Below the pieces are notes generated by a model. That model saw only the letters and a program-made list of their open reading frames with translations, had not been told where the DNA came from and did not search any database. Below, piece by piece: positions 1 through 64,000 of a stretch of DNA of 64,000 nt (its first letter is position 1; each line of letters starts with the position of its first letter). Origin of the DNA: Methylobacter tundripaludum (GTDB lineage: Bacteria > Pseudomonadota > Gammaproteobacteria > Methylococcales > Methylomonadaceae). The stretch lies in contig NZ_PTIY01000001.1 of the NCBI RefSeq assembly GCF_002934365.1, positions 248,001-312,000 of the forward strand, given 5' to 3'. Position numbers and translations under genes: made by a program.

Positions 1-226
1 GGGCGACCAAGTCGTCCGGCAACGGGATGTCATTCAGGATTTTGGCAAAATTTTTCGATGCAGGATCGACGTCGATAATCGCGATGCCTTCCCGTCTTGG
101 GGTTTGGCCCGGCTTGCTTTCGTAATTAACCATCGCCAATATTTCTGCGTATCCCAGCACCGGGCTAAGCAGCGCCGTGCAAACAAGCAGCGAGCGGGCG
201 AATTTTATTGTATTTTTTGTTGTCAT
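1..226 (-). CDS. Secreted protein of unknown function, N-terminal part (cut by window edge)
   Basis: The reading frame starts with ATG at 224-226 and runs off the left edge, so only about 75 residues are visible. It opens with a lysine-containing n-region, a hydrophobic core (ARSLLVCTALLSPVLG) and an Ala-type cleavage site near YAEI, a classic Sec signal peptide. The mature part begins with ILAMVNYESKPG and contains REGIAIIDVDP, which resembles the first blade of YncE-like or selenium-binding-protein-like beta-propellers; that family call is inference. It lies downstream of the DUF4242 gene and the TetR gene on the same strand, so the three may be co-transcribed. Confidence 0.6.
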   Translation of the reverse strand, partial: MTTKNTIKFARSLLVCTALLSPVLGYAEILAMVNYESKPGQTPRREGIAIIDVDPASKNFAKILNDIPLPDDLVA

Positions 227-319
227 CGTGGTTTCTCTGATTACTTTGCTGAATGCGGTTAAATCCGCAGGTGGATTTAACCGCATTGGGAGCTGGGATA
301 GATGAAGCGGTCTAATGAG

Positions 320-592
320 TTATTCTGCGGTAGTGGGATCGATTATGGTCCTGACCAGGGAAATGCGGTTGGCTGGAAATCCACCTTTTTCGGCATGTTC
401 TCTAACCGCCTCTTCATCCGGCGCGATGTAGACGCAATAGACTTTATCGTCGGTCACATAGCTTTCCACCCATTGGATTCTTGGCCCCATTTCGTTAAGA
501 ACGCCGCATGATTTTTGCGAAATGTCTTGCAACTCGCGATAAGCCAATGAACCCGCGCCGGGGATTTCACGTTCGATAATATATTTTGGCAT
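320..592 (-). CDS. DUF4242 family small protein
   Basis: A 90-residue protein starting MPKYIIEREIPGAG. The frame is open further upstream to 670, but the ATG at 590-592 has a clean AGGAGA ribosome-binding site six to seven bases before it, so I start there. The pattern (MPKYIIEREIPG at the N-terminus, a central WVESYVTDDKVYCVY, and EEAVREHAEKGGFPAN near the end) matches the DUF4242 family, small ferredoxin-fold proteins one of which has been described as nickel-binding. No function can be assigned from sequence. It sits 52 bp downstream of the TetR gene and is a candidate target of it. Confidence 0.8.
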   Translation of the reverse strand: MPKYIIEREIPGAGSLAYRELQDISQKSCGVLNEMGPRIQWVESYVTDDKVYCVYIAPDEEAVREHAEKGGFPANRISLVRTIIDPTTAE

Positions 593-644
593 CTGTATCT
601 CCTGGTTGATTGTAAAAACGATGGGGCGGCTTTTTAAAACGCAA

Positions 645-1247
645 TCAGGATTGCGCTTTAAAAAAATCACCTAATAGATCCTGGCAACACTGCTTGAGCG
701 GTGCGGACGATTTTTCAATTTTCATTCTTAACAAGGCTCCCTGCCAGGCGTTAACCAGCAGATCGGCCATGTCTTCTGCCGACTTGTCGGTTCTTACCGT
801 GCCTTGTTGCTGTGCTTGGGCGAGGCCTGATTGCAATAAATCCCGGTAACGGTTGACGGCGGATTGCAGCGATTTTTGACAAAGATCGCTGGTATCGCCG
901 ATTTCGCCCATTAAATTGCCCAGCAGACAGCCGCCTTTGAAGTCCGCTTTCTCAAGCTCGGCAATCCCCTCGTCAAAATAGCGCCGCAGCGCGCCGAGCG
1001 CATCGCCTTCGGACTGCTGCAAATGCGCGGTCAATTGCTTAATAAACGGCTCGATATAATGCTGGATAACTTCCGCGCCGAAGTTTTCTTTACTACCGAA
1101 GTAATTATAAAAAGAGCCTTTCGGAATCTGTACCGCATCCAGAATCGCTTTCAGTCCGGTGCCGTGGTAACCCTGCTCCATAAGCAGAGTTACACCCTGA
1201 TTTAACAGATTTTCCCGGTTAATTTGTTTTTTTGTAGTCTGCTGCAT
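645..1247 (-). CDS. TetR/AcrR family transcriptional regulator
   Basis: A 200-residue one-component repressor. The N-terminal helix-turn-helix covers about residues 10-57 and carries the family signature (GVTLLMEQGYHGTGLKAI, then PKGSFYNYFGSKE). The C-terminal half is the helical ligand-binding and dimerisation domain, with the LLGNLMGEIGD segment typical of the AcrR/NemR/AcuR-like subgroup. It is first in a same-strand set with the DUF4242 and secreted-protein genes. A near-perfect palindrome lies 7 bp upstream of its start codon, which suggests autoregulation. The inducer cannot be inferred. Confidence 0.9.
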   Translation of the reverse strand: MQQTTKKQINRENLLNQGVTLLMEQGYHGTGLKAILDAVQIPKGSFYNYFGSKENFGAEVIQHYIEPFIKQLTAHLQQSEGDALGALRRYFDEGIAELEKADFKGGCLLGNLMGEIGDTSDLCQKSLQSAVNRYRDLLQSGLAQAQQQGTVRTDKSAEDMADLLVNAWQGALLRMKIEKSSAPLKQCCQDLLGDFFKAQS

Positions 1248-1253
1248 GGCTAA

Positions 1254-1275
1254 ATGATACGACCGGTTGTCTCAT
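1254..1275. promoter_or_regulatory. Probable TetR operator (22-bp imperfect palindrome)
   Basis: The left half reads ATGATACGACC and the right half GGTTGTCTCAT. The centre ACCGGT and the outer ATGA/TCAT are perfectly symmetric, and only two base pairs per half break the dyad. It lies 7 bp upstream of the TetR start codon, where the repressor would block its own transcription. GACC-GGTC-centred palindromes are common operators in this regulator family. Functional assignment is inference. Confidence 0.6.
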
Positions 1276-1352
1276 CTTGTCAAAAGGTTTTATGTTTAAA
1301 AAAGAGGCAAACAGCTAAGGGCTAAAGGCGCCGGAATTTGAAACCTGATTTT

Positions 1353-1443
1353 TTCGCCCTTCGCCCTTCGCCCTTCGCCCTTCGCCCTTCGCCCTTCGCC
1401 CTTCGCCTTTCACCTTTCACCTTTCGCCTTTCGCCCTTCACCT
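1353..1443. repeat. Tandem array of a 7-bp unit (TTCGCCC), 13 copies
   Basis: Seven exact copies of TTCGCCC (1353-1401) are followed by six variants (TTCGCCT, TTCACCT twice, TTCGCCT, TTCGCCC, TTCACCT). The array fills most of the 310-bp gap between the TetR gene and the membrane-protein gene. The same word recurs, inverted around a loop, at 32270-32337, 49993-50050 and 61378-61425, so this is a local expansion of a dispersed repeat. Apart from this and the operator I see nothing else in the gap. Confidence 0.95.
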
Positions 1444-1557
1444 TACAACCGACAACTTGATATTTCTTCCGGCTGTTTTCGTGGCCCAACAAATTCAAGC
1501 CTCATGGCGACAGGGTTTGGTATCATAGGCCGCTAAATTCACTTAACAGGAAACAAC

Positions 1558-2049
1558 ATGGGGAATCAGGTCGAACGCAAACAACTAAAGGCTGATCTTA
1601 TGCTGCCCTGGGTTATTGTCGGCATGATGCTTACCATGCTGGCGGCTTACATCATTATTTGCCACACCTTGGGCGAACAGCTGCAACAGCCGCTACCGGA
1701 AGCCCAACGGGTACTGCTCAGAACGGTGTTTTACGTGATTGCAATTGTGACATTTCCGCTGACCAACCTGATCCGGCACATCCAGCTTCGCTTGAATCAA
1801 ACCATGCCTTGCTCCGCCGCGACGCCCGGGAACATTGCCAAAAGCCGTTATCTGGTGACCGTCATCATTTCGATGTCGCTGATTGAAGTTGTCGGAATTT
1901 TCGGCCTGATCATGTTTGTGTTCGGCGATGGTTTCAACACCTTGTACATACTCACCGGGCTATCGGCGCTGGGGCTGTTTTTATACCGGCCAAAAGTCGA
2001 TGAATACTCAGAAATAATTGAAGCAATCTCTGCACAAAACCATGAATAA
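1558..2049 (+). CDS. Small integral membrane protein of unknown function
   Basis: A 163-residue protein with about four hydrophobic segments: residues 14-36 (LPWVIVGMMLTMLAAYIIIC), 50-70, 97-122 and 124-141. It begins after an AGGAAACAAC ribosome-binding site. It has no motif I recognise. Its stop overlaps the start of the GlcF-type gene by 8 bases, so the two are probably translationally coupled and the membrane protein may anchor or assist that iron-sulfur protein; this is inference only. Confidence 0.7.
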   Translation: MGNQVERKQLKADLMLPWVIVGMMLTMLAAYIIICHTLGEQLQQPLPEAQRVLLRTVFYVIAIVTFPLTNLIRHIQLRLNQTMPCSAATPGNIAKSRYLVTVIISMSLIEVVGIFGLIMFVFGDGFNTLYILTGLSALGLFLYRPKVDEYSEIIEAISAQNHE

Positions 2050-3259
2050 CTTATTAGCCGACGCCGACATCTGCGTTAAATGCGGCTTATGTCTGCCGCA
2101 TTGTCCCACTTACAATAAAACCCAAAACGAAAACGAATCGCCTCGCGGCCGTATTGCATTGATTCAAGCCTGGGCGGGCGGGCATCTGGAAACATCAAAA
2201 AAGCTGGTTGAGCATGTCGACAATTGCCTGTTATGCCGTTCCTGTGAACGGGTTTGTCCAGCCGTGGTGCCTTATGGGCGGTTGGTTAATAATTTTCGTG
2301 AGCAAATAAAAGGCGATCGCGACGCCACACTGTCGGTATCATTACTGAAAAGAGTGTCCCACAACAAAACCGCCGGCCGTCTGGCGCAATCGGGTTTAAG
2401 GTTTTATCAAACCACGGGATTGCAAACAACGGCGCGATTGCTCGGGTTGCCGGGATTGCTAAGACTGGATAAAGTCGATCGTCTGCTGCCTGATTATCAT
2501 GAATCAAAACCTTTGGCCCCACATTATCCGGCAACTGCCGAAGTGAGAGGTAACGTAGGCTTGTTTATCGGCTGCATGGGTTCTTTGCTGGATCATGAAA
2601 CCGTCGATGCGGCAATCAAGGTATTAACTGCGACCGGGTTTAATGTATCTATACCCGAACAGCAAACCTGTTGCGGTGCGCTGGATTTGCATGACGGCGA
2701 TAATGAAACATCCGAACAGCTGGCCGCAGCCAATTGCAGCGCTTTTGCGGATAAAAACCTGGACGCGATAGTGACCATCGCCAGCGGCTGCGGCAGTCAG
2801 ATGCAGGAATATCAACAAACCGAGTTTGCCGGGAAAGTAATTGATATTAGCCAGTTTCTGATCAAATCAGGCTGCAATCTCAGCAACCAACTAATGCCGC
2901 TTGCGGCATCGGTCTGCCTGCATACCCCGTGTTCGCTAAAAAACGTCATGCGCGAGGAGCAGGGCGCGGTAAAGCTGCTGCAACAAATTCCCGATATTAA
3001 AATGACCCAGCTGCCTGCAGCTATACAATGCTGCGGTTCGGCGGGCAGCTACATGCTGGACCATCCGCGAATGGCGCAAGCCTTGTTAAATGATTTATTG
3101 AATGTGGCTTTAGAAGGTCAGCCCGAGTATCTGGTCAGCTCCAACATAGGTTGCGCGCTGCATATATCGGCAGGCCTAAGAGAGAGAGGAGTGGCGCTGG
3201 AAGTGCTTCATCCGATTACTTTAATTGCGCGGCAATTAAAACATAACCAGATAACTTAA
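2042..3259 (+). CDS. glcF: Glycolate oxidase-type iron-sulfur subunit (GlcF-like)
   Basis: A 405-residue protein with two [4Fe-4S] ferredoxin motifs near the N-terminus (CVKCGLCLPHCP at residues 11-22 and CLLCRSCERVCP at 62-73) and two CCG domains (QTCCGALDLHDGD and IQCCGSAGSYM). This is the layout of GlcF, the electron-transfer subunit of glycolate oxidase, and of related lactate-oxidation subunits. I start at the ATG at 2042, which overlaps the upstream gene; an in-frame TTG lies at 2018. The usual flavoprotein partners GlcD and GlcE are not adjacent, so the substrate is uncertain. A strong stem-loop follows. Confidence 0.85.
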   Translation: MNNLLADADICVKCGLCLPHCPTYNKTQNENESPRGRIALIQAWAGGHLETSKKLVEHVDNCLLCRSCERVCPAVVPYGRLVNNFREQIKGDRDATLSVSLLKRVSHNKTAGRLAQSGLRFYQTTGLQTTARLLGLPGLLRLDKVDRLLPDYHESKPLAPHYPATAEVRGNVGLFIGCMGSLLDHETVDAAIKVLTATGFNVSIPEQQTCCGALDLHDGDNETSEQLAAANCSAFADKNLDAIVTIASGCGSQMQEYQQTEFAGKVIDISQFLIKSGCNLSNQLMPLAASVCLHTPCSLKNVMREEQGAVKLLQQIPDIKMTQLPAAIQCCGSAGSYMLDHPRMAQALLNDLLNVALEGQPEYLVSSNIGCALHISAGLRERGVALEVLHPITLIARQLKHNQIT

Positions 3260-3270
3260 TGCAGAAGACA

Positions 3271-3300
3271 CTGCCGGGGCGAATTCATTCGCCCCGGCAG
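3271..3300. terminator. Perfect inverted repeat between convergent genes (bidirectional terminator)
   Basis: Two 14-base arms, CTGCCGGGGCGAAT and ATTCGCCCCGGCAG, are separated by two bases and match perfectly. It lies 11 bp after the GlcF-type stop and just beyond the end of the convergent speD gene. There is no long T-run, so it may work as a transcription barrier or mRNA 3-prime stabiliser for both. Confidence 0.7.
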
Positions 3301-3308
3301 ATCAAGCA

Positions 3309-4115
3309 TCAAGCCTTAACTTCTTCATAACGCTGACGGTAGTTGTGACCATAAAAAATTTCGGTCACTTCTTTATGCAGCTTGCTTTCTATTTCCGCTT
3401 TTTGCTCGGCGGACAAATCGCATTCCTTCTCGAATAAGTAATTCTCCAGCTCGGTTTCCTTGAGCATCATTTTGGTGTGGAAAATATTTTCCTGATACAC
3501 ATTCACATCAATCATCTGGTAACTTTCTTGCGTATCTATCGCAATATAATCCTGGATAGACGTAATCTTATGATCGATATAATGTTTTTTACCTGAAATG
3601 TCGCGGGTAAAACCGCGCACTTTATAGTCCATGGTCACGACATCGGATTCAAAGCTGTGAATCAGGTAATTGAGCGCTTTCAACGGCGAAATCCGGCCGC
3701 AGGTGGAGACGTCAATATCGGCGCGAAAGGTGCTGATGCCGTTATCGGGATGGCTTTCGGGATAAGTGTGCACGGTAATATGGCTTTTATCCAGATGCGC
3801 GAGCACCGTTTCAGGCAAGGGGCCGGGAGACTGGCTGTTCATACTCGGCGGCGGCGGCGCTTCGCCTTCGGAGATCAGCATGGTAACGCTGGCGCCTTGC
3901 GGCTCATAGTCCTGACGGGCGATATTAAGGACTTGCGCACCGATAATTTCAGCGACATCCTTAAGAATTTGGGTCAGTTTGTCGGCGTTATAAGCTTCAT
4001 CAATATACTCGATATAAGCCTGCTGTTGTTCAGCCGGAGCGTAACAGATGTCATAGATATTGAAACTGAGCGACTTTGTTAAATTGTTAAAGCCGTGTAA
4101 TTGCAATTTATTCAA
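3309..4115 (-). CDS. speD: S-adenosylmethionine decarboxylase proenzyme, bacterial long type
   Basis: Makes decarboxylated S-adenosylmethionine, the aminopropyl donor for spermidine. The length, 268 residues, fits the Escherichia coli-type enzyme rather than the short archaeal/Bacillus type. The self-cleavage site is visible as [13 protein letters not shown], with Lys110-Ser111; Ser111 becomes the pyruvoyl cofactor. The [22 protein letters not shown] block holds the conserved catalytic cysteine. It lies 5 bp downstream of the OsmC gene and near a Crp-type regulator, an order also known around vfr in Pseudomonas. Spermidine synthase (speE) is not in the window. Confidence 0.95.
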
Positions 4116-4120
4116 CGTAG

Positions 4121-4537
4121 TTAAACCTCGATAACTTCAAAATCATGGGTGATTTCCACTGCCTTGCTTAGCATGATGGAAGCAGAGCAATATTTCTCTG
4201 CGGATAATTTTACCGCTCTTTCAACAGCAGATGCTTTTAAATCATGGCCGGTGACAATAAAATGCAGATGAATCTTGCTGAACACGCTAGGGATCGCGTC
4301 GACCCGTTCGGCGGTAACCTCAGCCACACAGTGAACCATATCGTTTCTGCCTTTTTGCAAAATCTGCACCACATCAAAAGATGAACAACCGCCGACGCCC
4401 AGCAAAAGCATTTCCATCGGACGCACACCCATGTTACGGCCGCCGTGATCGGGAGGGCCATCCATAACTACAGCATGTCCACTGCCGGTTTCGCCGACGA
4501 ACATCACGCCATCGACCCATTTGACTGTTACTTGCAT
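4121..4537 (-). CDS. OsmC/YhfA family protein
   Basis: A 138-residue OsmC-fold protein. The two redox cysteines of the family are present: the first in [13 protein letters not shown] and the second in [10 protein letters not shown]. OsmC/Ohr proteins reduce peroxides with these thiols; the YhfA branch has no proven substrate. It lies between the divergent Crp-type regulator gene and speD, and yhfA is also next to crp in Escherichia coli, so the association is conserved. Confidence 0.88.
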
Positions 4538-4674
4538 TTATTTTCCCGGTTAAAAATGACGCATAGAGTAGCATAAAAATACTTATTGCCAGAGTGACAA
4601 TATTGATTTTTTTGTTAAAATCCTGCATTGTTACCCAGACCCGCCACGGCACTAAGGACAGATGAATTACACCT

Positions 4675-5331
4675 ATGACACTTACCCCCCAAGAATCCCC
4701 CTATAAAGCAGCGCTGGAGCATTTTTTACGCTTTTGCCATATAAAGAAATATCCCGCCAAAACGACCATCATTCGGCCTGGCGACATAGGCGACCGCTTA
4801 TATTTTATCATAAGCGGCTCGGTCAGTGTTTGCGTGGAAGACGCCGACGGCGGACACGAATTGATACTCGCTTATTTGAATAAAAATGAATTTATCGGTG
4901 AAATCGGCGTATTTAAAGGGACCGAACCGCGAAAAGTCAGCGTTAAAACGCGCGGCGAATGCCATTTGGCCGAAATCAGCTACGAACGGCTCCGCCAGAT
5001 TTTGAGAAAAGATCTGGGGGAACATGGCCCCGACATTCTTTTCATGATAGGCGAGCAATTATCGTCACGACTGTTAAACACCAGCCGTAATTTATGCGAT
5101 CTGGCGTTCATGGATGTAGAAGGTCGAATTGCCCGGACCTTGCTGGATTTGTGCAAAGGCCCAGAAGCGATAACCCACCCTGATGGCATGCAACTGCATA
5201 TCTCCAGACAAGAAATCGGCCGCATGGTCAGTTGCTCCAGGGAAATGGCCGGGCGCGTCTTAAAAGAACTGGAAAATAAAAAACTGATTAGTGCGCACGG
5301 CAAAACGATCGTGGTGTTTGGCACGCGCTAA
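4675..5331 (+). CDS. Crp/Clp-type cyclic-nucleotide regulator
   Basis: A 218-residue regulator with an N-terminal cyclic-nucleotide-binding beta-roll (residues about 20-110, FIGEIGVF motif), a dimerisation helix (residues about 115-145) and a C-terminal helix-turn-helix with ISRQEIGRMVSCSREMAGRV, which is nearly identical to CRP/Vfr recognition helices. It therefore probably binds TGTGA-N6-TCACA sites. The phosphate-binding cassette reads TEPRKVSVKT, where cAMP-binding CRPs have ERSAWVRA; the serine is replaced by lysine, which looks more like Xanthomonas Clp. The effector may therefore be c-di-GMP or none; see findings. Divergent from the OsmC gene. Confidence 0.88.
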   Translation: MTLTPQESPYKAALEHFLRFCHIKKYPAKTTIIRPGDIGDRLYFIISGSVSVCVEDADGGHELILAYLNKNEFIGEIGVFKGTEPRKVSVKTRGECHLAEISYERLRQILRKDLGEHGPDILFMIGEQLSSRLLNTSRNLCDLAFMDVEGRIARTLLDLCKGPEAITHPDGMQLHISRQEIGRMVSCSREMAGRVLKELENKKLISAHGKTIVVFGTR

Positions 5332-5333
5332 AA

Positions 5334-6203
5334 CTATTCTTTTGTATTAACCAATCCCTCAACCAGAATGCGCAGTTTATTTTGGATGATGCGGGTATTT
5401 TCAGGCCCCATGCGCAGCATCTGTTTATGTACCGGGTTTGCCGCTTCAAGCTGCCGATCGGCAAATTTATAGTTTATCGAGTGTCTTAGCACTGCAAGCC
5501 GCCCGTCAACAACAGGCGCAGCAAGAATGACCGACGCCGCTTTGGTGAAAATATCTTCCAGGCTGTACTCATCCGGGTAACTGAACTCCCTGAATACCTG
5601 CAACAATAACGGCCTGAATTTTTTATACACTGCCAGCGTCGCCTGTACATCCAGTTCATTTATTGCCGCCGCCAGCCAGTCATAGCGCTGATAGCTCTTA
5701 GTCGATATAAACAGCGAGCCATCCTGTTGCTCGACTGCAAACGGCTGATCCGGCTGAAGAAAGCGCAGATGCTTTTCAAGCCGCAAGCCTTGCGAAAAAT
5801 CGTTAACAATGACAACGTATTTCCTGACCAACTGATCCGTATTCAGCCGCCCGGCAAGCGCTGGAGAAATGCCTGTCATTTCCTCCCGGAACAGCGCGTC
5901 GCTATGGTCAAGGTCGGGCAAAATAAATGCAGTTTCCTGTTGCAGTTCGACAATGTTATCTGAAACGGCTTCTTCCACTGCCACTCCCTCTATCGATTCC
6001 TTGATCGACAAAGCACTCATTGCATCCATCTGTCCAAAACCTGAAGGAAGCGCCAAAGTACGGGATTCAGGTTCTGTTACGGCGGCGCTTTGTTGATGCT
6101 TAAAATAAAACCAACCGGCGCTCGCCAAAGCGGCCAAAATAATCGTCGCCACAATCACGGCTCTGCCGATTTTTTTACCTTGAGATTGATCGTATCGATT
6201 CAT
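5334..6203 (-). CDS. DUF3014 domain-containing membrane-anchored protein
   Basis: A 289-residue protein with a short cytoplasmic N-terminus, one transmembrane helix at about residues 14-34 (AVIVATIILAALASAGWFYF), and a large periplasmic part that matches DUF3014 (DQLVRKYVVIVNDFSQG, then FISTKSYQRYDWLAAAINELD). No function is established for this family. It converges on the Crp/Clp gene with only 2 bp between stop codons. Confidence 0.8.
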   Translation of the reverse strand: MNRYDQSQGKKIGRAVIVATIILAALASAGWFYFKHQQSAAVTEPESRTLALPSGFGQMDAMSALSIKESIEGVAVEEAVSDNIVELQQETAFILPDLDHSDALFREEMTGISPALAGRLNTDQLVRKYVVIVNDFSQGLRLEKHLRFLQPDQPFAVEQQDGSLFISTKSYQRYDWLAAAINELDVQATLAVYKKFRPLLLQVFREFSYPDEYSLEDIFTKAASVILAAPVVDGRLAVLRHSINYKFADRQLEAANPVHKQMLRMGPENTRIIQNKLRILVEGLVNTKE

Positions 6204-6514
6204 GTTTAAAACCTTGGAATGTAGGGCTCAACTCGCTTATATGCGGTTCGTGGCAATCCATTGTATCGGTAATAAAAAAATAGTTGCCGGAACAACGCCT
6301 CCGATTTTGATCGGCTGTAACCACCAAACGCAAACCTAATGTTTTTTCAGGCTTGGCTCAACTGATTTTTAGCCTATGAATTCTACAGAGTTAAGTCTGA
6401 TCGAGCGGCCTTTGCGGCCAAAAACACAAAAAAGGGGAGAACCGGACGGTTCCCCCCCTTTTGTGAATACGGCTTGCCGGTTAAGGTGAGCCGATGAGCA
6501 TGATGCCCGCTGAC
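6204..6514. other. 311-bp gap between typA and the DUF3014 gene
   Basis: Apart from the typA terminator at 6430-6463 and presumably the DUF3014 promoter on the minus strand near 6210-6330, I see no gene, RNA or repeat here. Confidence 0.5.
6430..6463 (-). terminator. typA terminator
   Basis: Reading the minus strand, an A-rich lead and an AAGGGGGGGAACCG arm pair with CGGTTCTCCCCTT, followed by TTTTTTGTGTTTTTGG. This is a standard intrinsic terminator about 50 bp after the typA stop. Confidence 0.75.
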
Positions 6515-8326
6515 TTAGCCCTTGGTCGCTCTTTTACGCTCGTTTTCAGTTAACAACTTCTTGCGCAAGCGTATCGATTTTGGCGTAACTTCAACCAGTT
6601 CGTCTTCGGCAATAAATTCCAACGCTTGCTCCAGCGTCATTTTCTGAATTCTCGCCAGCACCAAGTTTTCATCCGAACCCGAAGCGCGCATATTGGTTAG
6701 CGCTTTGGGCTTGCAAGGGTTAACGGTTAAATCATTGGAACGTGAATGCAGACCGACCAGCATGCCTTCGTAGACCTCGTCACCATTAACCAATAATAAC
6801 TCGCCTCGCTCTTGTAACGGATGCAATGAGTAGGTGACGGCTTTGCCGGCAACCATTGAAATCATTACGCCGCGTTGACGGCTGCCCACGTCGCCCGCTT
6901 TCATCGGTCCGTAGTGGTCGAATACATGGTACAACAGACCTGAACCTGAAGTAGCGGTCATAAACTCGGTCTGAAAACCGATCAAACCGCGCGACGGCAT
7001 CATGTATTCCAGACGGATGCGCCCTTTGCCGTCAGGTATCATGTTAGTCAAATCGCCTTTGCGTTCGCCCAGTTTTTCCATGATCGCACCTTGGTGGATT
7101 TCCTCCACTTCGATGGTGACCATTTCAAAAGGCTCGCACTTTACCCCATCAATTTCTTTGACGATAACTTCAGGACGCGATACGCCCATTTCAAAACCTT
7201 CGCGGCGCATATTCTCAATCAAAACCGACAAATGCAGTTCGCCGCGGCCGGATACCTTGAATTTATCAGGATCCGCAGTGTCTTCAACTTTCAACGCAAC
7301 GTTATGTTGCAATTCTTTGTCTAAGCGGTCGCGAATTTGGCGCGTGGTGACGAATTTGCCTTCGCGTCCGGCAAACGGCGAGTTATTGACCTGGAACGTC
7401 ATACTGACCGTCGGCTCATCAACCGACAATGGCGGCATGACTTCTACGGCATCGGGATGGCAGATGGTGTCTGATATTTCCAACTTTTCAATACCGGCAA
7501 AAGCAATAATATCGCCTGCCCGCGCCTCTTGAACTTCAACGCGGTCCAAGCCGTGAAAGCCGTAAACCTGCAGCATGCGGCCTTTACGCTCAACACCTTC
7601 CCGATTAACGATAACCAGCGGCGTGTTGGGCTTGATAGTGCCGCGTTGAATCCGGCCGATACCGATAACGCCGGTGTAGGTGTTGTAATCCAGGCTGGTC
7701 ACCTGCATTTTGAAAGGGCCATCGATATCAACAGGTGGCGGGCTTACTTTGGAAACAATCGTCTCGAATAACGGGGTCATGTCGCCGCCGGAGATATTGT
7801 GATCCAATCCGGCATAGCCGTTGATTGCAGACGCATAAACGATAGGGAAGTCCAGTTGCTCATCGGTTGCGCCCAAGCGGTCGAATAAATCGAAAGTTTG
7901 GTCGACAACCCAGTCAGGACGAGCACCCGGACGGTCGATTTTGTTGATAACCACAATCGGCTTCAATCCCAGCGCAAACGCTTTTTGGGTCACAAAACGG
8001 GTCTGCGGCATAGGGCCGTCCACCGCATCGACCAGCAACAATACCGAATCGACCATCGATAACACCCGCTCCACTTCGCCGCCAAAGTCGGCGTGTCCCG
8101 GGGTGTCGACGATATTGATGTGATAGCCGTTCCAGTCCAGCGCGGTATTTTTGGCCAGAATGGTGATGCCGCGTTCTTTTTCAATATCGTTGGAGTCCAT
8201 AATGCGCTCAGTCACTTTAGTATGAGCGGCAAACGTGCCGGACTGTTGCAATAATTTATCAACCAGGGTCGTTTTGCCATGGTCGACGTGGGCAATAATT
8301 GCAATATTTCTTAATTTTTCGATCAC
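6515..8326 (-). CDS. typA: Ribosome-associated translational GTPase TypA/BipA
   Basis: A 603-residue elongation-factor-like GTPase, the normal length. The GTP-binding motifs are all visible: AHVDHGKTT (residues 12-20), the switch region [13 protein letters not shown], and NKIDRPGAR. They are followed by EF-Tu-like domain II, the EF-G III- and V-like domains ([25 protein letters not shown]) and the BipA-specific C-terminal domain. BipA helps 50S subunit assembly and adaptation to cold and stress. Monocistronic here, with its own terminator. Confidence 0.97.
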
Positions 8327-8437
8327 TTTTATGGTCTCTAAGGTTTAAATAAACAAATGTAAGATGCGCGATGCACACCTTTTTAAACATGATGAATGCG
8401 TGATGCACTCTAATGGGTTAAATGCGGGGGAAGAAAG

Positions 8438-8452
8438 GACGGCGCCGCCGTC
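8438..8452 (-). terminator. Possible terminator after the rhodanese gene
   Basis: On the minus strand GACGGC-GGC-GCCGTC forms a GC-rich 6-bp stem followed by CCTTTCTTCC. The T-run is weak. It lies about 60 bp after the rhodanese stop. Confidence 0.4.
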
Positions 8453-8511
8453 ATGACTGCTGTTTAGATTTTGTTGGACGCACCCTGCTTGGTCCAAATT
8501 TGGCTATAAGA

Positions 8512-8904
8512 TTAACTTTGCTCCCAAGGCAGGCCCTGAAAGCGCCAGCCGCCAAGATTACCCCGATGCTTATGCTCATCCAGGGCGCCTTCAAAACCGT
8601 CAACAATATTAATCAACAACTGATAACCGGCCTCTTCCAATGCTTTTGCCGCATCCAGCGAACGTTGGCCGCTACGGCAAAGCAATAAAACCGGCGTATT
8701 GCAATCAGGTGCAACCTTTTTAACTTCGGCAACAAACTGCGGATTGACTTGCCAATCGGGCGCTTCTTTCCAGGGAATGGATATAGCGCCTGGGGGATGC
8801 CCGACAAAGGAATGTTCAACTTTCGTTCTTACATCCACTAATACCGCATCTGAATTATTTTGCAACAAATCCCATGCGTGTTGCGGAGCTAAATTTTCTA
8901 TCAT
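8512..8904 (-). CDS. Rhodanese-like sulfurtransferase domain protein
   Basis: A 130-residue single-domain rhodanese. It has the CDC25/rhodanese opening (VLVDVRTKVEHSFVGHPPGAISIPW) and the active-site loop LLCRSGQRS with the catalytic cysteine. Single-domain rhodaneses carry sulfur as a persulfide; the acceptor is not evident from the neighbours (typA and a LysR gene). Confidence 0.9.
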   Translation of the reverse strand: MIENLAPQHAWDLLQNNSDAVLVDVRTKVEHSFVGHPPGAISIPWKEAPDWQVNPQFVAEVKKVAPDCNTPVLLLCRSGQRSLDAAKALEEAGYQLLINIVDGFEGALDEHKHRGNLGGWRFQGLPWEQS

Positions 8905-9217
8905 CTTATTAATCTCTACGTGCGTTTTTGGCCGACAAACCTGGCTTCATTGCCAACCCCTGATGCTGCTTTTTCTTGCGTAAAGGCTGATAAAACAGTA
9001 ATTCCGGTCGCCTATTATCGCATCCCCTAGGCCACGGTCAAGAAATCGACTCACGACGACGCCATCAGGACGGCGCTATAATGGAGCATTTTTCCTGGCA
9101 AGCATTGATATTTAGCCCTTGCCTACAAGGATATAGGTAAAAAAAGGAAGCTCCACCTGTTCAAATAAGGCGTTACATTACTGAAAATACCGGGCAACGT
9201 CCGCCAAAAACACGCGA
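8905..9217. other. 313-bp gap between the LysR and rhodanese genes
   Basis: No gene is visible. A short imperfect dyad, GCCTACAAGGATATAGGTA at 9122-9140, resembles GCCTACATGGATGTAGGTA at 55175-55193, so it is a degenerate copy of a dispersed repeat. The remainder shows nothing recognisable. Confidence 0.5.
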
Positions 9218-10138
9218 CTAATCAACACTCTGATTGCGTTCCCCGCGGCTAACCCGGTATTCCAGAAATTCCTGCAAAAAATCCATAAAGCCCCTGACCT
9301 TTGCCGACAAATACTTTCGATGGGGATATATGGCATGGACATCCAGAGGCGGCGAGGTGTAATTTTCCAGAACAGCTTTCAGTTTGCCCTTTTCAATGTC
9401 CCTGCCCACGATATAAGTCGGCAACATCACCAAGCCCAAGCCGTTAATTGCGGCGATGCGTATCGGGTCTGCGACATTCGCCTGCATCCGGCCTGAAACC
9501 GTTATCCCCGTATAACCGGCTTCGCCTTTGAACAGCCATTTATTCCTCGGCGCGATAGCCCAGTTGACCAGGCAGCTGTGATCCTCCAAATCTTCCGGCG
9601 TCTGGGGAACGCCGTATTTCTCAAAATATTCCGGCGAACCGCAAACAACCAACGACGAACTGGCTAATTTCCGTGCAAACATGCTGGTATCATCCAAAGC
9701 GCCCAAAGAAATAGCGACATCGATCCCCTCGTCAATCAAATCCCCCGGACTGCTCTGTAAAATCATCTCGACGGTCAAGTCAGGATGTATCTTCAAAAAT
9801 TCAGCTACGGCCCAAGCGATATGCGTCGCCCCGATCACCGGCGGCGCACTGACTCTTAAAATCCCCCTGGGCTCGGTCTGCAAATGCGTGACAGCGGCCT
9901 CCATCTCCTCAACCTCTAGCAACACTTGCTGGCATCGCTCCAAATAGGACGCGCCCACGTCGGTCAGGCTTAAGCTGCGCGTGGTTCGGTTGAATAATCG
10001 CGTACCCAGTACACCCTCAAGATGCATGATATGTTTGGTCGCCATGGCTCTTGAAATATCCAGATCGCGCGCGCCGCCGGCAAAACTTCCGGCCTTTGCC
10101 ACGCGGACGAAAACGTTCATGCTGGTCAATTTATCCAT
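9218..10138 (-). CDS. LysR family transcriptional regulator
   Basis: A 306-residue LysR-type regulator. The winged helix-turn-helix is at residues 1-60 (MNVFVRVAKAGSFAGGARDL, then GTRLFNRTTRSLSLTDVG). The C-terminal periplasmic-binding-fold effector domain follows, with LRVSAPPVIGATHIAWAV. It resembles the PecT/DsdC-like CrgA subgroup. Its start overlaps the end of the WbpM-type gene by 8 bases, so it may be transcribed from the glycan operon, but the target genes cannot be told. Confidence 0.92.
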   Translation of the reverse strand: MDKLTSMNVFVRVAKAGSFAGGARDLDISRAMATKHIMHLEGVLGTRLFNRTTRSLSLTDVGASYLERCQQVLLEVEEMEAAVTHLQTEPRGILRVSAPPVIGATHIAWAVAEFLKIHPDLTVEMILQSSPGDLIDEGIDVAISLGALDDTSMFARKLASSSLVVCGSPEYFEKYGVPQTPEDLEDHSCLVNWAIAPRNKWLFKGEAGYTGITVSGRMQANVADPIRIAAINGLGLVMLPTYIVGRDIEKGKLKAVLENYTSPPLDVHAIYPHRKYLSAKVRGFMDFLQEFLEYRVSRGERNQSVD

Positions 10139-12092
10139 TCACAATCCGCCTGTCTTCTTTCCACAACAAGTCTTCGATTTCACATTGCGGTACAAAACCG
10201 GTAACTGCGTCGGCCAAAACAGCCCTAACCCGTTCAAAGTCATCATCTTGTGTTGCCTGCTCCAATACCGCCAACATTTTCTCCAGTTCGGTCCACGGAA
10301 TCACCTGCTCCTGCGCGCGCATAATTCTTTCGTGCCCGGTTTTTGAAACGTTATCGCCAATCAAAAGTTCTTCATACAGCTTTTCTCCAGGCCTTAAGCC
10401 TGTATAGCTAATCTCTATGTCGCCGCCCGGATGCTCTGCATCTTTGATTTCCAATCCGCTCAAATGAATCATTCTCTTGGCTAAATCAACAATACGGATA
10501 GGTTCGCCCATATCCAGCACAAACACATCGCCGCCCTGACCCATTGCACCGGCCTGAATGACCAGCTGCGCCGCCTCTGGTATGGTCATAAAATAGCGGA
10601 TGATTCTCTCGTCGGTCACCGTTACCGGCCCGCCTCTTGCGATCTGTTCCTTAAACAACGGCACCACGGACCCTGAAGATCCCAATACATTGCCGAAGCG
10701 CACCATCGTAAAACGGGTTTTTGTATTATTAGCCTGATTAAAGCTGAGCGCCTGCAAAATCAATTCAGCGAAGCGCTTGGTCGCTCCCATCGTATTGGTT
10801 GGCCTGACCGCTTTATCCGTTGAAATAAGCACAAAAGTCTCAACCTCCGTCTTTATCGCGGCCGTTGCCGCATGCAAGGTGCCAAATATATTGTTCCAGA
10901 CCGCTTCGCCCGGATTTCTTTCGACCATCGGCACATGCTTGTAAGCCGCCGCGTGATAGATCGTCCGCACCTTGAAAGTCTTGCATATTTTTTCGCAGCG
11001 CTTAGCGTTTACCACCGAACCCAATACAGGAATCAGTTTTATTTCTTTATCGTTCTTGGCTTTGGTTAATAAATGCTGCAACTCTTTTTCTATCGCATAA
11101 AGCGCAAATTCACTGATTTCAAAAAGAATCAACGACTCCGGCTGCAACAGAATGATTTGCCGGCAAAGCTCGGAACCGATAGAGCCGCCTGCGCCGGTCA
11201 CCATTACGACCTTGCCTGCGATATTGGCATGCAGCAGCGATTGATCGGGGGCCACAGCGTCGCGTCCCAGAAGGTCGGCAATATCAACCTCCTGTAGCGC
11301 ATCAACGGTGACCTTGCCTTGGGCAATCTCGGACAAACCCGGCATCGACATCACATGAACCGCAAAAGGCTCCAGCAAGCGAATAATTTCACTTTTACGC
11401 GCCCGATTAGCTGAAGGCATAGCCAGCAGAACGTCTGAAACCTGATATTTTTCTATCAAGTACCGCAAAGAGCTGAGCGGATAAATCCGGAGACCGTTGA
11501 CCTTTTGTTTATGCAGCAACTCGTCGTCATCGATGAACGCGACCGGCCTGAATTCACGTCCATAGCCTAATGCGGAAGCCAACTGTACGCCGGCGTTTCC
11601 CGCGCCGTAAATCACTACATTTTTTTTGCTGTGATTTTTTGCACCTCGGCCTACACCCAGGTTTAAATAAACCTCACCCAACCACCAACGCGCAAAAAAA
11701 CGGCTTCCGCCCACCAGCAGCATCATATTCAACCAGTTGAGCGGTAACACCGTCCGGGGGACGCCTTTGATGCCGGACTCGTACAATACAAACGCAAAAA
11801 ACAACGCATAAAGCGTAGTCGCCTGAATTATGGTCCATAACGCCCTGACCTCTATGTAACGGATAATCGCACGGTACAAGCCCAACTTGACAAAAATCGG
11901 TACGGCTATCACCGGGGCCGCAGCAAATAGATACCACTCATCGTCTTTAGGAATGTACAGCTCTCCCCAACGCAAAGAAAAGGCCGCCCAAAGAGCAAAC
12001 ATCGCAAAAAAAACATCGGCGCTAATCAAAATAAATGCCTTCTTCTGACGCGCAAGACCAATGAACCAGTTCGCTAATCGTGACCTCATCAA
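10131..12092 (-). CDS. Membrane-bound nucleotide-sugar 4,6-dehydratase/epimerase (WbpM/CapD family)
   Basis: A 653-residue protein. The N-terminus has four transmembrane helices within about residues 15-130, followed by a first Rossmann region (VIYGAGNAGVQLA). The SDR domain starts near residue 300 with VTGAGGSIGSE. The catalytic region STDKAVRPTNTMGATKR shows the serine-methionine-lysine arrangement (Met where most SDRs have Tyr) typical of WbpM-type UDP-GlcNAc 4,6-dehydratases. It would supply a 4-keto-6-deoxy HexNAc (towards QuiNAc or FucNAc) for the first sugar loaded by the WbpL-type transferase encoded just upstream. Confidence 0.9.
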   Translation of the reverse strand: MMRSRLANWFIGLARQKKAFILISADVFFAMFALWAAFSLRWGELYIPKDDEWYLFAAAPVIAVPIFVKLGLYRAIIRYIEVRALWTIIQATTLYALFFAFVLYESGIKGVPRTVLPLNWLNMMLLVGGSRFFARWWLGEVYLNLGVGRGAKNHSKKNVVIYGAGNAGVQLASALGYGREFRPVAFIDDDELLHKQKVNGLRIYPLSSLRYLIEKYQVSDVLLAMPSANRARKSEIIRLLEPFAVHVMSMPGLSEIAQGKVTVDALQEVDIADLLGRDAVAPDQSLLHANIAGKVVMVTGAGGSIGSELCRQIILLQPESLILFEISEFALYAIEKELQHLLTKAKNDKEIKLIPVLGSVVNAKRCEKICKTFKVRTIYHAAAYKHVPMVERNPGEAVWNNIFGTLHAATAAIKTEVETFVLISTDKAVRPTNTMGATKRFAELILQALSFNQANNTKTRFTMVRFGNVLGSSGSVVPLFKEQIARGGPVTVTDERIIRYFMTIPEAAQLVIQAGAMGQGGDVFVLDMGEPIRIVDLAKRMIHLSGLEIKDAEHPGGDIEISYTGLRPGEKLYEELLIGDNVSKTGHERIMRAQEQVIPWTELEKMLAVLEQATQDDDFERVRAVLADAVTGFVPQCEIEDLLWKEDRRIVNG

Positions 12093-12157
12093 TTATCCCT
12101 GTTTTTCTATAGCAATTTTCATTAATAACCGGCTTCATTATCCCCGATTCAACAAGC

Positions 12158-13192
12158 TCACTCGGCATCCCTGGCTTGAGCCAGCCGATCACCGGCCTTG
12201 TAACGATATGCCAACAACAATAACGGCAAATACGCCACCATGAGTCCAACAATACCGTCTAACTTTTCCAATGCAACCAAACCCGCAACAGGCATCAACC
12301 AAAAAACATTAATAGCGCCTATTGCCAGGGTGACTGGTTGATGGGCGCCTATGATGCGGGATGCATATTGATAGGCATGGCTATGGTGCGCCTCATAAAA
12401 CTTCTCGCCCCGCAATACGCGACGACACAAGGTAACGGTTGCATCGACAATGAATACACCCAACAAGATCAGCCACACCCATAATAACCCAGGTTCAATC
12501 CTTGCCGCTTGCACCGAAAGCAGCGCCAATATGATACCCAAAAAACCGCTCCCTACATCTCCCATAAAAATACGGGCGGGAGGGAAATTCCAAACAAGAA
12601 ATCCCAACACTGCTGAAGCCAGAAGAACCGGCAACATCCAAGCGGTTGAATCGGGCGCAACAAGCCACACCATCAAAGCCCCCCCGCAACAAACCGTAAT
12701 CGCCTCAATACCGGCAAGGCCATCAATGCCATCCATGAAGTTGTACAAATTGAGCAACCAGACTACATACACGGCCGCAAACGCGTACCCAAACCATCCC
12801 AAATCCAGCGAATACCCAAAGGCTGAGACAGGAGGAAAGCCACCCAGCCAATAAAGCCCCCAAGCCGCCGCTCCGAAATGTACCAATAAGCGCCAGCGTG
12901 CGGCAATATGTCCATGATCATCCAAAAAGCCGGTTACCGCAACAGCGCATCCGGCGCCCCATAAGGCCAAGCATACAGGGTTCGCCAGCAGATCAAATCT
13001 ATTGAGGAGGGGGAGAGCCGCCAAAAACGCTGTCACAATGGCGACACCGCCGCCACGAGGCGTTGGTGTCGAGTGCGAACTGCGTTCATTAGGAACATCG
13101 ATTAAGTTCCTCGCCAACGCGTACCTGCGCAAAAAGCCGGTAAGCCCCCAAGACACGGCACTCGTTAGCAAAAGAAACCACAAAAAAATCAT
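12158..13192 (-). CDS. Undecaprenyl-phosphate sugar-1-phosphate transferase (WecA/WbpL family)
   Basis: A 344-residue polytopic protein with about ten hydrophobic segments and family motifs: DVPNERSSHSTPTPRGGG near the N-terminus, LYNFMDGIDG (catalytic aspartates) and ARIFMGDVGSGFLG. It transfers a HexNAc- or FucNAc-type sugar phosphate to undecaprenyl phosphate at the inner membrane and so starts the glycan. Paired with a WbpM-type dehydratase and a nucleotide-sugar reductase, as in Pseudomonas O-antigen loci, it most resembles WbpL. Confidence 0.92.
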   Translation of the reverse strand: MIFLWFLLLTSAVSWGLTGFLRRYALARNLIDVPNERSSHSTPTPRGGGVAIVTAFLAALPLLNRFDLLANPVCLALWGAGCAVAVTGFLDDHGHIAARWRLLVHFGAAAWGLYWLGGFPPVSAFGYSLDLGWFGYAFAAVYVVWLLNLYNFMDGIDGLAGIEAITVCCGGALMVWLVAPDSTAWMLPVLLASAVLGFLVWNFPPARIFMGDVGSGFLGIILALLSVQAARIEPGLLWVWLILLGVFIVDATVTLCRRVLRGEKFYEAHHSHAYQYASRIIGAHQPVTLAIGAINVFWLMPVAGLVALEKLDGIVGLMVAYLPLLLLAYRYKAGDRLAQARDAE

Positions 13193-13372
13193 TTGTACCT
13201 CTATTTAATAATTGACAACTGTATGGACAGGTGTTTGCTCTTCGGCAACTGCTCCCAATAACATGAATTATTTCCTTGAGCTTACTATGAGTGCCAACAA
13301 CCTTTCCCGGCAGGAAATTGTCGGAGTGAAAAACTGAATTACTTAGATTGAATGTTTCTGAGATTAAGCAGC

Positions 13373-14368
13373 TTATGATTTTTGTAAAAAATCTGCGGCG
13401 GTTTTTTTCAACGCGTCATCCACTCTCACCGGCGGTCGCCAGCCCAACAGATCGGACGCTTTGCTGATGTCGGCTTGAAGCGAACCACACAACCGCTGCG
13501 CCATCTCACGCTTACCCAACAACATGGCGCCTGTCTTTAATAACCAGACAGGTATAGGGAATAGTTTAGCGGGTTTGCCCAATGCGATGCCCAAACGCTG
13601 CAACAATTCGGTAATAGATATGTCCTCACCGTCCCCGGCCAAAAACGTCTGGTTGGCAGCGGCAGGATGATCAATGCAGGTTACGATCAAATCAACCAAA
13701 TTATCCAGCGCCACCAGTGTACGCTTATTATGAATCCCACCCAAAGGTAAAGGGACCCCCGTCTCAAGCCAACGCATCATGCTGCGAAAATTGGCTTTCA
13801 CCCCCGGTCCGTAGACCAATGGCGGGCGGATGATCACCACTTCCATACCGGTTTCATCAGCCAACTGCCGCAATGCATCTTCCGCTTCAAGCTTGGAAAT
13901 GCCGTAAGGATCAACAGGTGCAGGCCGATCTTCGGCGGTATAAGGCTGTCCTAATGGCGTAAATTCACCATTGACCTTGATCGAACTGATAAAAATAAAG
14001 CGCTGTACGCCGGCGTCGGCTGCCTGCCGGGCAAGATTAAAGGTACCCTCAACATTTACCTTGCGAAACGCACCCTGCGGATCGGCTACGCTAGCTTTCA
14101 TTACATGCACATGCGCGGCAAGATGAATGACCACTTTTATACCACGTAGCGCATCCGTCCAATCCGTTTCACCGTTTATAGTCCCGATTGACATGGTCTC
14201 AATATTTTCGACCTGAAAATTTACAGAGCGCGCCACCGCACGAACAGATTGCCCCTGCCGACGCAACTCAGCACAGAGTGACCTGCCCACAAAACCATTT
14301 GCTCCGCTAACAAGCACCGTCTTCGATCTTGAGCTAAATGTGCTATGCAATGTCCCCGTCTCCCTCAT
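13373..14368 (-). CDS. NAD-dependent epimerase/dehydratase (WbpV/WbpK-like nucleotide-sugar 4-ketoreductase)
   Basis: A 331-residue extended SDR with the nucleotide-binding motif VLVSGANGFVGRSL, the active-site serine (FISSIKVNG) and YGISK with the catalytic tyrosine and lysine. In loci with a WbpM-type dehydratase and a WbpL-type transferase, this gene usually reduces UDP-4-keto-6-deoxy-GlcNAc to UDP-FucNAc or UDP-QuiNAc. The exact product is not determinable from sequence. It sits 3 bp from the GT4 gene on its 5-prime side. Confidence 0.85.
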   Translation of the reverse strand: MRETGTLHSTFSSRSKTVLVSGANGFVGRSLCAELRRQGQSVRAVARSVNFQVENIETMSIGTINGETDWTDALRGIKVVIHLAAHVHVMKASVADPQGAFRKVNVEGTFNLARQAADAGVQRFIFISSIKVNGEFTPLGQPYTAEDRPAPVDPYGISKLEAEDALRQLADETGMEVVIIRPPLVYGPGVKANFRSMMRWLETGVPLPLGGIHNKRTLVALDNLVDLIVTCIDHPAAANQTFLAGDGEDISITELLQRLGIALGKPAKLFPIPVWLLKTGAMLLGKREMAQRLCGSLQADISKASDLLGWRPPVRVDDALKKTAADFLQKS

Positions 14369-14371
14369 TTA

Positions 14372-15511
14372 TTAATCACAACGCTTCGTCAATAGCTGGC
14401 CATAAAGCGCTAACATTCCCTCGGAAATTTTGTGGCTGGGAAACAACTCTAGCGCACGCGCACGCGCAGCAGTGCCCATTTCGTGCCTCAGAGACCGATC
14501 ATCTATCAGCTTCAGCAAAGACTGTGTAAGACCGGCAACATCTCCAGCCGAAAACAACAAGCCTGTTTTTCTGTCTTCCACTGCGTCAGTAACTCCATAA
14601 ATACACGTAGCCACGGTCGGGACTTCAGTAGCTCCCGCTTCAATAATGACCTGACCAAAGCCTTCGCGATAGCTGGGCAGGCAAAAAATATCCGCGGCGG
14701 CCATATAGCGCTCAGGGTTAGTTGTAAAGCTCACTCTGCGCAAGCGATCCCCATATGCACCACAAATTGCTTGCACATAAGCAAAAGAAATATCCTCTTC
14801 AGCGCCAACCAATACCAACACTGCATCTGTTCGCTTTGATGCAATCTCGACAAACGCAGCAGCAAGATCGAGTATTCCCTTATCACGATTTAATCGCCCT
14901 AAGAACAGGACTATGGTTTGCTCCAAGCTTACGTCTAACTCTCTTCGCACCTTCTCCCGCACTTGAGCATCAGGATGAAACTGATCGGCATCAACGCCGC
15001 AGATTGAACCATGCCCAATTACGATGCCGTTGCCTTGAGGCAAAATACCTTCAGAAACCAAAAAATCCCGTTGCGACGGACTATCCATTAAAATCTGATT
15101 AGCGAATAGCACTATCAGCCTATCGAACATTTTAAGTGATCCGCGTTTCCATCCTTGTTTTGTCGCCCAAACCTGTCCGGTAAAAATATGCATCCGATTG
15201 GGAACCCCGGCCGCCCAAGCAGCCAACATGCTCAACAGTCCTGTTTTAGGCATAATGGAATGCACGAGATCAAATCGTTCACGGCGAAACAAAATCATCA
15301 GCTGAATCAAAACCATTAAATCGCGCCAAGGTGATGCTTTGCGCTCAATGGGTAGTAGAATGAGTCGAGCGTTGATGCCATCGAGCAAGTGGGCGTCGGC
15401 GTTATTACAGACCACAGTTACATCATACTTTTCCGCAGCCGCTCGAATGTGTCCTCGCAAAAAAGCGTGGACCACCGCAGGGATAGTGGCTACATAACAG
15501 ATTTTTTTCAC
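14372..15511 (-). CDS. Glycosyltransferase family 4
   Basis: A 379-residue GT-B fold transferase. The C-terminal donor-binding half shows IVLFLGRLNRDKGILDL and the E-x7-E region SYREGFGQVIIEAGATEVP that marks GT4 retaining enzymes. The N-terminal DLVHSIMPKTGLLSMLAA is typical of O-antigen GT4 enzymes acting after a WbpL-type start sugar. The start is GTG and overlaps the stop of a 77-residue frame by four bases (GTGA). Confidence 0.9.
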   Translation of the reverse strand: MKKICYVATIPAVVHAFLRGHIRAAAEKYDVTVVCNNADAHLLDGINARLILLPIERKASPWRDLMVLIQLMILFRRERFDLVHSIMPKTGLLSMLAAWAAGVPNRMHIFTGQVWATKQGWKRGSLKMFDRLIVLFANQILMDSPSQRDFLVSEGILPQGNGIVIGHGSICGVDADQFHPDAQVREKVRRELDVSLEQTIVLFLGRLNRDKGILDLAAAFVEIASKRTDAVLVLVGAEEDISFAYVQAICGAYGDRLRRVSFTTNPERYMAAADIFCLPSYREGFGQVIIEAGATEVPTVATCIYGVTDAVEDRKTGLLFSAGDVAGLTQSLLKLIDDRSLRHEMGTAARARALELFPSHKISEGMLALYGQLLTKRCD

Positions 15512-15741
15512 GATGCTTTGGGTTCCGTTGCAAGACCGTCAAAAATATTACGCCAGTCAAACAACACTAAGACGTTACTAGGCAAAACCGCTCCAGAAAC
15601 CGCACTCGCATAGGCATCGCGTTTACTGAGCATTACCGGTTGGTGTTTTACAAAAAATGGAATAGTCGAAAGCTGTTTAATCCGAACACCTTGTATTCTT
15701 GCTGGTTCACAACGAATAGATTGCCACGAGTCAGTCGTCAT
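15508..15741 (-). CDS. Small hypothetical protein (77 aa) coupled to the GT4 gene
   Basis: A 77-residue frame in an otherwise empty 250-bp gap. Its TGA overlaps the GTG start of the GT4 gene, as expected for translational coupling. The peptide (RCEPARIQGVRIKQLS, then VLVLFDWRNIFDGL) matches nothing I recognise and may be a leftover C-terminus of a lost gene. It has no clear ribosome-binding site. Confidence 0.3.
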   Translation of the reverse strand: MTTDSWQSIRCEPARIQGVRIKQLSTIPFFVKHQPVMLSKRDAYASAVSGAVLPSNVLVLFDWRNIFDGLATEPKAS

Positions 15742-15760
15742 ACTTTACTATCCAAAAATA

Positions 15761-16600
15761 TCAAGAGGCGCTGTTAATCAAAAAACGCCATTTTACAATA
15801 CTCCACCTTCGGAAGTATTTTAAAAACGAAAAACTCGAAACCAGTATAAACATGAAAAATGGAATAAACCCGGCACTAAAAATTTTTTGATAAGTATCCA
15901 ATATGCCTTGTTGCGCTCTCCACAGGTTGCCCGTTAATCCCCCATCCCCAAACTCTTCTTTGAATGAATAAGCCATTGGACTATTCAAAAACCAGGCTGG
16001 TTGACCATTAAATACAAGGGTGAGCCAAAGCAAGTAATCTTCTGCATAGCGCTTTTCAGGGAAAAACCGGAAAGAGACTTCCCGTTTTAACATGACTGAA
16101 CGTGTAGGAAGGCAATTGGAGAACAGCAATCTACATTCATTGATCCGGCGAGCCAGCAAGCTTTCTGGTAATTCCGGCAATGCAACGCCTTCCGATATTT
16201 TGATGCTCGGATGACCCGACAATACGACATCCGGGTGCGCCGCCATCCATTGATATTGAATCGCCATTTTTTCCGGATGCCAGCTGTCGTCCGCATCCAG
16301 GAATGCAATATAGGGTTGTGATGACTGCTCCCATCCTGCGTTACGCGCACTACCGGGCCCACCGTTCTTATTGAGTCGCAAGACTTTTATGTTCGTTTCT
16401 TGATGCTCCTGCCGAAGCCGATCCAGAACGGCCAGCGTTTCTCCCCCGTCATTGCTGAAGTCATCAATCAATATGATCTCTTCCGGGGGGCGTGTTTGAG
16501 CGATCACTGAATCAACCGCACGCTGGATAGTATCCGCACAACGATAACACGGAATAATCACGCTTACAGGCGTATGCACTGAGTCATACCGATCACTCAT
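15761..16600 (-). CDS. Glycosyltransferase family 2
   Basis: A 279-residue GT-A fold transferase: VSVIIPCYRCADTIQRAVDS at the start, EIILIDDFSNDGG, and the metal-binding AFLDADDSWHPEKM (DxD). The C-terminus has a hydrophobic, probably membrane-touching segment (FIPFFMFILVSSFSFL). I start at the ATG at 16598-16600, which overlaps the GT11 stop as ATGA; an in-frame ATG 12 bases earlier is less likely. Donor and acceptor are unknown. Confidence 0.9.
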   Translation of the reverse strand: MSDRYDSVHTPVSVIIPCYRCADTIQRAVDSVIAQTRPPEEIILIDDFSNDGGETLAVLDRLRQEHQETNIKVLRLNKNGGPGSARNAGWEQSSQPYIAFLDADDSWHPEKMAIQYQWMAAHPDVVLSGHPSIKISEGVALPELPESLLARRINECRLLFSNCLPTRSVMLKREVSFRFFPEKRYAEDYLLWLTLVFNGQPAWFLNSPMAYSFKEEFGDGGLTGNLWRAQQGILDTYQKIFSAGFIPFFMFILVSSFSFLKYFRRWSIVKWRFLINSAS

Positions 16601-17481
16601 AGCCGAATCCATTCATTAGGCATCAAATCGCGATCATCATTCCCATTGCAAAACCAGCTTCCGGGCGCGACAACCAATTTCTCTGGGCTAGGATTTAACC
16701 ACGCACCCCACCAGCTAAACGTGCTATTTGCGATAACATGATGCTTGCATAAGCTCATCAGCTGCATATCTCTGTAACTTTCCGCTTGACGATTATGATC
16801 GACATAAATACAAGGAAATTCCACGGTTAAATTTTGCCTTACCCACTCCATATCATCAGAAAAGACATAAAACACCGGTCGTTCAACGCGCTCGGCAATA
16901 TAACCGATCGCCTTATGATAATAGTCTGACGAGCATACTTCCATGATTTTTCCGGTTTTGGAATCGCTGACATAATCCCCACGACGGACGTGTAAACTGA
17001 TTGACTGGGTATTTGCAATTTCCAATGCCAGCTCAGAATTTCGCCCAGCCAATGGCTCCCGAAAAGTAAAATCCCGGCGAATAACACTTTCAAATGGTTT
17101 GAAGTAACGTTCCGATTGCCAGTAGCCAAACAAATAACAATCATCGTTCAAATTAAAGAAATCGGACCAATAATTAAAATGGGGCTCAACCACAAACTTC
17201 TTGCCCCTGAGTCCTGCAAACTGAGGGCGCCGCAGCACTTTCTTGACCAAGCGATTTGCTCTCCACCCTAATAGCTGACGCACAGTCGACACCTCTGCCC
17301 TTTCCGCAATCACATTGAACACCCGGCTCAATTCAAAACCATGATGCAAGCGGTAATCCGAAAAATCGCCCAAGTCGAGAAGAAGCTTCTGGCTATTCGC
17401 AAGCGAAAGCGCACGTCCGGCAGCATACTGGAACATCTGGTTACCGATACCCCCAAGAATATGACTAACTACCATATGCAC
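16597..17481 (-). CDS. Alpha-1,2-fucosyltransferase (GT11)
   Basis: A 294-residue protein with the GT11 signatures: GGIGNQMFQYAAGRAL near the N-terminus, the GDP-fucose-binding SLHVRRGDYV, and NSTFSWWGAWLN near the C-terminus. These enzymes transfer L-fucose from GDP-L-fucose in alpha-1,2 linkage. The GDP-fucose genes of this cluster appear deleted (see the scar at 28466-28696), so donor supply must come from elsewhere if the enzyme is active. Confidence 0.93.
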   Translation of the reverse strand: MHMVVSHILGGIGNQMFQYAAGRALSLANSQKLLLDLGDFSDYRLHHGFELSRVFNVIAERAEVSTVRQLLGWRANRLVKKVLRRPQFAGLRGKKFVVEPHFNYWSDFFNLNDDCYLFGYWQSERYFKPFESVIRRDFTFREPLAGRNSELALEIANTQSISLHVRRGDYVSDSKTGKIMEVCSSDYYHKAIGYIAERVERPVFYVFSDDMEWVRQNLTVEFPCIYVDHNRQAESYRDMQLMSLCKHHVIANSTFSWWGAWLNPSPEKLVVAPGSWFCNGNDDRDLMPNEWIRL

Positions 17482-17516
17482 CTTATAAGAATATTACTCA
17501 TAATCGACCAAAACCA

Positions 17517-18269
17517 TCAGGGCTTTTGAAAATGAAACAGCCCGCAACCATACTCAAAATCGCTCGCGGCCTCCACTGCTCTTTTTTCACTGTATTGGCC
17601 GGCATCATCCACATAGGAAAATTCAATTAACTTCATATCTGGAAACAACTTTAATACTGAAATTGGCGAGTGTACCCTATGGGCATTGAAGCAGACTCTT
17701 TCGCGCCCAACCGGCAAAGAAATAAACAGGTTGCCACCACGACTCACTATGCGCTGCAATTCACGCGCCGCTTTTGTGCTGCCGTAAGGATCAATCGGGT
17801 CGCCATAGCGTCCAAGGCCAATATGTTCAATAACATGAAGACATGATAACGATTCGATAGAATCATCTGGAAACGGCAGGTTCAGAATATTCCCCGCAAT
17901 AGAAGTTAATCCCGGCAGGGATGCTTTAAGTGGCCGATAATCGACAAAAACCGTTTCGACTTGAGCGCTCAGTACGCTAATGGTGAGAACGCTGGAACCA
18001 ATATCGACATGCTTAGCAATTTCCGCAGCACCGATACGTCTGGCAAGCCATGCACCCTGATAAAAATAGTGAGCATCGAATGGTGTATGAGTACTCCAAT
18101 CTCCCAAGCACGGTTGCATATCAAGAACGCGGATTTTTTCCGCGCCCGTTTCCCCTGCATAGCGAAACCAATGGTTGAAAAAACGTGGTAAATAAAGAAT
18201 GCCAAGCAGTGGACGAGGATATAGAAAAGCCAATAACCAGTGTTTTAGAACTTTTGCGAGCAACTTCAT
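17517..18269 (-). CDS. DUF268 / class I methyltransferase-like protein
   Basis: A 250-residue protein matching DUF268, a family found in glycan loci and resembling SAM-dependent methyltransferases: DIGSSVLTISVLSAQVE as motif I and FPDDSIESLSCLHVIEHIGL as the post-motif region with HVIEH. It may methylate or otherwise modify a sugar. I start at MKLLAKVL, two bases after the stop of the upstream GT2 gene, rather than at an overlapping ATG seven codons earlier. Base composition here is more AT-rich than in flanking housekeeping genes. Confidence 0.78.
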   Translation of the reverse strand: MKLLAKVLKHWLLAFLYPRPLLGILYLPRFFNHWFRYAGETGAEKIRVLDMQPCLGDWSTHTPFDAHYFYQGAWLARRIGAAEIAKHVDIGSSVLTISVLSAQVETVFVDYRPLKASLPGLTSIAGNILNLPFPDDSIESLSCLHVIEHIGLGRYGDPIDPYGSTKAARELQRIVSRGGNLFISLPVGRERVCFNAHRVHSPISVLKLFPDMKLIEFSYVDDAGQYSEKRAVEAASDFEYGCGLFHFQKP

Positions 18270-18270
18270 T

Positions 18271-19185
18271 TTATCGTCTCTGAAAAACATACTTAATACA
18301 CCAAGCTCCGACTATTCTTACAGCATCAGCAAATCTAAATTTATCGTCCCGCAGAAGGGTTGCCATCAAAGATAAATTCCCCTTTTTGACTGAGTGGAAA
18401 AGCCGTTTAAGATTCCTAGCCGTATGCTGCCTTACCAATAAATCACGCAGTTTAATTCTCTCTGCATCATTCATGCACGTTCTTGACCAATAAAATTCTT
18501 CGAGCCGGTTCATTAGATCATATGGAAAGTGGCTTGAATCCTGACCAGCATGCACCCGACACTCGTATAGCGGCGTAACTTGATACGCAATAGATCCAAT
18601 TTCCGCCAAATCACAAAAATATACGGCGTCAAAAACCTTGCCAAATTCTTCTCTGAATTTAACTGAACGGACTGCGTGACTGCGATATATCGCTGGGGAG
18701 AGGGGTATACATGAATTTCCTGCATATTTCAAAGCCACATGCCCACTACATGTGTACAACTCAATAGGTTCACCACCGACGGTGGGCACAAGAGTTTCTC
18801 CGGTCTTATTACCAGCTTCATCTATAAAATATCCATTACATGAAACAGCCAAAAGACTATCGTTAGCCTCCAATAAGCCGATTTGAGTCTCAAGAAAATT
18901 GGAGCACAACCTATCATCATCGTGAAGCAACACAACATATTTGGAGTCGTTGCTAAGCATGGCTCTGCTGAAATTCCAGATAAATGGATGGTTATTCTCG
19001 GCCTCAACCCATTGGACCTCACTTCCTATAAACTCTTCTATACTTGCATACACATCCTTATTACTACCATTGTCGTAGATGACAATTTTCTTAGGTTGTT
19101 TAGTCTGTGAAAGAACGGAATGCAACGATTCACGCAAATATGCGGGACGGTTGTAGGACATGATGCATACAGTAACGTCTAGCAT
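18271..19185 (-). CDS. Glycosyltransferase family 2
   Basis: A 304-residue GT-A enzyme: DVTVCIMSYNRPAYLRESLH at the N-terminus, KIVIYDNGSN, and the metal-binding VVLLHDDDRL. The start overlaps the GT10 gene's stop by 7 bases, which implies coupled translation. The specificity is unknown. The gene is AT-rich. Confidence 0.9.
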   Translation of the reverse strand: MLDVTVCIMSYNRPAYLRESLHSVLSQTKQPKKIVIYDNGSNKDVYASIEEFIGSEVQWVEAENNHPFIWNFSRAMLSNDSKYVVLLHDDDRLCSNFLETQIGLLEANDSLLAVSCNGYFIDEAGNKTGETLVPTVGGEPIELYTCSGHVALKYAGNSCIPLSPAIYRSHAVRSVKFREEFGKVFDAVYFCDLAEIGSIAYQVTPLYECRVHAGQDSSHFPYDLMNRLEEFYWSRTCMNDAERIKLRDLLVRQHTARNLKRLFHSVKKGNLSLMATLLRDDKFRFADAVRIVGAWCIKYVFQRR

Positions 19186-20297
19186 GTCTTAGCCAACCTA
19201 ATTACGTTTCTCGCAAAGCCTTCATAGGAGTGAAGCATCCCGGCTTCTGTTCTCAAATAATCCCGCCCCGCTCTAATCATTCTTATGGCATCATGCTCAT
19301 TCGCTGAGTTCATATAATTATCAACTTGATTGTAAGAATTAAAATTTCGCATATCAACAAATGACTCTACTGGAACAAGTGTTTCAATATCCGGGGCACC
19401 TAAATATAATGGGACGGTTCCAGCGACAAAGCAATCAACCATTTTTTCAGTCATATATCCCGGCAATACCATATTCTCAAAGCAAATTGAGAAGCGGTAG
19501 CCACTTATTGTTTCCAGCTTGTTTTCGCATCGCCCCAGATACTGGTCTTTGACAGCATCTCTAAGCCTATTGCCCCATACCATCGGCAGCTCATCCAAAT
19601 CTCCCCAGCCTGCACCGTACAAATCCAGCTCTTTTTTACTTGCAAAGTACTCAATTGCTTCAAAACGTCGATCATGAAGCGATGCGGCTAATGATTTACG
19701 ATACGCCGGAGAAATAAATTGCCAGCTCGCCGATTTAACTTGCCGTAATACATTGATCAGGCTCAGCCGACCAGGAATAAATAAATTTTTAGCTCTGTAT
19801 TTATTCGCGGCAACAAGTACCAGCTTTTTCCTATCCTTCCATGAACGAACCTCTTGCATATCATCGAAATAAAAAGAAGGGAATCTAAATTGAAGCCTTG
19901 TCTTTTCTCCTATAGCGCCGCCTTGTCCATTTAGAAAACCGAATCCCAAATTAAACTTAAATCTATCGGCAATTTGAACAACGCTGTCGTAAAAAAACGG
20001 CGCGTAGAGTGGCGCTTCAAAACAAGTAATTAAGAATGGCATAGCTCCCAAATCGAGCAATTTAGCTGCGTCTGTCGACGTCATGTCCTGTATTACATAC
20101 ACATCTTTCGCATTCCATTTTTTTGAAGCAATATTTGCAAGCGCAACATCACCTGATGCTACATTTATCCCAGATTCTGCAGCCATACGATACAAGCATG
20201 TTATCCAGCCAGAACCAGGGAAACGGTAACTCCATTGCTTATCGCGCAATTGATCTTTATTAAATTCTTCGATATCGCTACAGAACGCAAAATGCAT
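19179..20297 (-). CDS. GT10-type (alpha-1,3/4) fucosyltransferase-like protein
   Basis: A 372-residue protein. The C-terminal half carries the GT10 donor-binding signature FSICFENMVLPGYMTEKMVD followed by AGTVPLYLGAPDIETLVP and SFVDMRNF, as in bacterial alpha-1,3-fucosyltransferases. The N-terminal acceptor half (FPGSGWITCLYRMAAESG) is divergent from the Helicobacter enzymes. It would use GDP-L-fucose. Together with the GT11 gene this implies a glycan with more than one fucose. Confidence 0.82.
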   Translation of the reverse strand: MHFAFCSDIEEFNKDQLRDKQWSYRFPGSGWITCLYRMAAESGINVASGDVALANIASKKWNAKDVYVIQDMTSTDAAKLLDLGAMPFLITCFEAPLYAPFFYDSVVQIADRFKFNLGFGFLNGQGGAIGEKTRLQFRFPSFYFDDMQEVRSWKDRKKLVLVAANKYRAKNLFIPGRLSLINVLRQVKSASWQFISPAYRKSLAASLHDRRFEAIEYFASKKELDLYGAGWGDLDELPMVWGNRLRDAVKDQYLGRCENKLETISGYRFSICFENMVLPGYMTEKMVDCFVAGTVPLYLGAPDIETLVPVESFVDMRNFNSYNQVDNYMNSANEHDAIRMIRAGRDYLRTEAGMLHSYEGFARNVIRLAKTC

Positions 20298-20313
20298 AAA
20301 CCGTTAACCTAAA

Positions 20314-21762
20314 TCAGTTATGAGAGATCACTGCTTCTCTCCGCAACACAGGAAGTAGCATTGAATATTGAAACAACAAAAATAATAAGCCAATAACGCA
20401 CAACCGTATAAACGCAAATAAATGACTTCCGTCATAGTCCAGTAATTGACTTAAAATTTTTGCCATCACAAATAGCACCGCTCCCATGATTGCACTTTTC
20501 ACAAATAGCTTCAGAGGCAAGACTACAGACAGGTGATTTTTGGTTATGTAGATAGTTAATAGCAAAGTGACCATCGATGAAAATGCAAGGCCAAATCCAA
20601 TGCCATGTGAACCATAAACTGGAGTCAGATACCAGATTAATAAGATTGACATCGCTGCTCCCACTAAGTTCGGAAGAAGCAATAGCTTTGTATTCATTCG
20701 GGCATGAGCCGCCATGCCAAAAACAGCCGTTGAAATCCTTGCCAGTTCAGCCAATGCGCCCCATACAACAAACTGAGTTGACAGTTTGAAGTCACTCCCC
20801 AGTAAGAGCTGGGTTAATTCCGGTGCCGTTGCCATTATAAGAATACTCGTCAATAGTAAGGAAGGTAGAATAGATTGAGAGTACTCGATCCAAGCATGAT
20901 ATTGCTCGTTGATATTATCATTGCTTATTCGCTTATAAAATTTCGGCTGAAAATAAGTTGTAAAAATAGATTCAAATCCAGCAATTAAACCAGCACTTAT
21001 TCCATAGCCAGCAACAAATAATCCAAGTTCAATCAATCCCAGACGTTCTTCCATCAGGTAACGATAACCTTGACTTTGAATCCATCCTAGCCCAACGGCA
21101 ATTGCAACTGGCCAAGCGAATCCAAGAAAACTCTGGATGTGTGAATGTGACAACTTTGGGAGTCTGTTACTTTTCGGGTTCGCACGCTGTAATTTTCCAA
21201 AGAAGATTCTTTTTCCAATCAGTCCGACAATTAATTGGCCGATCAGTAATCCACTTAGCCAATTTTCAGCGTTTGGCGAAACCTCTCGAACAAGCACAAC
21301 AGCAAAAATCAAGCTCGTCGCAGTGGTGGCGACTGCCAGAACAGAAAACCAACCTCTGTGACCGAGCAGATTCAATCCTGGAATTACAACTTGGTTAATC
21401 GTGCCAAAAATTAGGTTTCCGCAAACCAATAGTAACAGCCAATAAATGTTAATGCTCGGGCTCCAAATGTTAAATCCGGTTAAAGCGAACAATACTAGGG
21501 CTGAAAATACATTGACTATTAGAAGATAGCGCCAAAAATACATTAAATAATTTGTCGCTTGCCCTCTCAAATCCCAAGCATGTAATCGGCGATTCATAAA
21601 CATGCCAACAGGATTGAGTAGCAACAACGCAAAAAAGGCCACTGTCGCTGTAACGATAGAAATCTTACCCATTTCTGCAGGCGACAACAAACTTGTTGCA
21701 AGCCGAAGCGTTAGCAACAAGAGCGCGAACTGAGCAATCCGTCCAATCGCAATTAATAGCAT
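20314..21762 (-). CDS. wzx: Wzx-type polysaccharide flippase
   Basis: A 482-residue integral membrane protein with about 12-14 hydrophobic segments, of the MATE/polysaccharide-transport (Wzx, RfbX) superfamily. It begins ATSLLSPAEMGKISIVTATV and repeats the usual two six-helix bundles. It flips the undecaprenyl-linked glycan unit across the inner membrane. No Wzy polymerase or Wzz regulator is visible in the cluster. Confidence 0.88.
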   Translation of the reverse strand: MLLIAIGRIAQFALLLLTLRLATSLLSPAEMGKISIVTATVAFFALLLLNPVGMFMNRRLHAWDLRGQATNYLMYFWRYLLIVNVFSALVLFALTGFNIWSPSINIYWLLLLVCGNLIFGTINQVVIPGLNLLGHRGWFSVLAVATTATSLIFAVVLVREVSPNAENWLSGLLIGQLIVGLIGKRIFFGKLQRANPKSNRLPKLSHSHIQSFLGFAWPVAIAVGLGWIQSQGYRYLMEERLGLIELGLFVAGYGISAGLIAGFESIFTTYFQPKFYKRISNDNINEQYHAWIEYSQSILPSLLLTSILIMATAPELTQLLLGSDFKLSTQFVVWGALAELARISTAVFGMAAHARMNTKLLLLPNLVGAAMSILLIWYLTPVYGSHGIGFGLAFSSMVTLLLTIYITKNHLSVVLPLKLFVKSAIMGAVLFVMAKILSQLLDYDGSHLFAFIRLCVIGLLFLLFQYSMLLPVLRREAVISHN

Positions 21763-21786
21763 TATTTAACTATTACCACACTTAAT

Positions 21787-22515
21787 TCAGGTTGTTTTTC
21801 GCTTTAAGAAACGAGGAACAAAAGGTTTAATTTTTTGTTTCATTACATACATGGATATTGGAACTTCTGTAGCAATACAATTCCACAGTGTAACTAGTGG
21901 ATCGTCCTTTTTTGCATACCAATCGTTACACCCTGTTTTTTTAAATCTTATATATGACACAGATTGCATAAATTTTTTTACTTGGGGGTCAAGTCCATGT
22001 GAGTTGTCTTCGATAATTACTATCCTAGGAGAGTTTGTGCTGAAAGACATTCCCGCTAGCACGGACATTTCATGGCCCTCTACATCAATTGTTAGAAAAT
22101 CGATGGTTGTTATGCCTCGTTCGAGCAAAATATCATCCAAACGTGCTGTTTTTACTGTAATTTTTTCCACCTCTTGCTGACTCAAACTTCTGATTCGAGC
22201 AAAATGATTCTCATCTTTCTCTATTGTCGAAAGCGTTTCAACTCCAACGGCCACATGAAATTCAACTTCACCTAATTTATAGCTTGCCGCCATCTCAACA
22301 ACTTCACATGAACGTGCATCCCTAATTTTTTTGCAGAAAGCTGGCATCGGTTCAACAACTAAGCAACGCCATCCCAGTTTCTCGAAAAAGTAGGTATTAC
22401 TACCAGTTATGCCATCAAACCCGCCGACCTCAACACAAGTCCCCATTTTTTTGTCGAAAATCTCATTGAGAATTTTATCTTCACCAAATTGAGCATAAAA
22501 TTTTTTAGTTTCCAT
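21787..22515 (-). CDS. FkbM family methyltransferase
   Basis: A 242-residue SAM-dependent methyltransferase. The FkbM pattern is visible: CVEVGGFDGITGSNTYFFE (motif I), VVEPMPAFCKKI, and TIDFLTIDVEGHEMSVLAG. I start at METKKFYAQFGED because an AAGGA sequence lies five bases before that ATG; the frame extends 26 codons further upstream without a good site. It probably O-methylates a sugar of the glycan. Confidence 0.88.
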   Translation of the reverse strand: METKKFYAQFGEDKILNEIFDKKMGTCVEVGGFDGITGSNTYFFEKLGWRCLVVEPMPAFCKKIRDARSCEVVEMAASYKLGEVEFHVAVGVETLSTIEKDENHFARIRSLSQQEVEKITVKTARLDDILLERGITTIDFLTIDVEGHEMSVLAGMSFSTNSPRIVIIEDNSHGLDPQVKKFMQSVSYIRFKKTGCNDWYAKKDDPLVTLWNCIATEVPISMYVMKQKIKPFVPRFLKRKTT

Positions 22516-22600
22516 CGCCATCCTTAATTTGTAATTACACGACCACTTATTCTGCATGTGACCAAAATCATTGATTGAATCACCATAAATCACTCGAACA

Positions 22601-23554
22601 TCAACAAATGTTTATCCTGCTTGATCTAGATTGTTGCAACATCGCTTCCATTTCTTGCACAATCCCCTCTAGGGAAGTCAAGGATGGTATATATCCAAAG
22701 TCCGCGGCACGGGTATTCAATGAGTAGTAATGAGGCTTGCTACCCGTTGCATTAACGCCGGCAGTTGCGTCGGTTATTTCATACTGCAGACCAAATTCTT
22801 TTTGCATATTTGCTAATAGCTCAGGCTTACTAATTGGTGCTCGACTATAGCAATCGACAACAGCGTTGACGGCCGGTGTAGAAAGAAGCGCGCTGACCAG
22901 TTTATAGAAATCCGATGGGTGCAGGAAGTCACGCACGATATAGTCGGATGAAGCCTTCAGCACTATTCCATCGCGAACAGCGCGCAAAATATCCGTGATT
23001 AGAAAGCGTGCGGAAATATCCTGTGTGCGACTGAAATAATTGAACACCCGTATATCAATGATAGGTAATTCAGGATGGGCGCGATGCCTGCATTCCGCAT
23101 GCAGCTTAGCGACGCCATACCATTCCTGCGGGGCCAGATCGTTTATCGCCACAACCGCCGGCGTATTTCGGGCAGCCGGCTCGTTGAAGCTCGATCCATA
23201 TGCGGCACCACTGCTTAAAAACAAGTAGCGACATGCCGGGTGTGCCCCTAGATAATCCAGCACCAACTCATCAAAACGCAGGGTGATATCAAAGATCGAA
23301 TTGCCCAAGACCACCGTCTGCGCAGGGTTGCCGACACCAACGAAGTTAATGACGGCATCGAATTCCTGCTTGGCAAACCCGGAAAATTCATCTACCGGAT
23401 AGCGACCTGAAAGACCTACAGACATTAACCATTTTGCCGCCTCGTCGGGATGGCGCGCAAATAAGTGCAGCTGTTTGTCGTCCGCTGTGGAAAACGAAAC
23501 GATCAAGTCTCTGGCAATTTGGCTGGTCGCTCCCAGAATGGCAATTCTCATCAT
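22601..23554 (-). CDS. SDR-family nucleotide-sugar reductase (YerF-like, yersiniose-type pathway)
   Basis: A 317-residue extended SDR opening with MRIAILGATSQIARDL, a serine-rich active-site strand YLFLSSGAAYGSS and a tyrosine-lysine pair in WYGVAKLHAECR. It lies 13 bp downstream of the TPP enzyme and completes the set rfbF-rfbG-rfbH-yerE-yerF. In Yersinia pseudotuberculosis O:VI, YerF reduces the two-carbon branch of the YerE product to give CDP-yersiniose A. The role here is inferred from position and family, not from close sequence identity. Confidence 0.7.
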   Translation of the reverse strand: MMRIAILGATSQIARDLIVSFSTADDKQLHLFARHPDEAAKWLMSVGLSGRYPVDEFSGFAKQEFDAVINFVGVGNPAQTVVLGNSIFDITLRFDELVLDYLGAHPACRYLFLSSGAAYGSSFNEPAARNTPAVVAINDLAPQEWYGVAKLHAECRHRAHPELPIIDIRVFNYFSRTQDISARFLITDILRAVRDGIVLKASSDYIVRDFLHPSDFYKLVSALLSTPAVNAVVDCYSRAPISKPELLANMQKEFGLQYEITDATAGVNATGSKPHYYSLNTRAADFGYIPSLTSLEGIVQEMEAMLQQSRSSRINIC

Positions 23555-23567
23555 GCTGCCGGATCGA

Positions 23568-25277
23568 TTAGACGCTTAGCGGGGGAAACTGTTCATCCAG
23601 CTTCGAGCCAAAAGCTAAGCGTGGCCGACATTCCGTCGCGCCATCCATCATAATTTCGATCAGCAGCGGGCTTTTGCGCTCCGCTATCAGATTCAAAGCG
23701 CGCTCTGTATCCGCCGCGTTGCCGACACGATGGGCTTCAATCCCGTAGGCTGTTGCAATATCGGTGAAGGAGGGGCTGCTGTAACCTTTCTGAGTCGATT
23801 GGTTCCGGCCGTCAAAATACATATCCTGAAAATTCTTGACCATGCCCAACGCTGAATTGTTCATTACGATAATAGCCAGATCCAAGCCCAGTCTATTCAG
23901 AGTATCCAGCTCCTGGATATTGATTTGCAGGCTGCCGTCTCCGCTAATCACAACAACTTTGTTCCTGGATTGAATGGCTATCCCCAATGCTGTGGGCAAT
24001 GCAAATCCCATCGCGCCCATCCCGCCGCTGTAATGAACAGCCTGGTTAGGAGATAAACGCAAGCTTTGCGCCGCCCACATTTGATGATTGCCGACATCAC
24101 AAACGTAATCGACGGCATGCTTAGCCAAAATGCGATTTAGTTTTTTGACAACCTCACTGGGACTGATTTCCCAGTCCGCATATTCATTAAGCTGAGCCCG
24201 GTCGCGTTGTTTTGACAGCTCGGTCAACCAGTTTTTGTCCAGGCTTGAAAATACGCTTGTTTGAAGCGGAAATGCCTTGAAAAAACTGCCCGCCGTTGCA
24301 CAAATATTCAGGTCGGCCTGAACGCGATTAGCCAATTGCGACGGATCGATGTCTATCTGGACGATATGCGCATGACGAGCAAAGTCTTCCACGTCGGAAC
24401 CTGTTTGCCGAACATCGAGGCGCGCACCCACTACGATCAGCAAATCACAGTTTTGTACCGCCCAATTGGCCTCGCGATTGCCATAACTGCCGATCATGTT
24501 GAAGTAATTGTTGCCCGCGGTCACCCGCTCATGCCCCATCAGTGTAGACACATACGGGACGCCTAGAGCATCTGCCGCCAGCAGCCAATCGCTCATCGAG
24601 TCGGCCCAGCGCGCTCCACCGCCGATACAAATCAACGGCCGCTGCGCATCCTTACAAAGCGCTTCCAAGTTCTTCAGATCATTCAAACCTATTTCCGGCC
24701 CGGTGTTGATGTCCAGCGGAACATTCAGCCATTTTTCAACCAATGCATCAGGAATCCCGGCTCGTTGGACATCGTTGGGAATATCCAGCAACACCGGGCC
24801 TTGACGTCCACTCAGTGATATCGATAACGCTTTATGCAATTCCGACAGCAAATCTTCGGGGTCATCGACTCGCACTGCATATTTTGTCAATGACCGTACC
24901 ACTTCAACAATATCCAGCTCCTGAAATCCTTGCTGCCTGATGGCCTGTTCACCTTTGAGTTCACGGGTGTTGACTTGCCCCGTGACGAATAAGCAGGGTA
25001 CGGAATCGAACCAGCAACTCCCGATACCGGTTACCAGATTGGTTGCACCCGGACCGCTGGTTCCCATCGCCAGTGCGATGGTTTTCCCTTTGGTATATCT
25101 TGCCACGCCTTCCGCTGCGAACGCAGCAGATTGCTCATGGTGCATCGAAACGATGTTGAATTGCCCCGATTCGGCGAAGCTGTCTAAGAGATGGGTGATC
25201 ATGCCGCCCACGAGTTCGAAACAGGTCTGAACTCGATGGTTTATCAGAAATTTGGCGACTACGTCAGAGGCTTTCAA
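23568..25277 (-). CDS. TPP-dependent acetolactate-synthase-like enzyme (YerE-like)
   Basis: A 569-residue thiamine-diphosphate enzyme of the acetohydroxyacid-synthase fold: catalytic glutamate in HHEQSAAFAAEG (about residue 48), middle domain with PLICIGGGARWA, and the TPP/magnesium motif GDGSLQINIQELDTLNRLGL with MNNSALGM. It is embedded between rfbH and an SDR gene and has no IlvN-type small subunit nearby, so it is more likely YerE-like: decarboxylation of pyruvate and transfer of the two-carbon unit to C4 of CDP-4-keto-3,6-dideoxyglucose. A biosynthetic acetolactate synthase is the alternative. Confidence 0.78.
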   Translation of the reverse strand: MKASDVVAKFLINHRVQTCFELVGGMITHLLDSFAESGQFNIVSMHHEQSAAFAAEGVARYTKGKTIALAMGTSGPGATNLVTGIGSCWFDSVPCLFVTGQVNTRELKGEQAIRQQGFQELDIVEVVRSLTKYAVRVDDPEDLLSELHKALSISLSGRQGPVLLDIPNDVQRAGIPDALVEKWLNVPLDINTGPEIGLNDLKNLEALCKDAQRPLICIGGGARWADSMSDWLLAADALGVPYVSTLMGHERVTAGNNYFNMIGSYGNREANWAVQNCDLLIVVGARLDVRQTGSDVEDFARHAHIVQIDIDPSQLANRVQADLNICATAGSFFKAFPLQTSVFSSLDKNWLTELSKQRDRAQLNEYADWEISPSEVVKKLNRILAKHAVDYVCDVGNHQMWAAQSLRLSPNQAVHYSGGMGAMGFALPTALGIAIQSRNKVVVISGDGSLQINIQELDTLNRLGLDLAIIVMNNSALGMVKNFQDMYFDGRNQSTQKGYSSPSFTDIATAYGIEAHRVGNAADTERALNLIAERKSPLLIEIMMDGATECRPRLAFGSKLDEQFPPLSV

Positions 25278-25301
25278 TGCGAATCCTATGTTCTCGTGAT
25301 T

Positions 25302-26615
25302 TTATGAGATCACACCAAGAAACGTTTCGATTTTCTCGACCACGAACGCCAGCTTCTGTTCATTCAGGCCGGGGTAAACACCTATCCAGAAGGTATTGTT
25401 CATGATCTCATCGGTGCGAGCAAGTTCGCCGCTGACACGATAGGTTCTATCTTTGAAATAAGGCTGGCGTGTGAGGTTACCGGCAAACAAGAGGCGTGTG
25501 CCTATTTTGTATTGATCCAGATATTTCAGCAGCTCGACCCGCTCAATGCCCGCCGATTCCCTGAGGGTAATGGGAAAGCCAAACCAGGATGGCTCGCTAT
25601 CCGCAGTGGCCTCGGGAAGAATCAGCAGCGCTTCGCAGGATTTCAACCGCGCCTTAAGGAAGGCGAAATTGCGTTTGCGTGCGGCTATAAATTCCGGCAA
25701 GCGGTCCATTTGCGCTAAAGCGCAAGCGGCTTGCATGTCGCTGATGTTGAGGTTGTAGCCCAAATGCGAGTAGGTGTATTTGTGATCGTAACCTTTGGGC
25801 AAAGTTCCGAGTTGCCAGCCAAAACGTTTGCGGCAAGTATCGTCGCAGCCGGGCGCGCAGTAACAATCACGCCCCCAATCGCGGAAGGATTCGATGATTT
25901 TTTTCAGCTTGCGGTCTTTGGTAAAAACGATGCCGCCTTCGCCCATGGTGATGTGATGGGCCGGATAAAAACTGCATGTGGCGATATGGCCGAAAGTGCC
26001 GACATGCTGGCCTTTGTAAAGCGAACCCAGCGCATCGCAGCAATCTTCAATGACCCACAGGTCATGTTTTTGCGCGATAGCCATCACAGCATCCAGATCA
26101 TACGGATTACCCAAGGTGTGGGCGATCATGATCGCGCGAGTACGTTCGCTCACCGCCGCTTCGATTTTTTGAGGGTCGATGTTGTAGGTCGGAATATCGA
26201 CATCGACAAACACCGGCACCATGCCGTTCTGCAAAATCGGATTAACGGTGGTAGGAAAACCTGCCGCTACGGTAATGACTTCATCGCCCGGCTTTAACGC
26301 GCGCTCGCCCAGTTTGTACGAGGTCAGCGCGGTAAACGCGAGCAGGTTGGCCGCAGAACCTGATGTAGTCGTCAGTGCGTAAGGCACGCCGACAAACTCG
26401 GCAAAGCGCTGTTCAAATGCCTTGTTGAAACGTCCTGTGGTCAGCCAGCCATCCAGGGAGGCATCGACCATGTTTTTCAATTCGCCGGCGCCAAGCACTT
26501 TACCGGACGGTGGGATGACGCTGGAGCCGGCCTCAAATGCCTGTTCCGCGAAATGCAACTCACTGTAACGCTCAACCAGATCGAATATCTGTTGTTTCAA
26601 CTCTGCCTTGCCCAC
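25302..26615 (-). CDS. rfbH: CDP-4-keto-6-deoxyglucose 3-dehydrase (E1)
   Basis: A 437-residue PLP/PMP-fold enzyme of the DegT/DnrJ/EryC1 superfamily. Two E1 hallmarks are visible. The usual PLP lysine is replaced by histidine in [15 protein letters not shown] (His220 region). The [2Fe-2S] cysteines occur as C193, C251, C253 and C261, exactly the C-x57-C-x-C-x7-C spacing known for the Yersinia enzyme. It removes the 3-hydroxyl of CDP-4-keto-6-deoxyglucose and needs an E3 reductase (DdhD/RfbI), which is not in the window. Confidence 0.96.
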
Positions 26616-26628
26616 TTCAAATTCCCGC

Positions 26629-27708
26629 TTAATTGTTTAAATCATTGTCATATGCCCGGATCTGACGCAAGGTCAGCTCATGCATGTCTTTCCCGTCCCG
26701 GTATGCCCGATGCCAATCGATAATCGCAGCCAATGCATCTTCGAGACGCCATTTCGACCGCCAATCCAACCGGGCTTTCGCCTTGGAGCAATCCAGTTTC
26801 AGATAATGCGCCTCGTGCGGATGATCGCCCTGATCCAACACCCAGCTCGCGTCCTCACCCCAAGATTTGGTCAGGCTATCCACTATCCATTGCACGGGCT
26901 TGGAATCTTCATCGTTCGGACCGAAGTTCCAACCTTCTGCATAGGCCGCGCCCTCTTCATAAAGCTTTTGCGCCAGCAATAAATAACCGGATAACGGCTC
27001 CAGCACATGCTGCCAAGGACGGATGGCATGTGGATTGCGAATATTCACCGGTTTGCCTTGAGTGATGGCGCGCATAATGTCGGGAATAAGCCGGTCTTCC
27101 GCCCAATCGCCACCTCCGATCACATTGCCCGCTCTGGCCGAGGCTAATGCCACGCGATGATCTGTAAAATTACCGGGATTGAAATAGGAGCTTCGATAAG
27201 CGGATGCAACCAGCTCAGCACAGCCCTTGCTGTTACTGTATGGGTCGTAGCCGCCCATCGGTTCGTTTTCCCGATAACCCCATACCCATTCACGGTTCTC
27301 GTAACATTTGTCGCTGGTAACGCTGACGATTGCCCGCACGCTGCTCGTCAGTCTTGCGGCTTCCAACAAATGCACGGTACCCATTACGTTAGTGGAATAA
27401 GTTTCTATCGGATTGGCGTAGGAATAGCGCACCAAAGGCTGAGCCGCCATGTGTATGACAATCTCGGGTTGATATTTTGCAAACACGGCTGAAAGCGCCG
27501 CAAAATCGCGTATATCGGACTCGATGCTAACCATGCCTTCGGCAACATTGGCGGCATCAAATAAACTGGGATGTGTGGGCGCTGCCAGTGCGTAGCCGAT
27601 TACTCTTGCACCCATAGCTTGCAACCACAAAGAAAACCAGCTTCCTTTGAAACCGGTATGGCCGGTTAGCAGTACGACTCTATTGGCCCAGAATGATGGA
27701 CTTACCAT
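26629..27708 (-). CDS. rfbG: CDP-glucose 4,6-dehydratase
   Basis: A 359-residue extended SDR, the normal length with the start at [19 protein letters not shown]; a longer frame adds ten residues but that ATG lies deeper inside rfbF. The motifs are [15 protein letters not shown] (NAD binding), [13 protein letters not shown] and [13 protein letters not shown] with the YxxxK pair. It converts CDP-glucose to CDP-4-keto-6-deoxyglucose. The start codon overlaps the end of rfbF by 7 bases. Confidence 0.96.
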
Positions 27709-28469
27709 ATTTTCCACGGCGCCTTTCCGCCGGCCCATAACGCTTCAAGATAGTTTTTATCGCGCAAGGTATCCATAGGCTGCCAAAAACCGGAATGGAA
27801 ATGAGCAGCCATTTGTCCGTCTCTGGCAAGTTGCTCCATAGGTTCGTTCTCCCAAACCGTATGATCGTCTTTAATGTAACCGAGCACTTCTGGCGAAAGT
27901 ACAAAGAACCCGCCGTTAACCCAATTACCATCTCCCTGCGGTTTTTCCTGAAAACCGATTACACTGCTCCCGTTCAAATTAAGCGCGCCAAATCGTCCCG
28001 GCGGCTGCATTGCTGTCAAGGTAGCCAGTTTGCCATGCTGTTTATGGAATTCAATCAGCGCAGTGATATTCACATCACCAATGCCATCGCCATACGTGCA
28101 GCAAAAATCTTCGTTGCCTATGTAATCGGCAACACGCTTAATGCGGCCGCCGGTCATGGTTTCTTCGCCGGTATCGACCAATGTTACGCGCCATGGTTCA
28201 GCGTTGCGCTGATGTACTTCCATCTGGTTACTTCGCATGTCAAATGTCACATCGGACATGTGCAAAAAGTAATTGGCAAAATACTCCTTAATCACATAGC
28301 CTTTATAACCGCAACAAATGACAAAGTCATGTATACCGTGGGCTGAATAGGTTTTCATGATGTGCCAGAGTACGGGTTTGCCGCCAACATCAACCATAGG
28401 CTTAGGCCGGATTGATGTCTCTTCACTAATCCGTGTGCCTAAACCGCCGGCAAGAATAATTGCTTTCAT
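27702..28469 (-). CDS. rfbF: Glucose-1-phosphate cytidylyltransferase
   Basis: A 255-residue nucleotidyltransferase with [20 protein letters not shown] at the N-terminus, [20 protein letters not shown] and the metal-binding TYGDGIGDV. It makes CDP-glucose from CTP and glucose 1-phosphate, the entry to all CDP-3,6-dideoxyhexoses. Its ATG overlaps the stop of the small gmd/fcl scar frame as ATGA, and its end overlaps rfbG. Confidence 0.97.
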
Positions 28470-28696
28470 GCCTGATTGCCTCCGAATGCTTTGTAAGTCA
28501 GCTTAATTTCGTCTTTCAAGCTGGTGCTTGCCGCCCATTCCCGTTCACTAATTCTGGAGACATCCAATAACTTGCGCATAAACAACGATGAGCGCCGTTT
28601 GGCGTCATGCACTACATAGTCACTTTGGAGCGGGAATTCAGCCAGATAATCACCATCCTGCTCGGCAACTCCGGCAATTAATGCTGTTTTATTCAT
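28466..28696 (-). pseudogene. gmd-fcl fusion scar (remnant of GDP-fucose biosynthesis genes)
   Basis: A 76-residue frame whose first half ([20 protein letters not shown], ending KRRSSLF) is the N-terminus of GDP-mannose 4,6-dehydratase, with the second glycine of GxTGQDG changed to glutamate. The second half ([14 protein letters not shown], then [15 protein letters not shown]) is the extreme C-terminus of GDP-L-fucose synthase. In intact loci these two genes are adjacent as manC-gmd-fcl. The pattern is what one internal deletion from early gmd to late fcl leaves, with the frame kept. The product cannot be an enzyme of either kind. It still sits between manC (4 bp away) and rfbF (ATGA overlap). 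Confidence 0.82.
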
Positions 28697-28700
28697 TCAG

Positions 28701-30104
28701 CTATGTTCGGCCATAAGTATCATCGAAACGCACGATATCGTCTTCCCCCACATACTCGCCGCATTGCACCTCGATAATTTGCAACGGAAGAGTACCGGTG
28801 TTTTCCAACCGATGCCGGTGCGTCTTGGGAATATAGGTTGATTGGTTAGGCTCCAGTTGGATTTCCTGCTCGCCGTTGGTGATTTTGGCTGTACCGGACA
28901 CGACAACCCAGTGTTCGGAGCGGTGATTGTGCATTTGCATCGAAAGTTTGGCGCCGGGATTGACCACAATACACTTGATCTTGAAACGTGGACCTTCTTC
29001 CAAAACCGTGTAGGTTCCCCATGGACGATGTACCGTCAAATGCGTTTCCGTCAGATGGGGGTGCGTTTTCTGAACTTGTACAACCAACTGCTTAATGTCT
29101 TCGGTGCGGCTGCGATCGCAAATCAACGTCGCATCAGCCGTTTGAATCACCGCAATATTGCTTACGCCTATCGTTGCCAGTAGGCTGTTCGAACTCCATA
29201 GCAAGCTGTCTTGCGTATCCAGCGACAGTACGTCGCCGTGGGAAACATTTCCTGCTTCATCCTTGCCGCGATGCTGATAGATAGACTCCCAACTGCCGAG
29301 ATCGCTCCAGTTCATCGCGACAGGCACTACCGCGACTTTTTTTGCCTTTTCCGCCAGACCGTAATCGATGGACAGATTCGGCAGCTCTTCATAAGACGCT
29401 TCGACGTCCGCCGTCCCACGCATTGAGGTTATTGCCCGGTGAATTTCCGGCTGATGCTGTTCCAGCATTTGCATAAAATCGCCTGCACGAAATACAAACA
29501 TGCCGCTATTCCACAAATAGCCGTTGTCAACAAAGCGCTTTGCATTTTCAAGATCCGGCTTTTCAACAAATCGGGATACGCTCAAAACCGGGTTGACTGC
29601 ATCAAGCCCCAGGGACTCGCCGGGCTGGATATAACCGTAGCCGGTTGCAGGCTCATGCGGCGTGATGCCCAGCAATACCAGATAACCCGCCGCCGCAGCC
29701 AGTTCAGCTGAGCGCCAAGCTGACAGGAAGTTTTGTTCGTTGCCGATTGCATGATCGGAAGGGAAAACACCGATCATCGCTTTCCGGTCCTGCTTAAAAA
29801 TCTCCCAGACCGCCCACGCAATCGCGGGCAGGGTATTCCGGGCGCAGGGCTCGGCCAATACTGCGGCAGGAAGCCGTGCATCAACTTCCGCCAATTGGCC
29901 TTTTACCTCAAACTTGTGATCCTGATGGGTAACCGTTAACAAACGCCCGGCATCGACATGCTTGAGCAAACGGCGTGCTGTTTGTTGCAGCAATGTTTGC
30001 TCTCCGTCGAGCGGAAGCAATTGTTTGGGACGTAATGTGCGCGAAAGCGGCCAAAGTCGACTGCCGCTGCCGCCGGCAAGAATAATTGCATGACTATTGC
30101 CCAT
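28701..30104 (-). CDS. manC: Mannose-1-phosphate guanylyltransferase / mannose-6-phosphate isomerase
   Basis: A 467-residue bifunctional enzyme of the ManC/AlgA/WbpW type. The N-terminal nucleotidyltransferase shows AIILAGGSGSRLWPLSRTL and the C-terminal cupin isomerase shows FKIKCIVVNPGAKLSMQMHN and HRSEHWVVVSG. I start at MGNSHAII because GAGGACATC precedes that ATG; the frame is open 16 codons further. It makes GDP-mannose, the precursor of GDP-fucose, and is the first gene of the glycan cluster. Confidence 0.95.
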   Translation of the reverse strand: MGNSHAIILAGGSGSRLWPLSRTLRPKQLLPLDGEQTLLQQTARRLLKHVDAGRLLTVTHQDHKFEVKGQLAEVDARLPAAVLAEPCARNTLPAIAWAVWEIFKQDRKAMIGVFPSDHAIGNEQNFLSAWRSAELAAAAGYLVLLGITPHEPATGYGYIQPGESLGLDAVNPVLSVSRFVEKPDLENAKRFVDNGYLWNSGMFVFRAGDFMQMLEQHQPEIHRAITSMRGTADVEASYEELPNLSIDYGLAEKAKKVAVVPVAMNWSDLGSWESIYQHRGKDEAGNVSHGDVLSLDTQDSLLWSSNSLLATIGVSNIAVIQTADATLICDRSRTEDIKQLVVQVQKTHPHLTETHLTVHRPWGTYTVLEEGPRFKIKCIVVNPGAKLSMQMHNHRSEHWVVVSGTAKITNGEQEIQLEPNQSTYIPKTHRHRLENTGTLPLQIIEVQCGEYVGEDDIVRFDDTYGRT

Positions 30105-30403
30105 GATGTCCTCAGACATAAGAAAGCAACAGGAACAACTTCGACTGAGCAATTTGAATGACTAAAATATCTCTCACACCGTTCCCTTAAAAAATGGGCG
30201 TAATTCCGTCCTAATCACGCCTTGTTAATGTATCAATTGTTTCATAGCCAGGCCGATTTAGCCAGACCTTAACATTACTCCAGACAACCTGAATCTGTAC
30301 TGATGGCAGACAAATTTATCCACACATTACTTGCATGAATGCAACGAATACAATCGCAAGGATCGGAGAGGCGGAACCCATATTAATTTAAACTCCACCC
30401 GCT

Positions 30404-30862
30404 TTACTCCAGCGAAAGAATAAACTCCCACTGGTCTTTACCGACCGGCATTATGGATAATCGGTTGCCGCGCCTTACCAGCGCGAAGTCCGCCAACTCT
30501 TCCTTATCTTTTAATTCTTTAAGGGTAATGGTGCGGGACAATGTCCTGAGGTATTTAACATCAACCATGATCCAGCGGGGATGCTCGGGATCGCTTTTGG
30601 GATCGAAATGCTTGTCATCGGGATCGAACGCGGAAAAATCCGGGTAGCCTTCCTTAACAACTTCCATAATGCCGACTATGCCCGGCACGTCGCAATTGGA
30701 ATGATAGAAGAAAACCTGATCGCCCAGCTTCATGTCGTCCCGCATCATGTTTCTGGCCTGGTAATTACGCACGCCATCCCAATGTTCGGTCCGGTCGGGT
30801 TTGTTGTACAGATCGTTAATCCCGAACGTATCGGGTTCGGATTTCATTAGCCAGTAATTCAT
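30404..30862 (-). CDS. EVE domain protein
   Basis: A 152-residue PUA-like EVE-domain protein: MNYWLMKSEPDTFGINDL at the start, WDGVRNYQARNMMRDDMKLGD, then FYHSNCDVPGIVGIMEVV. The fold binds modified bases in DNA or RNA. In Proteobacteria it is commonly next to zapA and 6S RNA, as here, and is not by itself a sign of a defence locus. The exact ligand is unknown. Confidence 0.93.
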   Translation of the reverse strand: MNYWLMKSEPDTFGINDLYNKPDRTEHWDGVRNYQARNMMRDDMKLGDQVFFYHSNCDVPGIVGIMEVVKEGYPDFSAFDPDDKHFDPKSDPEHPRWIMVDVKYLRTLSRTITLKELKDKEELADFALVRRGNRLSIMPVGKDQWEFILSLE

Positions 30863-30890
30863 CGGGATTTTGTTTTAGTGAGGATGTTAT

Positions 30891-31077
30891 GGTGCATCTC
30901 CCGCCTGCGCCGTAATGTGCTTTCGTCCTTGAACCGGAGGTTCAAGTGGGGACGTGGCCGGTAAATCAGGCTTCCCGTATGGAACGGGCATGCACACCAG
31001 TACTGGTATCCGCCCCCGGGGTAAAAACAGGTTCAGGAAACACCCAGCACACTCTCGAACGCTGCAGGAAATGCAGG
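30891..31077 (-). ncRNA. ssrS: 6S RNA
   Basis: The minus strand downstream of zapA, the standard ssrS position, carries the 6S features. The closing stem pairs TGCATTTCC-TGC near 31064-31075 with GCAGG-CGGGAGATGCA near 30893-30909. The right arm contains CCACTTGAACC-TCC-GGTTCAAGG, and GGTGTGCATGCCCG lies in the central region, as in the Pseudomonas 6S RNA. The length, about 187 nt, fits the Escherichia coli molecule. 6S RNA mimics an open promoter and binds sigma-70 RNA polymerase in stationary phase. The ends are estimated from the closing stem. Confidence 0.88.
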
Positions 31078-31094
31078 AAAGTATTTTAGCGTGT

Positions 31095-31394
31095 TTAATG
31101 ATTTTCTAAAACGTTTTCTATTTTGTGAGTCATTTTTGCCAGGCATTCGCTCAATGTTTGGTTGAGCTGGGCATTTTGACTTTTCATCAGCTGCAACTCG
31201 TGTGCCAAGTTAAGCGCCGCCATCACCGCAATCCTGTCGGCGCCGGCCACTTTACCGGAATCGCGCATTTGCCGCATTTGAACGTCGAGCTGCTGAGCCG
31301 ACTGAATCAGGTCGCTTTGTTCGTCAGGGGCGCAGGCAATTTTGTATTCTTTGCCCATAATCATCAGGGATACAGGCTGGGGCTTCTTGTTCAC
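31095..31394 (-). CDS. zapA: Cell division protein ZapA
   Basis: A 99-residue protein of normal ZapA length: VSLMIMGKEYKIACAPDEQS forms the N-terminal beta-strand domain and a long coiled-coil helix follows (DRIAVMAALNLAHELQLM). It cross-links FtsZ protofilaments at the division ring. Its start overlaps the stop of the zapB-like gene by four bases. Confidence 0.94.
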   Translation of the reverse strand: MNKKPQPVSLMIMGKEYKIACAPDEQSDLIQSAQQLDVQMRQMRDSGKVAGADRIAVMAALNLAHELQLMKSQNAQLNQTLSECLAKMTHKIENVLENH

Positions 31395-31612
31395 GATCCG
31401 TTCTCCATTGCTTTCAGGCGGGTAATCATGGCTTCAACCCGGGTTCTGGCCAGAGTGGTTTTTTCCAACAGCTTGGCTTTTTCTCTGACTAATGAATCCT
31501 GCTTGGTTTTCAGCGAACTGTTTTCGTTTTTTACGCTGGCGTATTGCTGGATCAGCTGATCCAGCTTGTCCTCAAGGTCTTTTAACTCTAAAGAATGATT
31601 TGATTGTGTCAT
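31391..31612 (-). CDS. ZapB-like coiled-coil protein (TIGR02449 type)
   Basis: A 73-residue protein predicted to be almost entirely a coiled coil (LEDKLDQLIQQYASVKNENS, and a run of charged heptads ending MITRLKAMENGS). Small proteins of this kind precede zapA in many Gammaproteobacteria and are regarded as ZapB-like division factors. Divergent from ygfB across a 150-bp intergenic region. Confidence 0.85.
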   Translation of the reverse strand: MTQSNHSLELKDLEDKLDQLIQQYASVKNENSSLKTKQDSLVREKAKLLEKTTLARTRVEAMITRLKAMENGS

Positions 31613-31762
31613 GGTGGCAACTAGGTTATTGCAATGTAGTTAAGCAGAATATTGCCTATCTACCGGGCGATTCAGGATTAACAAATATTATCCAAGTTTA
31701 TGATCAATGGTAGCATAAGTGATATTTTTAGTCCGCGATAGTGAAATTATTATGTGGAATTT

Positions 31763-32302
31763 ATGACTTATCAAACAATTAGTGAAATAGTAATGCAAGG
31801 CGACGCCGAACTTACCGCCGCGCAAGCTCACGGCATGGCGGCGGGCATGTTGTGCGTCAATGAACAGGCTCAGAGCGCCGCGTGGCTAACCGAGCTGTTT
31901 CGGCATGCGACACCGGTTTCCGATCAAAACAAAGAGGTGCTGACGCATTTGTTCGAGGAAACGCGAAGCCTGCTGGCGAGCGACGAGTTCGAATTCGACC
32001 TGTTGTTGCCGGACGATGAGACCTTGTTGAGCGAACAGGTCGAGGCGCTAACCCACTGGTGCCAGGGCTTCCTATTGGGCGTGGGATTTACTCAGGCCGC
32101 TTCCGACTGGTCCAGGGAAACGATTGAAATACTGAAGGATATTGTCGAGTTCACCAAGCTGGATACGGAGGCTGAAGGCGAGGAAGATGAAAGCGATTTT
32201 ATGGAAATTACCGAATACATCAGATCGGCGGTTTTATTGCTGCGTAGCGAATTGAATAAAGAAGACGCAAGGCAAAAGACAAAAGGCGAAAAAACCGCTT
32301 GA
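31763..32302 (+). CDS. ygfB: UPF0149 family protein YgfB
   Basis: A 179-residue all-helical UPF0149 protein: AAQAHGMAAGMLCVN near the N-terminus, WCQGFLLGVGF in the middle and EEDESDFMEITEYIRSAVLL near the end. I start at the ATG at 31763, preceded by GTGGAATTT; an in-frame GTG lies at 31754. The last ten or so codons (RQKTKGEKTA) lie inside a dispersed inverted repeat (32270-32337), so the tail is repeat-derived. In Pseudomonas, YgfB modulates stress-gene expression. First of a probable operon with pepP, ubiH and ubiI. Confidence 0.9.
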   Translation: MTYQTISEIVMQGDAELTAAQAHGMAAGMLCVNEQAQSAAWLTELFRHATPVSDQNKEVLTHLFEETRSLLASDEFEFDLLLPDDETLLSEQVEALTHWCQGFLLGVGFTQAASDWSRETIEILKDIVEFTKLDTEAEGEEDESDFMEITEYIRSAVLLLRSELNKEDARQKTKGEKTA

Positions 32303-32337
32303 ACTTTTAACCTTTTGCCTTTCGCCCTTAACCTTTA
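32270..32337. repeat. Dispersed inverted repeat (AAGGCAAAAG / CTTTTGCCTT family)
   Basis: The left arm, rich in AAGGCRAAAGNC words (32270-32296), is followed by a loop and a right arm with CCTTTTGCCTTTCGCCCTT (32312-32330). Same word family as 1353-1443, 49993-50050 and 61378-61425. The left arm is translated as the C-terminus of YgfB. Confidence 0.8.
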
Positions 32338-32349
32338 CCTGATCTAAAC

Positions 32350-33660
32350 ATGAAACAAAGCGAATTTAAAAAACGCCGCAAACAATTAATGCAGCACATC
32401 GGCATCGGCAATATTGCGCTTATCGGCAGCGCCGCAGTCCGAACCCGCAACCGGGACGTGGATTACCCGTTCCGGCAGGATAGCGACTTTTATTATTTGA
32501 CCGGCTTTAATGAGCCGGATTCGCTGGCGGTTTTTATCCCCGGCCGCAAGCAGGGCGAATACATTTTATTTTGCCGCGAATTCGACGAAAAAAAGGCCTT
32601 ATGGGAAGGCGCGCATGCGGGCCTTGAAGGCGCCACCGCACATTACAAGGCTGACGACTCTTTTCCGATTGACGATCTGGACGACATTTTGCCGGGCATG
32701 CTGGAAGACAAGGCCAAGGTTTATTATCCGATAGGGCGGGACTCCGATCTCGACCACAATTTATTGCTCTGGATAAACCATATCCGCAGCCAATCCAGAA
32801 CCGGCGTTACTGCGCCGGGCGAACTGGTTTCTCTGGAGCATATCCTGCACGAAATGCGCCTGTTCAAGAGCCCCGAAGAACTCAAACTGATGCGCCGCGC
32901 CGCCGAGGTGTCCGCCAACGCCCACGTCAAAGCCATGCAGAAATGCAAGCCCGGACTGTATGAGTATCAGATAGAAGCGGAGCTTATCTATAACTTTATC
33001 CAGGACGGCTTGCGTGCGGTGGCTTACCCATCGATAGTGGCCGGCGGCAAGAACGCCTGCGTACTCCACTATACAGAGAATGCCGACAAGTTAAAAAGCG
33101 GCGACCTACTGCTGATCGATGCCGGCGCGGAATGCGACCATTACGCCGCCGATATTACCCGCACTTTTCCGGTTTCAGGGCGTTTCAGCGAGCCCCAACG
33201 ACAGCTTTATCAACTGGTTCTGGATGCCCAGACGGCGGCGCTCGCACAGATCAAGCCCGGCCTGCCGTGGCATCTGGCGCACGATGCGTCGGTTGAGGTG
33301 CTGACCAAAGGCCTGGTATCGTTGGGCTTGCTCAAAGGCAAAATCTCAAAACTGATCAAGGATGAAAAATACAAACAGTTTTACATGCACCGGATCGGCC
33401 ACTGGTTAGGCATGGACGTGCATGATGTCGGCGACTACAAACTGGACAAGGAATGGCGCCTGCTGGAACCCGGCATGGTGTTGACCGTCGAACCGGGCCT
33501 GTACATCCCGGCTGATTGCATGACCGTTGACGAGCAATGGCGCGGCATAGGTATCCGTATCGAAGACGATGTGCTGGTCACCGCAGAGGGACACGAGATT
33601 TTGACCGGCAGCGTGCCCAAAACCATTGCCGAAATTGAAAGCTTAATGCAGGCGACCTGA
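32350..33660 (+). CDS. pepP: Xaa-Pro aminopeptidase PepP
   Basis: A 436-residue M24B metallopeptidase that removes N-terminal residues before proline. The N-terminal creatinase-like domain (PFRQDSDFYYLTGFNEPDS) is followed by the pita-bread catalytic domain. The metal ligands are visible: DAGAECDHYAADITRTFP (two aspartates), HRIGHWLGMDVHDVG (histidine), TVEPGLY and GIRIEDD (glutamates). Its stop and the ubiH start share a base (TGATG). Linkage to ubiH is conserved from Escherichia coli to Pseudomonas. Confidence 0.97.
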   Translation: MKQSEFKKRRKQLMQHIGIGNIALIGSAAVRTRNRDVDYPFRQDSDFYYLTGFNEPDSLAVFIPGRKQGEYILFCREFDEKKALWEGAHAGLEGATAHYKADDSFPIDDLDDILPGMLEDKAKVYYPIGRDSDLDHNLLLWINHIRSQSRTGVTAPGELVSLEHILHEMRLFKSPEELKLMRRAAEVSANAHVKAMQKCKPGLYEYQIEAELIYNFIQDGLRAVAYPSIVAGGKNACVLHYTENADKLKSGDLLLIDAGAECDHYAADITRTFPVSGRFSEPQRQLYQLVLDAQTAALAQIKPGLPWHLAHDASVEVLTKGLVSLGLLKGKISKLIKDEKYKQFYMHRIGHWLGMDVHDVGDYKLDKEWRLLEPGMVLTVEPGLYIPADCMTVDEQWRGIGIRIEDDVLVTAEGHEILTGSVPKTIAEIESLMQAT

Positions 33661-34871
33661 TGCGACATGATTACGACTTAGTGATTGTCGGCGGCGGCTT
33701 GGCGGGTAACTGCCTGGCGCTGGCGTTAAAAGACACCGGGCTGAAGATTGCAATAGTTGAAGCAAACACCCGCGAACAACACCATGATTCACCGGCCGGG
33801 GACCGGGCCTTGGCTTTGGCCGCCGGCACCGTGAAAATGCTTGAGGCGCTGGGCATCTGGCAAGGCGTCAGCGAGGCCGCCACGGCGATCAAAAACATCC
33901 ATATTTCCGATCAGGGCCATTTCGGCAAAACCCGGCTCTCGGCGCACAAAGAACATGTCGAGGCGCTGGGCTATGTGATTACCGCGCGGGACATTGAAAC
34001 GCATGTCGCCAAGCGGGTAGCCGAGGCCGACATGGAACTGATTTGCCCCGCCCGTCTGGTCGGCTCGATGGCAGGTAGTGATGCCGTCAACATCAGCCTG
34101 AAACGCGGCGAGGAGCCGTTAAATATATCGGCCAAACTGCTGGTCGGCGCGGACGGCGGCAACTCCTCGGTGCGCAAGCTGCTGGAAATAGCCCAGCACA
34201 GTACCGAATATGGACAAACCGCGCTGGTGACCACGGTAAAATCATCGATACCCCATAACAATACCGCATTCGAGCGTTTTACCGCTTCCGGGCCGCTGGC
34301 CTTGCTGCCGGTTGATACAGCTCATTGCGCCGTGGTCTGGACGCGCAGCAGCGAAGATGCTGAAGCGCTGATGTCCGGCAGCGAGGCGGATTTTTTGGCC
34401 GAGCTTCAACAGTGTTTCGGCTATAGATTGGGCCGGCTTAGTTTGTCTGCTCCTCGGCGGGCGTTCCCGTTGTCGCTGATACGCGCCGAAAAAATGATCG
34501 CCGATAGAACCGTGCTTATCGGCAATGCAGTACATCAGTTGCATCCGGTTGCGGGACAGGGGTTTAACCTAGGTTTACGCGATGTTGTGCAGCTGGCCGA
34601 AATGATCATCACCCGGCATGAAGCCGGTCAAGATATAGGCGCCGCCGATTTCTTAACAGCTTATGCCGAATCCCGGCAGAAAGATCATGACCGGACCATC
34701 AACTTTACCGATACCGTAGTGCGGATTTTTTCCAACGATTGGCTGGCATTGGCTGCCGCACGGAATATCGGCCTGGCGGTGCTGGATCATATTCCCGCCG
34801 CAAAAGCATTGCTGACGCGCCACGCGATGGGTTTGGCCGGGCGCTTGCCCCGCCTGGGCAGCAGGAGATAG
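33660..34871 (+). CDS. ubiH: 2-octaprenyl-6-methoxyphenol hydroxylase UbiH
   Basis: A 403-residue FAD-dependent monooxygenase of ubiquinone biosynthesis. Motifs: the FAD-binding DLVIVGGGLAGNCLALAL, the internal LVGADGGNSSVR, and LIGNAVHQLHPVAGQGFNLG as the second FAD motif. The start overlaps pepP, and the next monooxygenase gene follows after 4 bp. Placement as UbiH rather than UbiI follows the gene order and the N-terminal pattern. Confidence 0.93.
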   Translation: MRHDYDLVIVGGGLAGNCLALALKDTGLKIAIVEANTREQHHDSPAGDRALALAAGTVKMLEALGIWQGVSEAATAIKNIHISDQGHFGKTRLSAHKEHVEALGYVITARDIETHVAKRVAEADMELICPARLVGSMAGSDAVNISLKRGEEPLNISAKLLVGADGGNSSVRKLLEIAQHSTEYGQTALVTTVKSSIPHNNTAFERFTASGPLALLPVDTAHCAVVWTRSSEDAEALMSGSEADFLAELQQCFGYRLGRLSLSAPRRAFPLSLIRAEKMIADRTVLIGNAVHQLHPVAGQGFNLGLRDVVQLAEMIITRHEAGQDIGAADFLTAYAESRQKDHDRTINFTDTVVRIFSNDWLALAAARNIGLAVLDHIPAAKALLTRHAMGLAGRLPRLGSRR

Positions 34872-34875
34872 AACA

Positions 34876-36096
34876 ATGACCGAGCGTTATGAAGTCATCG
34901 TCTGCGGCGGCGGCATGGTTGGCGCGGCAACCGCTTGCGCATTGGCGCAAGGCGGCGTCAAGGTTGCGTTGCTGGAGCGCTTTAACCCGGAACGGCAGTG
35001 GCCGCCGGAGCCTATCGATATTCGCGTCTCCGCGCTGACTAAAGCCTCCCAAAATATTCTGGAATCGGTCGGCGCTTGGCCGGGCATGGTGCGGCGCGGC
35101 ATTTGCGCTTACCGGGACATGCGGGTATGGGATGCCGCCGCCGACGGCGAGTTGCATTTCGATTGCGCCGACACCGAATTTAATGAACTGGGCCATTTGG
35201 TCGAAAACCGGGTCACCGTCGCCGCCCTTTGGGATGTGCTGGACACCTTGCCCTCGGCCACCTGCATAACGCCGGCAAAAGTCGTCGATATGCAGCTAAA
35301 CGACAGCGGCAGGCAGTTGCGGCTGGAAGACGGCCGCATCCTGGAGGCCGATCTGGTGATTGCCGCCGACGGCCGGGATTCCGCATTAAGAACGATGGCG
35401 GGCATTGAAATCACCGGCTGGGACTATCATCAGGACGGCCTGGTCGCTACGGTCAGCACCGAAAAGAGTCATCAGTTCACCGCATGGCAACGATTTCTCG
35501 ACGAAGGGCCATTGGCTTTTTTGCCGCTGAAAAACGGGCAGTGTTCGATTGTCTGGACCTTGAGCTCGGAAACGGCAAAAAACCATCTGGCGCTTGCCGA
35601 TCAAGATTTCCTGCAAGCCCTGGAACAAGCCTCAGGCGGCATTCTCGGCAAGATGCTGGACGTCGGCCCGCGCGCCGCATTTCCGTTGCGCTTTCAATAC
35701 GCAAACCGCTATATCGATCAGCGTTTCGCTCTGTGCGGCGATGCCGCCCATGCGATGCACCCCTTGGCCGGACAAGGCGTCAACGCCGGGCTGTTGGATG
35801 CCGCAGCCATTGCGGAACTGGTCATCCAAACCAAACGGGAAAAAAGGCCGTTATCCGGTTCGCGCTTCTTGCGCCGTTACGAGCGCTGGCGTAAAGGCGA
35901 TAACCTGATGATGATGGCGAGCATGGATGTGCTGAACAAGGCTTACGGCATGAACGCAGAGCCCTTGATCCGCTTACGCTCGGCGGGCATGAACCTGATT
36001 AATCACTCGGCGGTGGTCAAAGCTTATTTCAACAATTACGCAATGGGTTTACGCGATGACCTGCCCTCGCTGGCGAAAGGCCGGATATGCTGGTAA
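34876..36096 (+). CDS. ubiI: Ubiquinone biosynthesis FAD-dependent hydroxylase (UbiI/UbiF family)
   Basis: A 406-residue paralogue of UbiH: VIVCGGGMVGAATACALAQG (FAD), VIAADGRDSALR, and LCGDAAHAMHPLAGQGVNAG. UbiI hydroxylates C5 of the ubiquinone ring; UbiF and UbiM are related, and the exact position modified cannot be settled by eye. It is last of the ygfB-pepP-ubiH-ubiI set. Confidence 0.9.
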   Translation: MTERYEVIVCGGGMVGAATACALAQGGVKVALLERFNPERQWPPEPIDIRVSALTKASQNILESVGAWPGMVRRGICAYRDMRVWDAAADGELHFDCADTEFNELGHLVENRVTVAALWDVLDTLPSATCITPAKVVDMQLNDSGRQLRLEDGRILEADLVIAADGRDSALRTMAGIEITGWDYHQDGLVATVSTEKSHQFTAWQRFLDEGPLAFLPLKNGQCSIVWTLSSETAKNHLALADQDFLQALEQASGGILGKMLDVGPRAAFPLRFQYANRYIDQRFALCGDAAHAMHPLAGQGVNAGLLDAAAIAELVIQTKREKRPLSGSRFLRRYERWRKGDNLMMMASMDVLNKAYGMNAEPLIRLRSAGMNLINHSAVVKAYFNNYAMGLRDDLPSLAKGRICW

Positions 36097-36234
36097 CCGC
36101 CACATGCCAGCGCTAAGTACCGGCCAGGTTTACGGTTTTTCGCATTAGAATTTTGCCTGCACACCGGCTTCTGGTATATTCCGGCTCTAGCGATACGGTT
36201 TACCTGCATGACAGCAGGGCATAGAGTAGTAATG

Positions 36235-36330
36235 TAAAGTCATAATTGACTTCAAAGGACTGAGGGGGCAAAGGGTAGGCACAAGACCCGTCCCTGCTAA
36301 CCGGCGGCGCTTAATTTCAGAGCAGTGATG
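36235..36330 (+). promoter_or_regulatory. Structured leader upstream of the Ala/Lys/Pro-rich gene
   Basis: The 265-bp gap before the gene at 36362 contains a perfect small hairpin AAGTCA-TAAT-TGACTT (36237-36252). A G-rich/C-rich pair follows (GAGGGGGCAAAGGGT and ACCCGTCCCTG, 36262-36297), forming a 30-40-nt hairpin with loop AGGCACAAG. I do not recognise a known riboswitch; glycine, GEMM and cobalamin cores are absent. An AAGAGGTGGAG Shine-Dalgarno sits just before the ATG. Confidence 0.35.
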
Positions 36331-36361
36331 AAAAATTAACTTAAAGAGGTGGAGAGCCATT

Positions 36362-36940
36362 ATGACTGAAGGATTGTTTATATTAACTACTATTTTTGTC
36401 GCCTATATTGTCTATACAATCATCGGCGAACAAAAAGCAACTGCTAAGTCCCATTCGCCGGCAGCAAAACCTGAAACACCGGCAGCCGCTACGGAACAAG
36501 CCAAACCACAGGCGGCGGTCTCAACCGAAAAACCCGCTTCAGCTAAACCTGCTGCGCCTAAAGCTGCGGTAACCAAAACAGAACAGCCTAAAACCGCTGC
36601 GAGCAAAGCGGCTGCACCTAAGGCTGCGGCAACCAAAGCGGAGCCGCCTAAGGCGGCGGCTAAACCGGCAACAACCAAGACAGCTCCGGCCAAACCGGTC
36701 GCCGCTAAAAAAGCCCCAGCTGTCGCAGTAAAAAGCGCCGGATTAAAAGATCCGAAAACAGGGGAAGTTACCACGGCATACAGCAATTACCGCTTCACCA
36801 AACGCTGGATAAAAGACGCATTGGTTGAAGAAGGCTTGCTGGAAAAAGTCTATGCCGGCAAGGAACTGGATGCAGAGGCTGAAGCGAAAATAAAAGAGGC
36901 GATAGGAAAGCTGGAAGCCATGGACAAGTATAAGGCCTAG
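36362..36940 (+). CDS. Membrane-anchored Ala/Lys/Pro-rich protein of unknown function
   Basis: A 192-residue protein in three parts: an N-terminal membrane anchor (residues 4-21, GLFILTTIFVAYIVYTII); a low-complexity region of about 100 residues rich in Ala, Lys, Pro and Thr with a repeated KAAAPKAAATK-like unit, resembling histone H1-like or TonB-like linkers; and a conserved-looking C-terminal domain of about 65 residues (GLKDPKTGEVTTAYSNYRFT, then KRWIKDALVEEGLLEKVYAG). The linker could span periplasm or bind nucleic acid. No family is recognised. It is monocistronic with a strong terminator. Confidence 0.8.
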   Translation: MTEGLFILTTIFVAYIVYTIIGEQKATAKSHSPAAKPETPAAATEQAKPQAAVSTEKPASAKPAAPKAAVTKTEQPKTAASKAAAPKAAATKAEPPKAAAKPATTKTAPAKPVAAKKAPAVAVKSAGLKDPKTGEVTTAYSNYRFTKRWIKDALVEEGLLEKVYAGKELDAEAEAKIKEAIGKLEAMDKYKA

Positions 36941-36968
36941 GAGCAAATTTCAAGTTTCAAAAATAATG

Positions 36969-37000
36969 AAGGGGAGGCCGGATTAGTCTCCCCTTTTTTA
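36969..37000 (+). terminator. Intrinsic terminator
   Basis: GGGGAG (36971-36976) pairs with CTCCCC (36988-36993) around an 11-base loop, flanked by AA and a TTTTTT run. It lies 30 bp after the preceding stop. Confidence 0.85.
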
Positions 37001-37033
37001 ATGAGTCTCACCTAGGGAAGCGCTGATTAAATC

Positions 37034-37093
37034 CTTCGACAGGCTCAGGATGAACGGTAAGTTATTGATTCCGTTCGTGGTGAGCTTGTCGAA
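37034..37093. repeat. Inverted pair of a dispersed 23-27-bp repeat
   Basis: CCTTCGACAGGCTCAGGATG (37034 onwards) is an imperfect inverse of the sequence at 37067-37093, which begins GATTCCGTTCGTGGTGAGC. The second element recurs exactly, in the same orientation, at 46933-46959. From memory, such elements with TTCGACAAGCTCA cores are common intergenic repeats in many bacterial genomes. Confidence 0.8.
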
Positions 37094-37242
37094 CCATGAA
37101 TGGAATCAACTTGTTCTGCGCTTCGCTTAAAACGGATCAGTTTGAATCGTTTCCGAATACTCCACTCAACACACACGCATAACGCTCGGGCCGGATAAAG
37201 AACGTCGAGCGGTCGCAGCATGCTCCGCTGGAAAAGTAGGAG

Positions 37243-38460
37243 GTGCATTCCAAAACCAACAGCGCCTCCGGCGAATGGGCTGTGTCTGCGCGCGTCGAAG
37301 CACCCTTTATTAGCCCCGCGCATACTTTCGTCACCGTCGACCCTGCCAAGCCCGGCACCTGGCCGGTGGACGAACTCTATGCCGCCTATGCCAATGACCC
37401 GCAGGGCCACCTGATGACGCCCCATGTCGGAGGCCGCCGCTGCAACCTCGACTGGCATCATCTCGAGCTCGAGCGCCTGCTCGAAGTCAGTTCTGCTTGG
37501 GGGCTGTTCCACTGGGTCTACGCAGAAGCCTTGCAGCGCGGTTACCGGGTCGGCGCAGCGGCCAATAGCGACGAACATCAAGGCCATTGCGGCGGCGGAG
37601 TCCCGGCCACGGCGGTATTCGGCTCGCGCGGCGAACTGACCGGCGTACTCGCCGAACGCTTCGATCGTGCCGGTGTCGGCCGAGCCTTACGCGCCCGGCA
37701 CACGTTTGCAACCACCGGTGAACAGACCTTTGCCAGCCTTAGCCAAGGGACTCATTTGATGGGCGATGTGTTCACCGCTGAACCGGGACTGCCGCTGGAA
37801 TACCGGCTGCTGGGCGATGCCGGATGGGAACAGGTCGAACTCTACGACGGCGAACGGCTGATTTGGTCGCGCGATTTACACCAGGAGCTCGGCTTTGCCG
37901 AAGGCAGGATTCGCCTGCGTCTGGGCGGTGCGCAGATCAAGGATCGCTACCGCGGCGCTTATTGAACCGGTGAGATACGGATCACCGGAGCGGTCATCCA
38001 AGGCTTTCGCACTTTGGGGCTCGACCATCCCGAGCAGACCGTCTGGCGCCGGAATGCGACCACATTGATTTTCCGTACCGACACCAACGGCAACAGCCTG
38101 GAAATCGATCTATCGAAGCTGGCGGGAGCCGAAATTCAGGCATGCACTCGCATCGACAGTTATATCAAGGTCGGCGACCCGCGTGAACCGCAGCCTTATG
38201 TGCATGCACCCGAGATGGCTTTCGATCTGTCTGGTGATGCGTTGCTTGCTCAATCCCGTTTTGTATAGGAATTGCCTGGCGCTGAGCTGAAAATCTCGCT
38301 GGAGCGGCTCACGGACAGCGATTTGCCCCGAGAGTTGGCTGGGCAGATTGATCTTGCGCCGCTCGGCTTGGCAAGTGGACAAGAACATCCTTTGTTTATC
38401 AGCGCCCGCCAGCGCGATCAGTCAAGAGTCTGGACGTCCGCGCTGTTCTTAACATTGTAA
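37243..38460 (+). pseudogene. Decayed DUF3604 gene (5-prime truncated, two in-frame stops)
   Basis: One reading frame encodes the C-terminal 400 or so residues of a DUF3604 protein, a PHP-like, probably metal-dependent family. It is broken by TGA at 37963-37965 and TAG at 38266-38268 and ends with TAA at 38458-38460. Recognisable pieces are TPHVGGRRCNLDWHHLE, AANSDEHQGHCGGGVP (metal-binding histidines), ARHTFATTGEQTF, and after the first stop TGEIRITGAVIQGF. The TGA probably replaces a TGG tryptophan. The N-terminal half is missing and a TAG lies at 37237-37239 upstream. Adjacent to a repeat pair that may mark the breakpoint. Confidence 0.8.
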
Positions 38461-39127
38461 GGCAGTGGGCATCTTTCTCCACCAACCGATGCCGAACCAT
38501 TCGATTAGTCCGTGCGCAGCCGATTCAAATTTAAAATGTTAAATTCAGACATTTGTGGGCTTCGATCTTTTTCGGATGGCTAAGGTTCGGAGAAAATATA
38601 GCCCCAGGGAAAGTGAAATGTGCCCTGAATAGGAACGGTGGATTTCCGCCCACGAATACGCGGGAACGCGGATAAAAAAAGCCCAACCGAAAACGGTTGA
38701 ACTTGGTCGATTGGTGTAGGTGTGGGGAAACGAACTTGAATCCGAGGCAAAGATGGCATGGTCACTGTCACGGAAACACCTCTTTTAAAGATGTTAACTT
38801 TCCCGAAAGAAAATTTTGCGCCCGTCAGGTTATTAGTTGGAACCAGCCTGGCAGAGGCATCAACTTTACGATGCACTGAGTGCAAAAAATTGGCCGACCC
38901 CAGACTTTCGTGACTGACTCAGTTCGACCCCAAGCGGCTTTTCGCTTATGTCAATAGCTTATGTCTGCAGTAATTCCTTTAGTCGACACATAAATCTTAC
39001 TCATACCCATTCAAATCAAATGGCGTAGCGGCAGTAAAAAGGCTCTATTACCCAATGGTGAAACGACAAAACTTAAAGCTGCCTTTTCACAATGATTGGA
39101 GTAAAGTCCGTTACATAGACTTGAAAT
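38461..39127. other. 667-bp gap without a supported gene
   Basis: Between the DUF3604 pseudogene and the CHAT gene I find no convincing gene. A 101-residue minus-strand frame (38580-38885) has no start site or motif. The composition becomes AT-rich from about 38900. No insertion-sequence ends were recognised. Confidence 0.5.
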
Positions 39128-41686
39128 TTATAACAGTGTATATATTTGATAAGCACCATAGCAGAAAGGTTGTTGCTTTAGGTTGGCAACGTATTCGATG
39201 CCTTTGTGTTCAAGGATTTCGTCTCTAATACTTTGTGTCTCAATGTGTTCAAGGAGATTTATTGCATCCGATCCAGACATTTCAACTAGCTTTGCAATCG
39301 CGATGCTAAAAGCATGCGGAATGTCATTGCGTTTCATTTCCTCAGCAAAAACCGTTGTCAAAAGATAGTTATACATATCTAAAACAGCCCAATCAGCAGC
39401 TGATACTACACTTTTTCTATTTGTTAAAAATATGCTAGGGAATCCGATAAGCTCATGTGTTTTAAATATTTTTTGGAAATTTCTATTAATTAGCCCTCCG
39501 CTATGGCATGTGCCCAGTATAACTAACCGATGCGACCACAGGTAAGCTGATTCTTGAATTTGGTCAAAACGTATAACCCCACGAGATTCAACACCGCTCA
39601 AGTTACCAAAGTGAGGGTCAGAAAAGAGCGCAATTGATACTCCATGCTGTGCAATGATTAAAATATCTGAAACCATCATCTTTTGTTCAAATTCACTCCA
39701 AGTAGGATCGACAAGGACCGTCCCTTCTGAGTTTATCAGGCGGAAGAAACTTTTGATTTCTTCACTAGAAAATCTAAGATTTGTCGACTTTTCAATTAGC
39801 CCAGTCAAGTTGCTCAAAGATGTCAAAGAGGAAGGAGAAGATCGATCCAAATAGAGTGCCAAACATGTGCGTACTACGAATTTACCGTCAGCAATGCGTT
39901 TGCGAAGAACATCATGTCCAATAGTCAATAAATTGATCGGAATTAAATCCATTCCATCTGGTAGAAAAATGATCCCACGACAGGTTTCGTCATCTGTAAG
40001 TGCTTTTGTCAAAGGTACGCATTTTTTAAGCAACACCTGTTGATAAGCGCAGATGGAGTCATTCCATACTTTTCTTGTACCATTTCCTTTGCGATGTTGA
40101 TTCAGGGCCAAAAAAAAGTCTTTAGTCTCCGTATCAGGCAGATCACATAATATATATTGACTATTAATCAACAACATTGCCTTTTTACCAGCGGCAAACA
40201 TACTGATTAGAATTCCATATCCTTCACTCAACCGCTGGCGAATCATGCTAACACAGTTGAAAACGGATGCAGTGGAAAGAGGTTGGCGAAACTTGTATCT
40301 AGCAGTTAAATCGGTAACTAACGCTGTGAATTTTTGCCACGGGTCTGGCATCAGATCACTTCCAAAAGCATCGTTGTACTTTTCTCGAAAACCATATAGA
40401 AATGGTGCTCCAAAATTGGCCAATTGGAAAATTGCTTTATCAAGTCTAGCTTTATCGCTTTCGCTAAGCAGTTGCCCGAGTTCATCGGCCCAGTCCAATA
40501 TATGTAACCAGTCAGAGAGTTGATTACTTCGGCAATAAGCTATTATCAACTCAACATCTTCCGATTTGCCCTCAGGTGGCAATTGACAAAGCATCGATTC
40601 TATACGACCCACATATCGCTCTCTATGACCGCGTCGATAGTGAAGTCGATCTACAACTGACGCGGCATCATCAAGAAGATGGACTGCGGTATTAAGACAT
40701 TTAGTAGATTCATTAAATTTACTTCCAGCAAGAGCGTTTGCTGCCGCGATCAGCTCTAACTCGACAGCCAGTTCCAAGTCAATAGGATCAGGCAAAATCT
40801 TTTTTATTTCATCTCTGGCTTTAAGTAAGTGAATATCTGCATTTTTTAACTCGCCAATCCTGCGATAGCATGCAGATAAGTTGATCAAAATGGTCAGAAG
40901 CATAACTGACTTGCATTGGCTATTAGCTAAGAGCTCCTTGTATACTCTGATAGCCGTGGAGTAGTCTTCTGTTTTCATTGCTGATGTGGCTAGATTCAAA
41001 GTTAAGTGTTCTGGCACGTCACATTCTAGTATTCGATAAAGTTCGATTGCTTCATTACCTGCCTTTGCTGCAAAGTCATGATCGCCTTCGATAATAGCTA
41101 TAGCGCATTCGGCTGTTAAGACTTTCGCCAATTCAACAGCATTTTTATTCTCACGCGCTAAATGTTCTGCGTCGTAGAGAACTCTATATGCACTCTGGTA
41201 GGCGCCGTAATCGCTGAATAGATTTGCAGCTATAATTAGCTCGGTGATTGCTTCCACGATTGCGCCAAAATGTAAATAAAATCTAGCTGTTTGTTCAAAA
41301 AGATAAGGCAGATAGTCATAAGGTATACCCTCCGCAAACAGCCTTTTTATGTTATCAATCCCAGACAGTGCTGCTGTAGGTGTATCGTTTTCTATAGAGT
41401 GTTCAATAAGCTGCGAAAATATTTTGATCGCACCGTCGACGTCTTTAGTCAGTAGATTGGCTGCAAGTAGTGTGTTCAAAGCATATGCCAATGGCCATGG
41501 TCGTTTAAATTCTGACAGAAGCTCGGCTGTAATCTTTACACAATCTAGTGCGTCTTTTGTTGGTTCTTCGCTAATCAGGTTGAACAGAATGTCATCTAGC
41601 TCATCTAATTTTTCGTCCGTAATAAGTAACTCTAGTTTTTCGCGAAGATTAGTTTCGAAACGTTCAGGTATGAGATCGAATTCCAT
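39128..41686 (-). CDS. TPR-CHAT domain protein (caspase-like protease)
   Basis: An 852-residue protein. Roughly residues 30-420 are helical pairs of TPR type (for example ALNTLLAANLLTKDVDGAIK and LLTILINLSACYRRIGELKN). The C-terminal 300 residues are a CHAT domain with the caspase-clan dyad: His681 in ILIIAQHGVS and Cys727 in VILGTCHSGGL, followed by FLTNRKSVVSAADWAV, typical of CHAT. Such proteins are proteases activated by a partner through the TPR part; relatives include Csx29 and other bacterial immune effectors. No partner gene is adjacent. The gene is AT-rich with non-coding flanks on both sides, which suggests transfer. No strong ribosome-binding site is seen. Confidence 0.87.
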   Translation of the reverse strand: MEFDLIPERFETNLREKLELLITDEKLDELDDILFNLISEEPTKDALDCVKITAELLSEFKRPWPLAYALNTLLAANLLTKDVDGAIKIFSQLIEHSIENDTPTAALSGIDNIKRLFAEGIPYDYLPYLFEQTARFYLHFGAIVEAITELIIAANLFSDYGAYQSAYRVLYDAEHLARENKNAVELAKVLTAECAIAIIEGDHDFAAKAGNEAIELYRILECDVPEHLTLNLATSAMKTEDYSTAIRVYKELLANSQCKSVMLLTILINLSACYRRIGELKNADIHLLKARDEIKKILPDPIDLELAVELELIAAANALAGSKFNESTKCLNTAVHLLDDAASVVDRLHYRRGHRERYVGRIESMLCQLPPEGKSEDVELIIAYCRSNQLSDWLHILDWADELGQLLSESDKARLDKAIFQLANFGAPFLYGFREKYNDAFGSDLMPDPWQKFTALVTDLTARYKFRQPLSTASVFNCVSMIRQRLSEGYGILISMFAAGKKAMLLINSQYILCDLPDTETKDFFLALNQHRKGNGTRKVWNDSICAYQQVLLKKCVPLTKALTDDETCRGIIFLPDGMDLIPINLLTIGHDVLRKRIADGKFVVRTCLALYLDRSSPSSLTSLSNLTGLIEKSTNLRFSSEEIKSFFRLINSEGTVLVDPTWSEFEQKMMVSDILIIAQHGVSIALFSDPHFGNLSGVESRGVIRFDQIQESAYLWSHRLVILGTCHSGGLINRNFQKIFKTHELIGFPSIFLTNRKSVVSAADWAVLDMYNYLLTTVFAEEMKRNDIPHAFSIAIAKLVEMSGSDAINLLEHIETQSIRDEILEHKGIEYVANLKQQPFCYGAYQIYTLL

Positions 41687-42440
41687 GATTATTTAGATAT
41701 TTTGATTCGGCAATGAGGCAGTCAATTTTTAGCAAAAACCAATTCGGTGAATTATTTGTGGGTGTCAAACAAATTTGCGCATAGTTCTGGCTATATTACT
41801 TCTCTATTGGCTAATTTTCGTAATTCCTAAGAGAAATTGCCAGTGACCGTTAGGTGAATGCCAGTAAAAAAACTGGCGAATACATAAGTCATTTTAGCTC
41901 ACACTCTAATTTCCGAATCGGGGCAATTTTGCTGAATGACCGGGATGTGAACTCAAGCCCAAGTGCTTATAAAAAAAATCAAGTAATCATGCAAGTAATC
42001 ATGTCTGCATCACGCTACAAAGCCGTCGCTAAAAGTCTCAGATATTTGGCTACTTGAAGGTCGCAAAATGGCCGATTGCAGCCTGTCAGAACCTGTTTAA
42101 TATCGCCGGATCAAATCAACTGCTCATTATGTTTATATCAATCAGAGATTTGATAGCGTAATGCTTAATCATTAGTCCTTAATGCCGCATTGATTTTGCG
42201 CTGCATTCACTTCATCTATTGCGGTCTTAGGCCGAGAAGGGTTTAAGAGAAGGTAAAGCGCTACCCTCACCTTAAAAGCCAACATCATACAAATATTGTT
42301 GTTTTTAAAACAACCACCATCTTACTTGCCTGAAAAATGGATGTTGATTTACAGGGATGACAGAAATCTGAGTAGTGGCTGGATTGACGATCCGATTCCG
42401 TTCATACTGGCCCCGTATTCTCAAGCTAACTTCCGATGCC
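41687..42440. other. 754-bp gap between divergent CHAT and lhr genes
   Basis: No supported gene. It holds the presumed promoters for both genes and a 12-bp direct duplication CAAGTAATCATG at 41980-42003. A 67-residue plus-strand frame (41854-42057) lacks motifs and a ribosome-binding site. Composition is AT-rich up to about 42350. Confidence 0.5.
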
Positions 42441-45400
42441 ATGCCGTTAACATCGTTTCATCCTACCGTCGCCCAATGGTTCAATACCCATTTCGACGCC
42501 CCCTCGGACGTCCAGCGCCAGGCTTGGCCTGTCATTCGTGCGGGCGAATCCACACTGATCGCCGCCCCTACCGGCTCGGGTAAAACCCTGGCGGCATTTC
42601 TTGCGGCCATCGACCAGTTGGTGCAACAGGGACTGGAATCGCCGTTGCCGGATGAAACCCGGATTCTCTATATATCGCCGCTCAAAGCGCTGTCCAACGA
42701 CATTCACAAAAACCTGGAACTGCCGCTGAACGGGATTCGTCTTGCGTTACTGGAAAGCGGTCTGCCCGATGTCGCTATCCGAGCCCAAACCCGCACCGGC
42801 GATACCTCGACCGCAGAACGCGCGGCCATGAAGCGCCAGCCTCCGCATATTCTGGTCACTACGCCGGAATCCCTTTACATATTGCTGACCTCGGATTCAG
42901 GACGCGAGATGCTGAGCCCGGTGCGCAGCGTTATCGTCGATGAGATTCATGCGCTGGCAGGCAACAAGCGCGGCGCGCATCTTTCGCTTTCCCTGGAACG
43001 CCTGACGCAACTGACGGCAACGCCGCCGGTGCGCATCGGTTTATCCGCCACGCAAAAACCGGTCGAACTGATGGCGCACTTTCTGACAGGAACCCAGACA
43101 ACGCAATGTACGATTATCGATACCGGCCATAAACGGCAGCGTGATTTGCAAATAGAAGTCACCGGCTCGCCGCTGGAAGCGGTCATGGCGGCGGAAGTCT
43201 GGGGCGAAATCTACAATCGTCTTGAACAGTTGATCGAGCAACACCGCACGACCTTGATTTTTGTGAACACCCGCCGTCTGGCCGAACGCGTGGCTGCGGC
43301 GCTGGCCGAACGCTTGGGCGAAGAATTTGTCACTTCCCATCATGGCAGCCTGGCCAAGGAACACCGGCTGGCAGCGGAACAGCGTTTAAAACAGGGCACG
43401 CTCAAAGCCCTGGTGGCGACGGCTTCATTGGAACTCGGTATCGATATCGGTGAAGTGGATCTGGTTTGCCAGCTGGCCTCGCCCCATGCCATATCAACCT
43501 TTCTGCAGCGGGTCGGGCGATCCGGTCACAGCCTTGGCGCTACGCCCAAAGGACGTCTGTTTCCGCTGTCGCGCGATGATCTGGTGGAATGCACTGCCAT
43601 GATGGCAGCTATTCAACGGGATGAACTGGACCATATTTCAATTCCCGAGCATCCGCTCGATGTACTGGCGCAGCAAATCGTAGCCGAAATTGCCGGCCGC
43701 GAGTGGCACGAAAACGATCTTTATCAGGCCTTTTCCGCTGCCTGGCCTTACCGGGAACTGACCCATGAGCAGTTTATAGACGTCGTCAAAATGCTCAGCG
43801 ACGGTTTTCATACGCGGCGCGGCCGGCGCGGTGCCTATCTGCACCGGGATGCCGTTCACGGCATGCTGCGGCCTCGCAAGGGCGCGCGGCTGACCGCGCT
43901 GATCAACGGCGGGGCCATTCCCGACCAGTTCGATTACGATGTGATTTTGCAGCCTGAAGGCATTTTTGTCGGCACCCTGAATGAAGACTTCGCTTTCGAA
44001 AGCCTGCCGGGCGATATTTTTCAACTGGGCAACAGCTCGTATCGGATGCTCAAGATCGAACAGGGCCGCGTCTATGTTGAAGATGCCCACGGCCAGCCGC
44101 CCAATATCCCGTTCTGGATCGGTGAAGCGCCCGGCCGCAGCGATGAACTGTCGCTTGCGGTATCGGATTTGCGCGCAACCGTGGATGCCAAGCTCGAACA
44201 GGGAGAAGACGAGGCTTATCGTTATCTGAAAGAGAACCTGCTGCTTCCCCATGCCGCGGCGGAGCAACTGGCGCAATATCTGGCCGCGGCCAAGGCGGCT
44301 CTGACGGTATTGCCTACACAGCAGAAAATCGTGTTTGAACGCTTTTTCGATGAAACCGGCGACATGCATTTCGTCATCCACTCGGCTTACGGCTCCCGGA
44401 TTAACCGGGCCTGGGGCCTCGCATTGCGAAAACGCTTCTGCCGCCGCTTCAACTTCGAACTACAGGCCGCCGCCGGCGAAGACACCATTGTGTTGTCGCT
44501 AGGTCCGACCCACAGTTTTCCGCTGGATGAACCCGCGCAGTACCTCAAGGCGGCTACGGTCAAAGACATCCTGATTCAGGCGCTGTTAGCGGCCCCGATG
44601 TTTCCGTCGCGCTGGCGCTGGGTTGCCAACACCGCGCTGGCCGTGCCGCGCAACCGCGCCGGAAAGAAAGTCCCGGCCTATTTTCAGCGCAACGACGCCG
44701 AGGATCTTATCGCCCTGGTCTTCCCGGATCAGCTCGCCTGTCAGGAAAACATCGCCGGAAACCGGGAGATTCCCGATCACCCGCTGGTCAACCAGACCTT
44801 ATCCGACTGTTTGCACGAGTTGATGGACATCGACGGCCTGGAACGGCTGTTGACTGGCATCGAACAGGGAACGATCACCGTCATTGCCAGGGATTTGGCA
44901 AGCCCTTCCCCGCTGGCCCTGGAAATACTCAACGCCCGGCCCTATGCTTTTTTGGACGACGCCCCTGCCGAGGAACGCAGGACTCTGGCGGTGCAGCAAC
45001 GGCGCTTCATGGACCCGCAAAGCGCCGCCGACATCGGCCGCCTGAACCCCGAGGCCGTCGAACGGGTACGGATCGAAGCCTGGCCGGAAGCCCATACCCC
45101 GGACGAACTTCACGACGCGCTGGTGGTGCTGGGGTTTCTGACCGAAACCGAGGGAGCACGCGGCCCGCTTTCGGACTTGCATGACAATCTTGCCCACGGC
45201 TGGCCCAGCCTGATGGAAAGCCTGCAAAAGAGCAAACGCGCAACCGTCATGACCCTTGCCGATGACACGCGCCTATGGATTGCGGCCGAACGCTTGGAGG
45301 TTTTGCAACTGCTGTTTCCGAAGGCCGTTATTCATCCTTTCATCGCCCCGGTTGCCGCTGGTGAAGCAAGCGATCGGGACAGCGCCGCAACGGAAATCAT

Positions 45401-46769
45401 CCGCAGCCGCCTGGAAGGTTTGGGACCGGTCACCGCCGCGCAACTGGCAGATCCGCTGGCGCTTGACATCGCCGCTATTGACCGCGCCTTAATCGCTTTG
45501 CAACAGGAAGGCTTCGTGATTCAAGGAAGGTTTACCCAGGAAAACACTGCAACCGAATGGTGCGAACGCGGCTTACTGGCGCGCATTCATCGCTATACGC
45601 TCAAGCAATTGCGCACTGAAATAGAGCCGGTAGCTCCCGCGGACTTCATGCGCTTCCTGTTTCGCTGGCACGGCCTGGATGATCCGGGCGAGGGAGAAGC
45701 CACCTTGCAACAGCGCTTATTGCAACTGGAAGGCCTCTGTCTTCCGGCCGTCAGCTGGGAGGCCGACATTCTGCCGGCCAGAATGCGTTTCTATCTGTCT
45801 TCAGATCTCGATAAATTGTGCGGCTCCGGCAAAATCACCTGGCTGCGTTTGCAAGCTCCTAGCGGGACTGCGTTGAACAAACGCAAAAACCCTGCCGGAA
45901 AATCCACCTCAATCAGCTTTATCAGCCGGCCTAATCTTCCGCACTGGCGCGCCTATGCGCCGCTGCCGGCGAATGAAGCGCTGGAGTTGTCGGGCAAAGG
46001 GCAAAAAGTCTACGATGCGCTGAAGCAATGGGGCGCCAGCTTCTTCGAAGACCTGCTGGCAGAAACCGGCCTGCTCAAATCGCAACTGGAAGAAGCGCTG
46101 GCGGAACTGGCCGCTTGGGGACTGGTTACCGCTGACAGTTTTCAGGGCTTGCGCACGCTGATCACGCCGCAGAAAATCCAGCAACGCCGCAGCAAAAAAT
46201 ATCCGCATCACGATCCGTTCGCCGCCTCCGGCCGTTGGTCGTTAAATAGGTCGAATCAGCCTGTCGAAACCGACCGCTATCAGCACTGCGAACACATCGC
46301 CCGAGTCCTGCTGCGCCGTTACGGCATTATCTTTCGCAAGCTGCTGGATCAGGAAGACATTCTGCCTCCGTGGCGGGAATTGTTATATGTGTTCCGGCAC
46401 ATGGAGGCGCGGGGCGAGCTGCGCGGCGGCCGCTTCGTGCAGGGCTTCGCCGGGGAACAATACGCCTTGCCCGAAGCGGTAAGCGCCCTCAGAGAAATCC
46501 GCAAGCAAACCGGGCAGGGCGATCTTATTGCCATCAGCGCCGCCGATCCGTTGAATTTAACCGGTCTGGTTACGCCGGGACAACGCGTACCGGGGCAGCC
46601 GGGTCAGCGCATTTTATACCGAGACGGAATTCCGATTGCCCATAGCGCGCAAGATAAAATCAGTTTTCTTGTGCGCGTTGAACCGCAGGATGAATGGCGG
46701 ATCAAGAATGCGTTGCTGCGTAAACCAAGCTTAACCGCTTACCAACACATGGCCCGCCCGCCGGTTTGA
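42441..46769 (+). CDS. lhr: Large helicase-related protein Lhr
   Basis: A 1442-residue superfamily 2 helicase. Motifs: APTGSGKTLAAF (Walker A), VTTPESLYILLTS, VDEIHALAGNKRG (DEIH box), GLSATQKPVELM, VATASLELGIDIGEVDL and RVGRSGHSLG (motif VI). The Lhr winged-helix and beta-barrel core follow, then the long C-terminal extension of the full-length bacterial form (winged-helix repeats). I start at MPLTSFHPTVAQWF, matching where the family begins; a GTG 22 codons earlier is possible. Lhr unwinds DNA-RNA hybrids and takes part in DNA repair. Monocistronic. Confidence 0.95.
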   Translation: MPLTSFHPTVAQWFNTHFDAPSDVQRQAWPVIRAGESTLIAAPTGSGKTLAAFLAAIDQLVQQGLESPLPDETRILYISPLKALSNDIHKNLELPLNGIRLALLESGLPDVAIRAQTRTGDTSTAERAAMKRQPPHILVTTPESLYILLTSDSGREMLSPVRSVIVDEIHALAGNKRGAHLSLSLERLTQLTATPPVRIGLSATQKPVELMAHFLTGTQTTQCTIIDTGHKRQRDLQIEVTGSPLEAVMAAEVWGEIYNRLEQLIEQHRTTLIFVNTRRLAERVAAALAERLGEEFVTSHHGSLAKEHRLAAEQRLKQGTLKALVATASLELGIDIGEVDLVCQLASPHAISTFLQRVGRSGHSLGATPKGRLFPLSRDDLVECTAMMAAIQRDELDHISIPEHPLDVLAQQIVAEIAGREWHENDLYQAFSAAWPYRELTHEQFIDVVKMLSDGFHTRRGRRGAYLHRDAVHGMLRPRKGARLTALINGGAIPDQFDYDVILQPEGIFVGTLNEDFAFESLPGDIFQLGNSSYRMLKIEQGRVYVEDAHGQPPNIPFWIGEAPGRSDELSLAVSDLRATVDAKLEQGEDEAYRYLKENLLLPHAAAEQLAQYLAAAKAALTVLPTQQKIVFERFFDETGDMHFVIHSAYGSRINRAWGLALRKRFCRRFNFELQAAAGEDTIVLSLGPTHSFPLDEPAQYLKAATVKDILIQALLAAPMFPSRWRWVANTALAVPRNRAGKKVPAYFQRNDAEDLIALVFPDQLACQENIAGNREIPDHPLVNQTLSDCLHELMDIDGLERLLTGIEQGTITVIARDLASPSPLALEILNARPYAFLDDAPAEERRTLAVQQRRFMDPQSAADIGRLNPEAVERVRIEAWPEAHTPDELHDALVVLGFLTETEGARGPLSDLHDNLAHGWPSLMESLQKSKRATVMTLADDTRLWIAAERLEVLQLLFPKAVIHPFIAPVAAGEASDRDSAATEIIRSRLEGLGPVTAAQLADPLALDIAAIDRALIALQQEGFVIQGRFTQENTATEWCERGLLARIHRYTLKQLRTEIEPVAPADFMRFLFRWHGLDDPGEGEATLQQRLLQLEGLCLPAVSWEADILPARMRFYLSSDLDKLCGSGKITWLRLQAPSGTALNKRKNPAGKSTSISFISRPNLPHWRAYAPLPANEALELSGKGQKVYDALKQWGASFFEDLLAETGLLKSQLEEALAELAAWGLVTADSFQGLRTLITPQKIQQRRSKKYPHHDPFAASGRWSLNRSNQPVETDRYQHCEHIARVLLRRYGIIFRKLLDQEDILPPWRELLYVFRHMEARGELRGGRFVQGFAGEQYALPEAVSALREIRKQTGQGDLIAISAADPLNLTGLVTPGQRVPGQPGQRILYRDGIPIAHSAQDKISFLVRVEPQDEWRIKNALLRKPSLTAYQHMARPPV

Positions 46770-46831
46770 TCTGTTTTTTAACGGCAACCTCATATGAAAT
46801 AACTTGAGCAAGTTTTATTTTTCATTTTTTA

Positions 46832-46894
46832 ACCATGAAGGACATGAAGCGGCATGAAGGTTTAAGCCTTCATGTCCTTCATGCTCTTCATGGT
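46832..46894. repeat. Inverted repeat of the ACCATGAAGGACATGAAG family
   Basis: Left arm ACCATGAAGGACATGAAGC... and right arm ...GTCCTTCATGCTCTTCATGGT form a 63-bp near-perfect hairpin after lhr. A second copy of the family is at 56668-56730. It may double as a terminator or mRNA stabiliser for lhr. Confidence 0.85.
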
Positions 46895-46932
46895 AATTGC
46901 CTAAATTAATTGATGCACGATCCCAAGTTGCC

Positions 46933-46959
46933 GATTCCGTTCGTGGTGAGCTTGTCGAA
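46933..46959. repeat. Exact second copy of the 27-bp repeat at 37067-37093
   Basis: Begins GATTCCGTTCGTGGTGAGC and matches the first copy over 27 bases in the same orientation. It lies just downstream of the pilR stop. Confidence 0.9.
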
Positions 46960-46988
46960 TTGTTAAGCGCTTCTTTAGCGAGCGGGGC

Positions 46989-48332
46989 TCAATAATCCAT
47001 ATCGAGCTGCTTCAAACGATAGCATAACGACCTGAGCGACAGCCCCAGCTGTTCGGCGGCGGCGGTTTTATCCCAGTTGTTGTCTTCCAGCGCCTGGGTG
47101 ACGGCTTTTCTTTCAATTTTTTCCAGATGTTCCGCCAATGATCCCAAGGAGGGGTCAAAATCCTGCGATTTAGCGACCTTCCGGCTGTCTGCCGGCAGAT
47201 TCAAATCGTCTATCTCGATGCTGCTGCCGTCATACAACGCAAGCGCCCGCTCCAGGATATTTTCAAGCTCGCGCACATTGCCCGGAAAATGATAGCGTTG
47301 CAATGCCGCTAATGCCGATGCCGACAAGACCGGCCTATGCTGGCTGTCGGCATCGGTCAGTTTGACTAATATATGATCGACAAGGACCGGTATATCGCCG
47401 GGCCGCTCCCGCAACGGCGGGACATGAAGATCGATCACATTGATACGGTAATATAAATCCTGCCTGAAACTGCCGTCCTTAACCATATCGCCAAGGTTTT
47501 TATGGGTCGCGCTGAGCAAACGAATATCGACCGGGATTTCCTGCTGCTCTCCGACCGGGCGGATCTTTTTTTCCTGGATCGCGCGCAGTAATTTGACTTG
47601 CAGCGGCAGCGGCAGGTCGGCGACTTCATCAAGAAACAGGGTGCCGCCTTCCGCGGCTTGAAAAAAGCCTTTTTTGTCGCTGACCGCCCCGGTGAAACTG
47701 CCTTTTTTATGACCGAAAAATTCGCTTTCCATCAGCTCGTGCGGAATCGCTCCGCAGTTAATCGCGACAAAAGCATGGTCGCTACGGGAGCTGCGCTGAT
47801 GAATCAGCCTTGCAACCAGTTCCTTGCCGGAGCCTGATTCGCCGCTGATATAGACCGGGGCCTGGCTGCGGGCGAGTTTATCTATTTTTGCCCGGATCTC
47901 CTGCATGATTACTGATTCGCCCAGCAGCGAGTCGCGCGGTTGCCTTGCTTTAACAGAGCCTGCTTCGGAAAGTTTTAACGCATTGTTAACGAGCAATCTC
48001 AGCGCGGACAAGTCAACCGGTTTGGACACAAAATCGAAAGCGCCTTTTTTCATCGCCAGAATGGCCGACTCCATATTGCCGTGCGCGGTAATAACGGCAA
48101 CCGGTATCGAATCGGGAAGCGTTTGTATGAAATCGACCAGCTCCAGGCCGTTGCCGTCCGGCAGTTTCATGTCGGTCAGGCAAAGATCGAAGGGCTTTTG
48201 CCGCAACAAGGCCTTGGCTCCGGCAACGTTTTCAGCGCTGCAGGTCTGGATAGCCATCCTGTTCAGCGTGATTTCCAACAGCTCCCGGATATCGGGCTCG
48301 TCGTCTACAATCAATGCCAATGGTTTATTCAT
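46989..48332 (-). CDS. pilR: Sigma-54-dependent response regulator PilR
   Basis: A 447-residue NtrC-family regulator: receiver domain (LIVDDEPDIRELLEITL, phospho-acceptor in CLTDMKLPDGNG), AAA+ domain with Walker A GESGSGKELVARLIH, the sigma-54 contact loop GSFTGA (GAFTGA in most members) and Walker B GGTLFLDEVADLPL, and a C-terminal Fis-type helix-turn-helix (WDKTAAAEQLGLSLRSLCYR). With PilS it controls type IV pilin transcription. The start is the ATG at 48330-48332, which overlaps the pilS stop as ATGA. Confidence 0.92.
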   Translation of the reverse strand: MNKPLALIVDDEPDIRELLEITLNRMAIQTCSAENVAGAKALLRQKPFDLCLTDMKLPDGNGLELVDFIQTLPDSIPVAVITAHGNMESAILAMKKGAFDFVSKPVDLSALRLLVNNALKLSEAGSVKARQPRDSLLGESVIMQEIRAKIDKLARSQAPVYISGESGSGKELVARLIHQRSSRSDHAFVAINCGAIPHELMESEFFGHKKGSFTGAVSDKKGFFQAAEGGTLFLDEVADLPLPLQVKLLRAIQEKKIRPVGEQQEIPVDIRLLSATHKNLGDMVKDGSFRQDLYYRINVIDLHVPPLRERPGDIPVLVDHILVKLTDADSQHRPVLSASALAALQRYHFPGNVRELENILERALALYDGSSIEIDDLNLPADSRKVAKSQDFDPSLGSLAEHLEKIERKAVTQALEDNNWDKTAAAEQLGLSLRSLCYRLKQLDMDY

Positions 48333-49957
48333 AGTTCGATTCTGGTCTGTTCCGCATTTAACAAGCAAAGCCGAAAACAACTCCGGTTATCGGCCGTTAA
48401 ATAATAGCTCAATTTCGCCTGATTTAATTCGGCCAGCTCTCTTGAGATATAAAGGCCTAATCCCGTACCGCTAGACGATGTGGTAAAAAAAGGTTCAAAC
48501 AGGTGGATCTGGTGTTTGCGGCTGATGCCGGAACCGTTATCGACGACTTCTATGCAGGGCGCCTGTCGTATCGCGAAAGCGCGTAAAATGATTGGCCCGG
48601 CTTCGGGCTTTCCGTATTTCAGTGCATTCCGGCACAGATTGTCCATAATCTGCCTTAAATGGCCCGGATCTATCAGTGCGCATAAGGATTCCGCAGGGCA
48701 CGAGAGCTTGAACGCATCGATGTTCACATTGTGTTCAAGCGTGAAATTGTTCAGGTAACTGTCCAGCCACGGCTTTAGCTGGATCTTTTCCCGTCTTGAG
48801 TCGGTTCTTCTGGATAGCTGTAAAATATCGTCAATAATATGGTTGACGCGGACCGAGTGGGTTTGGATGATTTCAGTCAGCCGCCGGTCCTGGCCGGATA
48901 ACAGCGGGTTTTCCGAGAGCAATTGCCCTGCATGGCTGATAGCGCCCAAGGGGTTGCGTATTTCGTGGGCAATGCTGGCGGTGAGCCGGCCCAGCGATGC
49001 CAGCTTGCTTTGCTGCACCTGCTGGTTATAAAGCGCAATATCCTCGAGAATGATCATGTAAAAAAATTCATGAGCTGTCGGCAGGGGCATGAACCGGCTA
49101 TGAATTTCGGACTGGTTCGGCAGTTGCAGCAGCGCAAGATTCTGTTCGGGATCGGACAGCCAGGTTTGAAATGCCTGCGATAAATGGTCCGAAATGTCGC
49201 TCAGCGTGACCGGCAGCACCGGTAAATTTGCCAGCCGTAATGCCGACTCATTGGCCATCTGAATCGCCTGCTGCTTGTTGGCGATAATGATGCCCGATTG
49301 CAGATGCTGGATAATGTATTTGTTCAGGTCCTCGAGTTTGGTAATGGTTTTTTTCTGTTGATCGGCCAACCGTAATATTTGTTCGCTACGCTTTGCGAGG
49401 ATATAGGACAGCAAGGCGATGGTAAAAAATGAAGCGCCCAGCATTCCGGCGTTGGCATAAGAAGTCGAATGAAAACTGTGCATGTGGGCGGCAACGACTT
49501 GTTCGGCCAATACGGCCAGACTGGCCATCGCGGCAAATACCATCGCGCAGCGGCCGCCGATCAACAAGCCGCCCGCCGCGATGGATACCGCAAGCAAGGC
49601 GCCCATGCCGCTGTTGATACCGCCGGAGGCATGCATGATCAAGGTCAGAATGAATATGTCGGTAAAAATGAGCAGTTGCGCCTGCGTCGTGTAGCTCGTC
49701 AGCCGCCAGGCTATGCAGATGCCCGACAGGATTGACAGCAGCAAGTAGCTTTGGCTGGTGTAGACGAATAATCGGCTGTCGTAAGTGCCGAGCAATGAAG
49801 ACCCTGAATACTTGTAAAACAACACAACAAACAAACCGGCCAGGATAAGCCGATAGCCTAAAAACACTTTCAGCAATAACCAGGCTTGTTGGGCGGGAAT
49901 GCCGTAACCTTTGGAGAACGGGCAGGGATAAATGGTCTCGTCGGTATTTGGCGGCAT
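48329..49957 (-). CDS. pilS: Two-component sensor kinase PilS
   Basis: A 542-residue membrane histidine kinase: about six transmembrane helices in residues 25-200, a linker/PAS region, the H-box LTASIAHEIRNPLGAISHAG with the phosphorylated histidine, and the ATPase domain (MDNLCRNALKYG, VVDNGSGIS, GTGLGLYISRELAELNQ). The topology and coupling to pilR match PilS of Pseudomonas. No pilin gene is in the window. Confidence 0.9.
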   Translation of the reverse strand: MPPNTDETIYPCPFSKGYGIPAQQAWLLLKVFLGYRLILAGLFVVLFYKYSGSSLLGTYDSRLFVYTSQSYLLLSILSGICIAWRLTSYTTQAQLLIFTDIFILTLIMHASGGINSGMGALLAVSIAAGGLLIGGRCAMVFAAMASLAVLAEQVVAAHMHSFHSTSYANAGMLGASFFTIALLSYILAKRSEQILRLADQQKKTITKLEDLNKYIIQHLQSGIIIANKQQAIQMANESALRLANLPVLPVTLSDISDHLSQAFQTWLSDPEQNLALLQLPNQSEIHSRFMPLPTAHEFFYMIILEDIALYNQQVQQSKLASLGRLTASIAHEIRNPLGAISHAGQLLSENPLLSGQDRRLTEIIQTHSVRVNHIIDDILQLSRRTDSRREKIQLKPWLDSYLNNFTLEHNVNIDAFKLSCPAESLCALIDPGHLRQIMDNLCRNALKYGKPEAGPIILRAFAIRQAPCIEVVDNGSGISRKHQIHLFEPFFTTSSSGTGLGLYISRELAELNQAKLSYYLTADNRSCFRLCLLNAEQTRIEL

Positions 49958-49992
49958 GTCGGTTTTTAGAATGGCGTTTTGCAGGGACTTGA

Positions 49993-50050
49993 GAGGTTAA
50001 AGGCGCAAGGCGAAAAAACCTTGCGCCTTGCACCTTGAACCTTGTACCTT
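49993..50050. repeat. Dispersed inverted repeat (AAGGCGCAAGGCGAA family)
   Basis: GGTTAAAGGCGCAAGGCG (left) pairs imperfectly with CCTTGCGCCTTGCACCTTG (right), with AAAAAA between. Located in the gap between pilS and sucC. Word family shared with 1353-1443, 32270-32337 and 61378-61425. Confidence 0.8.
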
Positions 50051-50124
50051 AATCGTAGCATTTAGTTGTCATCCGTGTGTGAAAAATACCCGCCGGACCT
50101 TACCGGTCAATCGAGGAGTCGTAA

Positions 50125-51294
50125 ATGAATATTCATGAATACCAGGCTAAACAGTTGTTTCTGCATTACGCGATACCGGCGCCTGACGGCAAGCAGGCGG
50201 CCTCGCCCGAAGGCGCCGAACAGGTTGCCAAGGAGCTGGGCGGCGAGAGCTGGGTGGTTAAAGCACAGGTTCACGCAGGCGGCCGGGGCAAGGTCGGCGG
50301 CGTCAAGCTGGCCAAGAGTCCGGCTGAAGTGGCCGGATTCAGCCGGGACATGCTCGGAAAACGGCTGGTGACCAAGCAGACCGGCGCGGAAGGACTGCCG
50401 ATCAACTCAGTGCTGATCGAAAAGACCTACCCGATCAAGCGCGAACTCTATTTGAGCGTATTGGTCGACCGTGGCAGTCAGCGCATTATTTTTATCGCCT
50501 CGGCAGCGGGCGGCATGGATATAGAAACCGTCGCCCACGAAACGCCCGAGCAGATTATCACCGTTCCGGTCCATCCTGCCGCGGGCCTTCAAGGCTATCA
50601 ATGCCGGAAAGTCGCCTACGCCTTAGGACTTAAAGGCGCGCAGATCAAAGCGCTGGGCAAAATCATGCAAGGCTTGTACGACCTGTTTTTAGCCAAGGAC
50701 GCCAGCCAGATTGAAATTAACCCGCTGATAGAAACCGACAGCGGCGAACTGATGGCGCTGGATGCCAAGATCAATTTCGACGATAACGCAGTCGAAGCGC
50801 ATCCCGATATAAGGGCGATGAAAGATCCCGCTCAAGAAGATGAAAAAGAAAACAAAGCCCAGCAATTCGGGCTCAATTACATCACCCTGGAAGGCAATAT
50901 AGGCTGCATGGTCAACGGCGCGGGACTGGCAATGGCGACGATGGACCTGGTTAAACTGAAAGGCGGACAACCGGCCAATTTTCTCGATGTCGGCGGCGGC
51001 ACCAGCGTTGAAAAAGTCTGCGAGGCGTTCAAACTGATCCTGTCGGATCATAGCGTCAAGGCGGTCTTGGTGAATATTTTCGGCGGCATCGTCCAATGCG
51101 ACATTATCGCGGCCGGTATTTTGGCCGCCGTCGAACAGGTTCATGTCGCGGTACCGGTGGTAGTGCGCCTGGAAGGCACCAATGCCGAACAGGGCCGGGC
51201 CTTGTTAAGCAACACCGGATTGAATCTTTATGCGGCGGATGATTTGGCGCACGCCGCGGAACAAGTCGTCGCACTGGCTAAGGAGGCCGCATGA
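50125..51294 (+). CDS. sucC: Succinyl-CoA (or malyl-CoA) synthetase beta subunit
   Basis: A 389-residue ATP-grasp subunit: [20 protein letters not shown] at the N-terminus, [40 protein letters not shown], and [20 protein letters not shown] with [11 protein letters not shown] (CoA-ligase domain). It forms the acyl-CoA synthetase with the next gene. In methylotrophs the close relative MtkA (malate thiokinase of the serine cycle) is hard to tell apart by eye, and no other serine-cycle or TCA gene is adjacent to decide. An AGGAGTCGTAA site precedes the start. Confidence 0.9.
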
Positions 51295-52157
51295 GCATTT
51301 TAATCGATAAAGACACTAAAGTGATTTGCCAGGGCTTTACCGGCAAACAAGGCACGTTTCATTCCCAACAGGCGCTGGACTACGGCACAAAGTTGGTCGG
51401 CGGCGTTACCCCGGAACGCGGCGGCGAAACCCATTTGGGTTTGCCGGTGTTCAACACCGTGCAGGATGCGGTCAACGATACCGGAGCCACCGCCAGCGTC
51501 ATTTACGTGCCGCCTTTTTACGCGGCCGACGCGATTCTGGAAGCCGTCGATGCCGGGATACAACTGATCGTCTGCATCACCGAAGGCATACCCATATTGC
51601 AAATGCTGCGGGTTAAAGCGGCGATGGCAGGTACCGGCGCATTGCTGATCGGACCGAACTGCCCCGGCGTGATCACCCCCGGCGCATGCAAAATCGGCAT
51701 CATGCCCGGCCATATCCACCGGCCCGGATCGATCGGCATCGTGTCGCGCTCCGGCACCTTGACCTATGAATCGGTGCATCAAACCACCGCGCAAGGCTTG
51801 GGGCAAAGCACCTGCGTCGGCATCGGCGGCGACCCGATCCACGGCATGAACTTCGTCGACGTGCTGAGCCGTTTTCAGGCCGACGACCAAACCAAAGGCA
51901 TCGTGATGGTCGGAGAAATCGGCGGCGGCGAGGAAGAAGACGCCGCGGAATATATCAAAGCCCACGTCACCAAGCCTGTGGTTGCATATATCGCAGGACA
52001 AACCGCGCCTCCCGGAAAGCGCATGGGCCATGCCGGCGCGATTGTGACCGGCGGCAAAGGCACGGCGGAAGGTAAAGTCGCCGCGCTGAAAGCGGCAGGG
52101 ATTGAAGTGGTCAGTTCGCCGACCGATATTGGGGTGGCGATGAAGCGGTGCTTGTAA
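51291..52157 (+). CDS. sucD: Succinyl-CoA (or malyl-CoA) synthetase alpha subunit
   Basis: A 288-residue subunit, the usual SucD length. It has the CoA-binding Rossmann domain ([18 protein letters not shown]), [11 protein letters not shown], and the phosphohistidine region [20 protein letters not shown]. Its start overlaps the sucC stop by four bases (ATGA). Same SucD/MtkB ambiguity as for the beta subunit. Confidence 0.9.
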
Positions 52158-52171
52158 GAGGAAGGAATGAT

Positions 52172-52204
52172 CGTAGCGGGCCGGAAAACTCGGCAGCCGC
52201 TACG
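52172..52204. terminator. Stem-loop between convergent sucD and mltB
   Basis: CGTAGCGG and CCGCTACG form a perfect 8-bp outer stem enclosing GCCG-GAAAACT-CGGC. It lies 15 bp after the sucD stop and about 30 bp from the mltB stop. There is no T-run. Confidence 0.55.
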
Positions 52205-52231
52205 TTCGACCGGTCAGGCGAGGCGCAACGC

Positions 52232-53260
52232 TCAACGCCGGGCAAGATAGCTTGCCACCCTGTTGTCCGACTGATAAATGCCGCGCTTTATGGCCTGAGC
52301 CAATTGATGCACCGCCATTGCGTATTTATCGCTGTTATTGTATTTCTTGATCACCTTAAAATTGGGATGGACGCGCCAGTATTCGCTGCCGTTGGTTGCG
52401 CTCAGCTCAATGGTTGCGTCGCCGCTATAGCCTTTGGCTTGTTCCGCTACCGGCATTTTGCTTTGCCAGCCGTTACGTGAAAAATAATGCGCTACGCTGC
52501 CGATCGCATCGTACTGATCCCAAAGATTTCGATGCCCATCGTTGTTGAAATCGACCGCCAAGGTGCGGAAACTGCTGGGCATAAACTGACCCAAGCCCAT
52601 TGCACCGGCCCAGGAACCGACCGGTTTAAGAGGCTCGTAGCCTTCTTCGCGGGTCATCAGCAAGAAGTTCTCCAGCTCCGAGGTAAAAAACTTGGAGCGC
52701 CGCTGGGTGTCGAATGCCAGCGTAGTCAACGCATCGAGAATGCGCGTTTTGCCGACATTGCGGCCGAAAAAGGTTTCCACGCCGATAATCGCAACAATAT
52801 ATTCGGGATCGACGCCGTAAGTAACGCTGGCTTTCTGGATCGCATCCGCATTACTGCTCCAAAAGGCTATGCCGTTATTGATATGCGCATCGGTGATGAA
52901 TTGCTGACGGTAGCGCGTCCAGCCACCCACCTTCGGGTGAGCGGGTTTGGGACCGTGGTATTGCGGCGGATTTTCCAGGCGAATAACGTAATCCAGGCGC
53001 TTGGCCTGCGAAAACAAACCGTTCAAATAGCTTTCCGAAAAACCGTGTTCTTGCACCATGTGCCGGATAAAGTTTTGCACCGGCTGTGAATGGGCATACG
53101 CCCCGGTTAATATCTGCGCTTGATCCTCAACCGAACGATTGGGAATAGTGCCGGTAACTTGATCAGGCGCATCGGTTTTAACCGCCGGATTGCTGGCGCA
53201 TCCGCTAAGCGCGAGCGCCAAAGCCAGTTTAAATAAGCGTTTACAGACTGTGTTTTTCAC
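52232..53260 (-). CDS. mltB: Membrane-bound lytic murein transglycosylase B
   Basis: A 342-residue lipoprotein. The signal sequence KRLFKLALALALSGCASNP ends in a lipobox (LSGC). The catalytic domain shows YIVAIIGVETFFGRNVG with the active glutamate, then GSWAGAMGLGQFMPSSFR and DQYDAIGSVAHYFSRNGW. It cleaves peptidoglycan glycan strands, giving 1,6-anhydro ends, from the outer-membrane inner face. I start at the GTG at 53258-53260, preceded by AAAGAGACAACC; the frame opens 21 codons earlier without a signal-peptide-like start. Confidence 0.94.
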   Translation of the reverse strand: MKNTVCKRLFKLALALALSGCASNPAVKTDAPDQVTGTIPNRSVEDQAQILTGAYAHSQPVQNFIRHMVQEHGFSESYLNGLFSQAKRLDYVIRLENPPQYHGPKPAHPKVGGWTRYRQQFITDAHINNGIAFWSSNADAIQKASVTYGVDPEYIVAIIGVETFFGRNVGKTRILDALTTLAFDTQRRSKFFTSELENFLLMTREEGYEPLKPVGSWAGAMGLGQFMPSSFRTLAVDFNNDGHRNLWDQYDAIGSVAHYFSRNGWQSKMPVAEQAKGYSGDATIELSATNGSEYWRVHPNFKVIKKYNNSDKYAMAVHQLAQAIKRGIYQSDNRVASYLARR

Positions 53261-53369
53261 GGTTGTCTCTTTGTTGTTAAGCGATGCAGAACGCGAAGCT
53301 CCGCTGGAGTGTTCGTTAGGCAATATTTTTCTTATAAAAAATCAATAGAACATGACTATATTAGTTTCA

Positions 53370-53651
53370 TTATAAATACAACTTCGAGTATGACTTCGTA
53401 AGTTTGCTACGTTTTGCAGGAACTTGCTTAGGATTTTTCAATCCGGTGATTTGCTTGGTATATTGCCCTACCCATTGATTCACTGTATTTTTACCTAATT
53501 CAAGTACAAGTTCATCATATCGTCTTTGCCAAGAAAGCTGCCGTTCTATTGCAAGAAATACATCCTCAATAAGATCTTCACCGTATGGCTGTGAAATAGC
53601 TTCAAGCACTTTACTTACAAGTTCATCAACCCCTTGTGTTTTTTTGGTCAT
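53370..53651 (-). CDS. Small hypothetical protein (93 aa)
   Basis: A 93-residue, helix-rich, basic-tailed protein (VSKVLEAISQPYGEDLIEDV, then LSWQRRYDELVLELGKNTVN, and a Lys-rich end AKRSKLTKSYSKLYL). It is AT-rich compared with neighbours. The N-terminal MTKKTQGVDELV and the acidic/basic split suggest a small DNA-associated protein, but I recognise no family. Confidence 0.6.
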   Translation of the reverse strand: MTKKTQGVDELVSKVLEAISQPYGEDLIEDVFLAIERQLSWQRRYDELVLELGKNTVNQWVGQYTKQITGLKNPKQVPAKRSKLTKSYSKLYL

Positions 53652-53692
53652 ACTATTTACCTTGAAGTTACCTAATCATATGCATGAGGCAA

Positions 53693-54190
53693 TTATTTCA
53701 TTTTCATCTTCAGGCCCGCACTGCAAAAAAACACCTGATCGCAATGCTGTCCCATCAGTTGAGCCGCTTTACCGGACAGATCGACAAACTGCCTAGCCAG
53801 GCGGTTGTCGGCAATGACGCTGAGTCCGACTTCATTGTGCACCAGCACCATGTCACAAGTTAACTGTAGCACCGCTTCCAGTTCTTGCAAAATATCCGCT
53901 TCGGGAATTTGATGATAAAGCTGGTTGTTCAGCCACATCGACACGCATTCAACCAAAACCGGCCCCCGGCATTTTTGCAATGCTTCAAGCAGTTTAACGG
54001 GTTCTTCGATAGTGGCAAATAAATCTTCGCGGCGTTGCTGATGAACGCGGATACGCGCCTGCATCTCGTCATCAAAAACCTCGTTCGTCGCCAGATAGTA
54101 GGGTTTATCGGCTGAGGCTTGCTCTAAAATATACGCCTCCGCCAACCGCGACTTCCCGCTTTTGATGCCGCCTATAAACAGTGTTTTCAT
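53693..54190 (-). CDS. cobU: Adenosylcobinamide kinase / adenosylcobinamide-phosphate guanylyltransferase
   Basis: A 165-residue enzyme with the P-loop GGIKSGKSRLAEAYIL at the N-terminus, RREDLFATIEEP, LVECVSMWLNN and VHNEVGLSVIADNRLARQFV, all typical of CobU/CobP. It phosphorylates adenosylcobinamide and adds GMP in nucleotide-loop assembly. Its start overlaps the cbiB stop by four bases. Last gene of the cob cluster. Confidence 0.95.
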   Translation of the reverse strand: MKTLFIGGIKSGKSRLAEAYILEQASADKPYYLATNEVFDDEMQARIRVHQQRREDLFATIEEPVKLLEALQKCRGPVLVECVSMWLNNQLYHQIPEADILQELEAVLQLTCDMVLVHNEVGLSVIADNRLARQFVDLSGKAAQLMGQHCDQVFFCSAGLKMKMK

Positions 54191-55083
54191 GACAATAAGG
54201 CTCCGGCGGCCAAAAGGCCTAGAACGATCAGATTAATGCCTGTTTTCATTTGCAATGCCTGCGTTAATGCAGACTTGTCGACCGGATTAAGGGCTAAACC
54301 CAGCGTCGGCTTATGTTTGATTTGGCCGTGGTAACTGGCATCGCCGCCCAACGCAACGCCCAAGGCTCCGGCCATTGCCGCGATCGGGTAACCGGCATTG
54401 GGACTTTCCAGTTTGTTGCCGTCGCGCCGTAAACATTGCCAGACGCGTTGTTTATCTTTTGCCAATGCGACAATCAGCAACGCGGTCAGCCGGGCGGGAA
54501 TGTAGTTGGCTATATCGTCCACTATCGCCGCCGTTTTGCCGAAATAAAAATAGCGTTCGGTTTTATAGGCAATCATCGAATCCATCGTATTGATGGCTTT
54601 ATACACGGCAATCCCAGGCAAACCGAACAACAGCAGATAAAACAGCGGCGCGATAACGCCGTCGCTGAGATTTTCCGCCCAGGTTTCCAGTCCCGCTTTA
54701 TAAACTTCGGTTTCGGTCATGTCTTGGGTATCGCGGCTGACCAGATAGCTTAGCGCCTGCTTGGGCTGCTCGGCGGTCAACAGCGCGGCGACGCTTTCAT
54801 GCAGCATATTCATCGCAAGTCCTGTCGAGGCAAGCACCGCCAAAACCGTCAGCGACAGCCAATCCGGCAAGAAGCCGCACAGATAAGCCACAGCGATGCT
54901 TATCAATAGGGTTAATTTTATTAAACCGACCACCAATAGCGCGCCGGGCAAAATCCGGTCGCTGTAAAAACGGCGCTCAAACGCATTGATAAAATCACCC
55001 ATCAATACCACCGGGTGCTTGCAGGGAAGTTCGCCAAAAATCATATCGACAAAATACGCCAAGGCCGCTAATTCAAAAAACAT
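54187..55083 (-). CDS. cbiB: Adenosylcobinamide-phosphate synthase (CbiB/CobD family)
   Basis: A 298-residue membrane protein with about five hydrophobic segments. Family patterns: GELPCKHPVVLMGDFINAFE at the N-terminus and DGVIAPLFYLLLFGLPGIAV followed by INTMDSMIAYKTERY. It attaches (R)-1-amino-2-propanol phosphate to adenosylcobyric acid. It is coupled to cobU and lies downstream of cobQ across a repeat-containing 157-bp gap. Confidence 0.94.
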   Translation of the reverse strand: MFFELAALAYFVDMIFGELPCKHPVVLMGDFINAFERRFYSDRILPGALLVVGLIKLTLLISIAVAYLCGFLPDWLSLTVLAVLASTGLAMNMLHESVAALLTAEQPKQALSYLVSRDTQDMTETEVYKAGLETWAENLSDGVIAPLFYLLLFGLPGIAVYKAINTMDSMIAYKTERYFYFGKTAAIVDDIANYIPARLTALLIVALAKDKQRVWQCLRRDGNKLESPNAGYPIAAMAGALGVALGGDASYHGQIKHKPTLGLALNPVDKSALTQALQMKTGINLIVLGLLAAGALLS

Positions 55084-55118
55084 CGTAACATCTCATGCCT
55101 TTGCTTAACATTAAACGG

Positions 55119-55193
55119 CCAAAGCAAGCTTTGGACTCCAAAAAATACAGATGCCGGAGTTCAAAGCTTGCTTTGCCTACATGGATGTAGGTA
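55119..55193. repeat. Inverted repeat of the CCAAAGCAAGCTTTGG family
   Basis: CCAAAGCAAGCTTTGG (55119-55134) is answered by CAAAGCTTGCTTTG (55162-55175), and GCCTACATGGATGTAGGTA follows. A second copy of the first part is at 57775-57825, and a degenerate copy of the GCCTAC dyad is at 9122. Located between cbiB and cobQ. Confidence 0.85.
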
Positions 55194-55240
55194 AGGGGCG
55201 TGAGCAGGAGCGGAAGCTTTGAACTTTGTGATTCTAAGCA

Positions 55241-56641
55241 TCAGTCCGCCTGTAACGCCTGCAAAATGGCCGCTATATCCAGGCGTTCCGCGACCATATC
55301 GGCAAAGCCCTGTATTTCGGCCTCGCGGTAATGCGCATAGGTATAGCCTCGATACTGCGGATTAATGGCTTTGAAATAATCGGTACGAAACTCATCGTGA
55401 TCGAAAATCCCATGCACATGGGTTCCTGAGCACAAGCCGCCCTGATAATACAGCGGATACTTGTCCATGCGTCCGCAATGGATTTCATAGCCGCTGATCT
55501 CGGCGTATGAAAACAGCGGATACTGTCCGCGTGTGAGTATTTTCGGGCTTTGATAAATCACCGTATCGTCGATAAAGCTCAAGCCTGTTTCCACAATCGC
55601 AGTTTCATGTTCAATCGCATCAGGGTCGTGCAAGCTCCGGCACAGCATTTGATAGCCGCCGCAGATGCCGAATACCGGCTTATTGAAACGCAAAATCTCC
55701 TCGAACAGGCCCTGCTTTTTCAGCCATTGCAAATCGCGGATCACGGTCTTGCTGCCCGGCAACAGCACCATATCGAAGCTTTCCAGCGGGCGGTGGGCGT
55801 GGATCAGCTCGACATAAAGCTCGGGGTCGCCCATCAGCACATCGAGATCGTTGTAATTGCTCAGGCCCGGATAGGCGATAACGGCAACGCGGATTTTGGC
55901 GTCGTCCAGGCGCTGACGGTAATTACGCAGCGACTGGGAGTCTTCCATGTCGATGTTCAGCGGCTTAAACGGCAGCACGCCTAAAACCGGAACGCCGAAG
56001 CGCTCGGTGATGATCTTTTCGCCCTCGTCGAAAAAACGCCGGTCGCCGCGAAACTTGTTGATCACCACCCCGATCAGGTTGCTGCGCATGACCGGATCCA
56101 TCAGCTCCAAGGTGCCGTAAATCGACGCAAATACGCCGCCGCGCTCGATGTCCGCGACCAGGATATTTTTGCTGTTGAAACTGTTGGCGACAAAGGTATT
56201 GGACAAATCCTTGTTCAGCAAATTCAACTCGACCGGCGAGCCTGCGCCTTCCGCAACTATCAGGTCATAGTCCTGCTGTAATAATGAAAAGGCCTGTTTG
56301 ACCTGATCTTTCAATCTGTCGATTTCGGCATAATAGGCCGCAATCGACTGGTTTTGATAAACCAGCCCGTTCACGACCACCTGCACCGAACCGTTGCCGT
56401 GCGATTTAAGCAGCACCGGGTTGAACAGGTAACTCGGCTCGACGCGCGCGGCTTCCGCTTGCAGGCACTGCGCCCTGGAAATCTCCCGTCCTTCCTTGGT
56501 GACCGCTGAATTATTGGAGACGTTTTGCGCCTTGAACGGTGCGACCTTCAAGCCTTGGTCGGCGAAAATCCGGCACAAGGCCATGACCAGCGTGGTTTTG
56601 CCCGCATCTGAACTGGTGCCGAAGACGGCTAATGGTTTCAT
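55241..56641 (-). CDS. cobQ: Adenosylcobyric acid synthase (glutamine-hydrolysing)
   Basis: A 466-residue enzyme; the N-terminal dethiobiotin-synthetase-like ATPase (AVFGTSSDAGKTTLVMALCR, FKAQNVSNNSAVT, VAEGAGSPVELNL) is followed by a class I glutamine amidotransferase domain with the catalytic cysteine in PVFGICGGYQMLCR and a histidine in THVHGIFDHDEFR. It amidates b, d, e and g carboxylates of adenosylcobyrinic acid a,c-diamide. The length is slightly short of many homologues but all motifs are present. Confidence 0.96.
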   Translation of the reverse strand: MKPLAVFGTSSDAGKTTLVMALCRIFADQGLKVAPFKAQNVSNNSAVTKEGREISRAQCLQAEAARVEPSYLFNPVLLKSHGNGSVQVVVNGLVYQNQSIAAYYAEIDRLKDQVKQAFSLLQQDYDLIVAEGAGSPVELNLLNKDLSNTFVANSFNSKNILVADIERGGVFASIYGTLELMDPVMRSNLIGVVINKFRGDRRFFDEGEKIITERFGVPVLGVLPFKPLNIDMEDSQSLRNYRQRLDDAKIRVAVIAYPGLSNYNDLDVLMGDPELYVELIHAHRPLESFDMVLLPGSKTVIRDLQWLKKQGLFEEILRFNKPVFGICGGYQMLCRSLHDPDAIEHETAIVETGLSFIDDTVIYQSPKILTRGQYPLFSYAEISGYEIHCGRMDKYPLYYQGGLCSGTHVHGIFDHDEFRTDYFKAINPQYRGYTYAHYREAEIQGFADMVAERLDIAAILQALQAD

Positions 56642-56667
56642 CGTTGTTTACTTAAAATGTTTTTATG

Positions 56668-56730
56668 CACCACGAAGGGCATGAAGAACATGAAGTTTAT
56701 TTCTTCGTGTTCTTCATGCCCTTCGTGGTG
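56668..56730. repeat. Second copy of the ACCAYGAAGG inverted repeat family
   Basis: CACCACGAAGGGCATGAAG... and ...CTTCATGCCCTTCGTGGTG form a 63-bp hairpin between cobQ and the cobD-type gene, followed on the plus strand by AGTTTTTTATTT. Same length and core as 46832-46894. Confidence 0.85.
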
Positions 56731-56736
56731 AGTTTT

Positions 56737-57756
56737 TTATTTATTAATGTTTTTAAAACTATGGGCAAGCCGGGCTATGGCGAGTTCATCCTTGACCGCA
56801 AAACGCACATGGCTTTCATCCAGGCCCTCAAAATTGTCGCAGACGCGGATTAAAATCCGCGACGGCTCCAGTTGTTCCTGCAACTGATAACCGCTGCCGC
56901 CGTCCGCCAAGCGCGCCAGCAGAAAATTGGCCTGGCCCGGATAAATCTTATCGAACAAACCGGAGTTTTGCAGGGCATGATGCAGCAAGTCGCGCAAATG
57001 CGCGGTCTGCCGACGGGTCCGTTCGATGAACGCGGTATTTGCCAGCGCCTGCCGCATATAGGCCATGTCGAGGCTGGATAATTTCCATGCCGGTTCAAAG
57101 CGCTGCAATTCCTTTATCGCCGCCGTCACCGCCAGAATAAAGCCGATGCGGATACCGGCGCAGCCGTAGAATTTGCTCAGCGATTTGATCAGATAAAGCT
57201 TAGCGTAATGCGCGGTGTATTCTGCAACCGAATCGGCTTGGCTAAAGTCCAGGAACGACTCATCGATGATGATCGTGCAGTCTGCCGCCTGCCATTTTGC
57301 CAACAAGTCCCGCAACTCATAAAGCCGGCCGTCCGGCGTGGACGGGTTAACAAAAATCACCGTGCTGTGTTGCGGAATATCCGCCATTATTTGACCGAAC
57401 CGGTCAATGTTATGCACCTTGCAGCCCAGCTCCCCGGCGATATGCGCATATTCGCCGTACAACGGCGTATATAACACCAGGTCTTTCGGCTGCAAGCCGC
57501 GCAGCAGGGCGAAGATAGCCGCGCTCGCACCGTTAAACAGTTCCAGATCAACGCCCGCAGGAACCGGGTAGCGCTGATTGATCGCCTGTTTTAGCTGCCC
57601 GTAATCGGGGTCGGCATAAGGCGTAAGCTGAACGCCTTGCAAGCAACTTAAATCGACCGGCTGCTCCGGGTTGATGTTGGCCGAAAAATCCAGCACCTGT
57701 TCCGGCAGGCAGCCGAGTCGCCGGGCGAATCGGTAAATATTGCCGCCGTGGTTCAT
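56737..57756 (-). CDS. cobD: Threonine-phosphate decarboxylase (CobD-type aminotransferase fold)
   Basis: A 339-residue PLP enzyme of aminotransferase class I/II: MNHGGNIYRFARRLG at the N-terminus, VLDFSANINP, LFNGASAAIFALLRGL, FVNPSTPDGRL and the PLP lysine in YLIKSLSKFYGCAGIRIGF. It makes aminopropanol O-phosphate for the cobalamin nucleotide loop. I start at the ATG at 57754-57756; the frame continues upstream into a dispersed repeat, which is unlikely to be coding. Confidence 0.9.
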   Translation of the reverse strand: MNHGGNIYRFARRLGCLPEQVLDFSANINPEQPVDLSCLQGVQLTPYADPDYGQLKQAINQRYPVPAGVDLELFNGASAAIFALLRGLQPKDLVLYTPLYGEYAHIAGELGCKVHNIDRFGQIMADIPQHSTVIFVNPSTPDGRLYELRDLLAKWQAADCTIIIDESFLDFSQADSVAEYTAHYAKLYLIKSLSKFYGCAGIRIGFILAVTAAIKELQRFEPAWKLSSLDMAYMRQALANTAFIERTRRQTAHLRDLLHHALQNSGLFDKIYPGQANFLLARLADGGSGYQLQEQLEPSRILIRVCDNFEGLDESHVRFAVKDELAIARLAHSFKNINK

Positions 57757-57774
57757 CGATAACTTAAGTATCTG

Positions 57775-57825
57775 CCAAAGCAAGCTTTGGACGACTCCAG
57801 GCATCGGAGTACAAAGCTTGCTTTG
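57775..57825. repeat. Second copy of the CCAAAGCAAGCTTTGG inverted repeat
   Basis: CCAAAGCAAGCTTTGG (57775-57790) is followed by GACTCC-AGGCATC-GGAGT and CAAAGCTTGCTTTG (57812-57825). It lies between cobD and cobC and nearly matches the copy at 55119, including the GGAGT words. Confidence 0.85.
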
Positions 57826-57847
57826 TAATAGCTACGAGCGTGGTCCA

Positions 57848-58411
57848 TTATAAATTGATGTATTCGATGTAAAGATAATCGTCGGCACGGCGCATTTTAT
57901 GCACGGAACCCGAATCGATCCGCAGTTGGAATGAATTGGCCAGCGGCAGATTCAAGGCGCGCGCCAGCAAGGCGCGAATAACGCCCGCATGGGTTATCAC
58001 CAAAACCTGCTTTGCTTCGGTGGCTAACAAATCCTGCCAAAAGCTGTCCGCACGCTGATACAAGTCTTCGAAGTTTTCGCCGTTAGGCGGCGCTCCGGTC
58101 ACAAAGTTATCCATCCAATGCTGCAAAGCATCGGCCTCGATGTCGTCGAAACGCTTGCCCTCCCAGTCGCCGAAATCAAGTTCCTGCAAGCGCGCATCGG
58201 TGGTCACCGTGTCGGAAAAGGTCTCGGCCAATTGCAGGCAACGCGTTAACGGGCTGCTGAAAATCTTGCAGTCATCGTCAAACTCCGGCAGTTTATCATG
58301 CAGGTTCGCCATCTCATCCTCAAAGCCGGCCGCCAGGGCCACATCGCTTTGACCGTAACACAGCCCCGGATCGGCAGCCGTCTGGGTGTGGCGAATTAAA
58401 TAAATATCCAT
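57848..58411 (-). CDS. cobC: Alpha-ribazole phosphatase (histidine phosphatase family)
   Basis: A 187-residue phosphoglycerate-mutase-like phosphatase: MDIYLIRHTQTAADPGLCYG with the catalytic histidine, SSPLTRCLQLAE, LQELDFGDWEGKRFDDIE and VLVITHAGVIRALLA with the second histidine. It dephosphorylates alpha-ribazole phosphate or adenosylcobalamin phosphate. I start at MDIYLIRHT inside the cobS end; a 49-codon upstream extension overlaps cobS in another frame and is not credible. Confidence 0.93.
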   Translation of the reverse strand: MDIYLIRHTQTAADPGLCYGQSDVALAAGFEDEMANLHDKLPEFDDDCKIFSSPLTRCLQLAETFSDTVTTDARLQELDFGDWEGKRFDDIEADALQHWMDNFVTGAPPNGENFEDLYQRADSFWQDLLATEAKQVLVITHAGVIRALLARALNLPLANSFQLRIDSGSVHKMRRADDYLYIEYINL

Positions 58412-59139
58412 AAGGCACTCACGCTTAAGTAAAAAACAGTTTCGGCGACTTGCTGGCTCGCGCCCAGGCAATCGCCGGTATAGCCGCCGATACGGCGGTA
58501 AAAATAATGTCCAAGCAGCACGCTGACAAGCAATACCGGAATGATTGCCAGCGCGCATAAAACCGGCAACAACGCCAATGGCAATAACGCGGTCACGGCG
58601 GCAAAAGCCAACTCCCGGAAATTGGGTCGATAAACCGCGCCCGAGGCTTTGCTCTGATGTTCGCGCGCGTATTGGTAACGCCGCATCAGCAACAGCGGCG
58701 GCAACCGGCTGATGCTGTGCCCGGCCAGCAACACAGAAGGTACAGCGGCGGGCATTTCGATTAACACACTGATCTTCAGCAACAGCATCAACAGCAGCCC
58801 GAGAACGCCATAAACCCCGATATGGGAATCTTTCATGATCTCCAGAATGCGCTGTTTATCCATGCCGCCGCCGAAACCGTCACAGACATCGGCAAAGCCG
58901 TCTTCATGCAACGCGCCGGTCAGCAAAATACCGGCGATTAGCGCCAGGATCACCGCCGTGGCTTGCGGCCAAACTGAATCCGCCAGGTAAAATACCAACG
59001 CGCAGACGCCGCCAACCAGCCAGCCGACCAAAGGCAAGTAGACCGCCGCCTGAGGCAGCTGCTTGTAATCCAGAATTTGAGGATGCGGCAGGCGGGTGTA
59101 GAAGCTGAGGGCTAATAGGAACAGTTTTAGATGGCGCAT
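58396..59139 (-). CDS. cobS: Adenosylcobinamide-GDP ribazoletransferase (cobalamin synthase)
   Basis: A 247-residue membrane enzyme with about six hydrophobic segments and the CobS motifs FYTRLPHPQ at the N-terminus, TGALHEDGFADVCDGFGGGM with the metal-binding aspartates, MKDSHIGVYGVLGLLL, and GYTGDCLGASQQVAET near the C-terminus. It joins alpha-ribazole to adenosylcobinamide-GDP. Its 3-prime end overlaps cobC by 16 bases. Confidence 0.95.
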   Translation of the reverse strand: MRHLKLFLLALSFYTRLPHPQILDYKQLPQAAVYLPLVGWLVGGVCALVFYLADSVWPQATAVILALIAGILLTGALHEDGFADVCDGFGGGMDKQRILEIMKDSHIGVYGVLGLLLMLLLKISVLIEMPAAVPSVLLAGHSISRLPPLLLMRRYQYAREHQSKASGAVYRPNFRELAFAAVTALLPLALLPVLCALAIIPVLLVSVLLGHYFYRRIGGYTGDCLGASQQVAETVFYLSVSALWIFI

Positions 59140-59144
59140 GGTTG

Positions 59145-59435
59145 TTATGCTCTATCTATCCAATAATCAGGTTTTCGATGTAAATGCGCCACAGCGATAA
59201 CAATAATTTTATCGGCATCTATGCCATATAAAATTCCATAAGGGAATCGTTTAACCAAGCAACGCCTTACATTTTTTTCAATCAAAATATAAGATTCTGG
59301 ATAGGTAGCAATTCTCCTAATTGCCGCATCAAATTCATTTAAAAACTGTACGCCTAAATCTTTCTGTTGAGCTTCATACCATTCAAACGCTTGATCCAGT
59401 TCAGTCTGTGCGGACTCAAGGAATTCTATTTTCAT
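59145..59435 (-). CDS. ParE/RelE-family toxin
   Basis: A 96-residue basic protein of the ParE/RelE superfamily: FLESAQTELDQAFEWYEAQQ at the N-terminus, FLNEFDAAIRRIATYPESY and the C-terminal KRFPYGILYGIDADKIIVIA strand. ParE members poison DNA gyrase and RelE members cleave mRNA; the two are not separable by eye. The start overlaps the antitoxin stop by four bases. It sits 5 bp upstream of cobS. Confidence 0.9.
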   Translation of the reverse strand: MKIEFLESAQTELDQAFEWYEAQQKDLGVQFLNEFDAAIRRIATYPESYILIEKNVRRCLVKRFPYGILYGIDADKIIVIAVAHLHRKPDYWIDRA

Positions 59436-59644
59436 TTGTATTTTTGCATAACCGCTTCGTAGCTTACTGTTTTCTGCTCACCCGCTTTATAGGCCTTCCA
59501 TCTTTTTTGTGCTTCTTCACGCCAGATAGCATCGATTTCCGGATTGGGTGTATCCAAATCGGCAAGTAATAATTCTGCTAAACGTAATTTTTCTAATGGG
59601 GGTAAATGGCTAACCTGTTGGTAAAGCTCTTGGCTGCTAAGCAT
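59432..59644 (-). CDS. Addiction-module antitoxin (TIGR02574 type)
   Basis: A 70-residue antitoxin: YQQVSHLPPLEKLRLAELLL and the signature IDAIWREEAQKRWKAYKAGE, which is the TIGR02574/CopG-like addiction-module component. It precedes and overlaps the toxin gene, as in most type II pairs. Here the pair lies between cobT and cobS, in the cob transcription direction. Confidence 0.9.
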   Translation of the reverse strand: MLSSQELYQQVSHLPPLEKLRLAELLLADLDTPNPEIDAIWREEAQKRWKAYKAGEQKTVSYEAVMQKYK

Positions 59645-59692
59645 GGTTGTATCTCCGAGAGTTTAAAAAGATGAATACGGCTTTAACCGATT

Positions 59693-60739
59693 TTAATGAT
59701 CAACCCCAGCCTCGGCAAACGTAGCCATCTCGTTCAAAAATACGACCGCCGACTTCACCAGCGGGTAGGCCAACGCAATGCCGGAACCTTCGCCCAAGCG
59801 CAGTTCAAGATCCAGCAAGGCTTTTGCCTTGAACTGATGCAATAAAGTCTGATGGCCCTGCTCATTGGAAACGTGGCTGAACACGCAATAATCCAGCACA
59901 TGAGGATGCAGCCTACCGGCGACTAACAGCGCTGTACCGGCAATAAAGCCATCGACTAAAATAAGCATGCCCAGTTCGGCGGCTTTTAGATAGGCGCCGA
60001 CCATCATCGCAACTTCAAAACCGCCGAACGTCGCCAACACGTCTAAAGGCGCCGTTGCGCCTCTATGCTGGTTTAACGCCCGCTGCAATATCGTTACCTT
60101 ATGTTGCAACTGCCTGTCGTTTAAGCCGGTGCCTCGGCCTACGCAGCGCACTAACGACAGGCCGGTCAAACGGTGCATCAGCAGTGCCGCGGATGAGGTG
60201 TTGCCGATGCCCATTTCGCCAAAGCCGATGCAGTTACAGCCGCCTTGATGTTGCCGCAGAACCTGATCCGCACCCGCTTGCAGGGCTTTGCCGCATTCTT
60301 CGGCGGTCATCGCAGGATCGGTTAAAAAGTTTTGGGTGCCTTTGCCGATTTTTGCATCGATCAGTTTTGGGTGGCTGTTCAAATCGGCATTGACGCCCGC
60401 ATCGACAATCAATAGTTCTATATCGTGTTGCCGCGCCAAAACGCTGATCGCCGCCCCCCCGGCCAAAAAATTGGCGATCATTTGCGCAGTAACGGCTTGC
60501 GGGTAAGCGCTGACTCCGGCTTCAACAATGCCGTGGTCTCCGGCAAAAATGAGGATGCACGGTTTATTTAAACTCGGTTTCAGGCTGTTTTGACAGCGTC
60601 CGATCTGTAACGCCAAAGATTCGAGTTGCCCCAGGGAACCCAGCGGCTTGGTTTTCTGGTCGATTTTGCTTTGCAAGGCAGCGCTAAGCGTTGATTTGAG
60701 CGGGGGTATCACAAAATTTAACGGCACGGTGTATTCCAA
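59693..60739 (-). CDS. cobT: Nicotinate-nucleotide--dimethylbenzimidazole phosphoribosyltransferase
   Basis: A 348-residue enzyme that makes alpha-ribazole phosphate from nicotinate mononucleotide and dimethylbenzimidazole. Motifs: KPLGSLGQLESLALQIGR near the N-terminus, FAGDHGIVEAGVSAYPQ, GFGEMGIGNTSSAALLMH and the C-terminal GSGIALAYPLVKSAVVFLNE with the catalytic glutamate near MATFAEAGV. Its start overlaps the bluB end by 22 bases. Confidence 0.96.
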   Translation of the reverse strand: MEYTVPLNFVIPPLKSTLSAALQSKIDQKTKPLGSLGQLESLALQIGRCQNSLKPSLNKPCILIFAGDHGIVEAGVSAYPQAVTAQMIANFLAGGAAISVLARQHDIELLIVDAGVNADLNSHPKLIDAKIGKGTQNFLTDPAMTAEECGKALQAGADQVLRQHQGGCNCIGFGEMGIGNTSSAALLMHRLTGLSLVRCVGRGTGLNDRQLQHKVTILQRALNQHRGATAPLDVLATFGGFEVAMMVGAYLKAAELGMLILVDGFIAGTALLVAGRLHPHVLDYCVFSHVSNEQGHQTLLHQFKAKALLDLELRLGEGSGIALAYPLVKSAVVFLNEMATFAEAGVDH

Positions 60740-61371
60740 ACGTTTTCAAATAATAAATCTTTAAGGTCTTTACGATCCGCCCATTGCTCTTGTTCCAGCA
60801 TCGGTCTGTCGTAGAATTTCTCGACATGCCCCAAACATAAAACCGCGAACGGCTGGCTGTCTTCGGGCATGCGTAACAAGGTTTTCAAGGCTTCCGGTTC
60901 GAACATCGACACCCAGCCCAAGCCTATACCCTCGGCCCTGGCTGCGAGCCACATGTTTTGTATCGCGCAGGACAATGACGCCAGATCCATTTCCGGCAGG
61001 GTGCGGCGGCCGAATATATAATGCTCCCGCTGATCACACAAGGCCGCAACCAGCACTTCCGGGCATTCCAGTATACCCTCCACTTTCAGCTTCATAAACT
61101 CGTCTTCGCGTTCGTCCAAAGCCTTGGCGGTCAGGATGCGTTCCTGCTCAACCAATGCATGTATGGCTTTCCGAAGCTCAGGACAACTGATGCGCATAAA
61201 CCGCCAAGGCTGCATAAAACCGACGCTGGGCGCGTGATGCGCGGCATCAAGCAGGCGGAGTAACAACTCGGGATCGATTGGGTCGGGCAAAAAATGGCGC
61301 ATATCGCGGCGCTCATAAATGGCGCGATAGACGGCGGCGCATTCCGCGTCAGAGTATCGATTTTGGGTCAT
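60718..61371 (-). CDS. bluB: 5,6-dimethylbenzimidazole synthase
   Basis: A 217-residue nitroreductase-fold enzyme: YRAIYERRDMRHFLPDPID, HHAPSVGFMQPWRFMRI and GIGLGWVSMFEPEALKTLLR, the BluB pattern. It destroys reduced FMN with oxygen to make dimethylbenzimidazole, so synthesis is aerobic. I start at MTQNRYSDAE; the longer frame runs into the dispersed repeat at 61378-61425. With cobT it shows the cell makes the native lower ligand of B12. Confidence 0.95.
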   Translation of the reverse strand: MTQNRYSDAECAAVYRAIYERRDMRHFLPDPIDPELLLRLLDAAHHAPSVGFMQPWRFMRISCPELRKAIHALVEQERILTAKALDEREDEFMKLKVEGILECPEVLVAALCDQREHYIFGRRTLPEMDLASLSCAIQNMWLAARAEGIGLGWVSMFEPEALKTLLRMPEDSQPFAVLCLGHVEKFYDRPMLEQEQWADRKDLKDLLFENVWNTPCR

Positions 61372-61377
61372 GTTATA

Positions 61378-61425
61378 GGCGAAAGGCGAAGGGCAAAAGC
61401 GTTTTTTCACCCTTCGCCTTTCGCC
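61378..61425. repeat. Perfect 16-bp inverted repeat (GGCGAAAGGCGAAGGG)
   Basis: GGCGAAAGGCGAAGGG (61378-61393) and its exact inverse (61410-61425) flank a 16-base loop. It lies between bluB and the reductase gene. It is the cleanest hairpin copy of the family expanded at 1353-1443. Confidence 0.92.
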
Positions 61426-61433
61426 TGATTGTA

Positions 61434-62447
61434 TCAAACATTATAAGGGTGGACCGCCTCAAAACCATGCACTTTGGCTTTGGTGGTAAAAACCGGCGGA
61501 GTCCAGCCGTCCTGTTTTTGTCCGGCCAGAAATTCCGCCAACCACAAAGCCTGACTGCGTATCGGCAAAATGAAGGCGTAGAGTTTTCCGTTCGGCAACT
61601 CGGCCACATCGCCCAGCGCGTAAATGGATTCGTCGCTGGTCTGCAAATAGGGGGTGACCTTGATGCCGCGGCCTGTCTCGAGGCCTGCAAGCTCAGCCAA
61701 TTCGGTGCGCGGTTTGAATCCGCAGGCGACGATCAACCCGTCGAACTCTGCCGTCACCTCGGTTCTTACGCAAACTTTATCCTCCTCTTTGATAAATTCC
61801 TGCACAGCCTGATTCAGTAACACCTTCACGCCGGAATCCTGCAACACCTTAAGCAACAAAGCCGAATCTTCGGCCGCCAATTGGCGTTCCATTAGCCGAT
61901 CCACCGCATGAAACAGCGTAACCTTATCGCCTGCCGCCGCCAAATCGGACGCCACTTCGCAACCGATCAAGCCGCCGCCGACAATCGCCCAGTCAGGCCG
62001 TTGGTTTTGACTTAAAAAACCCTGCCGGAATTTACGCAAGGCCTTCAAATCGACCAAGCTGTTCAGGCTGAAAAACAGCTTTTCATACAGCCTGAACGGA
62101 GGCGGAATAAACGCGGACGAACCCGGCGCAAGAATCAGTTTATCGTATTGCAGCTCTTTTTCCTGGCAGGAGCCGTTAATCGCAATGGATTTGCCGACGC
62201 GATTAATGGCCGTCACTTCTACGCCGCACAGCACATTGATGTTGTTTTCGCGCAGCTTATCAAAGGGTTTCAGGATGATGGATTGCTCAATATCGGCCTT
62301 GCTAAAACCGCGGGACAGCAGCGGCCTGGAATAATAGCCGTCATGCTCCCTGGTTACCAGCGTAATGTCATCGTCGGCCGATAATGCGCGGTACTTCTCG
62401 GCAAAACTGACACCGGCCACGCCCGAGCCGATTATAACGATATGCAT
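61434..62447 (-). CDS. FAD-dependent NAD(P)H:rubredoxin reductase-like protein
   Basis: A 337-residue two-Rossmann flavoprotein. FAD motif HIVIIGSGVAGVSFAEKYRA at the N-terminus, LVTREHDGYYSRPLLSRGFS, the NAD(P) motif WAIVGGGLIGCEVASDLAA near residue 155, and the second FAD motif SDESIYALGDVAELPNG. A rubredoxin gene lies immediately upstream (23 bp), so reduction of rubredoxin is the likely job. It may also serve other small redox partners. Confidence 0.9.
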   Translation of the reverse strand: MHIVIIGSGVAGVSFAEKYRALSADDDITLVTREHDGYYSRPLLSRGFSKADIEQSIILKPFDKLRENNINVLCGVEVTAINRVGKSIAINGSCQEKELQYDKLILAPGSSAFIPPPFRLYEKLFFSLNSLVDLKALRKFRQGFLSQNQRPDWAIVGGGLIGCEVASDLAAAGDKVTLFHAVDRLMERQLAAEDSALLLKVLQDSGVKVLLNQAVQEFIKEEDKVCVRTEVTAEFDGLIVACGFKPRTELAELAGLETGRGIKVTPYLQTSDESIYALGDVAELPNGKLYAFILPIRSQALWLAEFLAGQKQDGWTPPVFTTKAKVHGFEAVHPYNV

Positions 62448-62469
62448 ACTGTGCTCCGGTAAGGGTCGA

Positions 62470-62640
62470 TTAGCCTAGCAAATCATATTCGCTTTTATCC
62501 ACACCGCATTCTGGGCAGCGCCAATCGTCGGGAATATCTTTCCATAAAGTGCCCGGCGCAATGCCTGAATCAGGATCGCCTTCCGCTTCATCGTAAATAT
62601 GGCCGCAAACGCCGCACTGGTATTTTTTGTAATCAGACAT
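62470..62640 (-). CDS. Rubredoxin
   Basis: A 56-residue protein with both iron-binding pairs: [11 protein letters not shown] and [13 protein letters not shown], plus the invariant [11 protein letters not shown] and WKDIPDDW. It starts at the ATG at 62638-62640, preceded by GAGGAATAATT. It is a one-iron electron carrier, and the reductase gene 23 bp downstream probably supplies its electrons. The acceptor is unknown; no alkane hydroxylase is in the window. Confidence 0.95.
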
Positions 62641-62697
62641 AATTATTCCTCGGTAATGTTTAAGGTGCGCCTGACTTTAACAGGTCTAGGCTAATTT

Positions 62698-63552
62698 TCA
62701 ATCCGATTTTAATCGGTAAAGCGCTGAAATATCTTCATCGCCGTACCCTTCCGCCATTAACCGCTGATAATCGGCAATCGTCATCTCGATCAGCGTAGTC
62801 GATGCGCCGGATTGCTTTGCCATGCTTTGACAGATTTTCAGATCTTTATGATGTAGCGCCAGTTTAAAACCCGGAGCAAAAACGCCTCGGGTCATCGTAG
62901 GACCGCGATGCTGAAGAAACCAGTTGCCTGCCGCGCCGCCGGAAATCACCTCGATCACCTTATCCATCGGCAGATTTTGGGCCTGTGCGAAAGCCAGCGC
63001 TTCAGTCACCGCCTGATTGATACCCGCCGCCATGATTTGGTTGACCGCCTTGGTGGCTTGGCCTGAACCTGCCGGTCCCATGTGCATAATGCGCCCGGTC
63101 ATGGCTTCCAGCACCGGACGGGCTTGTTCCAGTGCGGCCGAATTTCCGCCGACCATCATCGCCAATGTGCCGTTTTTAGCGCCCTCAACGCCGCCGGATA
63201 CCGGAGCATCAAGAAAATCGGCCTGTTTTTCGGCCAGCATAGCGGCGGCCTTCTTCGCGGTATCGCCGCTGACCGTGGACATGTCGACAACGACAGTGCC
63301 GGGCCTGATGGTAAGCGCTATCGCCTCAACCATGTCCAACACATCCTGATCGGCGGACACGCAAATCAGCACTATATCGACGTTGGCCGCAAGCTCTTCC
63401 GGCTGATCGAAGACCTTGACATCCAATTCTTCGGCCAGACTTTGCGCCTTTGCCGCCGTGCGGTTATAAACGCCGGTCAAGTATCCGGCCTTGGCGATAT
63501 TCCTGGCCATGCCGATGCCCATTGCACCTAGGCCGATCATGCCTGCTTTCAT
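62698..63552 (-). CDS. 3-hydroxyisobutyrate dehydrogenase-family NAD(P)-dependent oxidoreductase
   Basis: A 284-residue beta-hydroxyacid dehydrogenase: MIGLGAMGIGMARNIAKAGY (dinucleotide binding), DAPVSGGVEGAKNGTLAMMV (substrate loop) and GSGQATKAVNQIMAAGINQA with the catalytic lysine. The family includes tartronate semialdehyde reductase (GarR/GlxR), 3-hydroxyisobutyrate dehydrogenase and succinic semialdehyde reductases; the substrate is not clear. The upstream gap is 70 bp to the DUF2024 gene. Confidence 0.9.
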   Translation of the reverse strand: MKAGMIGLGAMGIGMARNIAKAGYLTGVYNRTAAKAQSLAEELDVKVFDQPEELAANVDIVLICVSADQDVLDMVEAIALTIRPGTVVVDMSTVSGDTAKKAAAMLAEKQADFLDAPVSGGVEGAKNGTLAMMVGGNSAALEQARPVLEAMTGRIMHMGPAGSGQATKAVNQIMAAGINQAVTEALAFAQAQNLPMDKVIEVISGGAAGNWFLQHRGPTMTRGVFAPGFKLALHHKDLKICQSMAKQSGASTTLIEMTIADYQRLMAEGYGDEDISALYRLKSD

Positions 63553-63622
63553 GTTATTTTCCCGAGATTGTTTAATATTATGAGTTTATCCGCGCGGATG
63601 CGGCACACTGACCCGGTTCGTG

Positions 63623-63886
63623 TTATTTGGGGCATCCTTCCATTTTATAAATTGCGTAACCGTTCTTGTCGATGTCGGCTCTGATGGCTGCCGGAGCTTC
63701 GAGGCTGTGATAAAAGTAACAATTCTCCGGGGTCACGACGGCATCTTTCAGATTAATGCTTGCCAGCCATTGTTTGGCGAAGCCAAGCGCTTTTTGCTGA
63801 TCGTCTTCATCCAATATCACATTAAAATGCAGCGTTCTGCCTTTGGCGGTTTTTGCGTAAGTGTCGAATACATGCGAGATGGTCAT
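63623..63886 (-). CDS. DUF2024 family protein
   Basis: An 87-residue protein matching DUF2024: VFDTYAKTAKGRTLHFNVIL at the start and PENCYFYHSLEAPAAIRADI near the end. No function is known for this family. An AGGGAGAAAGCCG region precedes the ATG. It is the first of the same-strand series with the dehydrogenase, rubredoxin and reductase genes. Confidence 0.8.
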   Translation of the reverse strand: MTISHVFDTYAKTAKGRTLHFNVILDEDDQQKALGFAKQWLASINLKDAVVTPENCYFYHSLEAPAAIRADIDKNGYAIYKMEGCPK

Positions 63887-63928
63887 CGGCTTTCTCCCTT
63901 GTTGTTAAACCGGATAGGGTATGCTCAC

Positions 63929-63947
63929 GACACTTTTTAAAAGTGTG
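63929..63947. repeat. Small AT-rich hairpin at the right edge
   Basis: ACACTTTT-TA-AAAGTGT forms a near-perfect dyad upstream of the DUF2024 gene. It may be a regulator site or the terminator of a gene beyond the window. Confidence 0.35.
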
Positions 63948-64000
63948 TGCTTGGGGTAAATACTACAGACTGCCGGCTAAGAATTCTCATCCGGTAACGG

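Follow-up and report, generated by a model that had tools for sequence, protein, structure and literature searches.

Which sugar is made by five tightly packed genes of Methylobacter tundripaludum that resemble the yersiniose genes of Yersinia, and where would its deoxygenation step obtain electrons when the reductase of such operons is missing? The window (the whole stretch of DNA that was analysed, 64,000 nucleotides) carries these genes as five intact minus-strand open reading frames between 28469 and 22601:

27702..28469, minus strand: rfbF/ddhA, glucose-1-phosphate cytidylyltransferase (TIGR02623, 470 bits; cut-off 300)
26629..27738, minus strand: rfbG/ddhB, CDP-glucose 4,6-dehydratase (TIGR02622, 521.5 bits; cut-off 278)
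25302..26615, minus strand: rfbH/ddhC (E1), PMP and [2Fe-2S] 3-dehydrase (NF011936, 754 bits; His220 and Cys193, Cys251, Cys253 and Cys261)
23568..25277, minus strand: yerE-like ThDP-dependent carboligase, with a TTG start
22601..23554, minus strand: yerF-like extended SDR, proposed to reduce the branch ketone (by identity to yerE-linked SDRs)

Our answer is that the operon quite probably yields a yersiniose-type sugar, a CDP-linked 3,6-dideoxy sugar branched at C4 and destined for an O-polysaccharide.

The five-gene sugar operon

The rfbF and rfbG genes overlap by 37 bp, and the subsequent intergenic gaps measure 13, 24, and 13 bp. RfbF, RfbG, and RfbH all score above the curated cut-offs of their NCBIfam equivalogs, and each of the five frames lies intact at the coordinates listed above, which bears out the five-gene sugar operon described in an earlier note on this DNA. 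In E1 enzymes, a histidine replaces the PLP lysine, and four cysteines in a C-X57-C-X1-C-X7-C arrangement serve the [2Fe-2S] cluster. The window RfbH has His220 in place of the lysine, and its four cysteines are spaced by 57, 1, and 7 residues. These five residues are invariant in all 69 homologues of more than 50% identity among the listed loci (L012 to L090), and the same holds for all 21 RfbH loci examined in 19 genomes of the methanotroph family, among them the window's own. By these residues, the window RfbH is predicted to be an E1 (RfbH/AscC) 3-dehydrase.

Promoter-like and terminator-like sites were dropped as evidence; the 20 promoter-like sites lay below the shuffle mean of 27.2, and the 24 terminator-like sites about equalled the 20.8 in shuffles. 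The minus-strand interval between the GMP_PMI gene and rfbF (28470-28696) holds an open frame of approximately 75 codons that resembles a deletion scar: its start is similar to Gmd (58% over 43 aa, E 1e-11) and its end to Fcl (36% over 42 aa, E 9e-5). Elsewhere in the host genome there is an intact gmd, 82% identical to the gmd of locus L012.

The ThDP enzyme is assigned to the YerE group

The window ThDP enzyme has the fold and domain architecture of biosynthetic acetolactate synthase (AHAS; IlvB/IlvG). Comparison with AHAS revealed that (i) its best solved relative was Pseudomonas protegens 5ahk, which we take to be PpYerE, with 583 bits against 271 bits for the best plant AHAS; (ii) its score against the acetolactate synthase equivalog TIGR00118, 425.7 bits, fell below the cut-off of 538.35; (iii) the residues A, P, H, D, Q, and W at plant-AHAS positions 122, 197, 352, 376, 487, and 574 were replaced by M, N, Y, V, N, and F in both the window enzyme (M26, N103, Y265, V289, N397, and F483) and PpYerE, so that Trp574, Asp376, and Pro197 of AHAS are absent, while Glu48 was kept; and (iv) the gene has no adjoining ilvN, its neighbours being rfbH and the SDR gene. 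The YerE active-site letters in (iii) were derived within this analysis from PpYerE and its clade. The window enzyme is 47–52% identical to the classic YerE clade and conserves PpYerE Val479, and its clade has letters of its own at two positions (AHAS numbering): Asn instead of Met at 256, and Asn at 573, where PpYerE has Gly and the others mostly Gly.

A contig scan confirmed 132 ThDP relatives, the best 80 of which are given as 79 loci. The tree was built from 90 ThDP proteins (the window, 84 loci, and 5 references), reduced to 83 rows by removing the short rows L029, L044, L077, and L079 and merging the duplicates L007, L008, and L009. The window clade (36 rows), the classic YerE clade (30 rows), and L047 form a 67-row group with an SH-aLRT of 100; PpYerE and the Yersinia copies fall inside this group, and the three AHAS rows fall outside as the outgroup. 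A careful tree of 37 rows, hand-picked from the 83, gave the same split between YerE and AHAS with a support of 100/99. The sister row of the window enzyme varies, being L020 in the 83-row tree and L012 in the 37-row tree. Acetolactate synthase identity is ruled out by the sub-threshold TIGR00118 score, the 5ahk score, the tree, and the active-site letters. We therefore read the enzyme, from its sequence, as YerE-like. The earlier note had proposed the YerE type, had named firm clustering with acetolactate synthases as the outcome that would speak against it, and had described the gene as lacking an IlvN partner and locked into the sugar operon; tree and active-site letters both came out on the side of YerE, and the gene order is that of Yersinia and Pseudomonas. 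The other ThDP homologue in the host genome (L002) is 32% identical to the window enzyme, scores 499 bits against solved AHAS, and is a separate IlvB; the adjacent 163-aa open reading frame was read as IlvN by eye.

The SDR resembles YerF

Within its own clade, the window SDR shares 63–81% identity with the other SDRs. Outside it, yerE-linked SDRs are 40–52% identical: 52% for L010, 43–50% for those of Pseudomonas and Comamonas, 47% for Yersinia vastinensis, 40% for Y. similis, and 46–48% for three Yersinia loci in a tblastn comparison. Residues S114, Y146, and K150 are invariant in 31 aligned rows, which include L058, whose SDR lies approximately 2 kb after yerE. The protein matches Pfam Epimerase with 58.7 bits, and neither a family in NCBIfam nor a match among PDB sequences was found. 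Its model (pLDDT 91) has an extended-SDR fold with 2pk3, a GDP-4-keto-6-deoxymannose reductase, as the top Foldseek match. Because reductases and epimerases were nearly tied in Foldseek, the fold does not prove reduction. The YerF type that had been suggested for this protein agrees with the position of a homologous SDR directly after the yerE-like gene and with the Ser-Tyr-Lys residues; the protein is a YerF homologue, and we propose that it reduces the C4-acetyl branch. This step of YerF was described as uncharacterised in 2016, in text available from PMC4753412.

Proposed pathway and length of the branch

In the proposed pathway, RfbF would make CDP-glucose, and RfbG would convert it to CDP-4-keto-6-deoxyglucose. 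RfbH would strip O-3 through PMP/[2Fe-2S] chemistry, with electrons from a reductase encoded outside the operon, since the operon has no E3. The YerE-like enzyme would decarboxylate pyruvate, as the most likely alpha-keto acid, and put a two-carbon unit on C4, and the YerF-like SDR would turn the branch ketone into a hydroxyethyl group. The product series would be CDP-4-C-acetyl- and then CDP-4-C-(1-hydroxyethyl)-3,6-dideoxyhexose, a yersiniose, which the adjoining transferases would build into a surface glycan; we infer the substrates and the stereochemistry of these steps as we do the surface location. A C4-branched 3,6-dideoxy sugar is very likely the product, and a two-carbon branch (yersiniose) is our best guess. 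Pathway and enzyme family are already known, and the variation here is an E3-less operon common to close relatives. In a literature search covering titles, abstract openings, and few subscription papers, no report of this sugar in methanotrophs was found.

We infer the two-carbon length from phylogeny and gene content, because ErwE-like relatives of YerE use longer donors; in the portions of PMC12247030 consulted, YerE-like enzymes such as ErwE take such donors, and ErwE does not use pyruvate. With a longer or hydroxylated alpha-keto acid, the window enzyme would make a branch of the erwiniose or caryophyllose type rather than yersiniose. Its 47–52% identity to the classic clade and the clade's own letters at 256 and 573 lend this reading some weight. 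Against it stand the conserved Val479, the YerF-type partner SDR, and the operon genes scanned, among which no aldolase-like, donor-making gene was named; this last result favours pyruvate as the donor. We regard the longer branch as unlikely. JanthE (8rph) and ErwE, the longer-donor YerE-like enzymes, share the superfamily and the proposed reaction type with the window enzyme. JanthE, the sole long-branch reference placed in the tree, is 28% identical to the window enzyme in a fold alignment and forms a long branch outside the YerE group. ErwE was not identified in a search of the genomes of Yersinia aleksiciae's order at E <= 1e-85: 141 of 394 genomes matched, and only that of Y. aleksiciae itself (G548) and G702 gave full-length matches near 50% identity. 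The remaining matches scored 288–323 bits, in the AHAS range by score, apart from a broken stretch in G548 (C1:3191880-3192872), a second, partial YerE-like sequence of 45% identity with two in-frame stops. Returning to the yersiniose-type reading, the next point is the electron supply of RfbH.

The missing E3 reductase

The yersiniose A operon, ddhD-ddhA-ddhB-ddhC-yerE-yerF, is found in the Yersinia pseudotuberculosis complex (O:6/O:12) and in Pseudomonas WCS417. Locus L057 comes from P. simiae, and WCS417 is a member of that species. The window has homologues of ddhA-ddhB-ddhC-yerE-yerF in the same order, with a ThDP enzyme of the sister clade that is approximately 50% identical; unlike that operon, the window cluster lacks ddhD (E3), and the host genome holds no close homologue of it. 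An operon of this kind in WCS417 carries the names ddhA-ddhD, yerE, and yerF in the accessible part of PMC4509608.

No E3 (ddhD/ascD) gene was found in the window cluster. Among the listed matches, an E3 is linked in all 27 classic loci with at least 1 kb before rfbF (five of these loci provided the queries), where the operons start with ddhD, and in 0 of 27 such window-clade loci, the basal L047 aside; L047 is the sole E3-linked locus of that clade (1 of 28). The count omits L041 and L077, which have too little sequence before rfbF, and L035 and L037, which have no upstream rfbF, and it includes L026, whose rfbF match lies after the ThDP gene. With the Y. similis E3 as the query, the best homologue in the host genome is 27% identical and scores 115.8 bits, against 238–348 bits for the 27 further E3s that are linked to such clusters. 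When 12 window-clade genomes were searched whole, 10 had an E3 homologue outside the fetched locus at 256–313 bits, in the range of true E3s; the best homologues in the methanotrophs L020 and L045 reached only 131 and 105 bits. In the host family (151 genomes), RfbH at E <= 1e-120 occurs in 19 genomes, and E3 at E <= 1e-50 in none of these 19; the single family match at that threshold, in G134 (63% complete), is not in an RfbH carrier. The lack of a close E3 is thus a methanotroph trait, and in the other tested window-clade genomes E3 is merely unlinked. The pathway had been called complete-looking and RfbF, RfbG, and RfbH credited with making CDP-4-keto-3,6-dideoxyglucose: the five genes and their identities stand, but the E3 for the RfbH step is missing, so another electron source is needed.

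If RfbH could not be reduced without E3, the pathway would be silent or incomplete and no 3,6-dideoxy sugar would form, as the absence of E3 from all 19 RfbH-bearing family genomes might suggest. We consider this very improbable, since the genes are intact, the five E1 residues are invariant in all 21 methanotroph-family loci, which argues for use, and reductases of the Fer2-FAD-NAD type are encoded elsewhere in the genome. Moreover, the lack of E3 need not stop the pathway, because SpnQ, an E1 relative, draws electrons from general ferredoxin/flavodoxin reductase pairs without an E3, according to the available text of PMC8987622. SpnQ serves a dTDP-sugar antibiotic pathway in that source and offers an analogy only: an E1-type dehydrase without a dedicated E3, which is the mode proposed for the window RfbH. 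The candidate electron suppliers are the methane monooxygenase reductase MmoC (L003; NF045803, 567 bits, cut-off 500) and two generic Fer2-FAD-NAD reductases (L004 and L005); L006 is a fourth PF00970 match in the host genome. By this analogy, methanotroph RfbH would work without a specific E3, fed by a general or C1-metabolism reductase, which may be a generic Fer2-FAD-NAD reductase or even MmoC, and the YerE-clade branch would perhaps differ from yersiniose A; we find the arguments for this combined view evenly balanced.

Synteny and distribution

Upstream rfbF, rfbG, and rfbH were counted among the listed matches with at least 4.5 kb upstream available, when they shared the strand of the ThDP gene, stood no more than 6 kb from it, and were more than 50% identical. 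All three precede the ThDP gene in every one of the 27 classic loci and in 28 of the 31 from the window clade, where L047 is counted in; of 10 loci from a more distant Legionella/Bacteroidota group, none has them. The three window-clade misses are L013, whose rfbF and rfbG matches lie approximately 7.5 and 6.5 kb away, beyond the 6-kb cut, L035, and L037. In the same listed matches, rfbH is no more than 150 bp away in all 27 classic loci and in 24 of the 38 of the window clade. An SDR of the window type follows the ThDP gene by no more than 100 bp in 24 of 35 window-clade, 21 of 28 classic, and 0 of 11 distant loci; the other 11 of the 35, each with at least 1 kb downstream, have no such SDR within that distance. 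Because this five-gene type of synteny recurs in dozens of genomes, a chance grouping is excluded. It is scarcely credible that a biosynthetic acetolactate synthase has been displaced to a site beside genes for an ordinary unbranched 3,6-dideoxyhexose, since the resemblance of the ThDP enzyme to TIGR00118 stays under the cut-off and tree, replaced Trp574 and Asp376, separate IlvB, and rfbFGH synteny all contradict it.

A different, longer extended SDR replaces the YerF-type one, following the ThDP gene in at least L012, L015, and L049 and preceding it in L038, which hints at other branch processing. Small open reading frames that look by eye like toxin-antitoxin genes (PIN-like, and paired nucleotidyltransferase/HEPN-like) lie between rfbH and the yerE-like gene in L016 (9294-9713) and L023 (8233-9862).

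The MmoC match and the genus shared with Candidatus Methylobacter oryzae support a methanotroph host, as the earlier note had supposed. It had also expected such a sugar to be notable in this setting; the rarity is less than supposed, since ThDP relatives occur in Ca. Methylobacter oryzae (L020, with an identical protein in G042), in Methylomonas methanica (L045), and in the methanotroph assemblies L046 and L037, the last with neither an rfb gene nor an SDR found beside the ThDP gene. Strain NCIMB 11130 of M. methanica (L045) has all five genes in the order of the window. The enzyme occurs in 3 of 151 genomes of the host family at E <= 1e-100 and in 4 of 398 genomes of a phylum sample, the host's own included in both counts; one of the four, L011 (38%), sits beside JanthE rather than YerE in the tree. 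The closest ThDP relative by identity among the listed matches (86%) is in a Chlorobiaceae-labelled assembly (L048), through transfer or misbinning. Two same-family genomes (L111, 25-7114, and L110) carry rfbFGH followed by another ThDP enzyme, which in L111 is JanthE-like (best PDB match 8rph, 278 bits) and has a dehydroquinate-synthase-like gene upstream (TIGR04425, 275 bits, under the cut-off); this could be another branched sugar of methanotrophs, different from the first.

Adjoining genes of a probable O-polysaccharide cluster

The cassette is followed by further genes of this probable O-polysaccharide cluster:

21787..22593, minus strand: FkbM-type methyltransferase, separated from the SDR gene by 7 bp (PF05050, 83 bits)
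20314..21762, minus strand: Wzx-like membrane protein with 11 hydrophobic segments (75% match in L040, where the gene order is the same)
19179..20297, minus strand: GT10-type glycosyltransferase (PF00852)
18271..19185, minus strand: GT2 glycosyltransferase (PF00535)
16597..17481, minus strand: GT11-type glycosyltransferase (PF01531)
12158..13192, minus strand: WecA/WbpL-like initiating sugar-phosphate transferase (PF00953)
10131..12092, minus strand: WbpM-like nucleotide-sugar dehydratase (PF02719, 414 bits)

A DUF268 gene is listed between the GT2 and GT11 genes. The Wzx-like protein has no Pfam match, and no wzy was identified in the cluster. It is possible that the FkbM-type enzyme O-methylates the unit, and the GT10 and GT11 transferases may draw on the product of the intact gmd. 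Two modules seem to make up the locus, because the G+C content is 48–53% in the sugar cassette and 38–46% in the next block, from FkbM to DUF268. In Gallionella sp. S40-4 (L040, 6837-18645), the cassette and the FkbM, Wzx, GT10, GT2, and DUF268 genes are shared with the window at 67–86%; its ThDP enzyme, 67% identical, is from another subclade, and L040 has an additional, inserted gene for a methyltransferase-like protein that looks FkbM-like by eye. A methanotroph and an iron oxidiser have this O-unit in common, with the branching enzyme apparently swapped.

These results raise the question of which reductase passes electrons to E1 when there is no E3. The window clade represents, as judged from sequence, a diverged group of likely ketone-accepting ThDP enzymes and would be a source of such enzymes for tertiary-alcohol chemistry. 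The proposed pathway would place branched-octose synthesis in methanotrophs, beyond the known cases of Yersinia, Pseudomonas, and Burkholderia, with relatives also in iron oxidisers and other freshwater Proteobacteria.
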